DNA from: an uncultured Olsenella sp.
GTDB taxonomy: Bacteria; Actinomycetota; Coriobacteriia; Coriobacteriales; Atopobiaceae
Reading direction: 5' to 3'
DNA: 64,000 nucleotides
Assembly (NCBI GenBank): GCA_900314495.1
Contig: OMVJ01000001.1
Span: 62,001-126,000, forward strand
In this document: one piece after another, positions 1-64,000 of the stretch
Layout: every line of letters starts with the position of its first letter
Numbering within the stretch: the first letter of the stretch is position 1
Notes under the pieces: generated by a model
What the model saw: the letters and a program-made list of their open reading frames with translations, nothing else
The model's database searches: none
Told to the model about the DNA's origin: nothing
Program-made: the position numbers and the translations under genes

Positions 1-603
1 GCAGGTCCCTCTTTCCGCGAGGCCGAACTCGCAGCAGGTGCGAACGATGTTGTGCGGGCCGCGGACTATGCTCAGGCTGCCCCCGTCGCGCCTGACCGTT
101 GGCCACTTGGACTGCTCCGCGCGCTCGCTCACGTCGTTGGCATTCGTCACGACGCGCAGTGCAGTACCACGCCCGACACCGGAGTCCACAACCTCCGCCC
201 TCACCGCATTCTGCCGCACGGAGAAGAGGGCCATGCCACGTCCGTGCACGCCCCATTGGTCCATGTGCACCGTGTCCAGCTTGGAGGTGACACGGGCTTC
301 GAAGATGCGCTCGCGCATGTCGTCCGGGACCCCGGTTCCGTCGTCGATGACCACGGTGGTCCGCAGGTCGCCAGACCGTGACGTGCAGACGAAGATGCGC
401 CGAGCACCTGCGTCACGAGCGTTCCTCAACAGCTCTATGACCACGTCCTCGACGCATCTGATGTCGTGCTTTGCCTGGCGACGCTCCGCCTCGGAAACTC
501 TGAGCCTAACGTAGCCCTCGCCCAGGTTCTCTTCGACCCGCAGCCCGTCCCCGCCGCCGAGCGAGGACACGAAGCCCAAGAGATCAGAAGGGTCGTCAGC
601 CAT
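1..603 (-). CDS. GHKL-type ATP-binding protein (partial, C-terminus outside window)
   Basis: Only the first 201 codons are inside the window; the frame is still open at base 1. The ATG at 603 begins MADDPSDLLGFVSSL. The visible part carries the Bergerat ATP-binding signature: an N box (ELLRNARDAGA, about residues 59-69), a G1 box (DDGTGVP) and a glycine-rich G2-like stretch (GVHGRGMALFSVR). This fold occurs in histidine kinases, Hsp90, MutL and gyrase; nothing visible assigns the protein to one of these. No histidine-kinase phosphoacceptor domain precedes the ATPase fold. Its start lies 6 bp after the rny stop on the same strand, so the two are probably co-transcribed. The fold is clear but the function is unknown. 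Confidence 0.8.
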   Translation of the reverse strand, partial: MADDPSDLLGFVSSLGGGDGLRVEENLGEGYVRLRVSEAERRQAKHDIRCVEDVVIELLRNARDAGARRIFVCTSRSGDLRTTVVIDDGTGVPDDMRERIFEARVTSKLDTVHMDQWGVHGRGMALFSVRQNAVRAEVVDSGVGRGTALRVVTNANDVSERAEQSKWPTVRRDGGSLSIVRGPHNIVRTCCEFGLAERGTC

Positions 604-609
604 GCCCGC

Positions 610-2172
610 CTACTTGGCGATGTCCACGGCGCGGGACTCGCGGATCACCACGACCTTGACCTGGCCGGGATACTCCATCTCGTCCTCGATCTGCTTGGCG
701 ATGTCGTGGGCCAGAACCGTGGCCTGCGCGTCAGAGATCTTCTCGGGCTCGACCATGACGTGCAGCTCGCGACCGGCCTGCATGGCGTAGGTGCGCTCCA
801 CGCCGTCGTGCGCGTTGGAGATCTCCTCCAGCTTCTCCAGGCGCTTGATGTAGTTCTCGGCAGACTCGCGTCGGGCGCCTGGACGGGCCGCAGAGATGGC
901 GTCCGCGGCCTGGACCAGCACGTCCAGCACGGTGTTGGGCTCCACGTCTGCGTGGTGCGCCTCGATGGCGTGCACGACGGCAGGCTTCTCGCCGTAGCGG
1001 CGGGCCAGGTCTGCGCCGATGACGGCATGCGGACCCTCCACCTCGTGGTCGATGGCCTTGCCAATGTCGTGAAGGAGACCAGCGCGCTTGGGCATTGCCG
1101 GGTCCAGGCCAAGCTCAGAGGCCATGATCCCGCACAGCTCGGACACCTGGATGGAGTGCTGGAGCACGTTCTGGCCAAAGGAGGTGCGGTAGCGCAGGGC
1201 GCCCAGCGTCTTGATGAGCTCCGGGTGAAGGTCGTGGATGCCGGCGTCGAAGGCGGCCTGCTCGCCCGCCTCCTGCACGCGCTCGTTCACCAGCTTCTCG
1301 GCCTTCTTGTACAGCTCCTCGATGCGGGCGGGATGAATGCGACCGTCCGCGATGAGGTTCTCCAGCGCCACGCGTGCCGTCTCGCGGCGGACGGGGCTGA
1401 AGGAGGAGAGGACGACCGTCTCAGGCGTGTCGTCGATCACCAGCGAGACGCCGGAGATCTGCTCGAAGGTGCGGATGTTGCGGCCCTCGCGACCGATGAT
1501 CCTGCCCTTGAGGTCGTCCGACGGAATGTGCACGGAGGTCACCGTGATCTCACCCGCCTGGTCGGCCGCACAGCGCTGGATGGCCGTGGAGACGATCTCG
1601 CGCGCGGTCTTGTCGGCCTGGGCGCGGACGCGCTGCTCGGAGTCGCGCAGGATCTGCGCCTCCTCCTTGATGGTGTCCGCGCGCACGCGATCCAGCAGCT
1701 CGTTGTGGGCATCCTCCCGGGTGAGCGCAGAGATGCGCTCCAGCTCCGCCGTCTGCTTCTCGTACAGGCCGTCGACCTCGTTCTTGCGCTTGTCGATGGA
1801 GCTCTGCAGGCTGGAGAGCTGGTGCTCACGGCGGTCCAGAGCGTCGCTGCGCTTGTCGATGGACTCCTCGCGCTGCATGACGCGGTTCTCGAGCTTCTGA
1901 AGCTCGCTCTTGCGCTTGTTGTCGTCCGCCTCCGACGCCTGCTTCAGCTGGATGATCTCCTCGCGGGCCTCGATAAGAGCGGACTTCTTGGCGGTCTCCG
2001 CGGAAGCCTTGGCATCGGCCGTTATCTGGGCGGCCTGCGCACGGGCATCATCCACCTGCTTGTTTGCTGCCGCGACCAGCTCATTGCTCTTGCTTGTGGA
2101 CCTGTAGCGCGCAAGCAAGACGCCAATGAGCAACCCAGCGGCAATTCCTGCAACCGCAATTAGAACGTACAT
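610..2172 (-). CDS. rny: Ribonuclease Y
   Basis: Membrane-anchored endoribonuclease that starts bulk mRNA decay. The 520-aa product has one N-terminal membrane segment (about residues 2-21), a long charged coiled-coil region rich in E, K and R, a KH RNA-binding domain containing IGREGRN, and an HD domain with the metal-binding motif LLHDIGKAIDHE. Length matches the family (about 510-520 aa). An in-frame ATG at 2199 would add nine residues, but the ATG at 2172 has a GAGGAG ribosome-binding site at 2179-2184 and puts the membrane segment at the extreme N-terminus, so 2172 is preferred. A promoter is visible at 2365-2393, giving a leader of about 185 bases. The downstream neighbour is the GHKL ATPase. 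Confidence 0.95.
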   Translation of the reverse strand: MYVLIAVAGIAAGLLIGVLLARYRSTSKSNELVAAANKQVDDARAQAAQITADAKASAETAKKSALIEAREEIIQLKQASEADDNKRKSELQKLENRVMQREESIDKRSDALDRREHQLSSLQSSIDKRKNEVDGLYEKQTAELERISALTREDAHNELLDRVRADTIKEEAQILRDSEQRVRAQADKTAREIVSTAIQRCAADQAGEITVTSVHIPSDDLKGRIIGREGRNIRTFEQISGVSLVIDDTPETVVLSSFSPVRRETARVALENLIADGRIHPARIEELYKKAEKLVNERVQEAGEQAAFDAGIHDLHPELIKTLGALRYRTSFGQNVLQHSIQVSELCGIMASELGLDPAMPKRAGLLHDIGKAIDHEVEGPHAVIGADLARRYGEKPAVVHAIEAHHADVEPNTVLDVLVQAADAISAARPGARRESAENYIKRLEKLEEISNAHDGVERTYAMQAGRELHVMVEPEKISDAQATVLAHDIAKQIEDEMEYPGQVKVVVIRESRAVDIAK

Positions 2173-2364
2173 AGTTTGCTCCTCAGACAGTGAATTCATG
2201 CGTGTTCAGGAGACCCAGGTACCACATGCACCTGGGAACCCACCATCCGAGGCTCACTCAACTGTGCCCTAACAAGGACGGAATATGTTACCAACGAACC
2301 AGTAGAAACATATGACACGTCGGCTAGCACGCCAGCAGACGCGAGAAACTCAAACGGTATTGAT

Positions 2365-2393
2365 ATCGTACGTGTGTATCAGTTTTGTGTCAA
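2365..2393 (-). promoter_or_regulatory. Promoter of rny
   Basis: On the minus strand a perfect -35 hexamer TTGACA (2388-2393) is followed, after a 17-bp spacer, by TACGAT (2365-2370, four of six matches to consensus). The predicted start of transcription is about 2358. A 21-bp sequence starting AACGGTA overlaps the -10 (2353-2373) and recurs imperfectly at 2417-2437, a possible operator pair. Confidence 0.6.
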
Positions 2394-2445
2394 ACACCCA
2401 AACCCCAAAGTAAGCGAACGGTACTGATTCTGTTCGTACTGTTGC

Positions 2446-3117
2446 CTACTCCTCGTCTTCCAACACCCTACGCGCCGCGTCGAAGGCAACACTTGCGGAG
2501 AAGCCCCTTCCAACAAGAAACCGTGCCATCTTCTGCGTCTGGTTCGCGCCGGTGACCCGTTTCCGCCCCGCCACCTCGATGGCGCGGGAGAGCTCGTCGT
2601 CAGGGTCAAGGTACTCGTATGGCCAGCCCTCCACGTCCTCGCACGAGATGCCGCGCTCGCCGAGTTCGCGCTCGATTCTGCGCTGTCCCCACCCAGCGGC
2701 CAGCTTCGTGCGTATGAAGACGTCCGCGAAGCGTCCGTTGTCGATGAGGCCGGCGTCCTCCGCCCACGCGACCGCCTCGCTCGTCACCTGGGAGCCGTAC
2801 CCGTCAAGGCGAAGCTTCCTGGCTGCCTCGTGGGAGGCGTAGTCACGCTTGTCCACCAGCTCAGCCAGCCTACGCTTCGCGCTTGCCAACGACACGCGCT
2901 TCACCTCGTACATGAGCTCCGCACGGGACTCGGGCTCCAGCTCCCCCGCCTTCTGCTTGGCGTCCAGCAGCTTTGCAACGCGGGCCGGCACGGAAATGGT
3001 CTCCCTGCCCCGCTCCGTCGTCTCCACATGCACGCTTCCCTTGGGCTTTCCCGCAGAGAAGGAAGTGCCCCCGCGCTTTGCGAGGGCAACCTTCCAATCA
3101 AGACCAGTGCTGCTCAC
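2446..3117 (-). CDS. recX: Regulatory protein RecX
   Basis: Small modulator that binds RecA filaments and limits recombinase activity. The 223-aa product begins at a GTG. About 60 residues precede the RecX domain. The tandem three-helix repeats include LADKR-like segments and AWAEDAGLIDNGRFADVFI, the family's characteristic L(I/V)DD..(F/Y)A pattern, followed by GWGQRRIERELGERGI. It starts 38 bp after the recA stop on the same strand, the usual recA-recX arrangement, so it is likely under the same SOS control. The tail KMARFLVGRGFSASVAFDA is also typical of RecX. Confidence 0.93.
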   Translation of the reverse strand: MSSTGLDWKVALAKRGGTSFSAGKPKGSVHVETTERGRETISVPARVAKLLDAKQKAGELEPESRAELMYEVKRVSLASAKRRLAELVDKRDYASHEAARKLRLDGYGSQVTSEAVAWAEDAGLIDNGRFADVFIRTKLAAGWGQRRIERELGERGISCEDVEGWPYEYLDPDDELSRAIEVAGRKRVTGANQTQKMARFLVGRGFSASVAFDAARRVLEDEE

Positions 3118-3155
3118 CAGTCACCACCCGTTCTGGCCAACGTCTTGGCGCGTCG

Positions 3156-4301
3156 CTATTCCTCGTCCGAAAGGGAATCGTCATCGGCAAGGGAGTCATC
3201 CTCGGCGAGCAGGTCATCCTCTGCAGGCTCCTCCAGCTCGGGGGCGCCCACGCGCTCGTCCCCCAGCTCGAGGCCGCAGGCAACGCGGACCCTGTGGTCA
3301 ATCTCGTCCCTGAGGTCGGGATTGTTGGCGAGGAAGGCCTTCGCCGCCTCGCGGCCCTGGCCCAGGCGCTCCTCCCCGTACGTAAACCAGGAGCCCGACT
3401 TATCCACTATGTTGTACTGGACGGCAGTGTCCAAGATGGAGCCTTCCTTGGAGATACCGGTTCCGTACATGATGTCGAACTCGGCCTGACGGAAGGGAGG
3501 CGCCACCTTGTTCTTGACGACCTTGACCCTCACGCGGTTGCCGATTATCTCCCCGTCCTTCTTGATGCTGTCAATGCGACGGATGTCCATACGGACGGAG
3601 GCGAAGAACTTCAGGGCGCGGCCACCGGGCGTGGTCTCGGGGTTGCCGAACATGACGCCGATCTTCTCGCGCAGCTGGTTGATGAAGATGCAGGTGGTGT
3701 TGGACTTGGAGAGAGAACCGGCAAGCTTGCGAAGGGCCTGGCTCATGAGGCGGGCCTGAAGGCCGACGGTGGTGTCGCCGATCTGACCCTCGATCTCCGC
3801 GCGAGGGACGAGGGCGGCAACCGAGTCGATGACGACGACGTCGATGGCGCCGGAGCGCACCAGCATGTCGCAGATTTCCAGTGCCTGCTCGCCCGTGTCG
3901 GGTTGGGAGATGAGGACCTCGTCGATGTCCACGCCGATGCGGGCCGCATAGCCGGGGTCAAGCGCGTGCTCCGCGTCGATGAAGGCGACGACGCCACCAA
4001 GGGCCTGTGCCTCGGCGAGAATCTCCAGCGAGAGCGTAGTCTTGCCCGAGGACTCGGGACCATAAATCTCCACGATGCGCCCGCGAGGGACGCCGCCGAT
4101 GCCCAATGCAGCATCCAAGGCGATGGAACCGGTTGGGATGGCCTCGACCTCCAGCGTGGGCGCGTCGTCACCGAACTTCATGATGGCGCCCTTACCGAAC
4201 TGCTTGATGATCTCCTTAGTGGTCTCCTCAACGACCTTGTCGCGCTCCTCGCCATAGGTGCGCTCACGAACCTCGCGGTTTGGTTGTTTACTCTTAGCCA
4301 T
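3156..4301 (-). CDS. recA: Recombinase RecA
   Basis: DNA-dependent ATPase that forms filaments on single-stranded DNA for strand exchange and triggers LexA self-cleavage. The 381-aa product has the Walker A motif GPESSGKT (residues 81-88), the Walker B region [10 protein letters not shown], loop L1/L2 sequences, and a very acidic C-terminal tail (repeated DDSL blocks). Length is slightly above the E. coli protein because of that tail. The ATG at 4301 has GGGAG upstream. recX follows directly. The promoter at 4332-4360 contains a perfect Gram-positive LexA box, so SOS induction is expected. Confidence 0.99.
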
Positions 4302-4331
4302 GCTTCACTCCCGTCTCGCTTTGCATCGAAC

Positions 4332-4360
4332 ATACTATAAGAACACGCGTTCGTAGTCAA
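4332..4360 (-). promoter_or_regulatory. recA promoter with embedded LexA (SOS) box
   Basis: On the minus strand TTGACT (4355-4360) and TAGTAT (4332-4337) are separated by 17 bp; an alternative -10, TATAGT, lies at 4334-4339. The spacer holds the perfect palindrome GAACACGCGTTC (4341-4352), which fits the Gram-positive and actinobacterial LexA consensus GAAC-N4-GTTC. A repressor bound there would block RNA polymerase directly. Confidence 0.85.
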
Positions 4361-4480
4361 CAACGCTACCGAGGAATTCTACGTGGCCAGGATTGCACGT
4401 TTCTGCAGGTGGCGACCGCATAGCTGGCCCCCGTCTGGCACGCGATCGCAAACCATGCCCCGCAACAGCGCAAACGCAGG

Positions 4481-4522
4481 AAAAGAAAGGGGCGGCACGC
4501 GGGCCTTCGCCCCGTGCCGCCC
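4481..4522 (-). terminator. Intrinsic terminator after pncC
   Basis: A 9-bp perfect GC stem (4490-4498 pairing with 4514-4522) is followed on the minus strand by CCTTTCTTTTCC. It lies about 50 bp beyond the pncC stop and would end the rnj-ftsK-rimO-pgsA-pncC transcript before the recA promoter. Confidence 0.75.
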
Positions 4523-4573
4523 AAACGCCTTCGCAGAATCTTCGCGCAGCAGCCCAATAAGGGGCACGCGGGC

Positions 4574-5092
4574 CTACAGCATGTCGCCCAAGAGGGCGAT
4601 GGCGCAGGCAACCGCCTTGCGCCGCACGGTGGCGCGGTCGCCCGTGAAGAGATGGAGCTCCGTCCTCACCCTCTGGCCGTCGGTGACGCCGAACCACACC
4701 GTGCCAACGGGCTTTCCGGGCTCCGCGCCACCCGGCCCCGCGATGCCCGTGACGGAGACCGCAACGTCGCAGCCGAGCACGCGCCGCGCGCCACGGCACA
4801 TCTGGGCGGCGCATTCGCTGGAGACCGCACCCACCCCGGGGGCGTCCAGCACCTCCTGTGAGACGCCCAGCACCTCGTGCTTCACGGGGATGGCGTAGCT
4901 GACCACGCCTCCGCGTATTGCGGAGGAGGACCCGGGCACCGCGGTTATGGCACCCGCCACAAGGCCTCCCGTGCAGGACTCTGCCGTGCCCACGGTCTTG
5001 CCGGCGGCCGTTGCCTGGGCAACCAGCCGGGACGCGGCCCGGAAGAGCTCGTCCTCCGTGGGGTCGGCGCAATCCAGTTCCATGCGGCTCAT
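4574..5092 (-). CDS. pncC: CinA C-terminal domain protein, nicotinamide-nucleotide amidase
   Basis: The 172-aa protein corresponds to the C-terminal CinA domain alone, which in characterised members hydrolyses NMN to nicotinic acid mononucleotide in the pyridine nucleotide cycle. Signature segments are TVGTAESCTGGLVAGAIT (about residues 33-50), GGVVSYA, and VTGIAGPGG followed by KPVGTVWFG. The N-terminal molybdopterin-binding-like half of full CinA is absent. The gene starts 3 bp after the pgsA stop, upstream of recA; a cinA-recA neighbourhood is common in Gram-positives, where cinA is often DNA-damage or competence linked. Enzymatic assignment is by family only. Confidence 0.88.
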   Translation of the reverse strand: MSRMELDCADPTEDELFRAASRLVAQATAAGKTVGTAESCTGGLVAGAITAVPGSSSAIRGGVVSYAIPVKHEVLGVSQEVLDAPGVGAVSSECAAQMCRGARRVLGCDVAVSVTGIAGPGGAEPGKPVGTVWFGVTDGQRVRTELHLFTGDRATVRRKAVACAIALLGDML

Positions 5093-5095
5093 CTC

Positions 5096-5689
5096 CTAGG
5101 CCTCCGCAACGTACTTCCAGGACTTCACGAAGTAGTCAATGCCCGACCAGGCGGTGAGCACCACCGCAACCAGCAGCAGCAGGTTGGAAGCCCACAGCAG
5201 CCCCGTGGCAAAGCCACCGGCGGGGAGCGCCCGCACCAGCAGCAGGCCCGTGATGGCCAGCATGGTCGTGGCGGTCTTCCACTTGCCCAGGTTGCTGGCG
5301 GCAATGACCACGCCCTTGCTGGCAACCACCATGCGTAGGCCGCTCACCAGGAACTCGCGTGCGATGATCACCAGCAGCACCCAGGACGAGACATCCCCCA
5401 CCTCGAGCAGGAAGCAAAGGGAGACAATGACGACCAGCTTGTCGGCGATGGGGTCCAGGAACTTGCCGAAGGTCGTGACCTCGTTCCTGCTGCGCGCCAG
5501 GTAGCCGTCGAGCTTGTCCGTCAGCGAGAGCAGCATGTAGAAGACCGCGACAAGGAGCGCGGAGCCGCTGAACGACTGACCGGTGGGAGCGGGGGCCAGC
5601 TCGGCGCACAGCAGCCAGATGGGCACGAAGACCACCCGAATTGTCGTCACGATGTTGGCCGGCGTCCAAATGGACTTGTTCTCACTCAT
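5096..5689 (-). CDS. pgsA: CDP-diacylglycerol-glycerol-3-phosphate 3-phosphatidyltransferase
   Basis: Membrane enzyme that commits CDP-diacylglycerol to phosphatidylglycerol synthesis. The 197-aa product has about five hydrophobic segments and the CDP-alcohol phosphotransferase signature, seen as DKLDGYLARSRNEVTTFGKFLDPIADK (D-G-x2-A-R-x8-G-x3-D-x3-D). In the first position the usual DxxDG is DKLDG. A longer frame exists upstream, but the ATG at 5689 gives the family-typical N-terminus (MSENKSIWTPANIVTTIR) and overlaps the rimO stop by 8 bp, indicating coupled translation. The rimO-pgsA-cinA order is widespread in Gram-positives. Confidence 0.95.
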   Translation of the reverse strand: MSENKSIWTPANIVTTIRVVFVPIWLLCAELAPAPTGQSFSGSALLVAVFYMLLSLTDKLDGYLARSRNEVTTFGKFLDPIADKLVVIVSLCFLLEVGDVSSWVLLVIIAREFLVSGLRMVVASKGVVIAASNLGKWKTATTMLAITGLLLVRALPAGGFATGLLWASNLLLLVAVVLTAWSGIDYFVKSWKYVAEA

Positions 5690-7061
5690 TGCTGTCCTCC
5701 ACTTCCACACCGTCCCGGACGATCTCGCCCACCATCTCGTAGCAGAAGGCATCCACCAGGTCACAGGTGACCACGTCGCCCACGGCGGCCTCGCCGCTCT
5801 CTATGTGCACGGCGCCGTCGCAGTCGGGGGCCTGGAACCAGGCGTGCCCGATGAGCTCCGGGCCGTTCTCCCCCTCTTCCATGCCGTCTATTATGACCTT
5901 GGTTCTCTCGCCCACGTGCTTGGCGGTCGCCGCAAAGCCCAACTCCTCGGCAAGGTCCACCAGGCGCTGCGTGCGCTCCATCTTCTCGTCCTCGGGAACC
6001 TGGTCGGCCATACTCGCCGCCTTGGTGCCCTCTTCGGGCGAGTAGGCAAAGACGGAGGTGTAGTCAAACTCCTCCTCGCGAATGAAGTCCAGGAGCTCGT
6101 CCGCCTCCTCGGGAGTCTCGCCGGGGAAGCCCGCCATGCCGGTGGTGCGCAGCACCATGCCGGGAATCTCGCGCCGCAGGCGGGCGAAGAGCTCCCGCAG
6201 CTGCTGCGTGGAGCCGGACCGGCCCATGGAGGCCAGTATGCGCTCGTTGCAGTGCTGGATTGGGATGTCTATGTAGGGCAGGACCTCCGGCGTGTCGCGA
6301 ATGGTGGCCACGAGCTCGTCCGTCATGCCCTCCGGCTGCAGGTACAGCACGCGAATCCAGCCGCCGTAGGGCCGGACCACCTCCGCCACCTTGCGGAGCA
6401 GCCACGCCAGGTTCTTCTCTGCCTCCGGGAAGTCCGACCCCCAGATGCCCGTGTCCTGGCCAATCAGCACCAGCTCGCGCACGCCGCCGCGCATGAGGTC
6501 AGCAGCCTCGGCGCAGATCTCTGCCTCCGGGCGGGAGTGGTACCGGCCGCGGATGTAGGGAATGGCACAGAAGGCGCAGAACCTGTCGCACCCCTCGGAG
6601 ATCTTCACGTACGCGGAGGCGCCGTCCACCGTACGCAGGGTACGGCCCCCCAGCGCGGCGGAGAAGCCCTCGGACATGGGCAGGCCCAGCACCTCCCTCA
6701 CCACGTTGACTATGCCGTCCTCGTCCTCAGCCTTGACGAAGGCAGCGACCTCCGGAAGCTCAGAGTTCAGCTCCTGGCCGTAGCGCGACGGCAGGCAGCC
6801 GCACATGATGATGGGCCGCTCGCGCACCCCGTCCTTGGCCTCCTCCGCAAGCTGCAGGGTGGTCTCTATGGACTCCGCGCTGGCCGAGGCAAGGAAGGAG
6901 CAGGTGTTCACCAGCACGACGTCCGCGTCGTCCACCGCGTCGGTCTCCGCAAATCCGTCCGCCAGGAGCAGCGCCCGCATGCGGTCCGTGTCCACCTCGT
7001 TCTTGGCACACCCAAGCGTCACGAACAGGCAGTTTGCAACAGCGTTCCCCAAAGTAGTCAA
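5682..7061 (-). CDS. rimO: Ribosomal protein S12 methylthiotransferase RimO
   Basis: Radical-SAM enzyme that methylthiolates an aspartate of ribosomal protein S12. The 459-aa product has the N-terminal UPF0004 domain with three cluster cysteines (C18, C54, C87), the radical-SAM motif C158-x3-C162-x2-C165 (CDRFCAFC), the RimO-typical IPYIRGRYHSR after it, and a C-terminal TRAM domain. The start is a TTG at 7061 preceded by AGAGGGG with a good spacing; no nearer ATG fits. It overlaps pgsA at its 3' end. The paralogue MtaB at 24007-25278 is distinguished by its own post-cluster sequence. Confidence 0.95.
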   Translation of the reverse strand: MTTLGNAVANCLFVTLGCAKNEVDTDRMRALLLADGFAETDAVDDADVVLVNTCSFLASASAESIETTLQLAEEAKDGVRERPIIMCGCLPSRYGQELNSELPEVAAFVKAEDEDGIVNVVREVLGLPMSEGFSAALGGRTLRTVDGASAYVKISEGCDRFCAFCAIPYIRGRYHSRPEAEICAEAADLMRGGVRELVLIGQDTGIWGSDFPEAEKNLAWLLRKVAEVVRPYGGWIRVLYLQPEGMTDELVATIRDTPEVLPYIDIPIQHCNERILASMGRSGSTQQLRELFARLRREIPGMVLRTTGMAGFPGETPEEADELLDFIREEEFDYTSVFAYSPEEGTKAASMADQVPEDEKMERTQRLVDLAEELGFAATAKHVGERTKVIIDGMEEGENGPELIGHAWFQAPDCDGAVHIESGEAAVGDVVTCDLVDAFCYEMVGEIVRDGVEVEDSNE

Positions 7062-7102
7062 GTACGTTCCCCTCTACTGGCCCTCCCGAGCCATACCCGC
7101 AG

Positions 7103-7128
7103 CGCGGGGCCGACGTGGCGGCCCCGCG
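7103..7128. repeat. GC-rich hairpin between the rodZ-like gene and rimO
   Basis: A perfect 9-bp inverted repeat (7103-7111 with 7120-7128) with an 8-base loop lies in the 184-bp gap upstream of rimO. No T-tract follows on the minus strand, so it is more likely an RNA-stability or processing structure than a strong terminator. Confidence 0.5.
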
Positions 7129-7245
7129 TCAAACTTTCATGTAATGGTAGGACGGCAGCGCCCGCACGTCCCTCCCAACGGCACGACAACAGAATATCCT
7201 GGCCGCAGCCATGCCGCGACGTCACCGCATGCGCCGCGCCGGCGA

Positions 7246-8706
7246 CTACTCGCCGTAGGAGGCGTCGGCCGCCTCCGCCCCTTCGTCCCCCGTAGCGTCG
7301 GCCGACTCGCCGTCCCCAGACGTGCCTTCGGACGATGAGCTCGCCTTCCCCGTCTGGGCGGTGGTCGTCTCCGCGGCAGCCGCGCCAGAGGTACCTGACC
7401 CCTGTATGGTCACCGTGCCCACGCCGGACGCGCGCGACTCGAACGAGACCTGCTGCCCGTTGTTGGTTATGGTCACGGAGCTGGTGTCGCCCGCCTGTAT
7501 GGTGATGGACTTGGTGACGTCGTAGGTCTGGCTCCACGGGCCCGTGACGGTCTCCGCGATCTTGCTGGAGCCGTCGCACTCCACCTCCAGCCAGGTAACG
7601 GCCCCGTCCGCCACGCTCACACCCACCTTGGTCTCCGTGGGAGCGGTCTGCGCCGAGGAACCCTTGCTGCTGGAGGCGTCAGCCAGGGCCTTGGCCGCCG
7701 CGGCCTCCGCAGCGCTCTGCTCCTTCGTGGCGTCGGACGCGCTGCTGCCGGAGGTGGTGGCCTCCGAGACGGGAACGCTGCTCCCCGCATCACCCGTGCG
7801 CTTGGCCGTGCAGGAACCAACCGACACCACGATGATCAGGAAGATCACTATGGCAAGACCGACGATGGTCGCGAACACCTTCTGCTCCGGGCTACCCAGG
7901 AAGCCTCCGGAGCGTCCCCTGCGCTGCTGCTGGTCGCGCTCGCGCAGCTCCCGCCGCTGCCGGCTGGAGGTCCTGCGCTGAACGTTGGGCCGGTCGGGAG
8001 AGGCGATGTTCCTGGACTCCTGCCTGCCGCGCATGGTGCTGGCGCCCTCGTAGGGGTGGGTCTCGCGCCCGGGGCGAAGGTCGTCCACATACTCCCCCGG
8101 CCTCACGCGAACCGTCTTCACGTCCCCGCGGCGAATGTCCCGCGAGGCCCGCTCCGCGGCGGACCTGGAGCTGCGGCCATAGGCGCCCTGGCTGCCGTAC
8201 GATCCGCCCGTGCTGCGGGTGGCGCGCCTGGCCTTGCCAAGCGAGCCCGGCCGGGTGGAGACGGGCTGGCTCCCGCCGTAGGGGGTGGAGGAGCTGTAGC
8301 CGCCGACGGTCCTGATGGAGTCCGCGGAGCCGCTCCTGCTGCGGACCGTGGTGGTGGCGAAGGTGCCCAGGTCACCCGCCGGCCCGCCGGAGCTGGGAAG
8401 GAGGCCGCGCCTCCCCACCATGGGCTGCGCCGAGACGGGCTTGTTGCGCCCGGAGCCATGCCGGTACTCGTTGAGCGCGCGGGAGAAGAGGCCCGTCATC
8501 TCCCTCTCGTCCAGGCCCAGATAGCGGGCATAGGACGAGAGCATGCCCTGCGCGTAGCCGCTCTTGGGCATGTTCGCGAAGTCACCCTCCTCGAAGGCAA
8601 TGAGCACCGACTCCTTAAGCCGCAGGTCGTTGGCGACCTGCGCCGTGGAGTACCCCAGCTCGCGCCGACGCGCTGCCAGCTTCTCGCTGAAGAGCGGGCG
8701 ATCCAT
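7246..8706 (-). CDS. RodZ-like membrane protein with N-terminal helix-turn-helix
   Basis: The 486-aa bitopic membrane protein resembles RodZ, which links cytoskeleton or cell-wall synthesis to cell shape. Residues about 5-75 form an Xre-type helix-turn-helix (LAARRRELGYSTAQVANDL). A long basic, Ser/Gly/Arg-rich linker runs to about residue 270, one membrane segment spans about 277-298 (QKVFATIVGLAIVIFLIIVV), and outside the membrane an Ala/Ser-rich linker leads to a beta-rich DUF4115-like domain (about 350-430) with GVSVADGAVTWLEV and an acidic tail. The unusually long cytoplasmic linker is more than twice the usual. It starts 2 bp after the ftsK stop. RodZ function is inferred from architecture only. 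Confidence 0.75.
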   Translation of the reverse strand: MDRPLFSEKLAARRRELGYSTAQVANDLRLKESVLIAFEEGDFANMPKSGYAQGMLSSYARYLGLDEREMTGLFSRALNEYRHGSGRNKPVSAQPMVGRRGLLPSSGGPAGDLGTFATTTVRSRSGSADSIRTVGGYSSSTPYGGSQPVSTRPGSLGKARRATRSTGGSYGSQGAYGRSSRSAAERASRDIRRGDVKTVRVRPGEYVDDLRPGRETHPYEGASTMRGRQESRNIASPDRPNVQRRTSSRQRRELRERDQQQRRGRSGGFLGSPEQKVFATIVGLAIVIFLIIVVSVGSCTAKRTGDAGSSVPVSEATTSGSSASDATKEQSAAEAAAAKALADASSSKGSSAQTAPTETKVGVSVADGAVTWLEVECDGSSKIAETVTGPWSQTYDVTKSITIQAGDTSSVTITNNGQQVSFESRASGVGTVTIQGSGTSGAAAAETTTAQTGKASSSSEGTSGDGESADATGDEGAEAADASYGE

Positions 8707-8707
8707 C

Positions 8708-11446
8708 CTACACCACCTCCCTGTACTTGGCCTCTTGCGTCCTCAGTTCCTCCAGCCCGTCGGAGTCCAGCAGGACCTCGCGGGGCTTGGAGCCGTCCGG
8801 AGGGCCAACCACGCCCTTGGCCTCCAGCATGTCCATGATCCTGCCGGCGCGGGCGTAGCCAACCTTCAGGCGGCGCTGCAGGCCGGAGGTGGACCCAAGC
8901 TGCGAGTCCACCACAATCTGCGCGGCCTCCCACACAAGGGGGTCGTCCTCGTCATCGGCGTCTCCGTGGCCGCCTCCGCCAGGCGTGTTGGGCTGGACGG
9001 CGGTTAGGATCTCCTCGTGGTAGTCCGGCTCCGCCTGGTCGCGGATGAACTCCACCACGGAGTTGATCTCGTTGTCAGAGGTATAGCACCCCAGGACGCG
9101 CTGCGGGGTGAGGCCGCGGTTCTTGAACAGCATGTCGCCGTTGCCCAGCAGCCGCTCCGCGCCCGTCTCGTCCAGGATGACGCGGGAGTCTATGCCGGAG
9201 GACACCTTGAGCGCCGCCCGGGTGTCGATGTTGGACTTGATGAGGCCCGTGACCACGTTGGCGGACGGGCGCTGCGTGGCGATGACCAGGTGGATGCCAG
9301 CCGCACGCGCCAGCTGGGCAATGCGCACGATGGAGGCCTCAACGTCCTTGCCGGCAACCATCATGAGGTCGGACAGCTCGTCGATGATGATCACCAGGTA
9401 GGGCATGGGCTCCGGCGGGTTGTCCATCTCGGACAGCTTGCCGCTCACGCACATCTTGTTGTAGACCTTCAGGTTCCTGGCGCCGGCGCGCTCGAACACC
9501 TTGAGCCTGCGCTCCATCTCTGCCACGGCCCACTGCAGGGCGCTGGCCGCCTGGCGCGGCTCCGTCACCACGGGCACGTACAGGTGGGGCAGGCCGTTGT
9601 AAGAGCTGAACTCCACGCGCTTGGGGTCCACCATGATGAGGCGGACCTGCTTGGGCGTGGTGCGCATGAGGATGGACATGATCATGGAGTTGATCATGAC
9701 AGACTTACCGGAGCCCGTGGTGCCCGCCACCAGCATGTGGGGCATCTTGGCCAGGTCCGCCACCACCGGCTTGCCTGCGGAGTCACGCCCGATGGCCACC
9801 TCCAGCGGGCCGCCCTTGGCGTAGGGCAGCACATCTCCCAGGTGCACGTTCTCGCGCGACTTGTTGGGGATCTCTATGCCCACGAACGACGTGCCACGAA
9901 TGGGCGCGAAGATGCGCACCTTCTCGGCCGCCAGCGTGAGGGCTATGTCGTCCTCCAGGTTCTTGATCTTGCTGACGCGCTCGCCCTCGCCCATCTCGAT
10001 GCGGAAGGTGGTGACCAGCGGGCCGGAAATGTAGTCCACCACGCGCGACCTCAGACCGAACTCCTCCAGCGTGTTCTGCAGGTCAGCCATGGTGGCGTCC
10101 AGCTCCGCCTTGCTGTCGGCCGTGCCGCCCGAGTTGGGGTTGGAGCTCAGCATGGACATGGGCGGGAGCTCGTAGCCCTCATCACCGTCACCGGGACGCT
10201 TGGCGTCCCTGGCGGGCACCACGCCCTTGGCGGGCGCCTGGCTCGCTGCCGTGGCTGCCGCCGACGCGCTGGCACCCCGCCTGCCAGCCGCGGTGGCGGG
10301 CTTGGGCCTCATGGGACGGCCGGCGGCTCCCTTTGCGGGGGCGGTGGAAGCGGACGCCGCGGCTGCCGCCGGGTTCCTCAGGAAGTCTGGAATGGCCTCC
10401 GCCGTGGGGGCCTTCTGCGCCTGGGGCTCCTCCACAGAGTCCGCCTTCCCCGTACGGGGGTGCGGCTTCCGCTTGAGCCTGTGGGTCCTCTGGCCGGCCG
10501 CGGCGTCCTCCGACTTTGCAGCGTCGTCGGCCGCCTGGCCGGCGGCAGTCACGGCGAAACCGGCCGGCTGGGCGCTCTCCACGTCCAGGTCCGGGTGCCT
10601 CTTGCGCACCAGCTGCGTCTTCACGTCGTCGGTTGGGCCAGCAGCGCCGACCACACTGGCCTTCCTCCTGCTCAGGACGGAGGTCTTGCGCGCGCCGATG
10701 AAGCTGGTCTCGGCCGCGTCCACGGCCTGGCCGCCGTTCTCCTCAAGCTCGCGCACGGCCGCCTCGTACTCCTGGCGGGCCTCCTCCTGCTCCGCCGCGC
10801 GAGCTTCGCGCTCCAGGATGCGCTGGTCGCGCCTCTGCACGTAGGCCTCGTGCATCTTGCCCACGAAGCCGGAGACGGAGAACCCGCACACGATGACGCC
10901 CACGATGATGATGCCCACCAGAAGGGCGTTGCCGACGGAGCGACCCACCAGCTCCAGCAGGGCCCAGGCCACGAGGCCGCCCACGTAGCCGCCCGCGCCC
11001 TCCGCGGTCGCGCCCTCAACCACCATCCTGGGCGCGTCGGCCGCGCCCGCCACGTTGAGCGAGATCATGGAGAGTATGGCCAGCACGATGAGCGCCAGGC
11101 CGCCCGCCACGCGCTTGGAGACGGGCGCCTGGTTGTCCATGAAGAAAGTGAGCGAGAACAGGAACAGGGCCACGGGGCACAGGGCCGCGCCGATGCCGAA
11201 GCACAGCGTGAGCGCGCGCTCCGTGGCGTGCGTCAGCGTGGCGGTGCTGGGCGCCACCAGGGAGATGAGCATGGCTATGGAGACGACTGCCAGGCAGACG
11301 CCAACTATGTCGTTCTTGGCGGAGTCCTCGACAACGGGCGCGGCCGCGGCCCGACCCCGTGAGGTCTTCCGCTGCCGTGCCTTGCCCTTTGCTCCCCCTG
11401 ACTTCTTGCTCCGTGCTGCTGCGTTTGACTTGCGGTTTTGGGGCAT
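8708..11446 (-). CDS. ftsK: DNA translocase FtsK/SpoIIIE
   Basis: Septal DNA pump that moves chromosome ends through the closing septum. The 912-aa protein has a basic N-terminus, about four membrane segments in the first ~200 residues, a low-complexity Ala/Pro/Lys-rich linker (~230-430), and a motor domain with Walker A GTTGSGKS, Walker B-like YLVIIIDELSDLM, the loop GIHLVIATQRPSANVVTG, and a C-terminal gamma winged-helix domain (AAQIVVDSQLGSTSGLQRRLKVGYARAGRIMDMLE) that reads polarity sequences. Its ATG abuts the rnj stop and uses the GGAGG inside the rnj 3' end, so translation is coupled. Confidence 0.97.
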   Translation of the reverse strand: MPQNRKSNAAARSKKSGGAKGKARQRKTSRGRAAAAPVVEDSAKNDIVGVCLAVVSIAMLISLVAPSTATLTHATERALTLCFGIGAALCPVALFLFSLTFFMDNQAPVSKRVAGGLALIVLAILSMISLNVAGAADAPRMVVEGATAEGAGGYVGGLVAWALLELVGRSVGNALLVGIIIVGVIVCGFSVSGFVGKMHEAYVQRRDQRILEREARAAEQEEARQEYEAAVRELEENGGQAVDAAETSFIGARKTSVLSRRKASVVGAAGPTDDVKTQLVRKRHPDLDVESAQPAGFAVTAAGQAADDAAKSEDAAAGQRTHRLKRKPHPRTGKADSVEEPQAQKAPTAEAIPDFLRNPAAAAASASTAPAKGAAGRPMRPKPATAAGRRGASASAAATAASQAPAKGVVPARDAKRPGDGDEGYELPPMSMLSSNPNSGGTADSKAELDATMADLQNTLEEFGLRSRVVDYISGPLVTTFRIEMGEGERVSKIKNLEDDIALTLAAEKVRIFAPIRGTSFVGIEIPNKSRENVHLGDVLPYAKGGPLEVAIGRDSAGKPVVADLAKMPHMLVAGTTGSGKSVMINSMIMSILMRTTPKQVRLIMVDPKRVEFSSYNGLPHLYVPVVTEPRQAASALQWAVAEMERRLKVFERAGARNLKVYNKMCVSGKLSEMDNPPEPMPYLVIIIDELSDLMMVAGKDVEASIVRIAQLARAAGIHLVIATQRPSANVVTGLIKSNIDTRAALKVSSGIDSRVILDETGAERLLGNGDMLFKNRGLTPQRVLGCYTSDNEINSVVEFIRDQAEPDYHEEILTAVQPNTPGGGGHGDADDEDDPLVWEAAQIVVDSQLGSTSGLQRRLKVGYARAGRIMDMLEAKGVVGPPDGSKPREVLLDSDGLEELRTQEAKYREVV

Positions 11447-13105
11447 CTAAACCTCCATCACGACCGGAATCACCATCGGTCGCGTGTGCGTCTTTGTCCA
11501 CAGGAAGTTGGAGAGACCGTTCCTGATGCTCTTGCGAAGGGAGTCCGTAGAGATCTCCGCGGCGTTGCGGTCCACGCGGTCCTTCACGAGCTCGATGGCC
11601 TCGGCCATGAGGTCCTCGTCCTCCGAGAACGAGACGCCCCTGCCGGCAATCTCCACGTCGCCCGCCTTGTGGGACCTGCTGGAGACCGTGACCACGCAGG
11701 TGACGATGCCGTCCTGTGAGAGCTTCTGACGGTCGCGCAGGACCACGGGGTTGGCGTCCGTGACGGAGAGCCCGTCCACATAGACCACGCCCGAGTCCAC
11801 CGTGGGGCCGATCTTCACCTCACCCGCCGTCATCTCCAGCGAGTCGCCGTTGTCCAGCACGAAGACGTGGTCGTCGCGCATGCCCATCTGGCGGGCAAGC
11901 TCGGCGTGGGCGCGCAGGTGCACGGCCTCGCCGTGGACGGGCATGAAGTAGGCGGGCTTTGCCATGGCCAGCATGAGCTTTAGCTCCTCTTGGCTGCCGT
12001 GGCCCGACGTGTGCACCAGCATCTTGCTCTTGTCGTAGATGTCGCAGCCAATCTTGGAGAGGGCGTTGATGATGCCCTGCACGCTCTTCTCGTTCCCGGG
12101 GACCGGCGTGGCGGAGATGATTACCGTGTCGTTGGCGGTGATGGTGAGGGACTTGTGCTCGCCGTTGGCCATGCGCGCCAGCGCGGAGAGCGGCTCCCCC
12201 TGGGAGCCGGTGCACAGGACGACGATCTTGTCCTCTGGAATCTCGTCCACGGAGTAGGCGTCGATGATGTCCTCGTCGGATATGCGCAGGTAGCCCAGGT
12301 CGCGCGCGATCTTGGTGTTGGTGACCATGGAGCGGCCCGTGACCACCACCTTGCGACCGACGGCCACGGCGGCGTCGCACACCTGCTGCAGGCGGTGGAT
12401 GTGGCTGGAGAAGGAGGCCACGAAGACGCGGCCCTTGGCGTTCTTGATGATGTGGCGCAGGGCCGGGCCGACGGCGGCCTCAGACGGGGTGAAGCCGGGC
12501 CGCGTGGCGTTGGTGGAATCCGACAGCAGCAGGTCCACGCCCTCGCCGCCAAACTGGTTGATTGCCTGGTAGTTGGGACGGATGCCGTCGATGGGCGTCT
12601 GGTCCAGCTTGAAGTCGCCGGTGTGCATGACGGTGCCGGCGGGGGTGCGCATGAAGACGCCCAGGGCGCCCGGTATGGAGTGCGTCATGGCGAAGAAGTT
12701 GCACTCCAGGGCACCCAGCTGCACGCGCGTGCCGTCCGACACCTCGCGGAACTTGGGCTGGCGGATGTTGTGCTCCGCCAGCTTGCCCTCTATGAAGCCC
12801 AGGGTCAGCTTGCTGGAGAAGATGGGCACGTTGTGCTGAAGGTCCATGAGGAGGTACGGGAGGGCACCCGTGTGGTCCTCGTGGCCGTGCGTGATTATGA
12901 TGCCGCGGAGCTTTTCCTCGTTCTCCAGGACATAGGTGTAGTCGGGCAGCACCAGGTCGATGCCGGGCTGCTCGTCATCTGGGAACATGAGTCCGGCATC
13001 AATCAAGACCATGTCGTTTCCGTACTCGAAAACGGTCATGTTCTTGCCGATGCCGTCAAGACCTCCCAGGGGGATGATCCTAAGCGACGTCTTCTTTTTT
13101 GCCAT
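11447..13105 (-). CDS. rnj: Ribonuclease J
   Basis: Metallo-beta-lactamase/beta-CASP ribonuclease with 5'-3' exo- and endonuclease activity, used in mRNA decay and rRNA maturation. The 552-aa product has the zinc motif H73-G-H75-E-D77-H78, downstream MTHSIPGALG and SFSSHIHRLQQ, the beta-CASP TGSQGEPLSAL, and HTSGHGSQEELKLML near the C-terminus. Together with RNase Y (610-2172) and PNPase (13408-15660), three major RNA-decay enzymes lie within 15 kb. A candidate -10 (TATACT, minus strand 13138-13143) lies about 35 bp upstream, with no convincing -35. The gene heads a run of tightly spaced genes down to pncC. Confidence 0.96.
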   Translation of the reverse strand: MAKKKTSLRIIPLGGLDGIGKNMTVFEYGNDMVLIDAGLMFPDDEQPGIDLVLPDYTYVLENEEKLRGIIITHGHEDHTGALPYLLMDLQHNVPIFSSKLTLGFIEGKLAEHNIRQPKFREVSDGTRVQLGALECNFFAMTHSIPGALGVFMRTPAGTVMHTGDFKLDQTPIDGIRPNYQAINQFGGEGVDLLLSDSTNATRPGFTPSEAAVGPALRHIIKNAKGRVFVASFSSHIHRLQQVCDAAVAVGRKVVVTGRSMVTNTKIARDLGYLRISDEDIIDAYSVDEIPEDKIVVLCTGSQGEPLSALARMANGEHKSLTITANDTVIISATPVPGNEKSVQGIINALSKIGCDIYDKSKMLVHTSGHGSQEELKLMLAMAKPAYFMPVHGEAVHLRAHAELARQMGMRDDHVFVLDNGDSLEMTAGEVKIGPTVDSGVVYVDGLSVTDANPVVLRDRQKLSQDGIVTCVVTVSSRSHKAGDVEIAGRGVSFSEDEDLMAEAIELVKDRVDRNAAEISTDSLRKSIRNGLSNFLWTKTHTRPMVIPVVMEV

Positions 13106-13244
13106 GCTCTATGGGTTCCTTTCGGTTGAGGTCACACAGTATAGCCACGGCCCGACTCCTTGGCGGACCGAAACAGTTCCAGTCGCAACGTATTGTAATA
13201 GAGAAAACGATTCCACTTTCGCGCCCAGGGCCGCCTTCACAAGA

Positions 13245-13320
13245 CGTGTCAAAAGGGGACAAGAGGGGACGTTTCTCTTTTGTCACGTGTCAGAAGGGAA
13301 ACGTCCCCCTTTGACATCCC
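13245..13320. repeat. REP-like palindromic element (GGGGACGTTTC family)
   Basis: The gap between rnj and pnp contains GGGGACGTTTC (13265-13275) and its exact inverse GAAACGTCCCC (13298-13308), surrounded by repeated TGTCA/TGACA words. The same core pairs occur at 29062-29112, and related TGAGACA-bounded units at 29123-29150, 50204-50232 and 51591-51622. Such sequences resemble short interspersed palindromes mobilised by Y1 (REP-associated) transposases; no such transposase is in the window. Confidence 0.75.
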
Positions 13321-13336
13321 CCATTGACACACAAGG

Positions 13337-13372
13337 GGGCGCCCGCACCAGCCATCGTTGGTGCGGGCGCCC
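13337..13372 (-). terminator. Terminator-like hairpin after pnp
   Basis: A perfect 14-bp stem (13337-13350 with 13359-13372) and 8-base loop lies 36 bp past the pnp stop. On the minus strand it is followed by CCTTGTGTGTC, only partly T-rich, so termination efficiency is uncertain. Confidence 0.6.
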
Positions 13373-13407
13373 TGATTACGCTGGTCAGAGCTGTGCGCTC
13401 GGGCTAC

Positions 13408-15660
<2,253 letters not shown>

Positions 15661-15794
15661 TTCTTTCCTCTTTATCTCCGCCTGCCCCATTGCAGGCGGG
15701 CCGTCTTGCGGGCCCCTCGCCCCCTTGGCGAGGGCATCTGCGTGCGACGCATCGCACTGCCCGCCGCGCGCGGACCCTTGCCGCGCACATGGAA

Positions 15795-15814
15795 GGAGCG
15801 CCCGAAGGCGCTCC
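15795..15814 (-). terminator. Hairpin in the rpsO-pnp intergenic region
   Basis: A perfect 8-bp stem with a CGAA tetraloop (15795-15802 with 15807-15814) follows the rpsO stop by 14 bp. There is no T-tract, so it may be a partial terminator or a processing site. The remaining spacer to pnp (15661-15794) contains further short GC hairpins, consistent with the leader through which pnp is autoregulated in other bacteria. Confidence 0.5.
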
Positions 15815-15828
15815 AACTTACCGCTAAG

Positions 15829-16107
15829 TTACTGCACGTTGTCGCGGATGCCGAGGCTCTTGATGAGCGAACGGTAATTCTCGATGTCCTGCTTCTTGAT
15901 GTAGGACAGGAGGCGACGACGCTTGCCGACCAGCATGAGCAGGCCACGACGGGTGTGGTGATCGTGCGGGTGAACCTTCACGTGCTCGGTCAGGCCCTTG
16001 ATGCGCTCGGTCAGCAGGGCAACCTGGACCTCGGCGGAGCCGGAGTCATGCTCGGTCTTGCCGTACTGGGCGATGAGCTCAGCCTTGCGCTCCTTGGTAA
16101 CTGCCAT
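15829..16107 (-). CDS. rpsO: 30S ribosomal protein S15
   Basis: Small-subunit protein that binds 16S rRNA early in assembly. The 92-aa product shows the S15 signature [15 protein letters not shown]-like segment ([16 protein letters not shown]), [32 protein letters not shown] and the final [11 protein letters not shown]. The frame is open for 46 more codons upstream, but the ATG at 16107 with AGGTGG ahead of it gives the family N-terminus. It precedes pnp in the standard order. Confidence 0.97.
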
Positions 16108-16212
16108 TGAAAAACCACCTTTCACATAGATACGCCCCGGACTGGGTTGGCCGTCATGGCAAACGAGCCACCAAGTGCGGGGTACGGACTGCGATAACTT
16201 AGCACAAAGGAA

Positions 16213-16246
16213 GGTGGCCGCCCACCCCATGTTGTGGACGGCCATC
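16213..16246 (-). terminator. Terminator after the GH25 gene
   Basis: An 11-bp stem with one mismatch (16215-16225 with 16234-16244) is followed on the minus strand by CCTTCCTTTG. It lies about 45 bp beyond the GH25 stop and upstream of rpsO. A smaller GCGGGC/GCCCGC hairpin lies nearer the stop (16270-16283). Confidence 0.6.
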
Positions 16247-16289
16247 TAATTCACACTCTCAGCAGATTCCGCGGGCGAGCCCGCCCAAG

Positions 16290-18176
16290 CTATCGCTTGC
16301 TGGCCCAACTCTTCCAAGTATCGCTGGACCCGTAGAACTTGCTGAGGTCCACGCCATTGTGGTAGCCGGCAATGTGGCCCTCGCTGGTGTACTGGTACAT
16401 GACTGGCGTGGGCCAGGAGCCCGTCATGCCATTGCTCCACGTGGTGGAGGAATGGGTGGTCATGGGGTCGGTCACATACCCCTGTGCCTGCCTGTTGGGG
16501 TTGTAGCTGTAGTACAGGTACTGGGCAACCCACAGGCCGTAGCCCGCTCTTGCAGTGGCAGAGTAGTCCGTGGTTGCCACGGCACCCTTGCTGGTGTACA
16601 CAAGCCCCTTGATGCCCGTCCTCTGGTACACGCGGTCCAGGAAGGTCTTCACGTACCAACTGTCGTTCCTGCCGAAGTTGTTGTTGGTGCCGTCGTCGCC
16701 GCCTTCCCAATCCAGTATGAGGATTGCCCTACCAACATACGTCTGCACGCGTGAGACGAAGTAGTCTGCCTCCGCAATCGGGTCTCCGCCACCCCAGTTA
16801 GTGGAAGCGTAGTGGTAGAAGCCCAGCAGCTTGTTGGCACTCAAGGCGCCATTTGCCTGACCAATGTAGTAGGGGTTGGTGTACTGCGTGCCCTGCGTTG
16901 CCTTGACGATCACGAAGTCCGCATCCACGTTGGCGACGTCCATGTCGCCCTCGCCAGAGAAGATGTCTATGCCCTGCAGCCAAGTGGCCTTGGTCAGGCG
17001 GCCGTCGTTGTCTGCGGAGTACACGCCGTCCGCGAAGTTGACGTGCCTGTTGCGCACGACCGCGCCGTTGGCGGTGGCGTAGGCGTTGTAGCCGGCGCCC
17101 TCGCCCGCGTAGACCATGCGGTTTTTGGCAATGGAGCCGTCGCCCTGGACCCAATAGCGCTCCATGCCACCCGTAGCAGGGGAAACCAGCCACCTTGCCG
17201 TAACCGGCAGGTAACCACTGGTCACATTCCAGGCAATGCCCTCATACGACCAGCCAGCCTCCCTCACCTTGTCGCGCTCGGCGGAGCTTGAGGTGTACAC
17301 GTGCGTGCCGTCGTTGCGGTTGTACAGGCGGTAGAGACCGACATCACCCGCGGTGAACCATGCGATGCCCTCGTACGACCAGCCGGCGGCGTGCACGTTG
17401 TCGGACTCCACCTTGCTGGTGGTGTAGAAGTGGTTGCCCGCGTTGGGGTTGTACAGGCGGTAGACCGCCATGCCTGTGGTTTTGCTCGCCTTGTAGGACA
17501 CGCCCTCCCAGAACCAGCCCACGTTGGCCAGGTGCGTGGCCTCGCTCTCACTTGCGGTGTAGAAGTGCTCGCCGGAATTGGGGTTGTACATGCGGTACAC
17601 GTTCTGGGGGTCCACCAGCCCCGATGCCGCCTCCACTTTCGCGACGGCCGTCTGCTGGGGCGCTGCCGGCTCGGCAGGTTCGGTCTTTTCGGGTGAGCTT
17701 GCCGGTGCGGCAGTCGCTTGCGCAGGGGTGCCATTCGACACTGCGGTCGCAGCCGGCTCAGACGACGCAGACTCAGACGCCGCGGGGTCCGTAGCCGCGG
17801 AGTCGGCCTCCACCGTGCTTGCGGCCGGGTCTGCAGCGACGACCTCACTCTTTTCCACGTCCGGCTCCGCGTCAGACGTGACGTCCGAGCCGGACTCTTG
17901 GACGGGTGCTTGGCTCGTGGCGGAGGCGGCTTCGGTGACGGAATCGGTCTCCGCAGGCTCCTCGGCGGGAATGGATGCGACCTCGTCCGAGACCTCGCCC
18001 GCAACGTCCTCCACAACGGCAACCTCTGCGGTCACCGTGACATGCTCGGCGGCTGCCGACGCCTCCTCGGCATGCGCCACGGCGGGAACGAGCCCCACGC
18101 CCAACGCGAGCGTTGCCGCGACGCCCAGGCCAGCCAGCCTTGCCCCGGCGGCGACACCAAGCCCGTTGAATCTCAT
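16290..18176 (-). CDS. Secreted GH25 lysozyme with DUF5648-type repeats
   Basis: Predicted secreted muramidase acting on peptidoglycan. The 628-aa protein has a signal peptide (cut near AVAHA, residue ~36), an Ala/Ser/Glu/Pro-rich spacer to ~185, three tandem repeats (about 192-317) with the pattern YR-YNPN-G-HFYT and GW-YEGIAW, a linking module, and a C-terminal GH25 domain (about 401-620) with GIDIFSGEGDMD, VIVKATQG, GFYHYAST and the catalytic ILDWEG (about 486-491). An in-frame TTG at 18188 was rejected because the ATG at 18176 has GGAGA ahead of it. The upstream gene is a paralogue in all but its catalytic domain. Confidence 0.88.
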   Translation of the reverse strand: MRFNGLGVAAGARLAGLGVAATLALGVGLVPAVAHAEEASAAAEHVTVTAEVAVVEDVAGEVSDEVASIPAEEPAETDSVTEAASATSQAPVQESGSDVTSDAEPDVEKSEVVAADPAASTVEADSAATDPAASESASSEPAATAVSNGTPAQATAAPASSPEKTEPAEPAAPQQTAVAKVEAASGLVDPQNVYRMYNPNSGEHFYTASESEATHLANVGWFWEGVSYKASKTTGMAVYRLYNPNAGNHFYTTSKVESDNVHAAGWSYEGIAWFTAGDVGLYRLYNRNDGTHVYTSSSAERDKVREAGWSYEGIAWNVTSGYLPVTARWLVSPATGGMERYWVQGDGSIAKNRMVYAGEGAGYNAYATANGAVVRNRHVNFADGVYSADNDGRLTKATWLQGIDIFSGEGDMDVANVDADFVIVKATQGTQYTNPYYIGQANGALSANKLLGFYHYASTNWGGGDPIAEADYFVSRVQTYVGRAILILDWEGGDDGTNNNFGRNDSWYVKTFLDRVYQRTGIKGLVYTSKGAVATTDYSATARAGYGLWVAQYLYYSYNPNRQAQGYVTDPMTTHSSTTWSNGMTGSWPTPVMYQYTSEGHIAGYHNGVDLSKFYGSSDTWKSWASKR

Positions 18177-18212
18177 GAATGTCTCCAAACTGTCGGTTCC
18201 CGGCCAGTGCAG

Positions 18213-20177
18213 CTACACGTGACGCAGGTAGCGGGTCCAAGGATAGTTGTAGTACCTCTTGACGTAGATCTCCTTGCCGGTCTGGTCACCCGCACGGTAA
18301 CCCTCCCAGCTGTCGTTCTCGTCGGAGGACGCCTGCACAAGGTAGCCGTTGCAGATGTAGATGGTCGCGTGGTGGTAGTCGTTCAGGAGGATGTCGCCAT
18401 ATTGCAGGTTGCTGGGGTTCACGGGAAGCGAGCGCCAGCCATGCTGCGTGAGCTCGGGGGTCATGTCGCCCGTCCAAGAGGCGGAACCCGTGTTGTAGCC
18501 TGCCTTGCGCAGGGCCGTGATGGTGAAGGAGGAGCAATCGTAGTCGCCGCGCTCGCCCCAGCGCCAGATCTGGCTGTAGCCGTGCGCGGGGTTGGCCGCC
18601 ATGGCAATGGCCCAGCGCACGTACCTGTCCACCCGCGTGTTGGAATCGTACAGCACGCCATCGTTGTCACCGTGGTACACGGTGTTCAGCTTGTAGGAGT
18701 AGTACACGCCACGCACGACGTAGCCCTCGTCCTCGCGGCCGAAGTACTTCTTGCCCCCGTGCGTGAAGGCGCCGATCTTGGCACCCATTACGCCCGTGGC
18801 TGGGTCGGTCGTCATGTAGTAGCGCTGCAGGGCGCCACCGAAGACATCCGTCACGAGCCAGTCCTCGTTCTTGGTGCCCCGCTGCCTGGCTGCCTTGACG
18901 TCGCCCTCGGCGTCCGCCAACACCATGACGGAGCCAACCATCTGCTTGCCACGGACGATTGCGCCGGTGGAGGTTGCGTAGGCGAGACGGCCCGCGCCCT
19001 TGTCTACGGCGTTGGCGGAGGCGTCAACGTAGCGAGACTTCGCGATGCTGGCATCCGAGGCAATCCAGTACCGCTGGATGCCGCCACCCCATGCCGCGGT
19101 GTCCACCCAGAAGCCGGCGATGGAGAGCTGGGAGTGCTTTGCGCCATACCAGCCAATGCCCTCGTCCTTCCAGCCCAGCGAGACGAGGTAGTTTGCCTCC
19201 GCGCGCGACGTGGTGAAGTTGTGCGAGCCGGAGTTGTTGGACTTGGCGGAGGGGTTCACGTTGGGGTTGAAGTCGCGCAGCAGCGCCACGCCCTGGGCGT
19301 CGTCGGAGTACCAACCAATGCCCTCGAACTTCCAACCAGCCTTGACCAGGGAGTCCTTCTCGCCCTGGCTGGTCGTGTAGTGGTGGTCCGTGCCGGAGTA
19401 CAGGCGGTATACGGGCACCTTGGACGTGGAGGGAGCTACCCAGCCAATGCCCTCCCACCGCCAACCGGCGGTGACGACGGCCTTTGCCTCGTCCAGGTTG
19501 GCGGTGTAGAAGTGCTCACCGGAGTTGGGGTTGTACACACGGTACATGTTGGCGTACGTCACTTTGACCGCAGGCTTTGCGGGGGTCTTGGACCCTGACG
19601 CAGTGGACTTGGCATCCCCGCTCTTTGTCTTGGCCGCGCCTTCCGACTTGACGGCGGCAACCTCCGCCGTCACCGTCGTCGCGCTCGCGGCCGGCTTTGC
19701 CTCGGGGGTCACGACGGCCGCCTGCGAGGCGTCGGCCTCGGCGCTCGCATCCGCCTCAGCCGACTTAGATTCCGCCGAGGTCTCCGCTGCGGTCGTCTTC
19801 TGGGCCTCGGAAGCCTGGACGGCAGAGACATTCTCCTCCGTCTCGCAGTCGCCGGCCGTGACGGGAGCGACATCAGTCTCGGGCTGATCTGTCGCAGACT
19901 CGGCCGCGGTGGGATCCGCCTGTTCCGAGGCAGCCACTGCCTCGCTAGCCTGTGCCTGGGACCCCTCGTCCTCGAGGGTCGCAGGCACCTCTGCGGTAAC
20001 GGCCTCCCCTGCCACGGCCGCCACGACCTCGCCGCTGGTGACGGCGGCATCCTCCGCCAGCGCAACCACGGGTGCCGCGCCAACCGTAACCGCCAGCGTG
20101 GCCGCAATGCCCAGGCCCGCGACGCGTGCGCCCAATGCCTTGGCGCCGAACAACTCCCCATTCCAAGCAAAAATCAT
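18213..20177 (-). CDS. Secreted peptidoglycan amidohydrolase (Amidase_5/NlpC-P60-like) with DUF5648-type repeats
   Basis: Predicted cell-wall hydrolase. The 654-aa protein has a signal peptide (to about residue 42), an Ala/Glu/Ser-rich spacer to ~205, three YR-YNPNSGEHFYT-type repeats (about 211-345), a ligand-like module, and a C-terminal papain-fold hydrolase domain (about 510-654). The nucleophile is probably C548 in DYDCSSF, with histidines at about 603-604 (YHHATIYI); HGYSQIWRWGERGDYDCSS matches the phage-type Amidase_5 family. AGGCGG precedes the ATG. It lies 36 bp upstream of the GH25 paralogue, so both are probably one transcript. The exact bond cleaved cannot be read from sequence. 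Confidence 0.85.
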   Translation of the reverse strand: MIFAWNGELFGAKALGARVAGLGIAATLAVTVGAAPVVALAEDAAVTSGEVVAAVAGEAVTAEVPATLEDEGSQAQASEAVAASEQADPTAAESATDQPETDVAPVTAGDCETEENVSAVQASEAQKTTAAETSAESKSAEADASAEADASQAAVVTPEAKPAASATTVTAEVAAVKSEGAAKTKSGDAKSTASGSKTPAKPAVKVTYANMYRVYNPNSGEHFYTANLDEAKAVVTAGWRWEGIGWVAPSTSKVPVYRLYSGTDHHYTTSQGEKDSLVKAGWKFEGIGWYSDDAQGVALLRDFNPNVNPSAKSNNSGSHNFTTSRAEANYLVSLGWKDEGIGWYGAKHSQLSIAGFWVDTAAWGGGIQRYWIASDASIAKSRYVDASANAVDKGAGRLAYATSTGAIVRGKQMVGSVMVLADAEGDVKAARQRGTKNEDWLVTDVFGGALQRYYMTTDPATGVMGAKIGAFTHGGKKYFGREDEGYVVRGVYYSYKLNTVYHGDNDGVLYDSNTRVDRYVRWAIAMAANPAHGYSQIWRWGERGDYDCSSFTITALRKAGYNTGSASWTGDMTPELTQHGWRSLPVNPSNLQYGDILLNDYHHATIYICNGYLVQASSDENDSWEGYRAGDQTGKEIYVKRYYNYPWTRYLRHV

Positions 20178-20386
20178 TATTTTCCGCCTAACTCATATAC
20201 CCAACCGATGCCCGCCCGCCCAGAAGCCATATTGGTGCGGCAGGCGGTCCCTCTCAAACAGCTGGTTCAGCATTCTAGCAGCCAATTGCTTTGGGCATGT
20301 GAATTCTATGTCCACTTCTGTTTTTCTGAATGAATTCGAGAGATTCATCCCAGGCACAGCACAGGCGAAGTCCGCCATGCCAGCAC

Positions 20387-21133
20387 CTACAAGCTCAGCA
20401 GGAACTCGAAGGCCCGCAGGCGCGCGTCCAGGTGCGTTGCCGCCCACAGGTGTGCCAGGCTCAGCAGGAAGGTGGAGGTCTCCCGGTCCACCGTTACCGC
20501 AAGCAGCTGGTCGAAGGTGGAGCCTATTATGGCGGCGATCCAGGCCACCTGGGCCTTTGTCACCGGTTCGGCCCCCTCCACCTCGCGCGCGCAGCTCTCG
20601 CACAGCACGCCGCCCGCCGCGACGGAGAAGCGCGAGTAGTCCGGGTCGCCGCATGCGATGCAAGACCGCAGCTCGGGCCGCCAGCCGGCGTGGGCCAGCA
20701 CCTTGAAGACGTAGGCGGCCACAACCAGGTCCAGCCGGCAGGGCTCGTCGGCCTGCTCGCACGCCGTCAGCGCACGCGCCAGGATGGCAAACAGGAATGG
20801 GTCGGACACGTCCTCGAAGCTCGTGAGCCGCGCAACCTCGCAGATGGCGGAGGCGGCGGAAACGCGGTCCAAGTCTCCGCGCACGCCCTCGTGCGCGTCC
20901 ACTATGGAGGCCTCGCTCAGCACGTCCAGGCTCCTGCCCTTGGCAATGAGGAAGTCGGTCTCGCAGAAGAGCTCCGTGCGGGCCGCGAACCGCCCGCCGG
21001 GCTTGCGCGCACCCTTGGCCACGGCACGCACCTGGCTGCCGCCCTGGTCCAGGATGGTGAGGATCAGGTCCTGCTCGGAGAGCTTGGTCCTGCCCAGGAT
21101 GATGCCCCGCGTCCTGCGCGTTCTGCCTGCCAC
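20387..21133 (-). CDS. recO: DNA repair protein RecO
   Basis: Recombination mediator that loads RecA onto SSB-coated single-stranded DNA with RecR. The 248-aa product has an N-terminal OB fold (RGIILGRTKLSEQDLILTILD), KGARKPGGRFAARTELFCETDF, and a zinc-finger-like region with cysteines in RSCIACGD and GGVLCESC. The frame extends 30 codons further upstream into era, but the GTG at 21133 starts 7 bp after the era stop and gives the normal length. The era-recO order is common in Gram-positives. The 5' extension option cannot be fully excluded. Confidence 0.92.
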   Translation of the reverse strand: MAGRTRRTRGIILGRTKLSEQDLILTILDQGGSQVRAVAKGARKPGGRFAARTELFCETDFLIAKGRSLDVLSEASIVDAHEGVRGDLDRVSAASAICEVARLTSFEDVSDPFLFAILARALTACEQADEPCRLDLVVAAYVFKVLAHAGWRPELRSCIACGDPDYSRFSVAAGGVLCESCAREVEGAEPVTKAQVAWIAAIIGSTFDQLLAVTVDRETSTFLLSLAHLWAATHLDARLRAFEFLLSL

Positions 21134-21140
21134 GGCGGGC

Positions 21141-22061
21141 CTACTCGTCCGCCTCGTACCCCATGCGGCGAATCTCGTTCTGGTCGCGCCGCCACTTGGG
21201 TTGCACGCGAACGCGCAGGTCAAGATAGACGCTGCAGCCCAGGAGCCGCTCTATCTCGGGCCGGGCCTCGGTGCCTATCTTCTTGATCATGGCCCCGCGC
21301 CTGCCAATGACGATGCCCTTCTGGCTCTCGCGCTCCACCAGGATGGTGGCGGCTATGGACGCGTGGTCCTCGTCGTAGGCAATGTCCTCGCAGATGACGC
21401 CCACGGAGTGCGGAATCTCCTCACGCAGGTTGAGGAAGGCCTTCTCGCGCACGAACTCCGCCACCATGTCCTCCGGCGTGGAGTCCGTCTGCATGTCGTC
21501 GGGGAACCACTTGGGCCCCTCCGGCAGGTGGGCCGACACCAGCTGCACGAAGGCGTCCACGTTGAAGTTCTCCTTGGACGAGACCACGATCTCGTCGTCG
21601 AACTTGAGCAGGGCGCGCGCGGCCGCAAGCTGGTCCTGCAGCTGTCTGGGGTTGGAGATGTCCGCCTTGGTCACCACCAGCACCTTGTAGGGGGCGTGGC
21701 AGGCCGCAACGTGGCTGGCCACCCACTCGTCTCCCCTGCCGACGGGCTTGGTGGCGTCGATGAGGAAGGCCACCACGTCCACGTCCTCCAGCTCAGCCAA
21801 GGCGGCGCGGTTGAGCTCCTTGCCCAAGGCGTCCTTGGGCTTGTGCAGGCCCGGTGTGTCAACGATCACCAGCTGGGAGTGGTCCGTGTTGACCACGGCG
21901 CGCAGGCGCTTGCGCGTGGTCTGCGCCACGGGGCTGGTGATGGCGACCTTCTGCCCCAGGCAGGCGTTGAGCAGGGTCGACTTGCCCACGTTGGGCCTGC
22001 CCACAAGGGCGACGAAGCCAGACGTGAAGACGGGTTCCTTGGAGGTGGTCTGCTCGGTCAT
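21141..22061 (-). CDS. era: GTPase Era
   Basis: Essential GTPase that binds 16S rRNA near its 3' end during 30S maturation. The 306-aa product has G1 GRPNVGKS (residues 21-28), G3 DTPG in IVDTPGLHKPK, G4 TKAD (VVTKADI), and a C-terminal KH domain (GIVIGRRGAMIKKIGTEARPEIERLLG). An in-frame ATG 14 codons upstream was passed over because the ATG at 22061 has AAAGGA at good spacing. It sits between dgkA and recO in the conserved ybeY-dgkA-era block. Confidence 0.97.
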   Translation of the reverse strand: MTEQTTSKEPVFTSGFVALVGRPNVGKSTLLNACLGQKVAITSPVAQTTRKRLRAVVNTDHSQLVIVDTPGLHKPKDALGKELNRAALAELEDVDVVAFLIDATKPVGRGDEWVASHVAACHAPYKVLVVTKADISNPRQLQDQLAAARALLKFDDEIVVSSKENFNVDAFVQLVSAHLPEGPKWFPDDMQTDSTPEDMVAEFVREKAFLNLREEIPHSVGVICEDIAYDEDHASIAATILVERESQKGIVIGRRGAMIKKIGTEARPEIERLLGCSVYLDLRVRVQPKWRRDQNEIRRMGYEADE

Positions 22062-22107
22062 GCGAGTCCTTTCGGGGTTGCCGCGGGCCAAGGGCTGCGG
22101 CACAAGA

Positions 22108-22482
22108 TCAGAAGAATATGGCGTGCGCGAACACGCATATGCCCACCAGGGCGACGAAGAACGAGAGCGAGAACACAGCCGCCGCCGCGATGTCCTTGGC
22201 CCTGCCGGCCAGCGGGTGGAACTCCGGCGAGACCAGGTCCACCACCGTCTCGATTGCGGTGTTCAGGAGCTCGGCCGCAATGACCACGCCACAGCAGAGC
22301 AGGATGATGGCCCAGCTCACCAGGTCAAGCCGCAGGATGATGCCCATGACCAGGGCGAAGGCGCCGCCGCCCAGCATGACCTTGATGTTGCGCTCCGTCC
22401 TCACGGCGGTGCGGAAGCCCTGCAGGGCAAAGAGGAAGCTCCTCCTGAACGACGGGTGGTTCTCCTTTTTGCCGGGAATCAT
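22108..22482 (-). CDS. dgkA: Diacylglycerol/undecaprenol kinase
   Basis: Small integral membrane kinase. In Gram-positives this family phosphorylates undecaprenol for cell-wall lipid carrier recycling. The 124-aa product has an amphipathic N-terminus (SFRRSFLFALQGFRTAVRTERNIK), three membrane helices, and the signature AELLNTAIETVVDLVSPEFHPLAGRAKDIAAAAV containing the catalytic Glu. The ATG overlaps the ybeY stop (ATGA), so translation is coupled. Substrate preference (undecaprenol or diacylglycerol) is not decidable from sequence. Confidence 0.93.
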   Translation of the reverse strand: MIPGKKENHPSFRRSFLFALQGFRTAVRTERNIKVMLGGGAFALVMGIILRLDLVSWAIILLCCGVVIAAELLNTAIETVVDLVSPEFHPLAGRAKDIAAAAVFSLSFFVALVGICVFAHAIFF

Positions 22483-22988
22483 CTGTCGTCAGAGCCCCTG
22501 TGCCGCGTGAACTCCACATGGTCCAGCCGGGCGTCCGTCTTGACCATGGAGACCAGCTCGTCCTCCCGGGCCTCCATGACCGCGGCCTCCTCGTCCGTCA
22601 TGTGGTCGTAGCCCAGCAGGTGCAGCACGCCGTGCACCAGAAGCAGGCGGCACTCGTCTGCGGGCGTGGTGCCGAAGTCCTTGGACTGGCGCGCGATGTA
22701 TGCCGGTGCCAGCACGATGTCGCCCAGCTCGCAGGGCTCGCCGGGGGTTAGGTCCGGGTCGTCCGGGCGCTCGCACTCCAGCGACAGCACGTCCGTCGCG
22801 CGGTCCACCCCGCGCCAGCGCAGGTTCAGCTCGTGCATGCGGTCGTCAGACACGACGGAGACGGAGACCACGCAGGGCCGCCCGACCCCCTCCTGGGCCA
22901 GCACCAGGTCGCAGTCGCGGCGAATCTCGTCCTCCTCCAGGAGCGGCGTCACGCCATCCTCTATGGAGATGTCATACTCGTTGCCCAT
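22479..22988 (-). CDS. ybeY: Endoribonuclease YbeY
   Basis: Metal-dependent RNase involved in 16S rRNA 3'-end maturation and 70S quality control. The 169-aa product contains the zinc site H119-G-V-L-H123-L-L-G-Y-D-H129 and the family segment RWRGVDRATDVLSLECE. The frame runs 36 codons further upstream, but MGNEYDISIE at 22988 is the family N-terminus. It overlaps phoH by 17 bp and dgkA by 4 bp, the usual phoH-ybeY-dgkA-era cluster. Confidence 0.95.
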   Translation of the reverse strand: MGNEYDISIEDGVTPLLEEDEIRRDCDLVLAQEGVGRPCVVSVSVVSDDRMHELNLRWRGVDRATDVLSLECERPDDPDLTPGEPCELGDIVLAPAYIARQSKDFGTTPADECRLLLVHGVLHLLGYDHMTDEEAAVMEAREDELVSMVKTDARLDHVEFTRHRGSDDR

Positions 22989-23958
22989 CCGCCTGCTCCC
23001 TCCCGCGGTCCGCACGCTCGCCAACCTGATTGTATGCGTCCACGATTCTCGCCACCAGCGAATGTCTGACGATGTCGTTCCTGTCCAGCGAGACAAACGC
23101 TATGTCGTCCACGCCGTCCAGCACCCCGTGGGCGTTCTGCAGGCCGTTGCGGCCGCCCAGGTCCCGCTGGGTGTTGTCGCCCGTCACCACGAACTTGGAC
23201 GAGAAGCCCAACCGCGTGAGGAACATCTTCATCTGCTCCGGCGTGGTGTTCTGGGCCTCGTCCAGGATCACGAAGGCGTCGTTGAAGGTGCGGCCGCGCA
23301 TGAAGGCGAGGGGGGCTATCTCTATCACGCCCTGCTCGATGAGGGCGTTGCCGCGCTCCCGGTCCGTCATGTCGAAGAGGGCGTCGTAGAGGGGCCGCAC
23401 GTAGGGGTCCAGCTTCTCCTCCAGCGTGCCGGGCAGGAAGCCCAGGGACTCGCCCGCCTCCACCACCGGGCGCGTGAGGACTATGCGGCCCACCTCGCGC
23501 CTCTTGAGCGAGCCCACCGCCATGGCCATGGCCAGGTAGGTCTTGCCCGTGCCGGCGGGGCCCTCGCAGAAGGTGATGGTGTTGGTGCGAATGGCGTCTA
23601 TGTAGCGCTTCTGGCCGCTGGTCTTGGGCCTGATGGCGCGCCCGCGGTAGGTGAGCAGTATGTCGTCCGAGAAGCTGGCGTAGGAGCCGGCGCCGTGCTT
23701 GACCTGCCCCACCAGCAGGTCCACGTCACCCTGGGTTGGGGTCTCCCCCATCTCCACCAGGCGGATCAGGCGGGAGAACACGGACGTCACCTCGTCCACC
23801 GTGCCAGCGGGTCCCACGACGGAGATCTGGTTGCCGCGCACCGTGATCATGGCGTCGAACGACGACTCTACGCGGCGCAGCAGGGAGTCTGCCGGCCCCA
23901 TGAGCCTGGTGGGGTCAACGGAATCTGGAATGGTCAGACGGACGTGAGTGGGCTCCAT
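22972..23958 (-). CDS. phoH: PhoH family ATPase
   Basis: Cytoplasmic ATPase with a RecA-like fold; relatives are linked to RNA metabolism and usually encoded beside ybeY. The 328-aa product has Walker A GPAGTGKT (residues 133-140), YLAMAMAVGSLKR, the VILDEAQNTTPEQMKMFLTRLG Walker B region, and FVVTGDNTQRDL. Residues 1-75 form the small N-terminal domain common to this subfamily. The ATG at 23958 has AGGAGG upstream; an ATG 11 codons earlier lacks one. It overlaps ybeY, implying coupled expression. The biochemical role is only known at family level. Confidence 0.93.
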   Translation of the reverse strand: MEPTHVRLTIPDSVDPTRLMGPADSLLRRVESSFDAMITVRGNQISVVGPAGTVDEVTSVFSRLIRLVEMGETPTQGDVDLLVGQVKHGAGSYASFSDDILLTYRGRAIRPKTSGQKRYIDAIRTNTITFCEGPAGTGKTYLAMAMAVGSLKRREVGRIVLTRPVVEAGESLGFLPGTLEEKLDPYVRPLYDALFDMTDRERGNALIEQGVIEIAPLAFMRGRTFNDAFVILDEAQNTTPEQMKMFLTRLGFSSKFVVTGDNTQRDLGGRNGLQNAHGVLDGVDDIAFVSLDRNDIVRHSLVARIVDAYNQVGERADRGREQADGQRV

Positions 23959-24006
23959 GTTCCTCCTGATGCTCGCGGGGCTTTGCCCCATGGTAGCGCA
24001 GCGGGC

Positions 24007-25278
24007 CTAGGCAGGCACCGCAGACAGCGTGCCGTCGCCTGCCACCGAGACGATCCTCGCACTCACCAGGTCCCCCAGGGCCGGGTTGCCGGCAACCACC
24101 ACGTCGAAGAGGCCCGAGGTGACGCCCCGGCCCGGATACTCCACCAGCACCTTGTCCAGCTCGCCCACGTGGAGGGCGGCCTGGTCATGACGCATCTGGG
24201 CAGCCAAGTCGCGCATGCGCCGGCCCCGCTCCGCCATGACGTGCGGGTCCACCTGGCCGGGTGCCGTTGCCGCGGGCGTGCCGGGCCGCTTGGAGTAGCG
24301 GAAGACGTGCATCTTGGCGAAGGACATCTGGCGGCAGAAGGCCAGGGACTCCTGGAAGTCCGCGTCCGTCTCGCCCGGGAAGCCCACTATGAGGTCCGTT
24401 CCCAGCGCGATGCCGGGCAGGTAGGCGCGGCTGAGCTCCACTGCCTGGCGGAAGAAGGCGGTATCGTACACGCGGGCCATGCGGCGCAGGGTCGCGTCGC
24501 ACCCCGACTGCAGGCACACGTGCAGGAAGGGGGCCACCCGGCCCTGGGATGCGGCCATGACCCCAAGCAGGCGCTCGGTCACGTCCGGCGGCTCTATGGA
24601 GGAGAGCCTCACGCGCTCTATGGCCGTCTGGTCCAGCACCGTCTGCAGCAGCTCCGGAAGGCCGCCTTCCACGCCGCCGTCCATGCGGTAGCTGCCCAGG
24701 TTTATGCCGGTGAGCACTACCTCGTGTGCGCCGCGGGCAACAGCCTCGTTCACGGCGGAGATGACCTTGCCGGGCTCCAAGGAGCGGGCCGCGCCGCGCG
24801 CCTTCCACACGATGCAGTAGGTGCAGCGGTTGTCGCACCCGTCCTGCACCTTGATGCCTGGCCGCATGCGGCCCGTTGGCGTGGGGGTGACGGCCAGCTC
24901 GCCGTCGTCGCCCACGGAGCTCTCGTCCAGGCCCAGCTCACGCAGGGCCAGCGCGGGCACCTCGGCCTTGTTGGGCTCCACCAGCACGTTGGGCCCCAGC
25001 TCCTCCAGCTCCGACCGGAAGAGGTTGGCCACGCAGCCCGTGGCCACCACCACGGGCGCGGCCGGCAGGTGCGCGGCGTGGCGGATGGTCTTGCGGGTCT
25101 TTGCCTCCGCCTCGCCGGTGACGGCGCAGGTGTTGATGACTATGAGCTCCGCCTCAGCCTCCGGCACCAGCACGCACCCCGCGCGCTCCAGCCGGTTGGC
25201 GATGAGGTCCGTCTCCACCCGGTTGACGCGGCATCCAAGGTTGACGAAGGCCACCCTGGGCCCTGCGGCCGCCGTCAC
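24007..25278 (-). CDS. mtaB: tRNA t6A37 methylthiotransferase MtaB
   Basis: Radical-SAM enzyme that converts t6A to ms2t6A at position 37 of ANN-decoding tRNAs. The 423-aa product has UPF0004-domain cysteines C16, C51 and C82, the radical-SAM cluster C148-x3-C152-x2-C155 (CDNRCTYC), TGINLGSY, SSIEP, and a C-terminal TRAM domain (KVLVEYPG...). It starts with a GTG that overlaps the dnaJ stop (TAGTG), so translation is coupled. The IVWKARG-type sequence after the cluster and the SSIEP segment separate it from RimO (5682-7061) and MiaB. Confidence 0.92.
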   Translation of the reverse strand: MTAAAGPRVAFVNLGCRVNRVETDLIANRLERAGCVLVPEAEAELIVINTCAVTGEAEAKTRKTIRHAAHLPAAPVVVATGCVANLFRSELEELGPNVLVEPNKAEVPALALRELGLDESSVGDDGELAVTPTPTGRMRPGIKVQDGCDNRCTYCIVWKARGAARSLEPGKVISAVNEAVARGAHEVVLTGINLGSYRMDGGVEGGLPELLQTVLDQTAIERVRLSSIEPPDVTERLLGVMAASQGRVAPFLHVCLQSGCDATLRRMARVYDTAFFRQAVELSRAYLPGIALGTDLIVGFPGETDADFQESLAFCRQMSFAKMHVFRYSKRPGTPAATAPGQVDPHVMAERGRRMRDLAAQMRHDQAALHVGELDKVLVEYPGRGVTSGLFDVVVAGNPALGDLVSARIVSVAGDGTLSAVPA

Positions 25279-26489
25279 TAGCGGTTCCTGCCCTTGAAGG
25301 GGTTCTTCTTGTGGGGACGTGCCTTGGCCTTCTTGGGACCCTGTCCCTCCTGTCCCTGGCCGTCCCTGCCGGAAGCGCCGCCCTCGGGCTCTGCGGCCGC
25401 CTCTTCCTGCGCGGGGTGACGTTGTGCGGAGATGGTGCGCAGCAGGTCAAGCTGATCCGGAGTGAGGTCGCCCGGCGTGACCACCTGCACCACGGCAATG
25501 AGGCTGCCACGGGCATTGGAGTTCAGCCTGGGCATGCCGTGCCTTGGCACGCGCACCTGCTCGCCGTACTGAACGCCCGCCGGGACCTCCACCGCCACAC
25601 GCTCGCCGGCCAGGACGCCGTCAACCGTGACCGTCTTGCCCAGCATGGCGTCGATGGAGTCCACCTGCACCCTGCAGTACAGGTCATCACCCTGGCGCTC
25701 GAAGGTCTGGTCCTGGTCAATCTGGATGCTGACCACCAGGTCGCCCGAGGACTCGCCCCGCACGCCGGCCTCGCCCTTGCCGGAGACGCGCACCGTCTGC
25801 CCGGAGTGCACGCCCGCCGGAATGTCCACCTTCACGGTCTCGTGCGAGGGAGTGCGGCCCTGGCCGTCGCAGGTCTCGCAGGGCTTGTCCACCATGCGGC
25901 CGGTGCCGTGGCACTGGGGGCAGGTGGTCTGGGTCTGCATCTCGCCGAAGATGGTGCGCTGGGACTGCACCACGCGGCCGGTGCCGTGGCAGCGGTCGCA
26001 CGTCTTCACGGAGCCGCCCTCGGCAACGCCCGTGCCGTTGCAGTCGTCACAGGGGGCCAGCCGCTCGTAGGATATCTTCTTCGTGCAGCCGGACGCCGCC
26101 TCCCGCAGGGTGACGTGCAGGGTGATGCCCATGTCGCGCCCGCGCGTCCTTGCCTGGCGAGCGGCTTCGCCGGAGCGGCCGCCGCCGAAGAAGGTGTCGA
26201 AGATGTCCCCGAAGCCACCGCCAAAGATGTCTGACATGTCCACGTAGTCTGAGCCGAAACCGCCGGGGCCGTCCGGGGAACCGTAGCGGTCGTAGTTGGC
26301 GCGCTTCTCCTCGTCAGAGAGGACCGAGTAGGCCTCCGAGATCTCCTTGAACTTTTCCTCCGCGTCGGGCGACTTGTTGACGTCGGGGTGGTACTGACGC
26401 GCCAGCTTCACGAACGCACGCTTGATCGTCCTCTGGTCGGCGTCCTTGCTGACGCCCAACACCTCGTAAAAGTCCCTCTGTCCTGCCAC
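25278..26489 (-). CDS. dnaJ: Chaperone protein DnaJ
   Basis: Hsp40 co-chaperone that delivers substrates to DnaK and stimulates its ATPase. The 403-aa product has the J domain with HPD (residues 34-36), a Gly/Phe-rich stretch ([27 protein letters not shown]), four zinc-finger repeats ([32 protein letters not shown]), two C-terminal substrate domains, and a Lys/Gly-rich tail. The start chosen is the GTG at 26489, which gives [12 protein letters not shown]; the frame is open 25 codons further. No hrcA, grpE or dnaK is in the window. A terminator separates it from the dnaJ-like gene upstream. Confidence 0.95.
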
Positions 26490-26592
26490 GCCGGATGACC
26501 CCCAGAACTTGCACTTGCGGCCCGACGGCCGCGACACTACACAAACATTTTGTTGTTTACCCAAAGTGGGCGCAAAAGAAACGCATCAAGTC

Positions 26593-26624
26593 AAAAAGTG
26601 GCGCCGGGCTTGGCCCGACGCCAC
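26593..26624 (-). terminator. Intrinsic terminator between the two dnaJ-type genes
   Basis: A 12-bp stem (26598-26609 with 26613-26624, one non-Watson-Crick position) with a 3-base loop is followed on the minus strand by TTTTT (26593-26597). It lies 14 bp after the stop of the membrane DnaJ-like gene, so dnaJ-mtaB-phoH downstream probably needs read-through or its own promoter. Confidence 0.85.
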
Positions 26625-26638
26625 GGGGCTTGGCGGTG

Positions 26639-27766
26639 CTACGCTCCCACGCCCCTCCGCATGCCGTTGGAGTACGAGGTCATGCTTGCCGTGCAGGCGT
26701 TGGTTGCCTGCAGCAGCAGGAGGATCACCAGGCCGATCATGAGGCCGCTGCGCAGGCTCTCCCAGGCGTTGGCCCACCAGCGCCTGCCGTGGCCGATGCC
26801 GTCGCGGAACACCAGGAAGCCGCCGCCGAGAAGGAAGATCACGTCAAACATGATGGACGGGCCCTGCATGCCCAGGAGCGGCGCCAGGATGCCCCACACC
26901 ACGAAGGGGAGGAAGAAGCCGACTATCTGCAGGCCCATGGACTGCTGGCGGGTGACGCGCTCGGAGGGAACGCCCACCCTGCACACGAAGTCGCCGCTCT
27001 CCATGCCGTTGGTTCCGGCGTTGCCCATGCCCTTCATGCGGATGACGTCGCCGTCGTGCGAGCCGGCAGGGATGTCAATGACGACCTCGCTGGCGGTCAG
27101 CACGCGGCCGGTGCCGCCGCAGTGGTCGCACGGGTCCGCCACCACCTTGCCGGAGCCCTCGCACTCCGGGCACTCCACCTCGAACACGCCGAACCCGAAG
27201 AGGCCGGACATGTCTATGCTCATGCGGCCCGTGCCACCGCAGGTGGGGCAGGTCTCCGCGTGCTCCGAGACGACGGACCCCTTGCCGTGACACTCCTCGC
27301 AGGTGGCGTAGCGCTGGTAGGTGACGCCGCGCTTGGTGCCCTTGGCCGCGGTCTCGTCGTCCAGGTCTATGGTGTAGGTGACGTCCTGGCCGGCGCGCGG
27401 GTTGTAGGAGCGCGACCTGCGCGACCTGGTGGTGTAGCCGGTGCCGCCGAAGGGGAAGCCCCAGCCAAAGGGGTCACCTCCGAAGGGGTCGCCGGAGGGG
27501 GTACCGCTGTAGCCGCCGCCGTAGCCGCCCGCGCCTGCGAAGGGGGTGCCGGACCGCATGGCGTCGTACCTGCGGCGCTTGTCCTCGTCCGAGAGGACGG
27601 CGTAGGCCTCGGACACCTCCTTGAACTGCTGCTCGGCATCGGGCGCCTTGTTCACGTCCGGGTGGAGCTTCATGGCCTTCTTCTGGAAGGCCTTCCTGAT
27701 GTCCGCCTGCGAGGCGTCCTTGGGGACGCCCAGGATCTCGTAGTAGTCCTTGTCTTCCATTGCCAT
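26639..27766 (-). CDS. DnaJ-like protein with zinc fingers and C-terminal membrane segments
   Basis: The 375-aa protein combines a normal J domain (HPD at 35-37) and Gly/Phe-rich region (about 74-110), four CxxCxGxG-type motifs ([32 protein letters not shown]; about 156-220), and the start of the first substrate-binding domain ([23 protein letters not shown]). The second substrate and dimerisation domain is missing. Residues about 279-298, 305-320 and 341-355 instead form three hydrophobic segments. It is therefore probably a membrane-anchored Hsp40. It sits where many Actinobacteria have hrcA, between hemW and dnaJ. Recruitment of DnaK to the membrane is inferred. Confidence 0.85.
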
Positions 27767-27819
27767 GGCGAAAACCCCGCTCCTACCCTCGGCACGCGCC
27801 GACGCTACCTAGCAACTAC

Positions 27820-29130
27820 CTAGCAACTACATTGCTCAATGGTACCCAACGAGAGGTCCCACATTTCACCGTACAGCTCGTTTCCCAAGAGCCAGCCCTG
27901 GTGCGTGGGTACCAGCCGGCCACGCTGGCAGGCGGCGAGGCCGCGCGCCACCACCCGCCGTACGGCCTCCTCCAGGTCACCGCCCATGATGCCGCCAGCG
28001 TACGCCAGGAGGTCCGGTCCCACGCCCGTCGCCAGCCTGCAGCCCAGCATGAGGTCCTCCGCGGCAGCCTGCCTTGCGTCCATGAGCTCCAGGTCAAAGT
28101 GCAGGGCCTCCGGGCGGGGGTCGCGGGCGATCTGCTCCCTGCCGGAGGTCACCGTCAGGCGCACGCGCGCAACGCCAGCGGGCACGGCCGGCAGCTGGGG
28201 GCAGACCGTCCGCAGGCGCTCGTAGCCCTGCCGCGTCAGCATGCCAGAGGCGCCGGTGCCCAGGCCCAGGTAGGGCACGCCCGTCCAGTAGGCCTGGTTG
28301 TGGTGGCACTCCTTGCCCGGCCTGGCGTAGCTGGCGACCTCGTAGCGGTGGAAGCCGCGGGAGGCCAGCTCGGCCTCCGCCGCCTCCATGCGGGCCGCCT
28401 GCACGTCGCCGGAGTTCCGGGGCGCCTCGTCGTCGCCCACGCGGGCCGCGAGGGGCGTGCCCTCCTCTATGGCAAGCGGGTACACGCTCACGTGGCCCAC
28501 GCCCAGGGCCACAACGCGCTCCAGGCTCCGCAGCCAGCTGGCGTCCGTCTGCAGTGGAATCGCGCACATGAGGTCGCACGAGACGTCCAGCCCCGCCGCC
28601 ACTGCCGCGCGCACGCGCTGCTCGGCCTGGGCCGCGGTGTGGATGCGGCCCAGCTGGGCCAGCTCGGCGTCGCTCATGCTCTGCACGCCGATGGAGACAC
28701 GCGTGGCGCCGGCGGCCGCCAGCGCGTCCAGCACCTGGTCCGTCAGGGAGTCCGGATTCGCCTCACAGGTGACCTCGCCCACCTTGGGCGCCGCCTGGCG
28801 CACGCAGGCCACCAGGCTGCCAAGCCCCCTTCCCAGCATGGTGGGCGTGCCGCCGCCCACGTAAGCCGTCTGGCAGCCCTCCACAAGTCCGGCCGCCGCA
28901 AAGGCGCGCAGCTGCAGCTCAAGCGCGCTCTCGTAGGCAGCCAGCAGGGAATCGTCGCGCGCCGTTGCCCAGGAGGCGAAGTCGCAATAGGCGCACTTGC
29001 GCACGCAGAAGGGGACGTGCAGGTAGAGGGCACCGGCGGACGCATGCGTCAGGTGGGTCAGGGGGACGTTTCCCTCCTGGCACGTGGCATGTGTCAAAAG
29101 GGAAACGTCCCCTTCTGTCTCATGAGACAC
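27820..29130 (-). CDS. hemW: Heme chaperone HemW (radical SAM, HemN-like)
   Basis: Radical-SAM family protein; characterised HemW binds and inserts heme, and older annotation calls it oxygen-independent coproporphyrinogen oxidase. The conserved part starts ALYLHVPFCVRKCAYCDF (cluster cysteines C42, C46, C49 with this start) and continues with YVGGGTPTML, GVQSM and GVGHVSVYPLAIEEGTPL. It has CxxxCxxC and lacks the fourth cysteine typical of true HemN. The start is uncertain: the N-terminal ~30 codons lie in a palindromic element. The GTG at 29130 (AGGGGG upstream, overlapping dusB by 11 bp) is used here; a TTG at 29097 is the main alternative. No ATG is available in frame. Confidence 0.88.
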   Translation of the reverse strand: MSHETEGDVSLLTHATCQEGNVPLTHLTHASAGALYLHVPFCVRKCAYCDFASWATARDDSLLAAYESALELQLRAFAAAGLVEGCQTAYVGGGTPTMLGRGLGSLVACVRQAAPKVGEVTCEANPDSLTDQVLDALAAAGATRVSIGVQSMSDAELAQLGRIHTAAQAEQRVRAAVAAGLDVSCDLMCAIPLQTDASWLRSLERVVALGVGHVSVYPLAIEEGTPLAARVGDDEAPRNSGDVQAARMEAAEAELASRGFHRYEVASYARPGKECHHNQAYWTGVPYLGLGTGASGMLTRQGYERLRTVCPQLPAVPAGVARVRLTVTSGREQIARDPRPEALHFDLELMDARQAAAEDLMLGCRLATGVGPDLLAYAGGIMGGDLEEAVRRVVARGLAACQRGRLVPTHQGWLLGNELYGEMWDLSLGTIEQCSC

Positions 29131-29150
29131 GAGAACCGTCCCCCTGTCTC
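29062..29150. repeat. REP-like element forming the dusB-hemW junction
   Basis: GGGGACGTTTCCC (29062-29074) pairs with its inverse at 29100-29112, and the palindrome TGTCTCATGAGACA (29116-29129) joins a second unit ending CCGTCCCCCTGTCTC (to 29150). The dusB stop codon (29120-29122), the candidate hemW starts and their ribosome-binding-site-like G-runs all lie inside it. Confidence 0.8.
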
Positions 29151-30243
29151 TCCACCTGGTCCGCAAGGTCCAGGTAGTCCGCGACGGTGGAGCAGTGCAT
29201 GGCCTTGTCGCGCCAGTAGGAGGCGTTGGGCATGCCCTTGAGGAACCAGCCCGCCAGGCTGCGGGCCCGCGCCAGGTGGGAGTGCGTGGCGTCCAGAAGG
29301 CGAACGTGGCAGGCGAAGGCCGCCAGGCGCTGGTCCGGCGTGGGCACCACCGGCTCCTCACCCGCCAGGATCCTGCGCGCGTTGCCGAAGAGCCAGGGGT
29401 TGCCGTAGGACCCACGCGCCACCATGACGGCCGAGGCCCCCGTCTGCCGCAGCATGCGGGCGGCCGCCTCCGGCGTCTTCACATCCCCAGACCCGATGAC
29501 GGGAATCCGCACCGCCTGGGCCACCCGCTCCACCGTGCCCCAATCGGCCTCCCCGCGGTAGAGCTGGCTGGCGGTTCTGCCGTGCACGGCCACGGCCGAG
29601 GCGCCCGCGGCCTCCAGCGCCTTCGCGAACTCCGGCGCCACCTCGGGCTCCCCCGTGCGGCGGCCCTTGCGAATCTTGCACGTGACGGGCACGTGGGCCT
29701 CCGCCAGGCAGGCGCGCACAATCTGCGCGGCCCGGTCCGGGTCGTCCAGGAGGGCGGACCCCTCCCCCTTGCGCGTCACCTTGGGCACGGGGCAGGCCAT
29801 GTTCACGTCTATGAGCACCAGCCGCTCGCCCAGGCGCTCCTGCACCAGGGCCGCCGCCTCGCGGAACTGGTCTGGCTTGGACCCGAACAGCTGCACGCAG
29901 ATGTCGGGCTCTGGCTCCTGCGGCAGGACCAGCCTCCAGGTCTTGGCCCCGTCGTAGTGGAGCCCCGCCACGGCAACCATCTCCGTGTAGCAGCCGGCCG
30001 CGCCGCCCGCCCGCGCCATCATGCGGTAGGCGGCATCCGTGACGCCCGCCATGGGCGCCATGAGGAAGGGGTTGAGGGCGAATCTCTCCGCCAAGCTCAT
30101 GCCCGGCGTGCCGGGGAAGGGCGCCAGCGAGCCAGCAAGCCCCGTCGCGGGCGCGGCGGCGGCAAGGATCTGCGCGGGGTCTGCCGTGGAATCGTACGAG
30201 ACGTCCGGCTTTCGCTCCGTGTGGCCCCAGTGGTTGGACCGGC

Positions 30244-30247
<4 letters not shown>
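29120..30247 (-). CDS. dusB: tRNA-dihydrouridine synthase (DusB-like)
   Basis: FMN-dependent reductase that makes dihydrouridine in tRNA D-loops. The 375-aa product has the TIM-barrel signature [40 protein letters not shown] (catalytic cysteine in ACPVPK), [21 protein letters not shown] and [12 protein letters not shown]. The start is a GTG at 30247 that overlaps the lepA stop and has AAGGTGG upstream; an internal ATG at 30100 is possible but lacks a ribosome-binding site. The last six codons, RQGDGSRVS and the stop, come from the REP-like element at 29062-29150. Confidence 0.92.
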
Positions 30248-32055
<1,808 letters not shown>

Positions 32056-32062
32056 GCAAATC

Positions 32063-32068
32063 ATAATA
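32063..32068 (-). promoter_or_regulatory. -10 element of lepA, leaderless start
   Basis: TATTAT on the minus strand ends 7 bp before the lepA ATG at 32055, placing the transcription start at or within a base or two of the start codon. The -35 region is poor. Confidence 0.5.
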
Positions 32069-32087
32069 GCGTAATTCGCCGCGGAAC

Positions 32088-32096
32088 TGCTATACT
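32088..32096 (+). promoter_or_regulatory. Extended -10 promoter of rpsT
   Basis: TGC-TATACT (32088-32096) is an extended -10 (TGnTATAAT-like). It diverges from the lepA -10 and lies about 70 bp upstream of the rpsT ATG. No strong -35 is seen, as expected for an extended -10. Confidence 0.6.
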
Positions 32097-32166
32097 TCAC
32101 CTTCGACCTCAACCGTGTCTCAGCGTTAGAGGCCTCACTGGAAATCACTGAAGGGATTTATTAAGC

Positions 32167-32433
32167 ATGGCAAACATCAAGTCTCAGAAGAAGCGCATCA
32201 TCACCGCCGAGAAGGCCCGCGTTCGCAACCGCGCGGTCCGCTCCGAGCTCAAGACCGCGATCAAGCACGTTCGCACCGCCGTCGAGGCCGGTGACGTGGA
32301 GGCCGCACAGGCCGCCGCCAACAAGGCCAACCGTCTGCTGGACAAGGCTGCCTCCAAGGGCGTCATCCACAAGAACCAGGCCGCCAACCGCAAGTCTGGC
32401 GTCCAGCACATGGTCAACGCCATGAGCAAGTAA
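32167..32433 (+). CDS. rpsT: 30S ribosomal protein S20
   Basis: Small-subunit protein that binds 16S rRNA. The 88-aa basic product matches S20 over its whole length: [18 protein letters not shown] at the start, [13 protein letters not shown], and [30 protein letters not shown] before the end. It is the only plus-strand gene between 0 and 50 kb. AAGGG lies upstream of the ATG at a slightly long spacing. It is monocistronic, bounded by its own promoter and a strong terminator. Confidence 0.98.
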
Positions 32434-32468
32434 CTGCTCTTCGCCTGAGAGTAATTTCTAGTGAGAGA

Positions 32469-32502
32469 GGGACCCGGGGTGCTGCCCGGGTCCCCTTTTC
32501 TT
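32469..32502 (+). terminator. Intrinsic terminator of rpsT
   Basis: A perfect 10-bp stem GGGACCCGGG (32469-32478) with its complement (32485-32494), 6-base loop, is followed by CTTTTCTT. It is a textbook rho-independent terminator 36 bp past the stop. Confidence 0.95.
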
Positions 32503-32558
32503 GTGCGTGAGAATCGTCCCGTGCGCTGCTGCCCCTGGCACCTGCCGGCACCGGCGGT

Positions 32559-33536
32559 CTATGCCGCGGCGCCGCAGATTCTGAGCACCAGCTGCACGAA
32601 CGCCTGGTCCGGGTCTGCCCCGGACTTCAGGCCCCGCTCGCAGGCGGCGCAGGCCGCAAGGCACTGCTCCAGGTCCCGCGCGGAGAACCTTCGCGCCCAG
32701 CCACGGTGGTTCTTCACCTGCCAGTCGGCCTTCTTGAGGCTGGAGGCCAGAAGCGCCCCCTCCCCGCGCTCGTCAAGCGCCTTGGCACAGACCAGCTCCC
32801 TCATGCGCATTACCACAAGCGAGAGCAGGGCTATCTGCGAGGGATTGTCCATGAGGGTGTACAGGCTCATGGCCCGCACGGCATCCCGCGCGCACAGGGC
32901 GTCCAGGAACTCCCACGGCTTCACCTCGGCCACGCGCGCCGTGTGGCGCTCCACGTCCTGCAGGGTGATGCGCCCCCTGGAGCGGCAGAGGTCCGCCAGG
33001 CTCTGCACCTGACGGTCCAGCATGGTGGTGGACTCGCCCACCCGGTTGATGAGCTCCTCGGCGGCTTCGCGGTCTATGACCATGCCGGTGGAGGCCTTGC
33101 AGTGCCTTACCACGTAGTCGGGCAGCTTCCAGCGCTTCTCGGGCGTGCAGTCGATGATCGCCTTGTCGCCCACCTTCTTCACGGCCTTGTAGAGGCGGGT
33201 GCCCTTGGCAAGGGACTCCGCCTCCAGCAGGAGCACGCAGCCGGGGTTGGGATCCGCCAGGTAGGCTACGATGGCCTCGCTCACGGCCTTGGGCAGCTTG
33301 TCCGCCTTGCGCATGATGACCAGCCGCATGTCGGACCCCATGGGCATGGTGTTGAGGGACGTGATGACGTCGTTGGGCTCCATGTCCGGCGCGGCCGTCC
33401 GCTCGTCCAGGTTGAAGGCGGCAAGGCCCTCGTCCAGGCGTCCCTTCAGGCGCCTGATGCTCGTCTCGCGCTTCAGCTCGTCCGCGCCGACCGCAAGGTA
33501 TGCCGGAAGCAGCGCGCCGGCCCCGCCCTTTGCCAT
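32559..33536 (-). CDS. holA: DNA polymerase III delta subunit
   Basis: Clamp-loader subunit that opens the beta ring. The 325-aa product fits HolA: N-terminal YLAVGADELKRETSIRRLKGRL, the central AAA-like region with SLNTMPMGSDMRLVIMRKADKLPK, TRLYKAVKKVG and EKRWKLPDYVV, a helical domain (INRVGESTTMLDRQVQSLADL) and a C-terminal collar helix bundle with GWARRFSARDLEQCLAACAACERGLKSG. It lies 14 bp downstream of comEC, as in many Gram-positive genomes (comEC-holA-rpsT). Confidence 0.92.
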   Translation of the reverse strand: MAKGGAGALLPAYLAVGADELKRETSIRRLKGRLDEGLAAFNLDERTAAPDMEPNDVITSLNTMPMGSDMRLVIMRKADKLPKAVSEAIVAYLADPNPGCVLLLEAESLAKGTRLYKAVKKVGDKAIIDCTPEKRWKLPDYVVRHCKASTGMVIDREAAEELINRVGESTTMLDRQVQSLADLCRSRGRITLQDVERHTARVAEVKPWEFLDALCARDAVRAMSLYTLMDNPSQIALLSLVVMRMRELVCAKALDERGEGALLASSLKKADWQVKNHRGWARRFSARDLEQCLAACAACERGLKSGADPDQAFVQLVLRICGAAA

Positions 33537-33550
33537 TCCCTCCCCTTTCG

Positions 33551-35905
33551 TCAGTCCTGCCCATCATACGACACCGCGGGCCCTGTCCGCCCAGGGCGCA
33601 CCGTCACGTCGCCCACATCCTTGGTGCAGAGGAAGCGGGAGCCCGCACCCTCCAGCACGTCCACGCACTCACGCGTGGGGTGGCCGTAGTCGTTGCCCTC
33701 CCCCGCGCTCGCCACGGAGACCTCCGGGTCCAGCCGCCTGGCCTCCTCGGCGGTGACGGAGACCGCGGACCCGTGGTGCCCCACCTTCAGGAAGTCTATG
33801 TCGCCGATGTCCCCGCGGTCCAGAACGGCGTCCGTCTCGTCCCTCTCCGCGTCGCCCGTGAGCAGCCCCTCCAAGCTGCCCGCCGGGCCCTGGTACCACA
33901 CCCGCATCTCTATGGAGTCCGCGTTCTGGTCCCCCTTAACCTCCCCCACGGGCGAGACCACCCGCATCTTGAAGTTCCCGCAGGTCAGTGTGTCACCGTA
34001 CGATACCTCCCCCACGTCGTGCGAGGTCAGGTCGCGCACGCCCCCCGCGAGCTCGCCCTGCACGTTGGCGGCCACGCCGCGCGCGACCAGCACCTGCGGG
34101 CAGGAGACCCTGCCCACCAGGTCGTCCACGCCGCCGTAGTGGTCGTCGTGCAGGTGGGTGATGACAATGGCGTCCAGGGCGAACACGTGCTGGCGCGCCA
34201 GTGCCGCGGCAGCGGCGTCGTCAGGCCCAGTGTCAACCAGCACGGCCGAGGCACCGTCCTGCACCAGGATGGCATCCCCCTGGCCAACGTCCAGCACGCA
34301 GATGCGCGGCGGGGCGAAGTACCTCCACCTGGCGAACAGGGCCACAAGCACCGCGGCCAGGCAGGCGATTCCCGCACCCAGGGCCCTCCTGCACAGCCGT
34401 GGCCAAAGCACCAGAAGGACGACGAGTGCGCCGTAGACGGCCACGGAGGCCGCAAGCCCTCCCTGCACGGGGACGGACGCGAAGGGCAGGCCTCCCAGCA
34501 TGCGCAGCACGAGCATGATTCCCCCTCCCAGAACGTCGCTTGCCACCCGCAGCAGACCCAGCGCGGGCGGCGCCCAGCACAGGGCCACCTCCACCAGGCC
34601 CACCGCAATGAGCGGCGTGAACAGGGGCGCCAGCAGCACGTTGGACGCCGGCGACACCAGCGAGAGCTCGCCGAAGACGCCCGCCGTCATGGGCCCCGTC
34701 ACCAGCTGGGCAACAAGCGTGGCAGCGAGGGTCTGACGCAGGCTCTCGTCCGCCGCCTCCAGCTTGCGTGCGGCGTCCCCAGAGACCACCTTCCAGAACC
34801 GCGGCCGCGGCAGCAGCACGTCCAGCACGTAGCCGCAGTAGGGCGAGAGCAGGCAGAGGCCCGCCACGGACGCCACCGAGAGCAGAAAGCCCAGCTGGCC
34901 CGCGACCGCCGGCGTGACCAGCGCCATGCCGATGCCCGCCACGCAGACGGAGGAGAGCGAGTGCCCCCGCCTTCCCAGCAGCTCCGCGCCAAAGGCGGCA
35001 GCAACCATGAGCCAGGACCGCACGGCGGAGGCGGGTGCCCCGCAGAAGGCCACGAAGAGCAGGCTCACGCCCAGCAGCACCCCGGACCTGGCGCGGGGCC
35101 CCATCGGCAGCGTTCCCAGGAAGGCCGAGAGAACCGTCGCCACTATGGCGATGTGCCCTCCGGAGACCGCCACCAGATGGGACACGCCACAGCGCGAGAA
35201 GAGCTCGTCGGTCCCCAGCCGGTCCATGGGCGTCCTGTATCCGCAGACGCTACCCGCGAGGACCGCCCTCCCCTCGGAGGAATCCGGCTCCAGTGCACGC
35301 AGGGCGAGCCTCCGCGCGCCACGAACCAGGCCAAGGGGGCCACCGCCGCCCTCCACGCGCCGCACCCGGTAGGCGCGAACGCTCCCCCACACGCCCTGCA
35401 TGCGGCTGGACACGCCGAACTCGTCCTCCGTGTTGGCCCTGTAGCGCCCCACGCAGGTGAAGGTCTCCCCGCAGAGCACCTCCTCCTTCAGGGTGACCCA
35501 GACCGTGCCCGAGGGGCATCCGTCCCGCCGCACCCGTGCCCGGCACCGGTATTGGCCGTTGTTGAAGGAACTGTCCGACGTTGCCTCGAAGCGCCAGCCG
35601 GAGACCGCAGACGAGGAGAGGGCGCCTTCCAGCCGCCTTCCCGCATCCACCGCGGCACTGGCCACGAGCAGGCCCACCAGCGCCGGTATGGTCACCGCGG
35701 CCACGAGGCCCATCGCAGGGAGGTCCCTGCGCCGCCACGCAAGCAGCGCAACCAGCCCGCTGCCCAAGACGGACAAGGCAAACGAGAGCCCGACGTCGCC
35801 CCACCCGGCGCGCAGGCAGGCCCGCTCCGTGGCCACCACCGCCAGCAGCGCGTAGAAGGCCACGGGGACCAGCGGCCTGCGCGGGAGCTCCACCTCCCTA
35901 GACAC
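33551..35905 (-). CDS. comEC: Competence protein ComEC/Rec2
   Basis: Polytopic membrane channel for uptake of single-stranded DNA during natural transformation. The 784-aa product has an N-terminal DUF4131/OB region (about 60-190), a competence domain with many membrane segments (MDRLGTDELFSRCGVSHLVAVSGGHI...), and a C-terminal metallo-beta-lactamase domain (ICVLDVGQGDAILVQDG, VITHLHDDHYGGVDDL, FLKVGHHGS). All three domains are present, so the gene looks intact. The frame is open far upstream, overlapping comEA, but the GTG at 35905 overlaps the comEA stop by 8 bp and has AGGGGA ahead of it. Confidence 0.94.
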   Translation of the reverse strand: MSREVELPRRPLVPVAFYALLAVVATERACLRAGWGDVGLSFALSVLGSGLVALLAWRRRDLPAMGLVAAVTIPALVGLLVASAAVDAGRRLEGALSSSAVSGWRFEATSDSSFNNGQYRCRARVRRDGCPSGTVWVTLKEEVLCGETFTCVGRYRANTEDEFGVSSRMQGVWGSVRAYRVRRVEGGGGPLGLVRGARRLALRALEPDSSEGRAVLAGSVCGYRTPMDRLGTDELFSRCGVSHLVAVSGGHIAIVATVLSAFLGTLPMGPRARSGVLLGVSLLFVAFCGAPASAVRSWLMVAAAFGAELLGRRGHSLSSVCVAGIGMALVTPAVAGQLGFLLSVASVAGLCLLSPYCGYVLDVLLPRPRFWKVVSGDAARKLEAADESLRQTLAATLVAQLVTGPMTAGVFGELSLVSPASNVLLAPLFTPLIAVGLVEVALCWAPPALGLLRVASDVLGGGIMLVLRMLGGLPFASVPVQGGLAASVAVYGALVVLLVLWPRLCRRALGAGIACLAAVLVALFARWRYFAPPRICVLDVGQGDAILVQDGASAVLVDTGPDDAAAAALARQHVFALDAIVITHLHDDHYGGVDDLVGRVSCPQVLVARGVAANVQGELAGGVRDLTSHDVGEVSYGDTLTCGNFKMRVVSPVGEVKGDQNADSIEMRVWYQGPAGSLEGLLTGDAERDETDAVLDRGDIGDIDFLKVGHHGSAVSVTAEEARRLDPEVSVASAGEGNDYGHPTRECVDVLEGAGSRFLCTKDVGDVTVRPGRTGPAVSYDGQD

Positions 35906-36698
35906 AGATGCTCCCCTCCAGCTTGGCGAACTTCTTCTCGCCAATGCCCGAGACGCGCATGAGGTCCTGCGGGGACTCGAAGGGGCCGTTCTTGGCCCGG
36001 TCTTCCACGATGGCCTTCGCCGTTGCCTCGCCGACGCCTGGCAGGGTCTGCAGCTGCGTCTCGTCCGCCGTGTTGATGTTGACCAGGCCGCCGGCGCCTT
36101 CCGTCCCTCCCGCGGACGCGACGGGCGAGGCCTCTCCCCCACCCGCGGAAGCGCCAGCCGCCGCGGTTGCCTGCACCTGCTCCCCCTGGCGCGGGATGTG
36201 CACCTTGGTGCCGTCCGCCACCGGGGCGGCAAGGTTCACGGACGTCGTGTCCGCGTCCGACGCGAGGCCTCCCGCCGCCTCCACGGCATCCTCCACGCGC
36301 GGCTTCTGCAGCAGCAGCGCGTACACGCCCGGCGAGGCCACGGCGCCGTCCACGTGCACCACGGCACCCGTCACCTGCGCCTCGTCTTGCGCGTCGGCCC
36401 CTGCGGCCGCATCCTTCTTCTCCTCACCGCCAGCCTCGGTAGCCTGCCTGGCAGCTGCCGCGGAGCCGTCATCGGCCGCTGAGCCTTCCACGGCAGGCGT
36501 GGACCCACGCTCTATGGTCACGCCCGAGGAGCCCCGTTGCAGGGCAAAGCCCACCGCCCCGCAAACGACCACCAGGGCCACGCACGCGGCAGCCGCCGCG
36601 CGCCCGCCCGTCAGCCCGAACCTCTTGCCAAGGCCTCCGGGCAGGCCACCCCGCCGTCTGGCACCTCCAGCCGAACCCAAACCACTTCTTTGCGCCAT
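35898..36698 (-). CDS. comEA: Competence protein ComEA (DNA receptor)
   Basis: Membrane-tethered DNA-binding protein of the transformation machinery. The 266-aa product has a basic N-terminus, one membrane segment (about residues 35-54), an Ala/Asp-rich spacer, an SLBB domain (VVHVDGAVASPGVYALLLQKPRVEDAVEAAGGL), a second spacer, and C-terminal helix-hairpin-helix repeats (NINTADETQLQTLPGVGEATAKAIVEDR...LMRVSGIGEKKFAKL). An in-frame TTG two codons earlier is less likely than the ATG at 36698, which has GGGGGTG 7 bases upstream. That ribosome-binding site lies within a 12-bp hairpin. It is co-transcribed with comEC. Confidence 0.94.
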   Translation of the reverse strand: MAQRSGLGSAGGARRRGGLPGGLGKRFGLTGGRAAAAACVALVVVCGAVGFALQRGSSGVTIERGSTPAVEGSAADDGSAAAARQATEAGGEEKKDAAAGADAQDEAQVTGAVVHVDGAVASPGVYALLLQKPRVEDAVEAAGGLASDADTTSVNLAAPVADGTKVHIPRQGEQVQATAAAGASAGGGEASPVASAGGTEGAGGLVNINTADETQLQTLPGVGEATAKAIVEDRAKNGPFESPQDLMRVSGIGEKKFAKLEGSICV

Positions 36699-36704
36699 AC
36701 GCAA

Positions 36705-36737
36705 TCACCCCCACGCACATCTTGGGCGTGGGGGTGA
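36705..36737 (-). promoter_or_regulatory. Hairpin covering the comEA ribosome-binding site
   Basis: A perfect 12-bp inverted repeat (36705-36716 with 36726-36737), 9-base loop, lies between thiI and comEA. On the transcript the 3' arm contains GGGGGTG, the comEA Shine-Dalgarno sequence, ending 6-7 bases before the ATG. No T-tract follows, so translational control fits better than termination. Confidence 0.65.
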
Positions 36738-36839
36738 CGACTTTCTAAAATTCGGCCAAACTCGCGCTCCGCGAGCACGAGGCAATCTGGCACCAGGCTT
36801 GCACGCAGCTTGCGGGGAGTGGCGTCTCCGAAGGTCAGG

Positions 36840-38117
36840 CTAGGCGGTCCCTGCGGTCTCCTCCCACTTGTAGTCGTTTCCGACGGAGCGGGGCGCAAGC
36901 TCGCGGTGGCGGGCCCGCAGGCCCCGGGGAGGCTTGTACGAGGCGCACTGGTCGAAGTCTATGTACTCCACGTTCTGCACCAGGTCCTCGATCATGGTGT
37001 CGTGGTCCAGCAGGTCCCAGGCCTCGTGCACCTCCCGGATGCGCGCGTGCGTCTCCGGCTTGCGGGGCATGAAGAGGGTGCAGCAGTCCGGGGCGTCCTG
37101 GGCGCTTATCTCGTAGGTGCCAAGCTCCTCCGCGCGACGCATGATCTCCTGCTTGTCGGACCCGATGAGCGGCCGCAGCACGGGCAGGGAGACCATCTCG
37201 TTCACCGCGGCGATGTTGTCCAGCGTCTGGGAGGCCACCTGGCCCAGGGACTCGCCCGTGACCAGCGCCTTCGCGCCCTCCAGTTGGGCTATGCGCTCCG
37301 ACACCGCAAACATGACGCGGCGGTACATGATGACCCGCAGGCTCTGCGGCACCGTGAGGGAGATCTGCCGCTGGTACTCGCCGAAGGGCACCACGTACAT
37401 GCGGCCGATGATGCCAGACGGCGCCAGGGCGTCCACCAGGTCGCGGCACAGCCACTCGCTGCCGTCGGACGTCATGGGCCTGCCCGAGAAATGCACCGGA
37501 ATCATGGTGGCGCCGCGGCGGCCCACCATCCAGGTGGCCACCGGCGAGTCGAACCCGCTGGAGAAGAGCGAGACCACCTTGCCGGCGGTTCCCACGGGCA
37601 GGCCGCCAACGCCGGGGCCGGTGTCGGCGTACACGTAGGCGTTGCCCTGCACCACGTGAACGATGACGGTCACGTCCGGGTTGTGGACGTCCACCTTCTT
37701 CTCGGGGAAGGCGTGGCAGAGCTCGCTGCCAACTATCTGCATCATCTCGAGCGTGTGCTTCCCGTAGGCCGTGGATGACCTGCGGGCGTGCACCTTGAAG
37801 CTGTTCCAGGGCTCGGGCACCTCGCGCAGGGCGCGCACCGCCGCGTGGCAGTACTCGCCCTCGTCCAGCCCGCACCGGTACGAGACCGAGACGCGCGCCA
37901 CGCCGGGCACGCGGCTTATGGCGTGGGCCATCTCGTCGGTTGCCATGCCATCCTCTGCCTCTACGAGGATGTGTCCCGAGATGCGAGACACGCGCCCCAC
38001 GGGGAAGTCCCGCAGGGCGCGGTTGAGGTTCGTCACGAGCTGGTTCTCGAAGGTGGCGCGGTTCTTGCCCTTGAGGCCTATCTCGTGGTAGTGGACGAGG
38101 CAGACTCGCTCGCTCAT
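36840..38117 (-). CDS. thiI: tRNA 4-thiouridine synthase ThiI
   Basis: Adenylates tRNA U8 before sulfur transfer, and in some bacteria also serves thiazole synthesis. The 425-aa product has an N-terminal ferredoxin-like and THUMP region (about 1-165), the PP-loop SLFSSGFDSPVATWM in place of the usual SGGxDS, VTGESLGQVASQTLDN, and GSDKQEIMRRAEELGTYE followed by CCTLFMPRKPETHA. The C-terminal rhodanese domain of E. coli ThiI is absent, as in most Gram-positives. The ATG overlaps the rpoZ stop (ATGA). A 140-bp gap with the comEA hairpin follows it. Confidence 0.93.
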   Translation of the reverse strand: MSERVCLVHYHEIGLKGKNRATFENQLVTNLNRALRDFPVGRVSRISGHILVEAEDGMATDEMAHAISRVPGVARVSVSYRCGLDEGEYCHAAVRALREVPEPWNSFKVHARRSSTAYGKHTLEMMQIVGSELCHAFPEKKVDVHNPDVTVIVHVVQGNAYVYADTGPGVGGLPVGTAGKVVSLFSSGFDSPVATWMVGRRGATMIPVHFSGRPMTSDGSEWLCRDLVDALAPSGIIGRMYVVPFGEYQRQISLTVPQSLRVIMYRRVMFAVSERIAQLEGAKALVTGESLGQVASQTLDNIAAVNEMVSLPVLRPLIGSDKQEIMRRAEELGTYEISAQDAPDCCTLFMPRKPETHARIREVHEAWDLLDHDTMIEDLVQNVEYIDFDQCASYKPPRGLRARHRELAPRSVGNDYKWEETAGTA

Positions 38118-38407
38118 TGATTCTGCTGCACCTGGATGTTGGCGCCCTTGATGGCCTCGTCGAACTCGTCCTTCACGAAGCCCAGCGTGTCGTCGTCAAT
38201 CTCCTCCATGGCGGTGGAGATGGGGTCCTCGCCGGCGACCACGGTGGTGATGTCGTCGAAGTCCTGGATGGCGGTCACGCGCAGGTGCTGGCCGCGGAGC
38301 ATGTTGTTGATGTCGCACGCGCGCTTCGAGGCCACGGAGCAGAGCAGGAAGGGGTTCTGCTCGGTCTTCTCGAGGAGCTCGTCGATCTCCGGGTTAGTGA
38401 TTGCCAT
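38114..38407 (-). CDS. rpoZ: DNA-directed RNA polymerase omega subunit
   Basis: Small RNA polymerase subunit that aids beta' folding. The 97-aa acidic product has the omega core NPEIDELLEKTEQNPFLLCSVASKRACDINNMLRG with the conserved A-S-K-R-A-x-x-I segment. The frame is open 16 codons upstream, but the ATG at 38407 (GGAGG upstream) gives the family N-terminus. It overlaps gmk by 14 bp, and the gmk-rpoZ order is standard. Its C-terminal half is an acidic extension (TAMEEIDDDTLGFVKDEFDE) of unknown role. Confidence 0.93.
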   Translation of the reverse strand: MAITNPEIDELLEKTEQNPFLLCSVASKRACDINNMLRGQHLRVTAIQDFDDITTVVAGEDPISTAMEEIDDDTLGFVKDEFDEAIKGANIQVQQNQ

Positions 38408-38987
38408 TGTTGCTGGTACCTCCGTACCTCTCGTAACTCTCGAACGTGTCCGCAAGCTGGCGGACGGCGGTCTGCAGGTCGTCGTTCACAATGCGGACGT
38501 CGTACGTGGGGGCAAGGTCAAGCTCCTGCCGGGCGTCCTCAAGGCGAAGCTTGAAGGAGGCCTCGTCCTCCGTGCCGCGGCCTCGCAGGCGCCCCACCAG
38601 CACGTCCCACGAGGGCGGCTCAATGAAGACCCGCACAGCGTCCGGGTAGATGCGCTTCACGTTGCCGCCACCCTGGACGTCAATCTCCAGCACCACGGAC
38701 TTGCCGGCGGCCAGGCAGCGGTCCACCTCGCTCCGCAGGGTGCCGTAGCGGTGGTCGTGCACCTGCGCCCACTCCAGGAACTCCCCCGCCTCCACGCGGC
38801 GGGTGAACTCCTCGTCACTCAGGAAGTGGTACGAGACGCCATCCACCTCACCGGGACGCGGGGACCGCGTGGTGGCGGAGACCGTGAGCCCCAGGTCGGG
38901 CCTCAGCTCGCGAACCTTGGTGACAAGCGTTCCCTTGCCGACCCCCGCGGGGCCGGAAACGACGAAAAGTCTTGGTCTGCGTTCCAC
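38394..38987 (-). CDS. gmk: Guanylate kinase
   Basis: Phosphorylates GMP to GDP in nucleotide metabolism. The 197-aa product has the P-loop GPAGVGKGT (residues 12-20), VSATTRSPRPGEVDGVSYHFLSDEEF (GMP-binding), GEFLEWAQVHDHRYGT and VLEIDVQGGGNVK. It starts with a GTG whose G is the last base of the mihF stop (TAGTG), so mihF, gmk and rpoZ are translationally coupled. Length is normal. Confidence 0.97.
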   Translation of the reverse strand: MERRPRLFVVSGPAGVGKGTLVTKVRELRPDLGLTVSATTRSPRPGEVDGVSYHFLSDEEFTRRVEAGEFLEWAQVHDHRYGTLRSEVDRCLAAGKSVVLEIDVQGGGNVKRIYPDAVRVFIEPPSWDVLVGRLRGRGTEDEASFKLRLEDARQELDLAPTYDVRIVNDDLQTAVRQLADTFESYERYGGTSNNGNH

Positions 38988-39295
38988 TACTTCGACAGCA
39001 CCTCAATGAGCTGCTCGCGCTGGCGCGCACCAAGGCCCTTGACGCGACGGGTGGCTGAGATGCCCAGCTCGTCCATGACCTTGGCGGCCTTGGCCTTGCC
39101 GTAACCCGGAAGCGACTCGATGAGGGCGGAGACCTTCATGCGGTTGGCGATGGGATCGTCCGAATCCAGGACCTCCTCCAGGGTGACCCTGCCGGACTTG
39201 ATGTTGGAGCGGAGCTCAGCGCGGGCATGGCGCGCGGCGGCCGCCTTCTCCAGGGCCTGCTTGCGCTGCTCGTCGGAAAGCTGAGGTAGTGCCAT
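38987..39295 (-). CDS. mihF: Integration host factor, actinobacterial type (mIHF)
   Basis: Small basic nucleoid-associated DNA-binding protein specific to Actinomycetota, unrelated in sequence to proteobacterial IHF. The 102-aa product starts MALPQLSDEQRKQALEKAAAARHARAELRSNIKSG and has a C-terminal helix-hairpin-helix-like region (IESLPGYGKAKAAKVMDELGISATRRVKGLGARQREQLIE). The ATG at 39295 has GGAGGA upstream. It is upstream of gmk, as in Actinomycetota generally. The 169-bp gap before pyrF should hold its promoter, but no convincing hexamer pair was found. Confidence 0.95.
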   Translation of the reverse strand: MALPQLSDEQRKQALEKAAAARHARAELRSNIKSGRVTLEEVLDSDDPIANRMKVSALIESLPGYGKAKAAKVMDELGISATRRVKGLGARQREQLIEVLSK

Positions 39296-39464
39296 TGTTC
39301 CTCCAAACGTGATGAGCACGAGGTGCTCAGAATGTACCCATAGTAGTGAGATGACGCTCGTACTGAATCAGTGTGCCAATCTACCTGCTACTTTGCAAGT
39401 CTTTCATCCATGAGTTGATGTTACCAAACACACTTCTGACACATGCCTGGCACCAGCGTTCAAC

Positions 39465-40184
39465 CTACGCGCAAAGCTCCGCCACAATGGCCTGGAAAGC
39501 CGCCACAGGGTCCGGCGCCTGGGTTATGGGCCGGCCGATGACCAGCTTGGACGCACCCGCCTGGATGGCTGCCGCAGGCGTGGCCACGCGCTTCTGGTCC
39601 CCCACAGCGGCACCCGCGGGACGAACGCCCGGCGTTACGATGAGGGCATCGGGCCCCAGCAGGGCGCGCATGTCCGCCGCCTCCTTGGGCGAGCACACAA
39701 TGCCGTCGGAGCCGGCGCCCACGGCCATCTTGGCCAGGCGGGCGACCTCGTCCGCCACGGGCAGGCTGACGCCAATCTCCTCCAGTGCGGCCTGGTCCAT
39801 GCTGGTCAGGACGGATATTGCCACCAGCCTGGTGCGCTCGTCGCGCTCCGGGGCCACCTTCTCCACACCCCTGCGCGCGCCGGCGATCATGGCAGAGCCG
39901 CCCAGGCCGTGGATGGAGAGGATGTCCGCTCCCACGCGCGAGGCGGACTCAGCCGCGCCCTCAATCTGGAAGGGGATGTCGTGCAGCTTCAGGTCCAAGA
40001 AGACCTTGAGGCCGCGGTCGTGCATCTCCTGCACAACCTGCGGGCCGTAGGCGTAGTACAGCGTCATGCCCACCTTGACCCAGCGGGCCGTGCCGCCCAG
40101 GCGGTCGCACAGGGCGAGCGCCTCCTCGCGCCCCATGTCCAGGGCGATGATGATTGCCTCGCGTGCCTGTTCCTCCGTCAGCAT
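39465..40184 (-). CDS. pyrF: Orotidine 5'-phosphate decarboxylase
   Basis: Last step of UMP synthesis, decarboxylating OMP. The 239-aa product has the catalytic D64-x-K66-x2-D69 motif (FLDLKLHDIP), IIALDMG at the N-terminus, SVLTSMDQ, and VTPGVRPAG near the C-terminal phosphate site. The frame is open 74 codons upstream inside pyrD, but the ATG at 40184 overlaps the pyrD stop by 7 bp. It is the last gene of the pyr operon. Confidence 0.97.
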   Translation of the reverse strand: MLTEEQAREAIIIALDMGREEALALCDRLGGTARWVKVGMTLYYAYGPQVVQEMHDRGLKVFLDLKLHDIPFQIEGAAESASRVGADILSIHGLGGSAMIAGARRGVEKVAPERDERTRLVAISVLTSMDQAALEEIGVSLPVADEVARLAKMAVGAGSDGIVCSPKEAADMRALLGPDALIVTPGVRPAGAAVGDQKRVATPAAAIQAGASKLVIGRPITQAPDPVAAFQAIVAELCA

Positions 40185-41101
40185 TGCACTGCTCCAATCA
40201 GCTCGTTGATGTCGCTCACGCCGCGGGACTCCGCCCACTCCGTCAGCTCCCGCAGGATCCTGGGGGCGGCAGTGGGGTCCACCAGGTTGGCCGTCCCCAC
40301 AGAGACCGCCGTGGCGCCGGCCAGAATGAACTCCGCCGCGTCCTCGCCGCACATGACGCCGCCCACGCCGTTGATGGGAATCTTCACGGCGCGCGCCGCC
40401 TCCCACACCATGCGCACGGCAATGGCGTGGATGGCAGGCCCCGAGACGCCGGCCGTGGGGCGTGACAGCTTGCTCCTGCCCGTGCGCACGTCAATGGCCA
40501 TGCCGGGTATGGTGTTGATGAGCGTGAGGGCGTCCGCGCCCTCCGCCTCGCACGCGCGGGCTATGTCCGCCACGTCGTGCGGTGCCAGCTTTATGAGCAG
40601 CGGCCGCTTGGTGCGGGCCCGGCAGGCCCGCGTCACCTCCGCCGCCGCCTCCGGCGTGGCACCCATGGCCGCCCCACCCTTGGCAATGTTGGGGCAGCTT
40701 ATGTTTATCTCGAAGCCGGCGGCAAAGGGCGCCAGCTCCTCGTACAGGTCCAGCGCGTCCACGTACTCCTGCACGGAGTGGCCGGCTACCTGGCATATTA
40801 CCTTGCAGCCGCGCGCGTCCAGGCCCGCCAGGTAGTCGCCGTACTCGCTCACGAACTCCCGCACGCCAGGGTTCTGCAGGCCAACGGAGTTCATGATGCC
40901 GGAGGGCAGCTTTGCCAGGCGCGGCGCGGGGTTGCCGTCCCAGGGCACGGCCGAGACGCCCTTGCAGGTTATGGCGCCCAGCTGGCCCACGTCGTAGAAG
41001 CCCTCGAACTGCCAGCCGTTGCCGAAGGTGCCGGAGGCGGTGCAGACGGGGTTCTTCATCTGAATGCCGCCCAGGTTGACGGCCATGCTCACGGATGCCA
41101 T
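40178..41101 (-). CDS. pyrD: Dihydroorotate dehydrogenase, class 1B catalytic subunit
   Basis: Oxidises dihydroorotate to orotate using FMN and, through PyrK, NAD+. The 307-aa product has NPVCTASGTFGNG, CKGVSAVPWDGNPAPRLA, MNSVGLQNPG, INISCPNI (catalytic cysteine region), LIKLAPH, INTIPGMAIDVRTG and IPINGVGGVMCGEDAAEFILAGATAVSVGTA. The ATG at 41101 overlaps the pyrK stop (TAATG). Adjacent pyrK confirms the heterotetrameric class 1B type. Confidence 0.97.
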   Translation of the reverse strand: MASVSMAVNLGGIQMKNPVCTASGTFGNGWQFEGFYDVGQLGAITCKGVSAVPWDGNPAPRLAKLPSGIMNSVGLQNPGVREFVSEYGDYLAGLDARGCKVICQVAGHSVQEYVDALDLYEELAPFAAGFEINISCPNIAKGGAAMGATPEAAAEVTRACRARTKRPLLIKLAPHDVADIARACEAEGADALTLINTIPGMAIDVRTGRSKLSRPTAGVSGPAIHAIAVRMVWEAARAVKIPINGVGGVMCGEDAAEFILAGATAVSVGTANLVDPTAAPRILRELTEWAESRGVSDINELIGAVQC

Positions 41102-41901
41102 TACCACGCCACCTCCCCGGCGTCGAACACGGGGCCGTCCATGCAGCAGCTCTTGTAGCCGCCCGCACGCATGGCCACGTTGCAGGTGTTGCAGGCGCCG
41201 AAGCCGCAGGTCATCATCCGCTCAAGCGACGCCTGGCAGGGCACGCCCGCGCCCTCCGCCAGCCTGGCTACGCCAGCCATCATGGGGGTGGGGCCGCAGG
41301 TCAGGACGCTGCCGAACTCACCGACGGAAAGCAGCTCCTGCACCACGCCCGTTGTGAAGCCGTGGTAGCCGCGCGTGCCGTCGTCCGTGGCCACGTACAC
41401 CTCCACGCCCATGGCGTCCAGCGCGTCCAGGCCGCCCTGCCAGAGCTTGGCCTCCGTCTGGGCGCCCACCACGGCCGTAACGTCCAGGCCGGCCTCGCGC
41501 AGCATGCGCGCGGCGGCGACCACGGGCGGCAGGCCCACGCCGCCGGCAACCACGATGGCCCGCTGCCGGCTCTGCGGCAGCCACCAGCCGTTGCCCAGGG
41601 GCCCCACAACCGTGGACTCCTGGCCCGGGCTCATGAGCGAGAGGCGCCTGGTGGCGTCGCCCACCGCTGCGTACACGATCTCCACCGTGCAGGCCTCCGC
41701 GTCCGCCTTGGCAAACGAGAGGGGCACCCGCGTGAGGTGCGCCGGGTTGCCCGGAACGGCAAGGTTCAGGAACATGCCAGGGCGCAGGGCAGAGACCAGC
41801 TCATATGGAGCGGCGAGCAGCAGGCGGAAGATGCCGTCTGCCACTCGCTCGTTCTCCTGCACCCTGAAGTTGAAGAGACGAGCCTTCGACTCAGGATTCA
41901 T
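41101..41901 (-). CDS. pyrK: Dihydroorotate dehydrogenase electron transfer subunit
   Basis: FAD and [2Fe-2S] protein that passes electrons from PyrD to NAD+. The 266-aa product has the FAD-binding R-x-P-L-S-F motif (TRVPLSFAK), the NAD-binding GNGWWLP and AGGVGLPPVVAAA, VLTCGPTPMM, and the cluster cysteines C232, C237, C240 and C252 or C253 (CGFGACNTCNV...SCCMDGPVF). It overlaps pyrD and follows pyrC by 43 bp in the operon. Confidence 0.96.
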   Translation of the reverse strand: MNPESKARLFNFRVQENERVADGIFRLLLAAPYELVSALRPGMFLNLAVPGNPAHLTRVPLSFAKADAEACTVEIVYAAVGDATRRLSLMSPGQESTVVGPLGNGWWLPQSRQRAIVVAGGVGLPPVVAAARMLREAGLDVTAVVGAQTEAKLWQGGLDALDAMGVEVYVATDDGTRGYHGFTTGVVQELLSVGEFGSVLTCGPTPMMAGVARLAEGAGVPCQASLERMMTCGFGACNTCNVAMRAGGYKSCCMDGPVFDAGEVAW

Positions 41902-41944
41902 TCGTACCTCCTACAAGACGCCGCGCGGCGTCCCAGCACGGGAC

Positions 41945-43240
41945 CTAGCGGGCAACCACCTCGTTGGCCAGCGTGCGCTTGCCGTCCACCCACACGTCCG
42001 TGGCCACGCCCGTGAGGGTCTGGCCCAGGAAACAGCAGTTCTTGGACTTGCCCTGCAAGTAGTCCTCCGTAATGGTGACCTGCTTGGCAGGGTCGATGAG
42101 CGTGAGGTCGGCCTTGGAGCCCTCCTCCACGCGCACCGGCTTGAGGCGCAGGATGTGGCGCGGGTTCACGGCCATGACCTCCACCAAGCGGCTCCAGCTC
42201 ATCTTGCCGGGCAGCACCAGGTTGGTGAGCATGAGCGGCAGCGACGTCTCCAGCCCCACGGTGCCGAAGAAGGCGATCTCCCACTCGCAGTCCTTCTCGT
42301 GCGGGGCGTGCGGGGCGTGGTCGGTCACAACGCAGTCAATGGAGCCGTCCAGGATGCCCTCCAGCATGGCCTGCTGGTCTGCCGGGGTGCGCAGGGGCGG
42401 GTTCATCTTGAAGTTGGTGTCGTAGGCGTCGGTGATGTCGTCCTCGTTGAGGAAGAGGTGGTGCGGGGTGACCTCGCAAGTGACGGGCAGGCCCTTGGCC
42501 TTGGCCTCGCGCACCAGGTTCAGGCCCTTGGCGGTGGAGATGTGGCACACGTGGAAGGCGCAGCCGGTGAGCTCGCAGAGCTCTATGTCGCGCATGATCT
42601 CCAGCTCCTCGCCCAGGGCGGGCCAGCCGAACATGCCCAGGCGCGTGGAGGCCTTGCCCTCGTTGATGACGCCATGCTCCGTCAGGGACTCGATCTCGCA
42701 GTGAGCACAGACCACGCGGTCGAACTGCGAGACGTACTCCATGCAGGTGCGCATCATGCCGGCGCTCTGGACGCCGTGGCCGTCGTCGCTGAAGGCGGCC
42801 GCGCCCTCCATGACCATGTCGCCGATCTCCGCCAGCTGCTCGCCCTTCTCGCCCAGGGTCAGGGCGCCGATGGGGCGCACGTGGCACAGGCCGGCGTGGC
42901 GGGCGTGGTCCAGCTGGTAGCGGACCTCTGCGCCGTTGTCCGTGACGGGGTTGGTGTTGGGCATGGTGGCCACGTCCGTGAAGCCGCCGTGGGTTGCCGC
43001 ACGGGCGCCGGTCTCTATGGTCTCCTTGTACTCGAAGCCGGGGTCACGGAAGTGGACGTGCATGTCTACCAGGCCGGGGATGAGGTACTTGCCTGCGCAG
43101 TCCACGACCTCCGCGTCCGCCGGGGGCTCCAGGGAGTCCGCCACGGCCGAGATGACCTTGCCGTCAATGAGGACGTCCTGCACCTTGTCAAGCCCAAGCT
43201 GCGGGTCCACGACGTGGGCGTCCCTAAGCAGAAATGCCAT
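41945..43240 (-). CDS. pyrC: Dihydroorotase
   Basis: Zinc amidohydrolase that cyclises carbamoyl-aspartate to dihydroorotate. The 431-aa product is the long class I type: DVLIDGKVISAV, the metal motif H61-V-H63 in DMHVHFRDPGFEYKE, TMPNTNPV, CEVTPHHLFL, KMNPPLRTPAD and CVVTDHAPH. Its 3' end precedes pyrK, and its start overlaps pyrB by 17 bp. All expected metal ligands are visible. Confidence 0.97.
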   Translation of the reverse strand: MAFLLRDAHVVDPQLGLDKVQDVLIDGKVISAVADSLEPPADAEVVDCAGKYLIPGLVDMHVHFRDPGFEYKETIETGARAATHGGFTDVATMPNTNPVTDNGAEVRYQLDHARHAGLCHVRPIGALTLGEKGEQLAEIGDMVMEGAAAFSDDGHGVQSAGMMRTCMEYVSQFDRVVCAHCEIESLTEHGVINEGKASTRLGMFGWPALGEELEIMRDIELCELTGCAFHVCHISTAKGLNLVREAKAKGLPVTCEVTPHHLFLNEDDITDAYDTNFKMNPPLRTPADQQAMLEGILDGSIDCVVTDHAPHAPHEKDCEWEIAFFGTVGLETSLPLMLTNLVLPGKMSWSRLVEVMAVNPRHILRLKPVRVEEGSKADLTLIDPAKQVTITEDYLQGKSKNCCFLGQTLTGVATDVWVDGKRTLANEVVAR

Positions 43241-44162
43241 TGTTCTCTCCTCCCAGAAGCAGGTACATCTCGGCCATGCGGGTCAGCACACCGGCGTTGA
43301 CCTGCGTAAGAATGCGCGAGCGGGCGCAGTCGGCCACGTCGGCGTTAATCTCCATGCCGCGGTTCATGGGGCCCGGGTGGCAGATGATGGCGTTCTCCTT
43401 CATGCGGTTCACGCGGTTCATGTCCAGGCCGTACAGGCGGTTGTACTCGCGCTTGGAGGGAATTGCCGCGCCCTCCATGCGCTCCAGCTGCACGCGCAGC
43501 ATGTAGACGACGTCCATCTCCTCAATTACCTCGTCCAGGCTGGCCGTCTGCGGGCAGCCAAACCAATCCGGGTCGTCCACCTGGAAGGTGGGAGGGCCAA
43601 CCAGCGTGACCTGGGCGCCCATGGTCTTGAGGGCGGGAGCCAGGGAGCCGCACACGCGGCTGTGCGCCAGGTCGCCCACAATGGCCACCTTCAGGCCGTC
43701 CAGATGGCCGAAGTGCTTGCGAATGGTGTACAGGTCCAGCATGGCCTGGGTGGGGTGCTGGTGCTTGCCATCGCCTGCGTTTATGACCACGGCGTCCGTG
43801 TTCTCCGTAATCTTCTGAGGGGTGCCTGCCAGGCGGGCGCGGCACACGAACATGTCAACGTTCATGGCGTCGATGGTCTGGATGGTGTCTGCCAGGGACT
43901 CGCCCTTGACGACGGAGGAGGTGGAGCCGCCCATGGAGAGGGAGTCCGCGGAGAGGCGCTTCTCCGCCAGCTCGAAGGAGGACTTGGTGCGGGTGGAGGG
44001 CTCCAGGAAGAGGTTGACGATGGTGCGGCCGCGCAGGGCGGGAACCTTCTTGATGCCCTTGCGGTTGTTCACGGCCTCGAAAGAGGCGGCCGTGTCCAGA
44101 ATCTGGGTGATGTCATCAGCCGTAAGGCTGTACGTGTCGATGAGATGCTTAACGGAGAGCAT
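43224..44162 (-). CDS. pyrB: Aspartate carbamoyltransferase catalytic subunit
   Basis: Condenses carbamoyl phosphate with aspartate, the first committed pyrimidine step. The 312-aa product has the carbamoyl-phosphate motif EPSTRTKSSFE (about 54-64), GEHKHPTQ-like GDGKHQHPTQAMLDLYTI, LVGPPTFQVDD and HPGPMNRGMEI. No pyrI is present, so it is likely the trimeric unregulated type. The ATG overlaps the pyrR stop. Confidence 0.97.
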   Translation of the reverse strand: MLSVKHLIDTYSLTADDITQILDTAASFEAVNNRKGIKKVPALRGRTIVNLFLEPSTRTKSSFELAEKRLSADSLSMGGSTSSVVKGESLADTIQTIDAMNVDMFVCRARLAGTPQKITENTDAVVINAGDGKHQHPTQAMLDLYTIRKHFGHLDGLKVAIVGDLAHSRVCGSLAPALKTMGAQVTLVGPPTFQVDDPDWFGCPQTASLDEVIEEMDVVYMLRVQLERMEGAAIPSKREYNRLYGLDMNRVNRMKENAIICHPGPMNRGMEINADVADCARSRILTQVNAGVLTRMAEMYLLLGGENNGISA

Positions 44163-44731
44163 TACTCGGCACCTCCCGTCTTGTTGTTGCCAAGGTCCCA
44201 GATCTCTACGGCGTCGTGGTCGTCCAGGGGCGTGAGGCAGACGCGCACGTCCTCCTCGTGCGAGGATGGCACGTTCTTGCCCACGTAGTCAGCGCGAATG
44301 GGCAGCTCGCGGTGGCCGCGGTCAACCATGACCGCCAGCTGCACGGACTTTGGCCGGCCGTAGTCCATGAGGGCGTTGAGGGCGGACCTCACCGTGCGGC
44401 CCGTGTACAGCACGTCGTCCACCAGCACGATGCGGGCACCGTCGAGGTCGAACGGGATGTTGGTGGCGTGGAGCACCGGCTGGATGCGGCGAATGACGTC
44501 GTCGCGATAGAAGCTGATGTCCAGCGAACCCATCTGCGGGCGGATGCCCTCGATCTTCTCGATCTCCGTCGCAAGGCGCTCCGCCAGGGTCTCCCCCCTG
44601 CGGATGATGCCGATGACCTTGATGCCCTGGGCACCCTCGTTGCGCTCCACGACCTCATGGGCGATGCGGGTAACCGCCCGCTCCATGGCCTGGCCGTCCA
44701 TGATGGTGGCCTTGAGCCTAGCGTCTCCCAT
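44162..44731 (-). CDS. pyrR: Bifunctional pyr operon regulator/uracil phosphoribosyltransferase PyrR
   Basis: UMP-dependent RNA-binding attenuator of pyrimidine genes with weak uracil phosphoribosyltransferase activity. The 189-aa product has the PRPP motif VLVDDVLYTGRT (residues 102-113), GIIRRGETLAERLA, and RELPIRADYVGKNVPSSHEEDV typical of PyrR. The frame is open upstream, but the ATG at 44731 has AGGAG. It is the first gene of the pyr operon. A terminator hairpin with a T-run lies in its leader (44783-44825), consistent with attenuation. Confidence 0.96.
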   Translation of the reverse strand: MGDARLKATIMDGQAMERAVTRIAHEVVERNEGAQGIKVIGIIRRGETLAERLATEIEKIEGIRPQMGSLDISFYRDDVIRRIQPVLHATNIPFDLDGARIVLVDDVLYTGRTVRSALNALMDYGRPKSVQLAVMVDRGHRELPIRADYVGKNVPSSHEEDVRVCLTPLDDHDAVEIWDLGNNKTGGAE

Positions 44732-44782
44732 GCGACTCCTTTCCTCGCGTGCCTGCACGTTACCGCCTGTGCGCCGAGGGCA

Positions 44783-44825
44783 CAAAAAAGGATGCCCCGC
44801 CGACGCATGCCGGCACAAGACATCC
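44783..44825 (-). terminator. Attenuator-like terminator in the pyr leader
   Basis: On the minus strand GGATG (44821-44825) pairs with CATCC (44790-44794), with an inner GCCGGC/GTCGGC-type stem (44809-44814 with 44799-44804, one mismatch), followed by TTTTTTG (44783-44789). It lies about 50 bp before pyrR and after the candidate promoter, so it sits inside the operon leader rather than at a gene end. A competing antiterminator was not resolved by eye. Confidence 0.7.
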
Positions 44826-44909
44826 AGAAGAAGGCGTTATGTAGCAGCGGCCTTTTTTATGCCGCCCAGCCTTGCGGGCATCTCGTACCACGCTTAAAGG
44901 TCACGGCTA

Positions 44910-44938
44910 ACTCTATCCCACGCATGCCGTTCGTGCAA
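44910..44938 (-). promoter_or_regulatory. Candidate promoter of the pyr operon
   Basis: TTGCAC (44933-44938) and TAGAGT (44910-44915) on the minus strand are spaced by 17 bp. Transcription from here would give a ~170-base leader containing the attenuator. The match to consensus is moderate. Confidence 0.45.
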
Positions 44939-44972
44939 GCTTCGTGCATGCGCTGCGCAGAAATTGTCCCAG

Positions 44973-45977
44973 CTAGGCCCTGTGTGTGAGCGCGTCCAGG
45001 CGCTCCTGGGAGTCTATGCCCGCCAGGTGCAGGGCCCTGGATGCCCAGTAGCGCCGCTCCGTGGCGCGGAAGATATCTGGGTACTCCGCCTTGAGGCGGG
45101 CGCGAAAGTCGTAGGCCCGCCGGGCGCCACGGGCGCGGTCGTGGTCGAAGATGAGGGCTATGTTGTAGTGCGTGTTGCAGATGAGCCTTACCCGCTGCCT
45201 GAGGTAGGCGCGCCGGGCCGGGCTCAGCTCCGCCGCCCGCGCGCGGTACAGGTCGCACATGTACATGGTGACGCGGGTGTGGTCCTGCCAGCGGCGCACG
45301 TAGCTCTGGTCCGCCACGCTCTGGTTGGCGTTGCCCACCAGGTAGTTGTATACGTTAAGGTCCACAAACTCCACGTCTTCCGCGGCCAGCGTGGCCTCCA
45401 CCACGTACTGGAAGTCCACGTAGAAGGTCTTCTCCAGCAGGTGCATGCCAATGCGGTCCAGCAGGTCCCGCCTGATGCTCAGCGTGTGGATCATGACCAG
45501 GTGCTCGAAGTCCGGCCGCGCGCACGCCTCCTCCATGGGGACGGGGCGGCCCAGGGGAAGGCCGTTGGGCAGCGGGAAGAGGGTCTCCGCGCCCGTGACC
45601 ATGTTGACCTCGCGCTTGACGTCGCACACCAGGTCCGCCTGCGTGCCCTCAAGGCGCCGGGCAAACTCCACCAGGGCGTCCGTGGTCGCCCAGTCGTCCG
45701 CGTCTATCACGCGGAAGTAGCGGCCCCGCGCGGCTGCCATGGCGGCGTTCACGGCAGACCCGTGGCCCCCGTTGGGCTTGTCTATGAGCCGGAAGACGCC
45801 TGGCATGCGGTCCACGAAGCCCTGGGCAATCTGGTGCGTGGCGTCCGTGGAGCCGTCGTTCACCACGATCACCTCCACCAGACCCTCCAGGCGTGGGTCC
45901 GCGTAGGTTGCCAGGTCGTGCTCCAGGTAGCTCTCCACGTTGTAGCTGGGAACACCTATGCTGAGCTGCAGAGACAT
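44973..45977 (-). CDS. Family 2 glycosyltransferase
   Basis: Predicted nucleotide-sugar-dependent glycosyltransferase for a surface polysaccharide. The 334-aa product has the GT-A fold: IGVPSYNVESYLEHDL, VIVVNDGSTDATHQIAQ, IDKPNGGHGSAVNAAMAAARGRYFRVIDADDW (with the DxD motif as DADD), then a helical C-terminal half (ANQSVADQSYVRRW) common in teichoic or capsular transferases. The start MSLQLSIGVPSYN at 45977 has GGAGG ahead. It is the last gene of the export and assembly operon that begins with the permease at 50147. Donor and acceptor sugars cannot be told. Confidence 0.88.
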   Translation of the reverse strand: MSLQLSIGVPSYNVESYLEHDLATYADPRLEGLVEVIVVNDGSTDATHQIAQGFVDRMPGVFRLIDKPNGGHGSAVNAAMAAARGRYFRVIDADDWATTDALVEFARRLEGTQADLVCDVKREVNMVTGAETLFPLPNGLPLGRPVPMEEACARPDFEHLVMIHTLSIRRDLLDRIGMHLLEKTFYVDFQYVVEATLAAEDVEFVDLNVYNYLVGNANQSVADQSYVRRWQDHTRVTMYMCDLYRARAAELSPARRAYLRQRVRLICNTHYNIALIFDHDRARGARRAYDFRARLKAEYPDIFRATERRYWASRALHLAGIDSQERLDALTHRA

Positions 45978-45978
45978 G

Positions 45979-47094
45979 CTACCTCCCGGAACGGATTCTG
46001 GTGAAGGCGCCGTAGGCCCTGCCGCGGGCCAGGTAGGCCGCATGGCCAATCACGGTGACGCGACGCACGCTCCTGGCCCGCAGGGCGCGAATGGCAAGCG
46101 CCAGCGTGCGGCTCTGGCTTGCCTGCGCGGCGGGAACCAGCTCGCAGAAGAGCGGGGTATTGAACAGTTGCCGCAGCCAGGCAGTGCGCTGGCGGGCACC
46201 CCACCGGTCACCCGGCACGAAGCTGCGCATGACGGTGGAGACCACGAACCTGCAGTAGAGGCTACCCACGATGCCGCGGGCATCCTCGTCCAGCACGCCC
46301 CAGCTGCGCAGCTGGTCCGCCAGCTGCTGGATGCGGCGCTGGTGCAGGCCCCAGTACTCGGCCGCGGTGTAGGCGTTGCCGTTGGTGACGCTGGACCCCT
46401 CGCGCTTTACATAATGGTAGGGCGTGCCGGCCGCAACCACCACGCCGCCCGCCCTCTGGAAGAAGCCCACGTTGAAGGTGACGTCCTCTATGAGGCGCAC
46501 CTGCTCGAAGGCCAGGCCCTCCTCGCGAACGTGCCCCAGGCGGTAGACCTTGTTCCAGGGGTAGCCGTAGTGGGTGCCGCGCTCCCAGCCCGCCACCAGC
46601 CGGTGCCAGTCGTCCGGGCTTTGGTAGGCCCCGGCCTGCATGGGCAGCTCGTGGTTGTACAGGAAGCAGCCGGCGTCGTCGTAGTAGCGCTCGTCGTAGC
46701 CAAAGAGCACGGCGTCCACAGGGAAGCCGGCGCCTTGGATTGCCGCTCGCGCGTTGGCCAGAAGGTCGGGGTCAAAGAGGTCGTCCGCGTCCGGCATCCA
46801 CAGGTAGCTGCCGCGCGCCTGGGCAATGCCCGCGTTGCGGCCGCCCGCCGGGCCACCGTTCTTGCCCAGGTGCAGCACCCGAACGCGCGCGTCCGCCGCG
46901 GCAAACTCGTCCGCTATGGCGCCCGTGCCGTCCGTGGACGCGTTGTCCACTATGATGAGCTCCCAGTCGCGCTCCGTCTGGTCAAGCACGCAGCCAACCG
47001 TCTGGCGCAGGCCGGCCTCCGCGTTGTAGGCGGGCATAACAACCGAAAAGTACGGGGCGGCCGCGGTGGCCGCCTGTTCCGGGCTATTCACCAT
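45979..47094 (-). CDS. Family 2 glycosyltransferase
   Basis: The 371-aa product has a GT-A domain: FSVVMPAYNAEAGLRQTV, LIIVDNASTDGTGAIADEF, LHLGKNGGPAGGRNAGIAQARGSYLWMPDADDLF (DxD as DADD), and a C-terminal region with AFEQVRLIEDVTFNVGFF. Residues 1-14 are Ala-rich. It overlaps the next upstream glycosyltransferase by 11 bp and ends 1 bp before the third, so the three are one translational unit. The substrate is unknown. The chosen ATG at 47094 gives the short family N-terminus. Confidence 0.88.
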   Translation of the reverse strand: MVNSPEQAATAAAPYFSVVMPAYNAEAGLRQTVGCVLDQTERDWELIIVDNASTDGTGAIADEFAAADARVRVLHLGKNGGPAGGRNAGIAQARGSYLWMPDADDLFDPDLLANARAAIQGAGFPVDAVLFGYDERYYDDAGCFLYNHELPMQAGAYQSPDDWHRLVAGWERGTHYGYPWNKVYRLGHVREEGLAFEQVRLIEDVTFNVGFFQRAGGVVVAAGTPYHYVKREGSSVTNGNAYTAAEYWGLHQRRIQQLADQLRSWGVLDEDARGIVGSLYCRFVVSTVMRSFVPGDRWGARQRTAWLRQLFNTPLFCELVPAAQASQSRTLALAIRALRARSVRRVTVIGHAAYLARGRAYGAFTRIRSGR

Positions 47095-48175
47095 CGCCGG
47101 CCCCCGCGCTGCGGGCCGCCACGCCGCGGGCACGGGCCAGGAAGGCACCCATGCCGTAGTAGCGCAGGGTCTTGGCGAAGCTCAGCTCCTTGCCGCGGCG
47201 GTACACGGCGTCCAGGTCCGCCGGCACGGGCTTGCCCAGCACCTCGTAGTAGCGGCGCTTGCGCTCCGGCACCACCACGGGCAGGTCGTCCATGAGGGCC
47301 GGGTCCCACTTGGCAAAGAGCTCACGAACCAGGCCCGCGTAGTGCGGGTCCTCCATGCCGCCGTTCTCCACCACGTGCTGCACGTAGTCAAAGCCGCGAA
47401 TGTACAGGCTCTGCCACACGCCCCGGTCCGTCACGCCCAGCTGGCGCAGGACGTCCGCCATGTCCTGCCAGCGCTCGAAGGGCATGTCGGACAGCTTGAA
47501 GGCGCTGGATGAGCCCGGCAGCTGTTCTCGGTAGCAGTACAGGCACTCGTTCAGGTAGACGATGGACTCCGCCTGGCACATGGTCTGCACCAGGAAGGGC
47601 GTGTCCACCCATCCGCCGCCCGGAACCTCCTTGAAGCGGATGCCCCGGCGGTCTATGAAGTCCCGCCGGTAGAGGGCAGACCAGATGGAGGGGTGCTGCT
47701 GAATGAGCGTGGGCTCCTCAGCAATGCGGAAGGGCTGGTGCGGCGGGAACACGCAGTTGAAGTAGGAGCAGGGCGCCTCCACCTCGCCCGCGGGGGACTG
47801 CGTCACGTTCCAGTAGGCGGACTTCACAATGTCCGGCTGGGCGTAGCGCAGGGCAAACTCGTACAGGCGGTCGTACATGTGGGGGCGCACGTAGTCGTCC
47901 GGCTCCAGAATGGCCAGGTAGGTGCCGCGCGCGGAGGCAAAGCCAATGTTGCAGTTGGCGCCGTAGCCACTGTTGGGCTTGTCTATCACGCGAATGCGCG
48001 CGTCATGGGCCGCGTGCTCCCGCATGATGGCCAAAGAGCCGTCCGTGGAGCCGTCGTTGATGGCGATGATCTCCAGGTTGCAGCGGTCGTTCTGCTCCGC
48101 GGAGGTCAGGGCCTGGTCCAGGTAGGGCTCCACGTTGTAGCAGGGCACCACCAGCGTCACGTCTATGCGGGCCAT
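47084..48175 (-). CDS. Family 2 glycosyltransferase
   Basis: The 363-aa product has a GT-A domain: VTLVVPCYNVEPYLDQALTS, IIAINDGSTDGSLAIMREH, VIDKPNSGYGANCNIGFASARGTYLAILEPDDYV (the DxD position reads EPDD), IWSALYRRDFI and VPGGGWVDTPFLVQTM. The EPDD variant is common in this subfamily and does not imply inactivity. The ATG at 48175, with GGGAG upstream, starts 1 bp before the ABC ATPase stop. It is probably the first transferase of the assembly line encoded by the operon. Confidence 0.88.
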   Translation of the reverse strand: MARIDVTLVVPCYNVEPYLDQALTSAEQNDRCNLEIIAINDGSTDGSLAIMREHAAHDARIRVIDKPNSGYGANCNIGFASARGTYLAILEPDDYVRPHMYDRLYEFALRYAQPDIVKSAYWNVTQSPAGEVEAPCSYFNCVFPPHQPFRIAEEPTLIQQHPSIWSALYRRDFIDRRGIRFKEVPGGGWVDTPFLVQTMCQAESIVYLNECLYCYREQLPGSSSAFKLSDMPFERWQDMADVLRQLGVTDRGVWQSLYIRGFDYVQHVVENGGMEDPHYAGLVRELFAKWDPALMDDLPVVVPERKRRYYEVLGKPVPADLDAVYRRGKELSFAKTLRYYGMGAFLARARGVAARSAGAGDGE

Positions 48176-48176
48176 G

Positions 48177-49268
48177 CTACTCCCCCAGCCCCTTGTAGGC
48201 CGCGCACACCTCGGCCGTGGGGCCAAGCATGCGCTGGTGTCCCTTCTCGATCCAGCACACGCGGTCGCACATGCGCTCCACCAGGTTGATGTCATGGCTC
48301 ACCAAGAGGACCGTCACATGGTTGGACTCCACCAGCTGGCGAATGCGGCGGGCGCACTTCTGCTGGAAGAGGAAGTCGCCCACGGAGAGCGCCTCGTCCA
48401 CAATGAGGATATCCGGCTCCGTTATGGTGGCGATGGAGAAGGCGATGCGCGCCACCATGCCGGAGGAGTAGTTCTTGAGCGGCATCTCCATGAAGTCCTG
48501 CAGCTCCGCGAAGTCCACGATGTCCTGGAAGTGCTCGTCAATGAAGTCCTTGCGGTAGCCCAGCAGGGCGCCGTTGAGGTAGATGTTCTCCTTGGCAGTG
48601 AGCTCCATGTCGAAGCCGGCGCCAAGCTCGATGAGGGGGGCTATGGTGCCGTTTACGGTGCACTTGCCCTCCGAGGCCTCCAGCACGCCGGCGATGATCT
48701 TCAGCATGGTGGACTTGCCGGAGCCGTTGGTGCCCACCAGGCCAAAGGCCTCGCCGCGCTTGACCTCGAAGTTTATGTGGTCCAAGGCGCGGAACTCCTT
48801 GAACTTGAGCTCGTGCCGCATGAGGGCGATGAAGTACTCCTTGAGGGAGTTGAACTGCTCCGAAGCTATGTTGAAGACCATGGAGACGTCGTCCACCTTG
48901 ATGACGGACTCCTCGTTGGGGTCGTACACGTAGGTGCGGCGGAGCTCGCTGCCGTCAGTGAAGTGCATGGGAGCCGTCTTGGTGACGGTCTGGTCGTCGC
49001 TGACGCGGCGCACCACGCAGGTGAGCGTGAAGTCGCCCACGTGCGGCGCAATGAAGCCGAAGGTGCTGCGCTCGCGCTCAGTGTCGTCGCCGATCTCCGT
49101 GGGGTCGGCGTCGTTGACCCAGGTGTAGTGGTAGCGGTAGTCCCGCTCGTCGCCCTGGGTGACCTCCGCGTCAAAGAAGAGGTTGTCCTCGCCCACAATG
49201 CCGTGGTCGGCCGATGCCAAGAGCCTGAAGTCCCAGCTTGGGGCCTTGTCCTGTGCGTTTTGTGCCAC
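48177..49268 (-). CDS. Polysaccharide/teichoic acid export ABC transporter ATPase with N-terminal extra domain
   Basis: ATP-binding half of a Wzm/Wzt- or TagGH-type exporter. The ABC domain (about residues 120-363) has Walker A GTNGSGKST (179-187), the Q-loop region GTIAPLIELGAGFDMELTAKENIYLNGALLG typical of Wzt/TagH, the signature YSSGMVARI, and Walker B ILIVDEAL. Residues 1-115 form an extra beta-rich domain (FFDAEVTQGDERDYRYHYTWVN...FGFIAPHVGDFTLTCVVRR), PKD- or Ig-like in pattern. Wzt proteins usually carry an extra domain at the C-terminus, so this placement is unusual. It lies 9 bp from the permease. Confidence 0.9.
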   Translation of the reverse strand: MAQNAQDKAPSWDFRLLASADHGIVGEDNLFFDAEVTQGDERDYRYHYTWVNDADPTEIGDDTERERSTFGFIAPHVGDFTLTCVVRRVSDDQTVTKTAPMHFTDGSELRRTYVYDPNEESVIKVDDVSMVFNIASEQFNSLKEYFIALMRHELKFKEFRALDHINFEVKRGEAFGLVGTNGSGKSTMLKIIAGVLEASEGKCTVNGTIAPLIELGAGFDMELTAKENIYLNGALLGYRKDFIDEHFQDIVDFAELQDFMEMPLKNYSSGMVARIAFSIATITEPDILIVDEALSVGDFLFQQKCARRIRQLVESNHVTVLLVSHDINLVERMCDRVCWIEKGHQRMLGPTAEVCAAYKGLGE

Positions 49269-49277
49269 GCGAGCCCC

Positions 49278-50147
49278 CTAGATGAAGAGAATGAACTTGT
49301 GCTCGTTCTTGCGGAAGACGAGCCAGCCAACGAGAAGCGCGCCGAAGGCAAAGCCGCAGCACGCAAGAATGAGCTTGGGCGAGGGCATGGTGCTCCACAT
49401 GGTGACCTCGCGAATGAAGGTGATGTACAGGTACATGGGGTTGAACTTCTCGAAGGTCGCCATCCAGCCGGGCAGGATGTTGGCGGAGTAGAAGATGGGC
49501 GTGGCGTAGGTCCACGCGGTGATGACGACGCTCCACAGGTGAATGACGTCGCGGAAGAAGACCGACGCCGCGGAGAGCAGCAGGGAAAGCCCAACGCAGA
49601 ACACCAGCAGCAGAAACACCGCCACCGGCAGGAGCAGAATGAGCGGCGTGACGGGGACGCGGAAGAAGACCATGACCAGCGCCACAGCAATGAGCGAGAA
49701 GCCGTAGTTCACGCCCGCAAAGAGCACCTTCTCTACCGGGAAGACGTAGCGGTTGATCTTGACCTTCTTGAGCAGGGCCGACGCGCCGATGATGGACCCC
49801 ATGCCCGTGCTGGTGGCGTCCGCCATGAGCTGGAAGGCCGTGTTGCCCAGAATGAGGTAGCAGGGGAAGTTGCCCAGCGACGGGTCGTTGAAGCGCATGA
49901 AGGACGAGAAGACCGCCGACATGACAATCATCATGAGCAGCGGGTTGAGCACGCTCCACGCCACGCCCAGCGCGCTGCGGCGGTACTTGAGCTTGAAGTC
50001 CTTGCTCACCAGCTCGCGCAGGATGTACCAGTCCTTCTCACGCGCGTTGGTGTACCAGGCCTGGCTCCTGTCCGACAGCGAGACGGGCGCGTTGGTGCCC
50101 TGCTGCCCGCGAGCCGCCTTCTTTGCGTTGACGTCTACTTCATCCAA
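49278..50147 (-). CDS. ABC-2 type polysaccharide exporter permease
   Basis: Membrane half of the Wzm/TagG-type exporter. The 289-aa product has a ~45-residue cytoplasmic N-terminus, the family motif DWYILRELVSKDFKLKYRRSALGVAWSVLNPLLMM, and about six membrane segments; ending KNEHKFILFI. TATPIFYSANILPG is the conserved re-entrant segment. It pairs with the ATPase downstream to move lipid-linked glycan across the membrane. GGAGG precedes the ATG. It heads the operon. Upstream lies a REP-like palindrome (50204-50232) and no clear promoter. Confidence 0.92.
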   Translation of the reverse strand: MDEVDVNAKKAARGQQGTNAPVSLSDRSQAWYTNAREKDWYILRELVSKDFKLKYRRSALGVAWSVLNPLLMMIVMSAVFSSFMRFNDPSLGNFPCYLILGNTAFQLMADATSTGMGSIIGASALLKKVKINRYVFPVEKVLFAGVNYGFSLIAVALVMVFFRVPVTPLILLLPVAVFLLLVFCVGLSLLLSAASVFFRDVIHLWSVVITAWTYATPIFYSANILPGWMATFEKFNPMYLYITFIREVTMWSTMPSPKLILACCGFAFGALLVGWLVFRKNEHKFILFI

Positions 50148-50203
50148 GTGAAGCCTCCGGAACGGCCGAGGTTAACGTAAACAATTTGCAACATGCTAGC
50201 ACA

Positions 50204-50232
50204 TGAGACAGGGGGACGGTCCTTTTGTCTCA
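50204..50232. repeat. REP-like palindrome (TGAGACA unit)
   Basis: TGAGACA (50204-50210) and TGTCTCA (50226-50232) bracket GGGGGACGGTCCTTT. The unit is the inverse of the one ending at 29150. The 296-bp gap around it (50148-50443) has no gene; a plus-strand extended -10-like TGCTACAAT (50331-50339) points antisense into the TSCPD gene. Confidence 0.75.
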
Positions 50233-50443
50233 TTGGGTGGGGCGGGCGCGGCCGGCGCGAGACGGGACGGAGCGCGGCTGTGGAGCGGCGCACGCATGGC
50301 CACCCGGGTGCACTTCCACGAAGCCACACCTGCTACAATCGCAGTTCAATGGCTTGCAACTCTTCGTGGCTTTCAGGTATTCTTACACGGTAGGCCACCT
50401 GTGCGCAACCGCCACCTGCCCAAGACCAGGCGTGCACCGGCCG

Positions 50444-50698
50444 TTACTCCCCCGCAGCGGCCTTGTACTGCTTGAGGGCCTGCGCCAGCTGGTCCGGGCA
50501 CGAGGTGCTGCGCCTGCCGCAGCGAATGCCGTCCAGCCGAGCAATGGCCTCGTCCACGCTCATGCCGTGCAGCAGGGCTGCCAGGCCGAGGGCGTTGCCG
50601 GGGCAGCCGCCTACGAAGCGCACCTCGCCGATCTTGCCGTCGCGCACATCAAAATCTATCTCGCGCGAGCACGTGCCTCTTGGTTTGTAGGCCTGCAT
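50444..50698 (-). CDS. TIGR03905 family TSCPD domain protein
   Basis: The 84-aa cytoplasmic protein has the TSCPD domain: YKPRGTCSREIDFDVRDGKIGEVRFVGGCPGNALGLAALLHG, then RCGRRSTSCPDQLAQALKQY. Conserved cysteines are in GTCS, GGCPGN, RCG and TSCPD. The TSCPD domain also occurs as a C-terminal piece of ribonucleotide reductases; free-standing members have no established function. GGAGG precedes the ATG at 50698. An upstream in-frame GTG would add five residues. It stands alone on the minus strand between two repeat-rich gaps. Confidence 0.9.
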   Translation of the reverse strand: MQAYKPRGTCSREIDFDVRDGKIGEVRFVGGCPGNALGLAALLHGMSVDEAIARLDGIRCGRRSTSCPDQLAQALKQYKAAAGE

Positions 50699-50798
50699 GT
50701 GACCTCCGCCCAACGAACTGAAAACCAGCCGACGAGCAATGAGTGTAAGGTCGCAGGCCCCGCGCTGTCCAAGCCTGCGCGCGAGCCTTCACAAATGT

Positions 50799-51101
50799 GC
50801 TATAGTGATGGAGTTGAATTCGAGGCGGCACCGTTGAGTGACTGAGGTATCACTCCGGTTTTCTCGTAACGTTCCCAACAACCCATACGCTCCCGCTTCT
50901 GCGGCACCGCTTTGGTGCGCGCGAGTGTTTGCGCGCGATTGGCGCTGAACTCCCGCACGCCACGGCGCCACCCCGACGCGTTAGGTTCGCGCCGGCTGGT
51001 CAGCTCATCTTCCAAAACGCAGCTCCACCCACGTTCCTTGAAAACCCATGCAAGCAAACCGCCGGCGGGCGCGCTCCCGCTGGCAAGAGAAAGGCACACA
51101 C
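50799..51101 (+). other. Structured leader or non-coding RNA candidate
   Basis: The 403-bp gap 50699-51101 has no credible gene. It holds an extended -10 motif TGCTATAGT (50799-50807) on the plus strand, a GAGTGA/TCACTC hairpin followed by CGGTTTTC, then three consecutive perfect short stems: GCACC/GGTGC (50904-50918), GCGCGC/GCGCGC (50917-50936) and GGCGC/GCGCC (50941-50969). It ends at the ribosome-binding site of the gene at 51102. It may be a long regulated 5' leader or an independent small RNA. Confidence 0.4.
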
Positions 51102-51542
51102 ATGCAAGAAAGCGAAGAAGAACGCATGCAGAACGGCCAGAGCTTCCTCCAGAGCATCGGTGGCTCGCTGGGCCTGAACGAGCTGCTGGACGTGGACTAC
51201 CAGACCTTCCGCGACGCGCAGCACGCGCTGGTCTACTCCCTGGCGGAGAGGCCTGAGTACCTGCCCACCGGCCTGGACGACCAGGCAATCGGCACGATCC
51301 TGAGCGACGTTGCCTCCACCATCATCGCGGTGCTCTCCGCCGCGCGCGGGCAGGACGCGCGGCTGCTCGACCTGCTGCTGCTTACCGCAATCAACTCGGA
51401 GCTGGCAGGAATCTGCCGCGCGGGAACCCTCTCGCCGCAGTCCCTTCGAGCGGTTGAGGCGGAAATTGAGGAGTCCCGCCGCCTGGGCGCGGAGATTGAC
51501 CAGTTCATGCAGAGCCTGGACGGGATGGGGCCCGAAGAGTAG
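51102..51542 (+). CDS. Uncharacterised protein
   Basis: The 146-aa product is not recognised. It is soluble, acidic, Leu/Ala-rich and predicted mostly helical (LGLNELLDVDYQTFRDAQHALVYSLAERPEYL; DDQAIGTILSDVASTIIAVLSAARGQDARLLDLLLLTAI). No membrane segment, signal peptide, cysteine cluster or nucleotide motif is visible. GAAAGG precedes the ATG at 51102; an in-frame ATG 18 codons upstream lies in the structured leader and lacks a ribosome-binding site. Codon usage is like the housekeeping genes. A 10-bp hairpin follows the stop. Confidence 0.7.
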   Translation: MQESEEERMQNGQSFLQSIGGSLGLNELLDVDYQTFRDAQHALVYSLAERPEYLPTGLDDQAIGTILSDVASTIIAVLSAARGQDARLLDLLLLTAINSELAGICRAGTLSPQSLRAVEAEIEESRRLGAEIDQFMQSLDGMGPEE

Positions 51543-51553
51543 CGCCGGGAACC

Positions 51554-51582
51554 GGGCGGGGTGCCACCGCTGCACCCCGCCC
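51554..51582 (+). terminator. Terminator-like hairpin
   Basis: A 10-bp stem (51554-51563 with 51573-51582) lies 11 bp past the stop of the gene at 51102. No T-tract follows, so termination is tentative. Confidence 0.45.
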
Positions 51583-51590
51583 CACACGCA

Positions 51591-51622
51591 ATGAGACAGA
51601 GGGTACGTCTCCCCTGTCTCAT
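51591..51622. repeat. REP-like palindrome (TGAGACA unit)
   Basis: ATGAGACA (51591-51598) and TGTCTCAT (51615-51622) flank a GAGGGTACGTCTCCCC core. It belongs to the same family as 50204-50232 and the unit ending at 29150. Confidence 0.7.
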
Positions 51623-51730
51623 TTCGATAGCCAGTGTTCGAGAATATCCGTTGCACGTTTGCCTGCCACCTGGGCTAGGTTTGTCTGTACGCAAACGCAG
51701 CGAAGCGCACACCGTACAGGAGGCATGGCC

Positions 51731-52411
51731 ATGGACTTCTATGTTGAGCAGCAGGTGCTGGACCTTGGCGTGAAGATCGTCTTCGCCGTGGTAGAGGGGT
51801 TTGACAATCAGACTGTCAGCCCAGACTGGGAGGCGGAGCGCACGCGGCGCCTGGCAGCCCTCGTCGACCGGTGGACCGGCCAGGGCCTGCACGCGGACCC
51901 CGTGCTGGAGGGCTTCCACATTCTGCACGACCACGCGCACGTGCGACGCAAGCACAACGTCCCCGCGCCCAACACGCTCATAAAACTGCTGGTAAAGAGG
52001 GGTACTTCGCCCTCCATCAACAAGGTGGTGGACCTCTACAACATCATCTCCATGGAGACGCGGCTGGCCCTTGGCGCGCATGACCTGGACCACGTGGACG
52101 GCAACGTCACCCTGCGCATCACCGATGGCACGGAGCGCTACGTGCCGCTGGGAGAGAGCGAGCCCGTGCCCGTCGCCGCCGGCGAGTACTCCTACTGCGA
52201 CGACGCGAACGAGGTGCTTTGCCGCCTGGAGGTCCGGCAGGTCAACAAAACCGCCACGCTCCCCTCGACCACGCGGGCATTCTTCATCGTGCAGGGGAAC
52301 GAGGCCACCACGGATGACTACGTGCGCGAGGCGGCACAGCGGCTTGTGGACGAGGTCGTTCGCGTGGCGGGAGGAACGGGCCGTATGGTCATTCCGACCG
52401 TGGTCGGCTGA
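51731..52411 (+). CDS. B3/B4 tRNA-binding domain protein
   Basis: The 226-aa product matches the B3/B4 domain found in the beta subunit of phenylalanyl-tRNA synthetase and in stand-alone proteins that may edit or bind tRNA. Supporting segments are NTLIKLLVKRGTSPSINKVVDLYNIISMETRLALGAHDLDHVDGNVTLRITDG, EYSYCDDANEVLCRLEVRQVNKTA and FFIVQGNEATTDDYVREAAQRLVDEV. The ATG at 51731 lies 7 bases after AGGAGG; an ATG at 51725 is too close to it. The precise role of free-standing members is unsettled. Confidence 0.82.
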   Translation: MDFYVEQQVLDLGVKIVFAVVEGFDNQTVSPDWEAERTRRLAALVDRWTGQGLHADPVLEGFHILHDHAHVRRKHNVPAPNTLIKLLVKRGTSPSINKVVDLYNIISMETRLALGAHDLDHVDGNVTLRITDGTERYVPLGESEPVPVAAGEYSYCDDANEVLCRLEVRQVNKTATLPSTTRAFFIVQGNEATTDDYVREAAQRLVDEVVRVAGGTGRMVIPTVVG

Positions 52412-52448
52412 GGGGGGCGCACCTTCCAAGTGCTTGGTACCCGCACAC

Positions 52449-52877
52449 TCAGCGACGCACGAGCCAAGGCCCCATGATGGGAGGCTCCTCGCAGGGTGGG
52501 CGCATCTTGTCCAGAGTCCCGAAGAGGCCACCAAGATTCTCTGTCAAAGCATCATACTCATGGCGCTCGTGGCTTCCGTCCGTGAAGGACGCCGTAATAG
52601 CAACCGTCCCAGCGTCATTCGCCATCGAGACATCCCCGCGCCGGAACAACGTTATAAGTTCTTCGCAAAGCCCAAGGTACATCCGCTGGAAATCCGCCCG
52701 GTCCGTCTTGTAGGACCAGCTCCTTGGCGCAAGGACCGAATCCTCGGCTCGTGGCTTCAAAACGTATGAAATGGAATCCGCCGACACCGTGAAGCGCTCA
52801 CGGAAGGCCATGTCGCGCGAGACAAAGCCAGATGCCCCGACGATGGTGATCCTCTTGATTCCCTTTGCGCTTTTCAT
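52449..52877 (-). CDS. Uncharacterised small protein
   Basis: The 142-aa product begins MKSAKGIKRITIVGASGFVSRDMAFRERFTVSADSISYVLKP and continues with WSYKTDRADFQRMYLGLCEELITL and AITASFTDGSHERHEYDAL. The pattern suggests a small alpha/beta single domain. It has no membrane segment or known catalytic motif. Similar short hypothetical proteins occur in gut Firmicutes, to my recollection, without assigned function. In-frame ATGs at 52889 and 52922 are possible alternative starts; 52877 has GGGGGA just upstream. It is convergent with the B3/B4 gene and divergent from the mcrC remnant. Confidence 0.65.
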   Translation of the reverse strand: MKSAKGIKRITIVGASGFVSRDMAFRERFTVSADSISYVLKPRAEDSVLAPRSWSYKTDRADFQRMYLGLCEELITLFRRGDVSMANDAGTVAITASFTDGSHERHEYDALTENLGGLFGTLDKMRPPCEEPPIMGPWLVRR

Positions 52878-52990
52878 TGCGTCCCCCATCGCGTGCCAAC
52901 CTCCCATGCTGCTCGCGCGCATGACTCGCCAAATCTCAGGGACTCGAAGGTCGCCTCGTAGGCATCGGCTGCGCCCACCCTACTGGGTAC

Positions 52991-53374
52991 TGGACGGCGC
53001 GGGACACCTTCCTGCCGGCCATGCGGACCGACATCACCCTGCGCAAGAGGAATGAGACCCTGATCATCGACGCCAAATACTACCAGCACAACCTGCAGTA
53101 GCACCGCGGCGCCCGCCCGGTGCACGCCGCCAATCTGTATCCAATTTGCATTTACGTGAAGGATGAGCAGGCCAGCCTGTCGGACCCCACGCACACGGTA
53201 GTCGGCAGGCTGCTTTACGCGCGCACGGACGACGCCCTGCAGCCGGATGCCAGCTACCTCATGAGCGGCAACCGCACAAGCGTGAGGACGCTGGACCTGA
53301 ACCGGGGCTTTGCCGAGATTCGCCAGCAGCTGGACGGGATTGTGACGGCAAACTTTGCGGTGGCTGCGAGCTAA
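52991..53374 (+). pseudogene. mcrC: Remnant of mcrC (5-methylcytosine restriction subunit)
   Basis: Reading frame 2 gives TFLPAMRTDITLRKRNETLIIDAKYY followed by an in-frame TAG (53099-53101), then VHAANLYPICIYVKDEQASL, GRLLYARTDDALQPDASYLMSGN and SVRTLDLNRGFAEIRQQL. This is the C-terminal PD-(D/E)xK nuclease region of McrC-type proteins: the D in RTDITL and the D-x-K in IIDAKYY are visible. The N-terminal two-thirds and any mcrB partner are missing, and the stop interrupts the frame, so the gene is dead. The 84-codon open frame from 53120 is its 3' end, not a separate gene. Confidence 0.75.
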
Positions 53375-53399
53375 CCGACGTGGCTCGCGGGCGTTGATA

Positions 53400-53450
53400 C
53401 AACCCAGCCCCGTTTGTATCGTTCGACACGATACAAACGGGGCTGGGTTG
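53400..53450. repeat. Perfect 22-bp inverted repeat
   Basis: Arms 53400-53421 and 53429-53450 are exact complements with a 7-base loop (TTCGACA). It lies between the convergent mcrC remnant and the gene at 53549. It may act as a bidirectional transcription stop, though there is no T-run, or be a mobile palindrome. Confidence 0.85.
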
Positions 53451-53490
53451 TTGCGTTAAATCGCGTCGAACTGCGGTTCTAGCACGTAAA

Positions 53491-53517
53491 CGATACAATC
53501 GGCGCTAGATTGTATCG
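53491..53517. repeat. 10-bp inverted repeat related to 53400-53450
   Basis: CGATACAATC (53491-53500) and GATTGTATCG (53508-53517) are exact complements. The CGATACAA word is shared with the inner arms of the larger palindrome 40 bp away, so the two look like members of one family. Confidence 0.7.
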
Positions 53518-53548
53518 GCCACATGGGAAGGCCACCCCACGCCATTGC

Positions 53549-54364
53549 CTACCCCTCGACCAGCTCCGCAATCACGTCCAAGGCACCAGTCAGCACCGCG
53601 CTCTTACCCTCGGCAGACACAATGCCCCGCACCCGCAACGCCCGCTCAAACCCTGGGCTATCAAGAATCGCCCGCACCTCAGAGTCTCCCAGCGTCACGG
53701 TCGCCCCATCAATGCGGCCCGTGTCCTCACAAGCCTCCGCGGACACATTCCTGTACCCCGCCGGCGGCTGCTCATTCGACGCGTCAACAACGTCCGTACA
53801 CCAGCGCCCGCGCCACTCGTCACCAATCCGGCCCGGACAATAAAGGGCCGGCATGGGATCCAGCCGCTTGTTGCCGTAACCCGTCCCCTCGTCCCAAAAG
53901 ACGTACCACAGAGGCGCGAGGTCGCGGTCAACGTACTCATGCCGCGTACGGTTGACAAAGTACCGCTGATGCTTGACCTCGACGTCGAACGGCCCGTCAT
54001 ACGGAACTTCAGGTATCTCCGAGTCACCAGCGTGCTGATAGTCTGGGTACACCTTGCCGCGAGCCTGTGGGAAGACTCCCGTCACGTTCTTGAAGTGATC
54101 GAGCGCGTCCACATAAGGATGGCCATCGAACAGCCGAGTCAGCGGATGCTGTGCACCGCGTCTCTCATACGGCCAATAGTCGCCCATGAACAGGACGGGA
54201 TTGCCGTGCCACAGGCTGCCAACGAGCGTGCAGGCGGCGTCCGTGGTCAGGCACGGCTGGCAGCACGCAACACCAAACAAGAAGCCAGCGTCATCAAAGA
54301 CGTTGCCTTCAATGTCGATGTGCTCACGCCGCTTCGGGTTCACCCACGTAAAGTACTCGCCCAT
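53549..54364 (-). CDS. Uncharacterised protein
   Basis: The 271-aa product is not recognised. It starts MGEYFTWVNPKRREHIDIEG and is rich in aromatic residues in its first two thirds, with CCQPCLTTDAACTLVGSLW (cysteines that might bind metal), HGNPVLFMGDYWPYE, FDVEVKHQRYFVNRTRHEYVDRD and WRGRWCTDVVDASNE. The last 70 residues are a separate helical region (RAILDSPGFERALRVRGI). No signal peptide or membrane segment is seen. It is 40 bp downstream of the gene at 54405 on the same strand, so the two may be one transcript. GAGGGTGCG precedes the ATG. Confidence 0.7.
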   Translation of the reverse strand: MGEYFTWVNPKRREHIDIEGNVFDDAGFLFGVACCQPCLTTDAACTLVGSLWHGNPVLFMGDYWPYERRGAQHPLTRLFDGHPYVDALDHFKNVTGVFPQARGKVYPDYQHAGDSEIPEVPYDGPFDVEVKHQRYFVNRTRHEYVDRDLAPLWYVFWDEGTGYGNKRLDPMPALYCPGRIGDEWRGRWCTDVVDASNEQPPAGYRNVSAEACEDTGRIDGATVTLGDSEVRAILDSPGFERALRVRGIVSAEGKSAVLTGALDVIAELVEG

Positions 54365-54404
54365 CGCACCCTCCTGACCTGGCCAGCAATACCCTTGTCG
54401 CGCC

Positions 54405-55337
54405 TTACCTCCCGCTGCGCTTCCTGTCGTTCTCCCTGGCGTGGCGGTACATGGCGTTCTTCTGGTTGTTGCAGTACCTCTTCAGCCGATAGAGCAAATC
54501 GCCTGGACCAGCTGGAATCGCCTCGCGAGAAATGCTCAGCCGCACGCCACCATGTTTATCCAACTTCGCCAGGCCAGATGGGAGCTCCTTGAGCATGGCC
54601 TGCGCAACGTCGGAACTAACCCTTTGCACTGGCATGTCGTGTCGGTCAATTACGGGAACCATAATCGGCTCCGCAGAGTTTATAGGGTTTGCTTCTCCAA
54701 TTCCGTCAGCACTCCGTGATGCATCTGCGCTCGGACTTGTAACCGGCTTGTAGCTGTGGCTGGACTCCAGCCTCTCGAACTCAAACGCACGCGAACGCGA
54801 CGTGTCCGCCGGTGCGATGGCATGACCACCGTGGTCATGAGCGCCTCTTGAGCGTGGACGTATGCTCACGCTGTGAAGCCATGGCTCGGTCCCAGGGCTG
54901 TCGTGATCAACATCCCGCGGCCTCGCCGACCCGTCAGACGCGTTTGTGGCCCGCTGCTGCATGTAGAGCGCGATAGACTCTCCGCCTCCGACCCAACTGC
55001 TACTCGCCGGGCGAACGACACCCCCACCCTTGATTTTCCGATGCTTGCCCTTCTTCGCTTTATGACTCTTGCCGGACCCTTGAGTCTTCCCAGCGCCCGC
55101 ATGACCTGGCGCTACTTTCCATCCAAAATGCTTCTGGGCGTATGCATCCAAGTTCACAATAGGGTTGTCGGCCTTCGTTGGAATGTCTTCTGCCAACGCA
55201 TTGACACGCAGCTCATCATAGGTGAGCAGCAGAACAAGGCCTTCAGGCCAACGTGCTTGGGCCTTCTGCGCACTCTGCAAGGTTGCCCGGCCGATGACCA
55301 TTCCGTTCTTGTCGCAGACGTTGACCTGCTCCTTCAT
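54405..55337 (-). CDS. Uncharacterised protein with low-complexity linker
   Basis: The 310-aa product is not recognised. An N-terminal domain (about 1-85: VNVCDKNGMVIGRATL, WPEGLVLLLTYDELRVNALAED) is followed by a Gly/Lys/His-rich linker (SGKSHKAKKGKHRKIKGGG), a Ser/Arg-rich middle, and a helical C-terminus (SSDVAQAMLKELPSGLAKLDKHGG...LLYRLKRYCNNQKNAMYRHARENDRKRSGR). The basic linker and tail suggest nucleic-acid contact, but this is inference. No membrane segments. A second gene on the same strand follows at 53549-54364, and a 150-bp gap separates it from the divergent gene at 55489. Confidence 0.65.
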   Translation of the reverse strand: MKEQVNVCDKNGMVIGRATLQSAQKAQARWPEGLVLLLTYDELRVNALAEDIPTKADNPIVNLDAYAQKHFGWKVAPGHAGAGKTQGSGKSHKAKKGKHRKIKGGGVVRPASSSWVGGGESIALYMQQRATNASDGSARPRDVDHDSPGTEPWLHSVSIRPRSRGAHDHGGHAIAPADTSRSRAFEFERLESSHSYKPVTSPSADASRSADGIGEANPINSAEPIMVPVIDRHDMPVQRVSSDVAQAMLKELPSGLAKLDKHGGVRLSISREAIPAGPGDLLYRLKRYCNNQKNAMYRHARENDRKRSGR

Positions 55338-55488
55338 GCTGCACTGCCCTTCGCTCCCGAGCCGCCCTCACGCATTGCACTACCTCACTCGCGGTACTCT
55401 GAAATACTACAGCCTAGAACTCGGTGAGCGGTGCCAGCCGGCATATTGAGAGAAGGCTTCGGGTTCTCAATAGGGAGGAAATGTAGCC

Positions 55489-55839
55489 ATGAAGTTCGAA
55501 CTATTCCTCTCTCTAAAGAACATGCATTGGTACGGGTGTATCCCGTGCCCGAAGGACGGGAGCGGCAGCGAGGTGGAGGTCTACCAGCTGCAGGAGAGCG
55601 ATTCTCCTTTGCTCGAGGCGAACTTCCTAGAGCCCGTGGACGCGCTTTGCGACGCCCTGCTCGACTACGGCGACATAGACTTCTTCGACGCAGACAAGTG
55701 CAAGAAGCTGTCCGTTTGGCTGGAAGACCAGATGACAGAAGGCCTGGCAACCGGCAGACTTCGGGTGCTCTACGAGAAGCTCAACGAATACGCGCATCGC
55801 GCAATCGAGCTGGGCACGGGCGTCGTGGTGGAACTCTAG
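55489..55839 (+). CDS. Uncharacterised small acidic protein
   Basis: The 116-aa product (MKFELFLSLKNMHWYGCIPCP...) is not recognised. It is acidic and probably a single soluble alpha/beta domain; DYGDIDFFDADKCKKLSVWLEDQM and GRLRVLYEKLNEYAHRAIELGTGVVVEL are the best-defined stretches. GGGAGGA lies ahead of the ATG at good spacing, and an ATTGAGA/TCTCAAT hairpin (about 55445-55472) sits in the leader. It may belong to the immunity- or effector-like orphan proteins common in accessory islands, but there is no direct support. A 1.4-kb stretch without genes follows. Confidence 0.6.
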   Translation: MKFELFLSLKNMHWYGCIPCPKDGSGSEVEVYQLQESDSPLLEANFLEPVDALCDALLDYGDIDFFDADKCKKLSVWLEDQMTEGLATGRLRVLYEKLNEYAHRAIELGTGVVVEL

Positions 55840-55917
55840 ACAAAGACAACGATCGGCGGCGTTCTCATGAGGAATGCGGGGCCGAGCACTGCTTGCACTC
55901 GCTTGGCCCGGTGAACT

Positions 55918-55962
55918 TGGCAGCAACCCCCAACCTTCGACGGGGCATATCGCTGACCAGGG
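55918..55962. repeat. Short direct repeat, copy 1
   Basis: A ~45-bp sequence (TGGCAGCAACC... TTCGACGGGGCATATCGCTG) recurs with few changes at 56937-56983. It lies just before the first ~630-bp repeat. Confidence 0.7.
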
Positions 55963-55976
55963 AACAACATCACTTC

Positions 55977-56602
55977 GAGACATAATGGCCCTCCAATCCG
56001 CCAGCTCCTGTCTCGAAGTGGTGTTGACACCCGTTCAAGACGGAATCGGGCCACCTAGGTGCCTCGTTGGTCTCGATGTGGTGTTGACGTCGGTTCCAGA
56101 CAACGCCCAGTGCCGCCGCGACACGTCATTTAACCCAAGGTGCGCAGCACCCCGTGCCACATTCCACTCGGCGACGACGCGGCAACGGTTAGCCGCAGGT
56201 CTCAGAGCTCGCCCTCGCTTCTCGTAGACACATAACGCACCCCGAAATCCGTCCCTATAAGTTTGATATGCCACGCAAAAGGCCAGATAAATCTGGCGTA
56301 ATGTCTGACGAAAGTGACTTATAGGGACGGATTTTGGGGTGCCGAAACTGCTTACGGGCGTTTTCGTGACCGATAAACGCGCAGGTAGGGACCCGTGAAT
56401 TTGACCGCCCTCCCCGCCCAGTGGAGAAGAGGCACCATGGCGCCAGGTCGTCTAGCTGGGGTTTTGTGGGTGCTCCTGCTCCACCGTGGAGATACAGCAC
56501 CCTTGCAAAGGAACGCGGCGGCCCTTTTAGCTGGGCAAACGTACCAGAGGCGTTCTAAGCCCCGTAGACACCTCCAATGGACTCTTGGGCTCCATCATCC
56601 GA
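55977..56602. repeat. ~630-bp direct repeat, copy A
   Basis: This gene-free stretch aligns by eye, at roughly 80% identity over its length, with copy B (58790-59422) in the same orientation. Shared landmarks in order are TGTCTCGAAGTGGTGTTGAC, AGTGCCGCCGCG, the 106-bp inverted-end element, ACGGGCGTTTTCGTG, CTCCCCGCCC, TCTAGCTGGGGTTTTG and AGCTGGGCAAACG. No open frame is conserved between the copies, so it is probably non-coding or decayed. The rest of the gene-free gap (55840-57297) holds only scattered degenerate frames. Confidence 0.85.
56237..56342. repeat. 106-bp inverted-end element, orientation 1
   Basis: Inverted ends 56237-56260 and 56319-56342 (24 bp, one mismatch) flank a 58-bp core. 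The core equals the reverse complement of the core in the other copy (59058-59163) at about 52 of 58 positions, while everything outside the ends is collinear. In this copy a promoter-like TTGATA (56263-56268), 17-bp spacer and GATAAA (56286-56291) reads on the plus strand. Confidence 0.85.
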
Positions 56603-56936
56603 CGCGAGTCCGACGTTGCTTACGCGTGTGATCACCCGCCGCACTTCTTGAGCTTCGCGTACGAGCCGGTGACATCCGTCTGCCTCAAGTAAATCCTGAC
56701 CGGCAAGCGCGAAGCCCAGCATGAGCTCTTCCGCAGCATTTCGTACTAGCGCGGCCTCTAGTACGCCAAGAATCGACTCCAATGCAGGAAGCTAGTCTTT
56801 GAATACGAAAACGTAATTGTTGAGCACTAATCACCAGTGCAATGAGAACGGGAAGGAACGTCCTGGCAGCATCAGGGTACAATCCAAAAAGGCAGACATA
56901 CGCACCTGCGTCCCCCTGTCCTCTTTTTGGAGCCCT

Positions 56937-56983
56937 CGGCAGCAATCCCTAGCCTTTCGACGGGGCATGTCGCTGACCGGGGG
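56937..56983. repeat. Short direct repeat, copy 2
   Basis: It repeats 55918-55962 (CGGCAGCAATC... TTTCGACGGGGCATGTCGCTG). It falls in a gene-free stretch about 330 bp after copy A. Confidence 0.65.
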
Positions 56984-57297
56984 CATTCTTGTCTGATGGG
57001 AGTTCCAATAACTCGTACCCCGATTCTGCTTGATGGCCTCCAGAACCTCCGCCCAGACCTCAAGCGACGTTGTGACGACTTCCTCAACAGACTGCTCCAC
57101 TACGCATTCGTGCGCGGTGGTCTCGCGCTTGACCGAGCTACTGGACTACCAGAGGCACGTTGCAGGCGCCAAGAGACAGTCGGGGCGATGAATGGAATGG
57201 TCCTGGCAAACCGCAGGGTCGCTCAACTAACATGGTGGCCAGCAGGCCAAACACGTGCGCCGCGCCATGAAGACCTTCCTCAAGAAAGGGGCCTGCG

Positions 57298-57498
57298 GTG
57301 GTCACACCGGACATGATCTACTGGATGAGGAACAAGAGCTGGTATCGAACAGTAGACAACGCATACGAGTACGAACTCACCGACGCCGCCCCCGATAAGG
57401 CCAGAGAGAGCTACGCCAAGTACAAGGCCGGGGTCGACCAGGCTCTTGCGGAGCTTGACGCGACGCCATACGACGACGTCATGCTTGACCTGCTCTAG
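57298..57498 (+). CDS. Uncharacterised small protein
   Basis: The 66-aa product (VTPDMIYWMRNKSWYRTVDNAYEYELTD...) is not recognised. It is acidic and probably helical at the C-terminus (KARESYAKYKAGVDQALAEL). The GTG at 57298 follows AAAGGGG at good spacing; an ATG at 57313 is an alternative start. It is the first of a run of very short plus-strand genes between the two ~630-bp repeats. A palindrome of the GTCGAACGA family follows 8 bp after the stop. Confidence 0.5.
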   Translation: MVTPDMIYWMRNKSWYRTVDNAYEYELTDAAPDKARESYAKYKAGVDQALAELDATPYDDVMLDLL

Positions 57499-57505
57499 AA
57501 GAAAG

Positions 57506-57542
57506 GTCGAACGATCCTGCCGCGCGGCAAGGTCGCTCGACG
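57506..57542. repeat. GAACGACC/CCTGCC palindrome, divergent copy
   Basis: GTCGAACGATC... GGTCGCTCGAC forms an imperfect hairpin around CCTGCCGCGCGGCA. It resembles the elements at 58221-58253, 58744-58777 and 59469-59496. Confidence 0.55.
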
Positions 57543-57619
57543 ACTACTTCCTATGTAGAATTGCAACATAGGAACAACGGCGGTGCCCATAGATTCCCGG
57601 TACGGAGTAAGGAACAATC

Positions 57620-57829
57620 ATGACCTCACGTGAGATATGGCCATATGTCGGTACGGCCGCAGAGCTGAGGCTGACAGATGGCGCTACCGTTACTGGTTGG
57701 ATTTCGGGCGTTGACAGACCAGCGAATCTGGAGCCTGATGAAGTTCCGTACGTGTACGTAGAAGACGCATCGGGCCGTTCCATTGCCATTGATATCTACG
57801 AAGTGGCGAGGATTGTACCAACACGATAG
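57620..57829 (+). CDS. Uncharacterised small protein, probable SH3-like/Sm-like beta barrel
   Basis: The 69-aa product MTSREIWPYVGTAAELRLTDGATVTGWISGVDRPANLEPDEV... has alternating short beta segments with conserved glycines and ends in VARIVPTR. The pattern (RLTDGATVTGWI, VEDASGRSIAIDIYEVARI) resembles small barrel proteins that carry a strand-turn 'DG' motif, but this is only a guess. AAGGA precedes the ATG at good spacing. It is 9 bp upstream of a 28-codon gene, so these small genes are probably one transcript. Confidence 0.6.
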   Translation: MTSREIWPYVGTAAELRLTDGATVTGWISGVDRPANLEPDEVPYVYVEDASGRSIAIDIYEVARIVPTR

Positions 57830-57838
57830 GAGACTCAA

Positions 57839-57925
57839 ATGAACTTCGCACTGTCAGTACTAGCGGCGGTCATAGGATTCGGAATCGTCGCCATAATCAG
57901 GGCCGCAATCGAAAGGCGGGGGTAG
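57839..57925 (+). CDS. 28-aa single-pass membrane microprotein
   Basis: A very short frame, MNFALSVLAAVIGFGIVA followed by IIRAAIERRG, begins at an ATG preceded by AGGAGA at ideal spacing. Residues 3-21 form one hydrophobic helix and the C-terminus is basic, so an N-out/C-in single-pass peptide is predicted. It lies between two similarly short genes (9 bp and 2 bp gaps), which favours real translation. Size and shape recall type I toxin peptides or small regulatory membrane proteins; no antitoxin RNA was found. Confidence 0.5.
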   Translation: MNFALSVLAAVIGFGIVAIIRAAIERRG

Positions 57926-57927
57926 CC

Positions 57928-58110
57928 ATGCCGCAGACGGACGCGCAGCGCAAGGCGGACCGGAAGTACAAGGCGTCACTGAAGCGCACCCTCGTCACCT
58001 TCTACCCCGCCGAGTCCGACCTGTGGGAGTGGCTCGACTCGCAGCCCAACAAGCAGGGCTACGTGAAGCGCCTGATCCGCCAGGACATGGAGCGCAGCCG
58101 CAACGCCTAG
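57928..58110 (+). CDS. Small basic protein, ribbon-helix-helix-like
   Basis: The 60-aa product starts MPQTDAQRKADRKYKASLKR and continues TLVTFYPAESDLWEWLDSQP then NKQGYVKRLIRQDMERSRNA. A basic N-terminal helix, a single beta strand (TLVTFYP) and two helices fit the ribbon-helix-helix fold of small DNA-binding proteins and antitoxins seen on mobile elements. GCGGGGG lies upstream of the ATG, which is 2 bp after the stop of the 28-aa gene. Function as a regulator or antitoxin is inferred from shape only. Confidence 0.6.
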   Translation: MPQTDAQRKADRKYKASLKRTLVTFYPAESDLWEWLDSQPNKQGYVKRLIRQDMERSRNA

Positions 58111-58220
58111 CGCACCCCGTCCATCAGACACCTGAAATGGGTGTACGGAACTCGCACGCGCCGCGATTCTCAACTGGGCAAACGTGTCAAAGGGGATGAG
58201 TTACGTACACCCAGTTTTGC

Positions 58221-58253
58221 GTTGAACGACCCTGTCAAACGGCAGGCCCTTCC
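58221..58253. repeat. GAACGACC/CCTGCC palindrome
   Basis: GTTGAACGACCCTGTC then AAACGGCAGGCCCTTCC form an imperfect palindrome of the same family as 58744-58777 and 59469-59496. It lies inside the apparent 5' part of a longer frame (58141-58404), arguing that this part is not coding. Confidence 0.6.
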
Positions 58254-58263
58254 AACTGCAGTA

Positions 58264-58404
58264 ATGCATATCCTCAACACCAGCCTCTCGGACGAAGATC
58301 GCAAGCGAGGGGTAGTGAGCAAAGCCGTCGGGGACTACTACTATACTTTCAAGAACCTGGGGTCTAGCTCCTACGAGTTCATGGGTCGGCAGCTCATAGA
58401 CTAA
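58264..58404 (+). CDS. Possible small protein or gene fragment
   Basis: The 46-codon frame MHILNTSLSDEDRKRGVVSK then AVGDYYYTFKNLGSSSYEFM ends GRQLID. The frame is open back to a GTG at 58141, but that part contains a palindromic repeat, so the coding part is probably the last 46 codons. No ribosome-binding site is seen before the ATG at 58264, so it may be the 3' end of a decayed gene. It ends 11 bp before the next small gene. Aromatic residues in DYYYTFKNLG suggest a folded core. Confidence 0.35.
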   Translation: MHILNTSLSDEDRKRGVVSKAVGDYYYTFKNLGSSSYEFMGRQLID

Positions 58405-58415
58405 AGGGGGCTCTA

Positions 58416-58634
58416 ATGCCTCTGGACGGAATCGACGCAGAGCTCGATCGCGCCTTGCGGGCAATCCGCGATGACGACGAGTTCGTTGACGGCACGCTAA
58501 AGCGCGCGAGCAGCCGAGAGAACAAAACGGAAATGCTCCGCTACATCGAGTCGTGCAGGGAAGCGGGAGAACCTGTGACGGACGAGGACATGATATTGAT
58601 GTCGGTACTCCTGAAGCGCAGGTCTCATGATTAG
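58416..58634 (+). CDS. Uncharacterised small acidic protein
   Basis: The 72-aa product (MPLDGIDAELDRALRAIRDDDEFVDGTLKRA...) is acidic and probably all-helical (NKTEMLRYIESCREAGEPVTDEDMILMSVLLKRR). It has AAAGGGGG upstream of the ATG at good spacing. It is the last gene of the small-gene run between the ~630-bp repeats. It is not recognised; size and charge fit an antitoxin or immunity protein, without evidence for either. Confidence 0.55.
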   Translation: MPLDGIDAELDRALRAIRDDDEFVDGTLKRASSRENKTEMLRYIESCREAGEPVTDEDMILMSVLLKRRSHD

Positions 58635-58743
58635 CCAAGGCGACAACACGCATCGGGTAGAGAGCCAATTGAAGAGTGAGCGCGAGAACGGGCCATCCGT
58701 GAGAGTGGCCTGCATCATGCAGAGACAGCAATGATCAGCATCG

Positions 58744-58777
58744 GTTGAACTACCTGCCGAACGGCAGGGCCGTTCAC
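58744..58777. repeat. GAACGACC/CCTGCC palindrome
   Basis: GTTGAACTACCTGCC GAAC GGCAGGGCCGTTCAC: perfect inner arms CCTGCC/GGCAGG with outer GAAC/GTTC. It sits directly before the second ~630-bp repeat. Confidence 0.65.
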
Positions 58778-58789
58778 TTGCACCACACC

Positions 58790-59422
58790 GAGACATAGTG
58801 GGCCTCCATTCGGTCAGGCCCTGTCTCGAAGTGGTGTTGACACCCGTTCAAGACGAAATCGGGCCGGCTGGGGCCTTGTCTGTCTCGATGTGGCGTTAGC
58901 GTTGGTGAGAGACAAGGGGCAGTGCCGCCGCGGCATCACCTTGCCGCTGTTCAGCACAAAGTGCGCGGCACCCCGCGCCTCATTCCCCGCGCCCACGCCA
59001 CGGCAACGCTTGGCCGTTGGCCCCCAGGCTCGCCTTCACTCCCAGTGCACGCACGGCGCACCCCGCAATCCGTCCCTATAAGTCACTTTCGCCAGCCATC
59101 ACGCTAGATTTATCTGGCCTTTTGCGCGGCATATCAAAGTTATAGGGACGGATTTTGGGGTGCCGGAACTGCGTACGGGCGTTTTCGTGCCCGACAAACG
59201 CGCAGGTAGGACCCTATGAATTTCGGCGCCCTCCCCGCCCGGCAGAGAAAAGGCACCACAGGGCCGGGCCGTCTAGCTGGGGTTTTGCGGGTGCCCGCGC
59301 TCCACCGTGGGGATACAGCACCCCTGCGAAGTAACGCGGCAGGCCCTTCTAGCTGGGCAAACGCGCCGGAGGGGTTTTGAGCCCCGCGGACGCCTCCGAT
59401 GGGCTTGGGCGCCATCGCCCCC
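58790..59422. repeat. ~630-bp direct repeat, copy B
   Basis: It aligns collinearly with copy A (55977-56602), except for the 58-bp core of the inner element, which is inverted. It fills the gene-free gap 58635-59522 between the last small gene and the res stop. Short hairpins with TGTCTCG and CGAGACA arms open the repeat. Confidence 0.85.
59058..59163. repeat. 106-bp inverted-end element, orientation 2
   Basis: Inverted ends 59058-59081 and 59140-59163 (24 bp, two mismatches) flank a 58-bp core that is the reverse complement of the core at 56261-56318. The promoter-like pair now reads on the minus strand: TTGATA at 59132-59137 and GATAAA at 59109-59114, 17 bp apart. Confidence 0.85.
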
Positions 59423-59468
59423 CAGATCGGCCGTTTGGCGCCTTCTGGTGAGGTCGACCTTTGCAGAC

Positions 59469-59496
59469 CGTCCCCGCCAAACGGCAGGGTCGTTCA
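59469..59496. repeat. GAACGACC/CCTGCC palindrome
   Basis: CGTCCCCGCC AAACGGCAGG GTCGTTCA is a fourth, degenerate copy, lying between the second ~630-bp repeat and the 3' end of res. Confidence 0.5.
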
Positions 59497-59522
59497 CCGT
59501 GACGCCTAGCGTTGGCTAGACC

Positions 59523-62500
59523 CTACCGCATCACCCGCTGCATCAGCTCGTAGTAGCTGGTCACCACGTCATAGGTCACGTCCGAGGCGCTCATCTCGCG
59601 GAACAGCTCCTTGGTACAGCGAATCTTAGCGTCCTCCACGCCGCGCAGCTGCAGGGAATCCAGCGAGCCCTTGGTCTCGGCCACAAAGAAGACGTGCTTC
59701 ACGCTCCCCTTGCGGAAGGCGATGGCCCAGTCCGGCGCGTAGTTGCCCACCGGCGTGGGAATCTTGAACGCGCGCGGCAGCTTGGCGTACACCACAACCT
59801 CGTCACCCGCGTCGAGTCCTTCTGCAAACGCGCGCTCGCCGGCAGAATCCGGGAACACGTAGTTCTGCACGCCCTTCTTGGAGTCGTACGCACGGCTCGC
59901 ATCCTCCGGCATGTGCTCGGCAAAGATCTCGCTGTCGTAGGTCTCGTCCAGTTGGTGGTAGGTGATATGGTCCACGATCATGGACGCCTTGGCCTCCACT
60001 ATCAGCTGGCTGACCTTGGCAATGAACTCCTCCGGGTTTTGCGCGTACATGGCAAACTTCTGCGGGTGAATGCCCTGCAGAATGGCCGCGGCGCTCCGTC
60101 GGGTAATCGCCGCGCCCTGCGCCACCTCGCCCAGCAGGTCGTACGTCACGCTGGAAGACACACCGACGCCACCCAGCTCCTCCGTGTGGCTGCGGCTCAC
60201 CGCAAACTGGCTGCCTGCCTCCAGCTCCTCGCGCGACGCCTTGGCCTTCTGCCCGCCAACCATCAGCTGGTAGGTCAGCTTGCTCACGCGCAGGTGCTCG
60301 TCAATGTTCTTTATGGCCGCGGCGCGCAGCTCGTTCTCGTCAAAGTCCACCGTATAGGCGTGCTTGTGGTTGATGCGCTGCCACAGGTCCTGGAACTCGC
60401 GCTTCTTGAAGTTGGCGTTGAGCTTGTTCTGCGTGACCTTGGTGCGCAGGCCGTTCTGGAACATGCCGTCCAGCGCGTGCGGGTCGTACACGCTCTTCAC
60501 CAGCGCCTCGATCTGCTTGGTAAAGCCGTCCAGGTGCTCGGACAGGTCCTCGTCCGCAATGCCGGAGAGCCCCTCATCGCGGAACTTCTGCGTGGGCTGG
60601 TGCTTCTTGTCCACCAGGCGGTTGCTGACCAGCGCGTACACAATCTCTTCCGCGTCGGCATCGGTGAGGGTGTACTCCACGCCGGCCTCGTTCCGCAGGG
60701 TGAAGCCCGCAAACAGCTTCTTCGTGACCTCCTTGGGCCGCGCGTGCAGCTCGCTCAGGATGTCGCTCTGCAGGCTCTTGGTGAAGCTGGCGTAGCTTTC
60801 CGACGCGATGACCGTCAGCACGTTGACGGCCTGCACCTCCTGCTCGCCCAGGGTCTGCAGGTCCTGCCGCTCGCCCTCCTGGTTCACGCACAGGCGCAGA
60901 CCGCGCCCAACCTCCTGCCGCTTGCCCGTCTCGGAGTCGGAGTGCTTCAGCGTGCAAATCTGGAAGATGTTGGGGTTGTCCCAGCCCTCGCGCAGTGCGG
61001 AGTGGCTGAAGATGAACCGCGTGGGCTCGGCAAAGGAGAGCAGCCGTTCCTTGTCCTTCAGAATCAGGTCGTAGGCGCTCTCGTCATCGGACTCGTCGCT
61101 GCCACGCTTGACCTTGCTGTCCACGCTGTGGCCCTTCTTGTCTATGGAGAAGTAGCCCTTGTGCGTGTCGTGCACGTCAATGCCGCGCAGGTAGGCGGCG
61201 TATTCCGGGGAGACGATCCGCTCCGCAAGGAAACGCTCCACCTCCGCCGCGTACTCCTCCTCAAAGACCTTGCCGTAGCCAACGGTCAGCTTCTCGCCGT
61301 CGTCGCCGTAGGCGCGGTACTTGGCCACCTCGTCAATGAAGAAGAGCGTCAGACACTTGATGCCGCGCACGAAGAGCGCCTGCTCCTTCTCAAGGTGGCT
61401 GCGAATGGTCTCGCGAATCTGCACGCGGCTCATGTCCTTGCCGGCGGAGTCGCCGTACACCTCGCCCTTGGTCAGCGTCAGGCCGTTGAGGAAGGTGACG
61501 CTTGCGGGCCGGTCGTCCATGTCTGGCACAATGCCGTCGGGCGCGATGGTATAACCACGGTAGGCCTCCAGGCGCGTGTCGCCGGACGCGTCGTAGATGC
61601 TGTCCCCCGTATCGAACCGCCCCACCACGCGCCGCACGCCCGTCGCTCCAATACGGTTGTGCTCAATCACTGCCTGCGGCTCGTGGTTCTTGGTCACCAG
61701 AACGTCCTGCAGGTAGAGGTACTCGTCCGTGCCGCGCTGGCCCTTCAGCTCAAAGCCCTTTACCTCAATGCGCTTGACCAGCCGCTGGTTGTAGGCGTCT
61801 ACCGCGTCCAGCGCATAGACCTCATTGTGGTGCTCCGCGTGCGTGGCGGAGTAGTTGAGGCAGAACAGCGGCTTGAAGCGACCGATGCCGTCCTGCGTGG
61901 CCTTGCCGCCCATCTTCTGAGGTTCGTCCTGGATCACGATGGGATGGTTGGCCGCAATCACGTCTATGGGCCGGCGGCTGCCGAACTCGTCGCGCTCGGA
62001 GTACATGATGCGCGCCTCCTTGGAGCGCCCGCCCTCCTTGAACGACGCGTTGAAGGCCTGCATGTTGATGATCATGACGTTGACGTCAGGGCTCTCAGAG
62101 TAGGCGTCCAACTCACCCAGCCGCTTGCTGTCATAGATGAAGTAGCGCACGGTCTTGCCGTACTGCTCAAAGAAGTGCTGCTCCGTGTTCTTGAGGCTCT
62201 TGTACACCCCCTCGCGGATGGCGATGGACGGCACCACCACAATGAACTTGCTCCAGCCGTACAGGCGGTTCAGCTCCAGCATGGTCTTGGTGTACACGTA
62301 GGTCTTGCCGGTGCCGGTCTCCATCTCCACGTCCAGCTGCACGCGCCCGGTCTTGTGGACAAGCTCGCCAGACTCCGGCAGATGGTTGGCCCGCTGCACC
62401 TTGCGCACGTTCTCCAGCAGTTGCTCGTCGGAGAGAACCACGTCCGCGTTGCCGTAGCCCTCCGTCGCCTGCAGCTGAGAGGCGCCAAAGAGCTGCCCCT

Positions 62501-62624
62501 GCGGCGCCACGCCAACGTCGCGCAGGTAGTACAGGGGGTCGCCGTTGGGCTGCCCCTGGAACACGTCCGTCACGGCCTTTGCGGCGTCGGTCTGGTACTG
62601 CTGGATCTTGAACTTGAACTGCAT
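59523..62624 (-). CDS. res: Type III restriction enzyme, Res subunit
   Basis: ATP-dependent helicase-nuclease that cuts DNA after two inversely oriented recognition sites interact. The 1033-aa product has a superfamily 2 helicase core with Walker A METGTGKT (residues 101-108), motif II DEPQK (IVIQDEPQKMGG), FIFSHSALREGWDNPNIFQI and EVGRGLRLCVNQEGER (motif VI). The C-terminal PD-(D/E)xK nuclease is intact: YAPDWAIAFRKGSVKHVFFVAETKG. A GTG three codons upstream overlaps the mod stop region; the ATG at 62624, with AGGTGG 5 bases ahead, is preferred. It follows mod by 9 bp. No frameshift or repeat tract was seen. Confidence 0.96.
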   Translation of the reverse strand: MQFKFKIQQYQTDAAKAVTDVFQGQPNGDPLYYLRDVGVAPQGQLFGASQLQATEGYGNADVVLSDEQLLENVRKVQRANHLPESGELVHKTGRVQLDVEMETGTGKTYVYTKTMLELNRLYGWSKFIVVVPSIAIREGVYKSLKNTEQHFFEQYGKTVRYFIYDSKRLGELDAYSESPDVNVMIINMQAFNASFKEGGRSKEARIMYSERDEFGSRRPIDVIAANHPIVIQDEPQKMGGKATQDGIGRFKPLFCLNYSATHAEHHNEVYALDAVDAYNQRLVKRIEVKGFELKGQRGTDEYLYLQDVLVTKNHEPQAVIEHNRIGATGVRRVVGRFDTGDSIYDASGDTRLEAYRGYTIAPDGIVPDMDDRPASVTFLNGLTLTKGEVYGDSAGKDMSRVQIRETIRSHLEKEQALFVRGIKCLTLFFIDEVAKYRAYGDDGEKLTVGYGKVFEEEYAAEVERFLAERIVSPEYAAYLRGIDVHDTHKGYFSIDKKGHSVDSKVKRGSDESDDESAYDLILKDKERLLSFAEPTRFIFSHSALREGWDNPNIFQICTLKHSDSETGKRQEVGRGLRLCVNQEGERQDLQTLGEQEVQAVNVLTVIASESYASFTKSLQSDILSELHARPKEVTKKLFAGFTLRNEAGVEYTLTDADAEEIVYALVSNRLVDKKHQPTQKFRDEGLSGIADEDLSEHLDGFTKQIEALVKSVYDPHALDGMFQNGLRTKVTQNKLNANFKKREFQDLWQRINHKHAYTVDFDENELRAAAIKNIDEHLRVSKLTYQLMVGGQKAKASREELEAGSQFAVSRSHTEELGGVGVSSSVTYDLLGEVAQGAAITRRSAAAILQGIHPQKFAMYAQNPEEFIAKVSQLIVEAKASMIVDHITYHQLDETYDSEIFAEHMPEDASRAYDSKKGVQNYVFPDSAGERAFAEGLDAGDEVVVYAKLPRAFKIPTPVGNYAPDWAIAFRKGSVKHVFFVAETKGSLDSLQLRGVEDAKIRCTKELFREMSASDVTYDVVTSYYELMQRVMR

Positions 62625-62633
62625 GGCTGCCAC

Positions 62634-64000
62634 CTAGATGACTCTGCGGATGGTATCTGGGCTGTAGGTCTTGAAGAGCTCCTCGAAGTTGGCCTCCGTC
62701 GCGTCGTTCGCCATGGAGGCGTCGCGGAACACGGCGTAGAGCGGCCGCATCCTCGCGATTGCTTCGATAACGGCATTCCCGACCTCAACGTCAAGACACG
62801 CCATGAGTTGACCGTCGTTGACGTCAAAGACCTTCTTGCCGCAGATGTTCCGCACCTGAGTCTTTGCACTGTACGGGATGCGGAACTTGGGCAGCACCTG
62901 GAAGAGGAGGTCCTCGGCCGTGCGGTCCGGCTTCAGGTTGTCCGTGAAGAGCGAGAGCTGCTGCTGGCCCAGCTGGTCCGGCTGGCGCCGCACGTCCTGG
63001 AAGTTGGACGAGTCCACGCGGAAGACGCGGAAGCCGATGTCCGGCACCTGCTTTGGCTCCTCGCCAATCTTCGCCTGGCGGTTGACTTCCTCCACCTCGC
63101 CCTTAATCTTCTCCCCCGCGCGCCGGATGCGCTCCTCGCCCACTACAGAAAGAACGTGTTCTTCGCCTAACTCGTCGCACAATCCGATTGCGTTTCGTAA
63201 ACGGGCTTTCTTATCATTCGATGCCTTGGACAACTCATCATCTAAGTCATCGGGGTACTGGATGCAAATGAAACTCCTGCTCCCAAAATCACTAGCATTC
63301 CTCCTCATTACCGCTTCTGCAGTTGTTGCAGAACCAGAGAAGAAATCTACGACTATACAATCGGAGCTATTCGGTACCAAGCCTATAATATAATTGATAA
63401 GTTTAACTGGCTTCGTGGTGTCGAACACGTCTTCTGAAATGAGTTCCAGAAGTTCATATTTTGCCTGTCTATTATGTCCTGTTTTCTCCAAATCCGTCCA
63501 AAGTGACGAGGGTGGCAGCCCCTTCATGTCCGCAAGATATGTTCTCCTCTTAATCCCCGTACCATCTTTGTTGAAATAGATCTCACCCGACACCATCTTG
63601 GCCTTAAGAGTTTCCCTCGACCACCGCCATCCATTCTTCGGAGGATGTATCACACCTCCATTCGGCGATGGAATATCAAAACGTAGATTCTCGCGATAGT
63701 TTGGTGAATTCAAAGGATTCCCGTCGAACCAGGGCCCTCTTGGATCCCCATCTGGATTTGCGAAGTGCTTCCGCTTTGCCTCATCTTGTTCAAGCTCTGG
63801 ACGCCAGCCTGGCATCTTAGAATAGATTAATGTATAATTATGATTATTTGAGAACTGTTTAGCGTCATTGTTACTATTATCAGAAGAACGCCAAATTGCG
63901 TTGCACACGAAACATGACGCTCCAAAGATTTCATCGCAAATCTTTGTTACATTTGCCACTTCGTTGTCATCGATACTGATGAAAATTGCCCCATCTTCAG
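62634..64000 (-). CDS. mod: Type III DNA methyltransferase, Mod subunit (partial, N-terminus outside window)
   Basis: Adenine-N6 methyltransferase and recognition subunit of the type III system. The 455 codons in the window run off the right edge in frame (GAIFISIDDNEVANVTKICDEIFG reads through 63959, where a GTG is not the true start). The SAM-binding motif is DCIVVDFFSGSATTAEAVM and TGHNRQAKYELLE is the conserved helix before it; the DPPY catalytic motif should lie just outside. The 3' half (to ~63150) has the GC-rich composition of the neighbours, but bases ~63160-64000 are clearly AT-richer, suggesting exchange of the recognition and catalytic part. Confidence 0.93.
   Translation of the reverse strand, partial: EDGAIFISIDDNEVANVTKICDEIFGASCFVCNAIWRSSDNSNNDAKQFSNNHNYTLIYSKMPGWRPELEQDEAKRKHFANPDGDPRGPWFDGNPLNSPNYRENLRFDIPSPNGGVIHPPKNGWRWSRETLKAKMVSGEIYFNKDGTGIKRRTYLADMKGLPPSSLWTDLEKTGHNRQAKYELLELISEDVFDTTKPVKLINYIIGLVPNSSDCIVVDFFSGSATTAEAVMRRNASDFGSRSFICIQYPDDLDDELSKASNDKKARLRNAIGLCDELGEEHVLSVVGEERIRRAGEKIKGEVEEVNRQAKIGEEPKQVPDIGFRVFRVDSSNFQDVRRQPDQLGQQQLSLFTDNLKPDRTAEDLLFQVLPKFRIPYSAKTQVRNICGKKVFDVNDGQLMACLDVEVGNAVIEAIARMRPLYAVFRDASMANDATEANFEELFKTYSPDTIRRVI

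Follow-up and report, generated by a model that had tools for sequence, protein, structure and literature searches.

A single old inversion of the loop in one copy of a dispersed hairpin repeat of about 400 bp most probably explains two oppositely oriented 106-bp elements in a 64,000-nucleotide stretch of DNA from an uncultured Olsenella sp. (here termed the window), with the inversion having taken place via the hairpin rather than through a switch. The repeat represents an apparently undescribed family of dispersed intergenic hairpins in the Coriobacteriales, with strictly conserved islands and a covarying hairpin that call for explanation. The window thereby offers a clean natural hairpin-loop inversion in a bacterial genome, which can be polarised thanks to the ancestral state preserved in the other copies, and a warning that a reversed core between inverted repeats does not on its own amount to evidence of phase variation.

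Two hairpins within a local duplication

The two elements lie on the forward strand at 56237-56342 (copy A) and 59058-59163 (copy B), where the preliminary description had placed them, each with inverted arms (56237-56260 and 56319-56342 in copy A, 59058-59081 and 59140-59163 in copy B) enclosing a 58-bp core. The arm 15-mer AATCCGTCCCTATAA occurs four times in the window against 0.24 expected. As reverse complements the elements are 92% identical, and the reported reversal of the core was confirmed, with core A (56261-56318, corresponding to the minus strand) identical to the reverse complement of core B (59082-59139, plus strand) at 52 of 58 positions, compared with 29 for the best of 100,000 mononucleotide shuffles. 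In core B there is a conserved CTGGnnTTTTG near the centre, with the left half being variable.

Both elements occupy the same position in two diverged direct repeats of about 630 bp, as had been claimed, with flanks that are collinear upstream (55968-56236 and 58781-59057, plus strand, 78% identity) and downstream (56343-56583 and 59164-59405, 85% identity), a divergence indicating that the duplication is old. Within the repeat, only the roughly 400 bp rightwards from the hairpin form the dispersed unit, while the upstream 280 bp or so lie outside it and are common to the window pair only. The downstream conserved part on the plus strand carries boxes TCTAGCTGGGGTTTTG and TAGCTGGGCAAACG in copy A (56343-56583), in which the right end of the unit is degraded, and in copy B (59164-59450) contains GTCTAGCTGGGGTTTTG (59271-59287) and CTAGCTGGGCAAACG, ending with GCGCCTTCTGGTGAGGTCG. 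The left arms of both copies have the CCCCG variant on the same side and the right arms are identical, showing that the outer arms were not inverted and therefore that the breakpoints lie within the exactly matching inner arms.

With the core of copy A re-inverted in silico, copies A and B are sisters (support 1.000). This relationship, together with the collinear outer arms and flanks, upholds the earlier view that the core was inverted between the arms rather than inserted independently. Two separate insertions of a plain MITE in opposite orientations would agree with the TIR-like ends and the MITE size, but are barely conceivable given that the insertion point and outer arms are common to the pair, that all other hairpins keep the same relation to their downstream flank, and that neither a free hairpin nor a flank-only copy was found in the genome. 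An assembly error flipping the loop, to which a fragmented draft genome and palindromic arms would lend themselves, is very improbable, as the arms of copy A match each other exactly over about 18 bp, the whole element should fit within one ordinary short read and the flipped core has substitutions of its own.

A dispersed repeat family in the Coriobacteriales

The pair first described is real but is not the full complement, the genome from which the window comes (G000; 2.8 Mb, 65 contigs searched) holding 16 copies of the 106-bp element on six contigs. A flank-only search recognised the approximately 290 bp to the right of the hairpin, whole or in part, at 15 of the 16 copies, with just about 70 bp of the right part left at the sixteenth (L013) in a 640-bp search. 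The approximately 280 bp to the left were common to only the two window copies in the own-genome search. Since the right part accompanies the hairpin and the left part does not, the dispersed unit measures about 400 bp, running roughly from CCTCCCAGTACGCGC to GCGCCTTCTGGTGAGG, and consists of a long imperfect hairpin (arms of about 24 bp, loop of 58 bp) followed by about 290 bp with recurring boxes. Wherever checked, Pfam-supported flanking genes lie outside the unit.

Of 140 genomes of the family searched with a profile of the hairpin region, 17 contain relatives, and the same layout is kept in at least three other genera, giving four genera including the window's own when G081 is left out of the count, its copy apparently being the very sequence of the G007 copy. 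Among named genomes the exact arm pattern was found only in RUG13628, a rumen MAG (G007). The family appears to be mostly old with some recent duplication, given that two copies at different places (L003 and L005) are 95% identical and that another pair (L004 and L049) occupies an orthologous site in two genera, where 1.2 kb of downstream sequence is 78% identical and 169 bp of upstream sequence 76%. A phage or virus origin was rejected, the arm pattern having no match in IMG/VR, as was a coding origin, there being no consistently open frame across copies. A known RNA was likewise rejected, with no Rfam match at the gathering threshold and a chance-level microRNA match as the best permissive hit.

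Several variants of the family were observed. At L049, in G007, the segment between two CTAGCTGGG boxes is missing, as if deleted by recombination between the boxes. L052 and L071 lie on contigs of two MAGs placed in different genera, and the sequence around the element appears to be one and the same in both, which points to cross-contamination or recent transfer. In genus g28 there are shorter relatives (L075-L083, L091 and L092), several within 26 kb of one genome, with the box GGCACCCCACAAAGCCGCAGGTAGA enclosed by long inverted arms specific to the subfamily. Within the window a smaller relative lies at 58139-58213, its 16-bp inverted arms TGGGTGTACGGAACTC and GAGTTACGTACACCCA, read by eye and unrelated to AATCCGTCCCTATAA, enclosing the box CTGGGCAAACGTGTCAAAG (58174-58192).

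The copies are multiple, intergenic, non-coding and palindromic, in keeping with the general class of BOX, ERIC and REP repeats, and the closest kind, on the best reading, is that of BOX/ERIC/REPIN/MITE-like dispersed intergenic hairpin repeats. Correia elements and other MITEs measure about 100 bp with inverted ends of about 25 bp, as does the hairpin here. They differ in that the Coriobacteriales hairpin was never found without downstream conserved sequence and that no autonomous partner with the same ends was found, all strong arm matches in the own genome being the 16 copies themselves rather than ends shared with an autonomous transposon. The BOX elements of Streptococcus comprise boxA, boxC and a variable number of tandem boxB modules with a TIR and TSD, and resemble the present repeats in being dispersed, intergenic, modular and non-coding with predicted stem-loops (PMC3049150), but their build is unrelated to the fixed hairpin and recurring boxes in both orientations of the Coriobacteriales unit. 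The CGTC-tagged REPs (Di Nocera 2013, PMC3733652) likewise lack a dedicated transposase and the Coriobacteriales arm contains CGTC, but that arm does not by itself form a short palindrome whose CGTC tag stays unpaired; none of the Coriobacteriales names looked for appears in the main text of that paper. In the literature on Coriobacteria, searches for invertible promoters, MITEs or REPs yielded nothing relevant. The Coriobacteriales are mainly gut bacteria.

REPINs (Bertels and Rainey 2011, PMC3116915) share with the unit conserved inverted ends that form a hairpin with a less conserved, variable spacer, and compensatory changes in the stem. Mobilisation by a RAYT (Y1 transposase) might also be suggested by the Y1_Tnp genes, two of which are present in G000 and others in four of five relatives. 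However, the unit is longer at about 400 bp and has far fewer copies. Furthermore, 13 Y1_Tnp loci from five Coriobacteriales genomes were examined, and at every one the gene has its own, unlike short repeats on both sides, with matches to the present arms or boxes at chance level, such that no cognate RAYT flanked by the same repeat was found, while G161 carries the repeat family without any Y1_Tnp match. RAYT/REPIN membership was therefore rejected, the Y1_Tnp flanks lacking these arms, and such mobilisation is considered unlikely. The repeats at the RAYT-like loci (L103-L115) are mostly palindromic and different at nearly every locus, often with GGGGAC or GGGGGAG.

Polarity of the inversion and the case for a switch

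Scoring with a leave-one-out weight matrix placed 15 of the 16 own copies in the forward orientation (as at 59058, which is ancestral), with only that at 56237 reversed (-5.4 bits forward, 52.5 bits reversed), and all three copies of RUG13628 forward, so that 18 of 19 scored copies share one orientation and one is flipped. Three of these (L016, L051 and L052) had low matrix scores in both directions, L016 being out of register by one base, and agree with the rest by eye and on alignment. A further six copies, from another two genera and oriented by the flank downstream of them, have the same loop polarity on alignment, so that with the three of RUG13628 nine oriented copies from other genera were checked and all are forward. 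Given that copies A and B are sisters and all others are forward, the forward orientation is ancestral, with the flip placed on the 56237 branch, and it came after the local duplication. Divergence is similar in the core (6/58) and the downstream flank (37/240; Fisher p=0.41), and as such the flip is not demonstrably recent.

The preliminary description had taken the pair for a short invertible element with a promoter in its core. A programmed inverton, in which a recombinase would act on the arms and flip a promoter in the core to switch flanking genes, would fit the inverted arms and the reversed core at a fixed site, but the shared orientation of the 15 other own copies, the RUG13628 copies and the six relatives argues against an element that flips as a system. 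One orientation for the other copies, in this genome and in relatives, is largely the outcome that the preliminary description had named as refuting its proposal. From these consensus assemblies we infer that no flipping is ongoing, the data being a 65-contig draft with one consensus per locus, in which a minority orientation would be invisible.

The hexamers TTGATA-17-GATAAA are present in the core as described, but they are not conserved among copies, the -10 being absent in several, and a sigma-70 scan of 56000-59500 gave no promoter-like sites against 1.1 expected, leaving a redirected promoter unsupported and the would-be invertible segment without a conserved outward promoter. The best-conserved motif of the core, CTGGGnTTTTG, lies within the would-be promoter spacer and resembles the box CTAGCTGGGGTTTTG that recurs downstream in the unit; this box, with one mismatch allowed, outnumbers a reversed-pattern control in nearly all of 13 genomes from seven genera.

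A search of the genome for a tyrosine or serine recombinase linked to the same ends had also been proposed. The genome encodes three tyrosine recombinases and no serine recombinase above the cut-off, and none is on any of the six contigs with copies, which argues against a linked invertase but leaves room for a recombinase acting in trans. The Pfam-matched neighbours are ordinary chromosomal genes (urease accessory, transporters, TrkH, PLP enzyme) rather than typical phase-variable loci, and at the four loci with Pfam matches on both sides (L003, L005, L009 and L013) the unit lies between convergent genes, 3′ of both. Taken together an inverton is improbable. Cassette sites of the attC kind, a candidate in view of the clustering of copies in one orientation, look unlikely, there being no integrase on any copy-bearing contig.

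In the favoured account, a local duplication made copies A and B, and the loop of copy A afterwards inverted a single time, between inner arms that match exactly. We infer that the palindrome most likely stood extruded as a hairpin or cruciform at that time, with either intramolecular recombination or replication template switching bringing about the flip. Small inversions mediated by hairpins are documented in chloroplast non-coding DNA, typically 4-50 bp (PMC12371153), and are alike in that a hairpin loop is inverted in non-coding DNA with no programmed switch; the present case differs in concerning a bacterial dispersed repeat and in its 58-bp loop, slightly above that usual range. No described bacterial case of exactly such a hairpin-loop inversion was found in the literature searched.

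Maintenance of the hairpin and conserved islands

In other genera the arms differ in sequence yet remain complementary, as in GTCCCGTTATT/AATAACGGGAC and ATCCCCCTCCCTAT/ATAGGGAGGGGGAT, from which it follows that the hairpin itself is maintained. In a cross-genus alignment 84.7% of arm cells pair, with 40 double-change cells compared with 15.4 in shuffled alignments and 4-13 with the partner slid, and an arm covariation score of 0.283 against 0.113 shuffled, although the relatedness of the sequences inflates these counts. Arm-to-arm templated correction could produce such covariation without selection. As judged from sequence comparison the palindrome appears to be maintained, a claim that stops short of an RNA function.

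Downstream of the hairpin there are islands of near-identity across genera (GTCTAGCTGGG twice, and CAGGTAG) in copies that are otherwise 54-70% identical. These islands, the covariation of the hairpin and the copy that two genera share at orthologous positions (L004/L049) would be consistent with selection acting on a multi-copy element, either a structured RNA or a regulatory element that binds protein, with the hairpin as one of its domains. However, the downstream part folds barely better than shuffles (mean z of -1.3 and -1.4 on the two strands) and the RNAalifold covariation term is near zero, which with the Rfam result makes this reading possible but less favoured. A fuller version, in which a selected functional multi-copy element (RNA or protein-binding DNA) has had its arms replaced wholesale between genera and undergoes recurrent low-rate flipping of the loop that alters the function of a copy, is rather unlikely.

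Other features were noted in the window. Each of the two duplicated repeats has a further hairpin, CATCACTTCGAGACA...TGTCTCGAAGTGGTG, in its upstream part (55968-56037 and 58781-58850). A sequence of about 30 nt around CTGCCNAACGGCAGGG occurs in five copies (57202, 58231, 58753, 59328 and 59473), these possibly being terminators. Beside copy B, at 59523-63959 on the minus strand, lie Type III restriction (1036 aa) and modification genes, the modification ORF (441 aa) matching only the C-terminal two thirds of its family model, with its 5′ part towards the end of the window.
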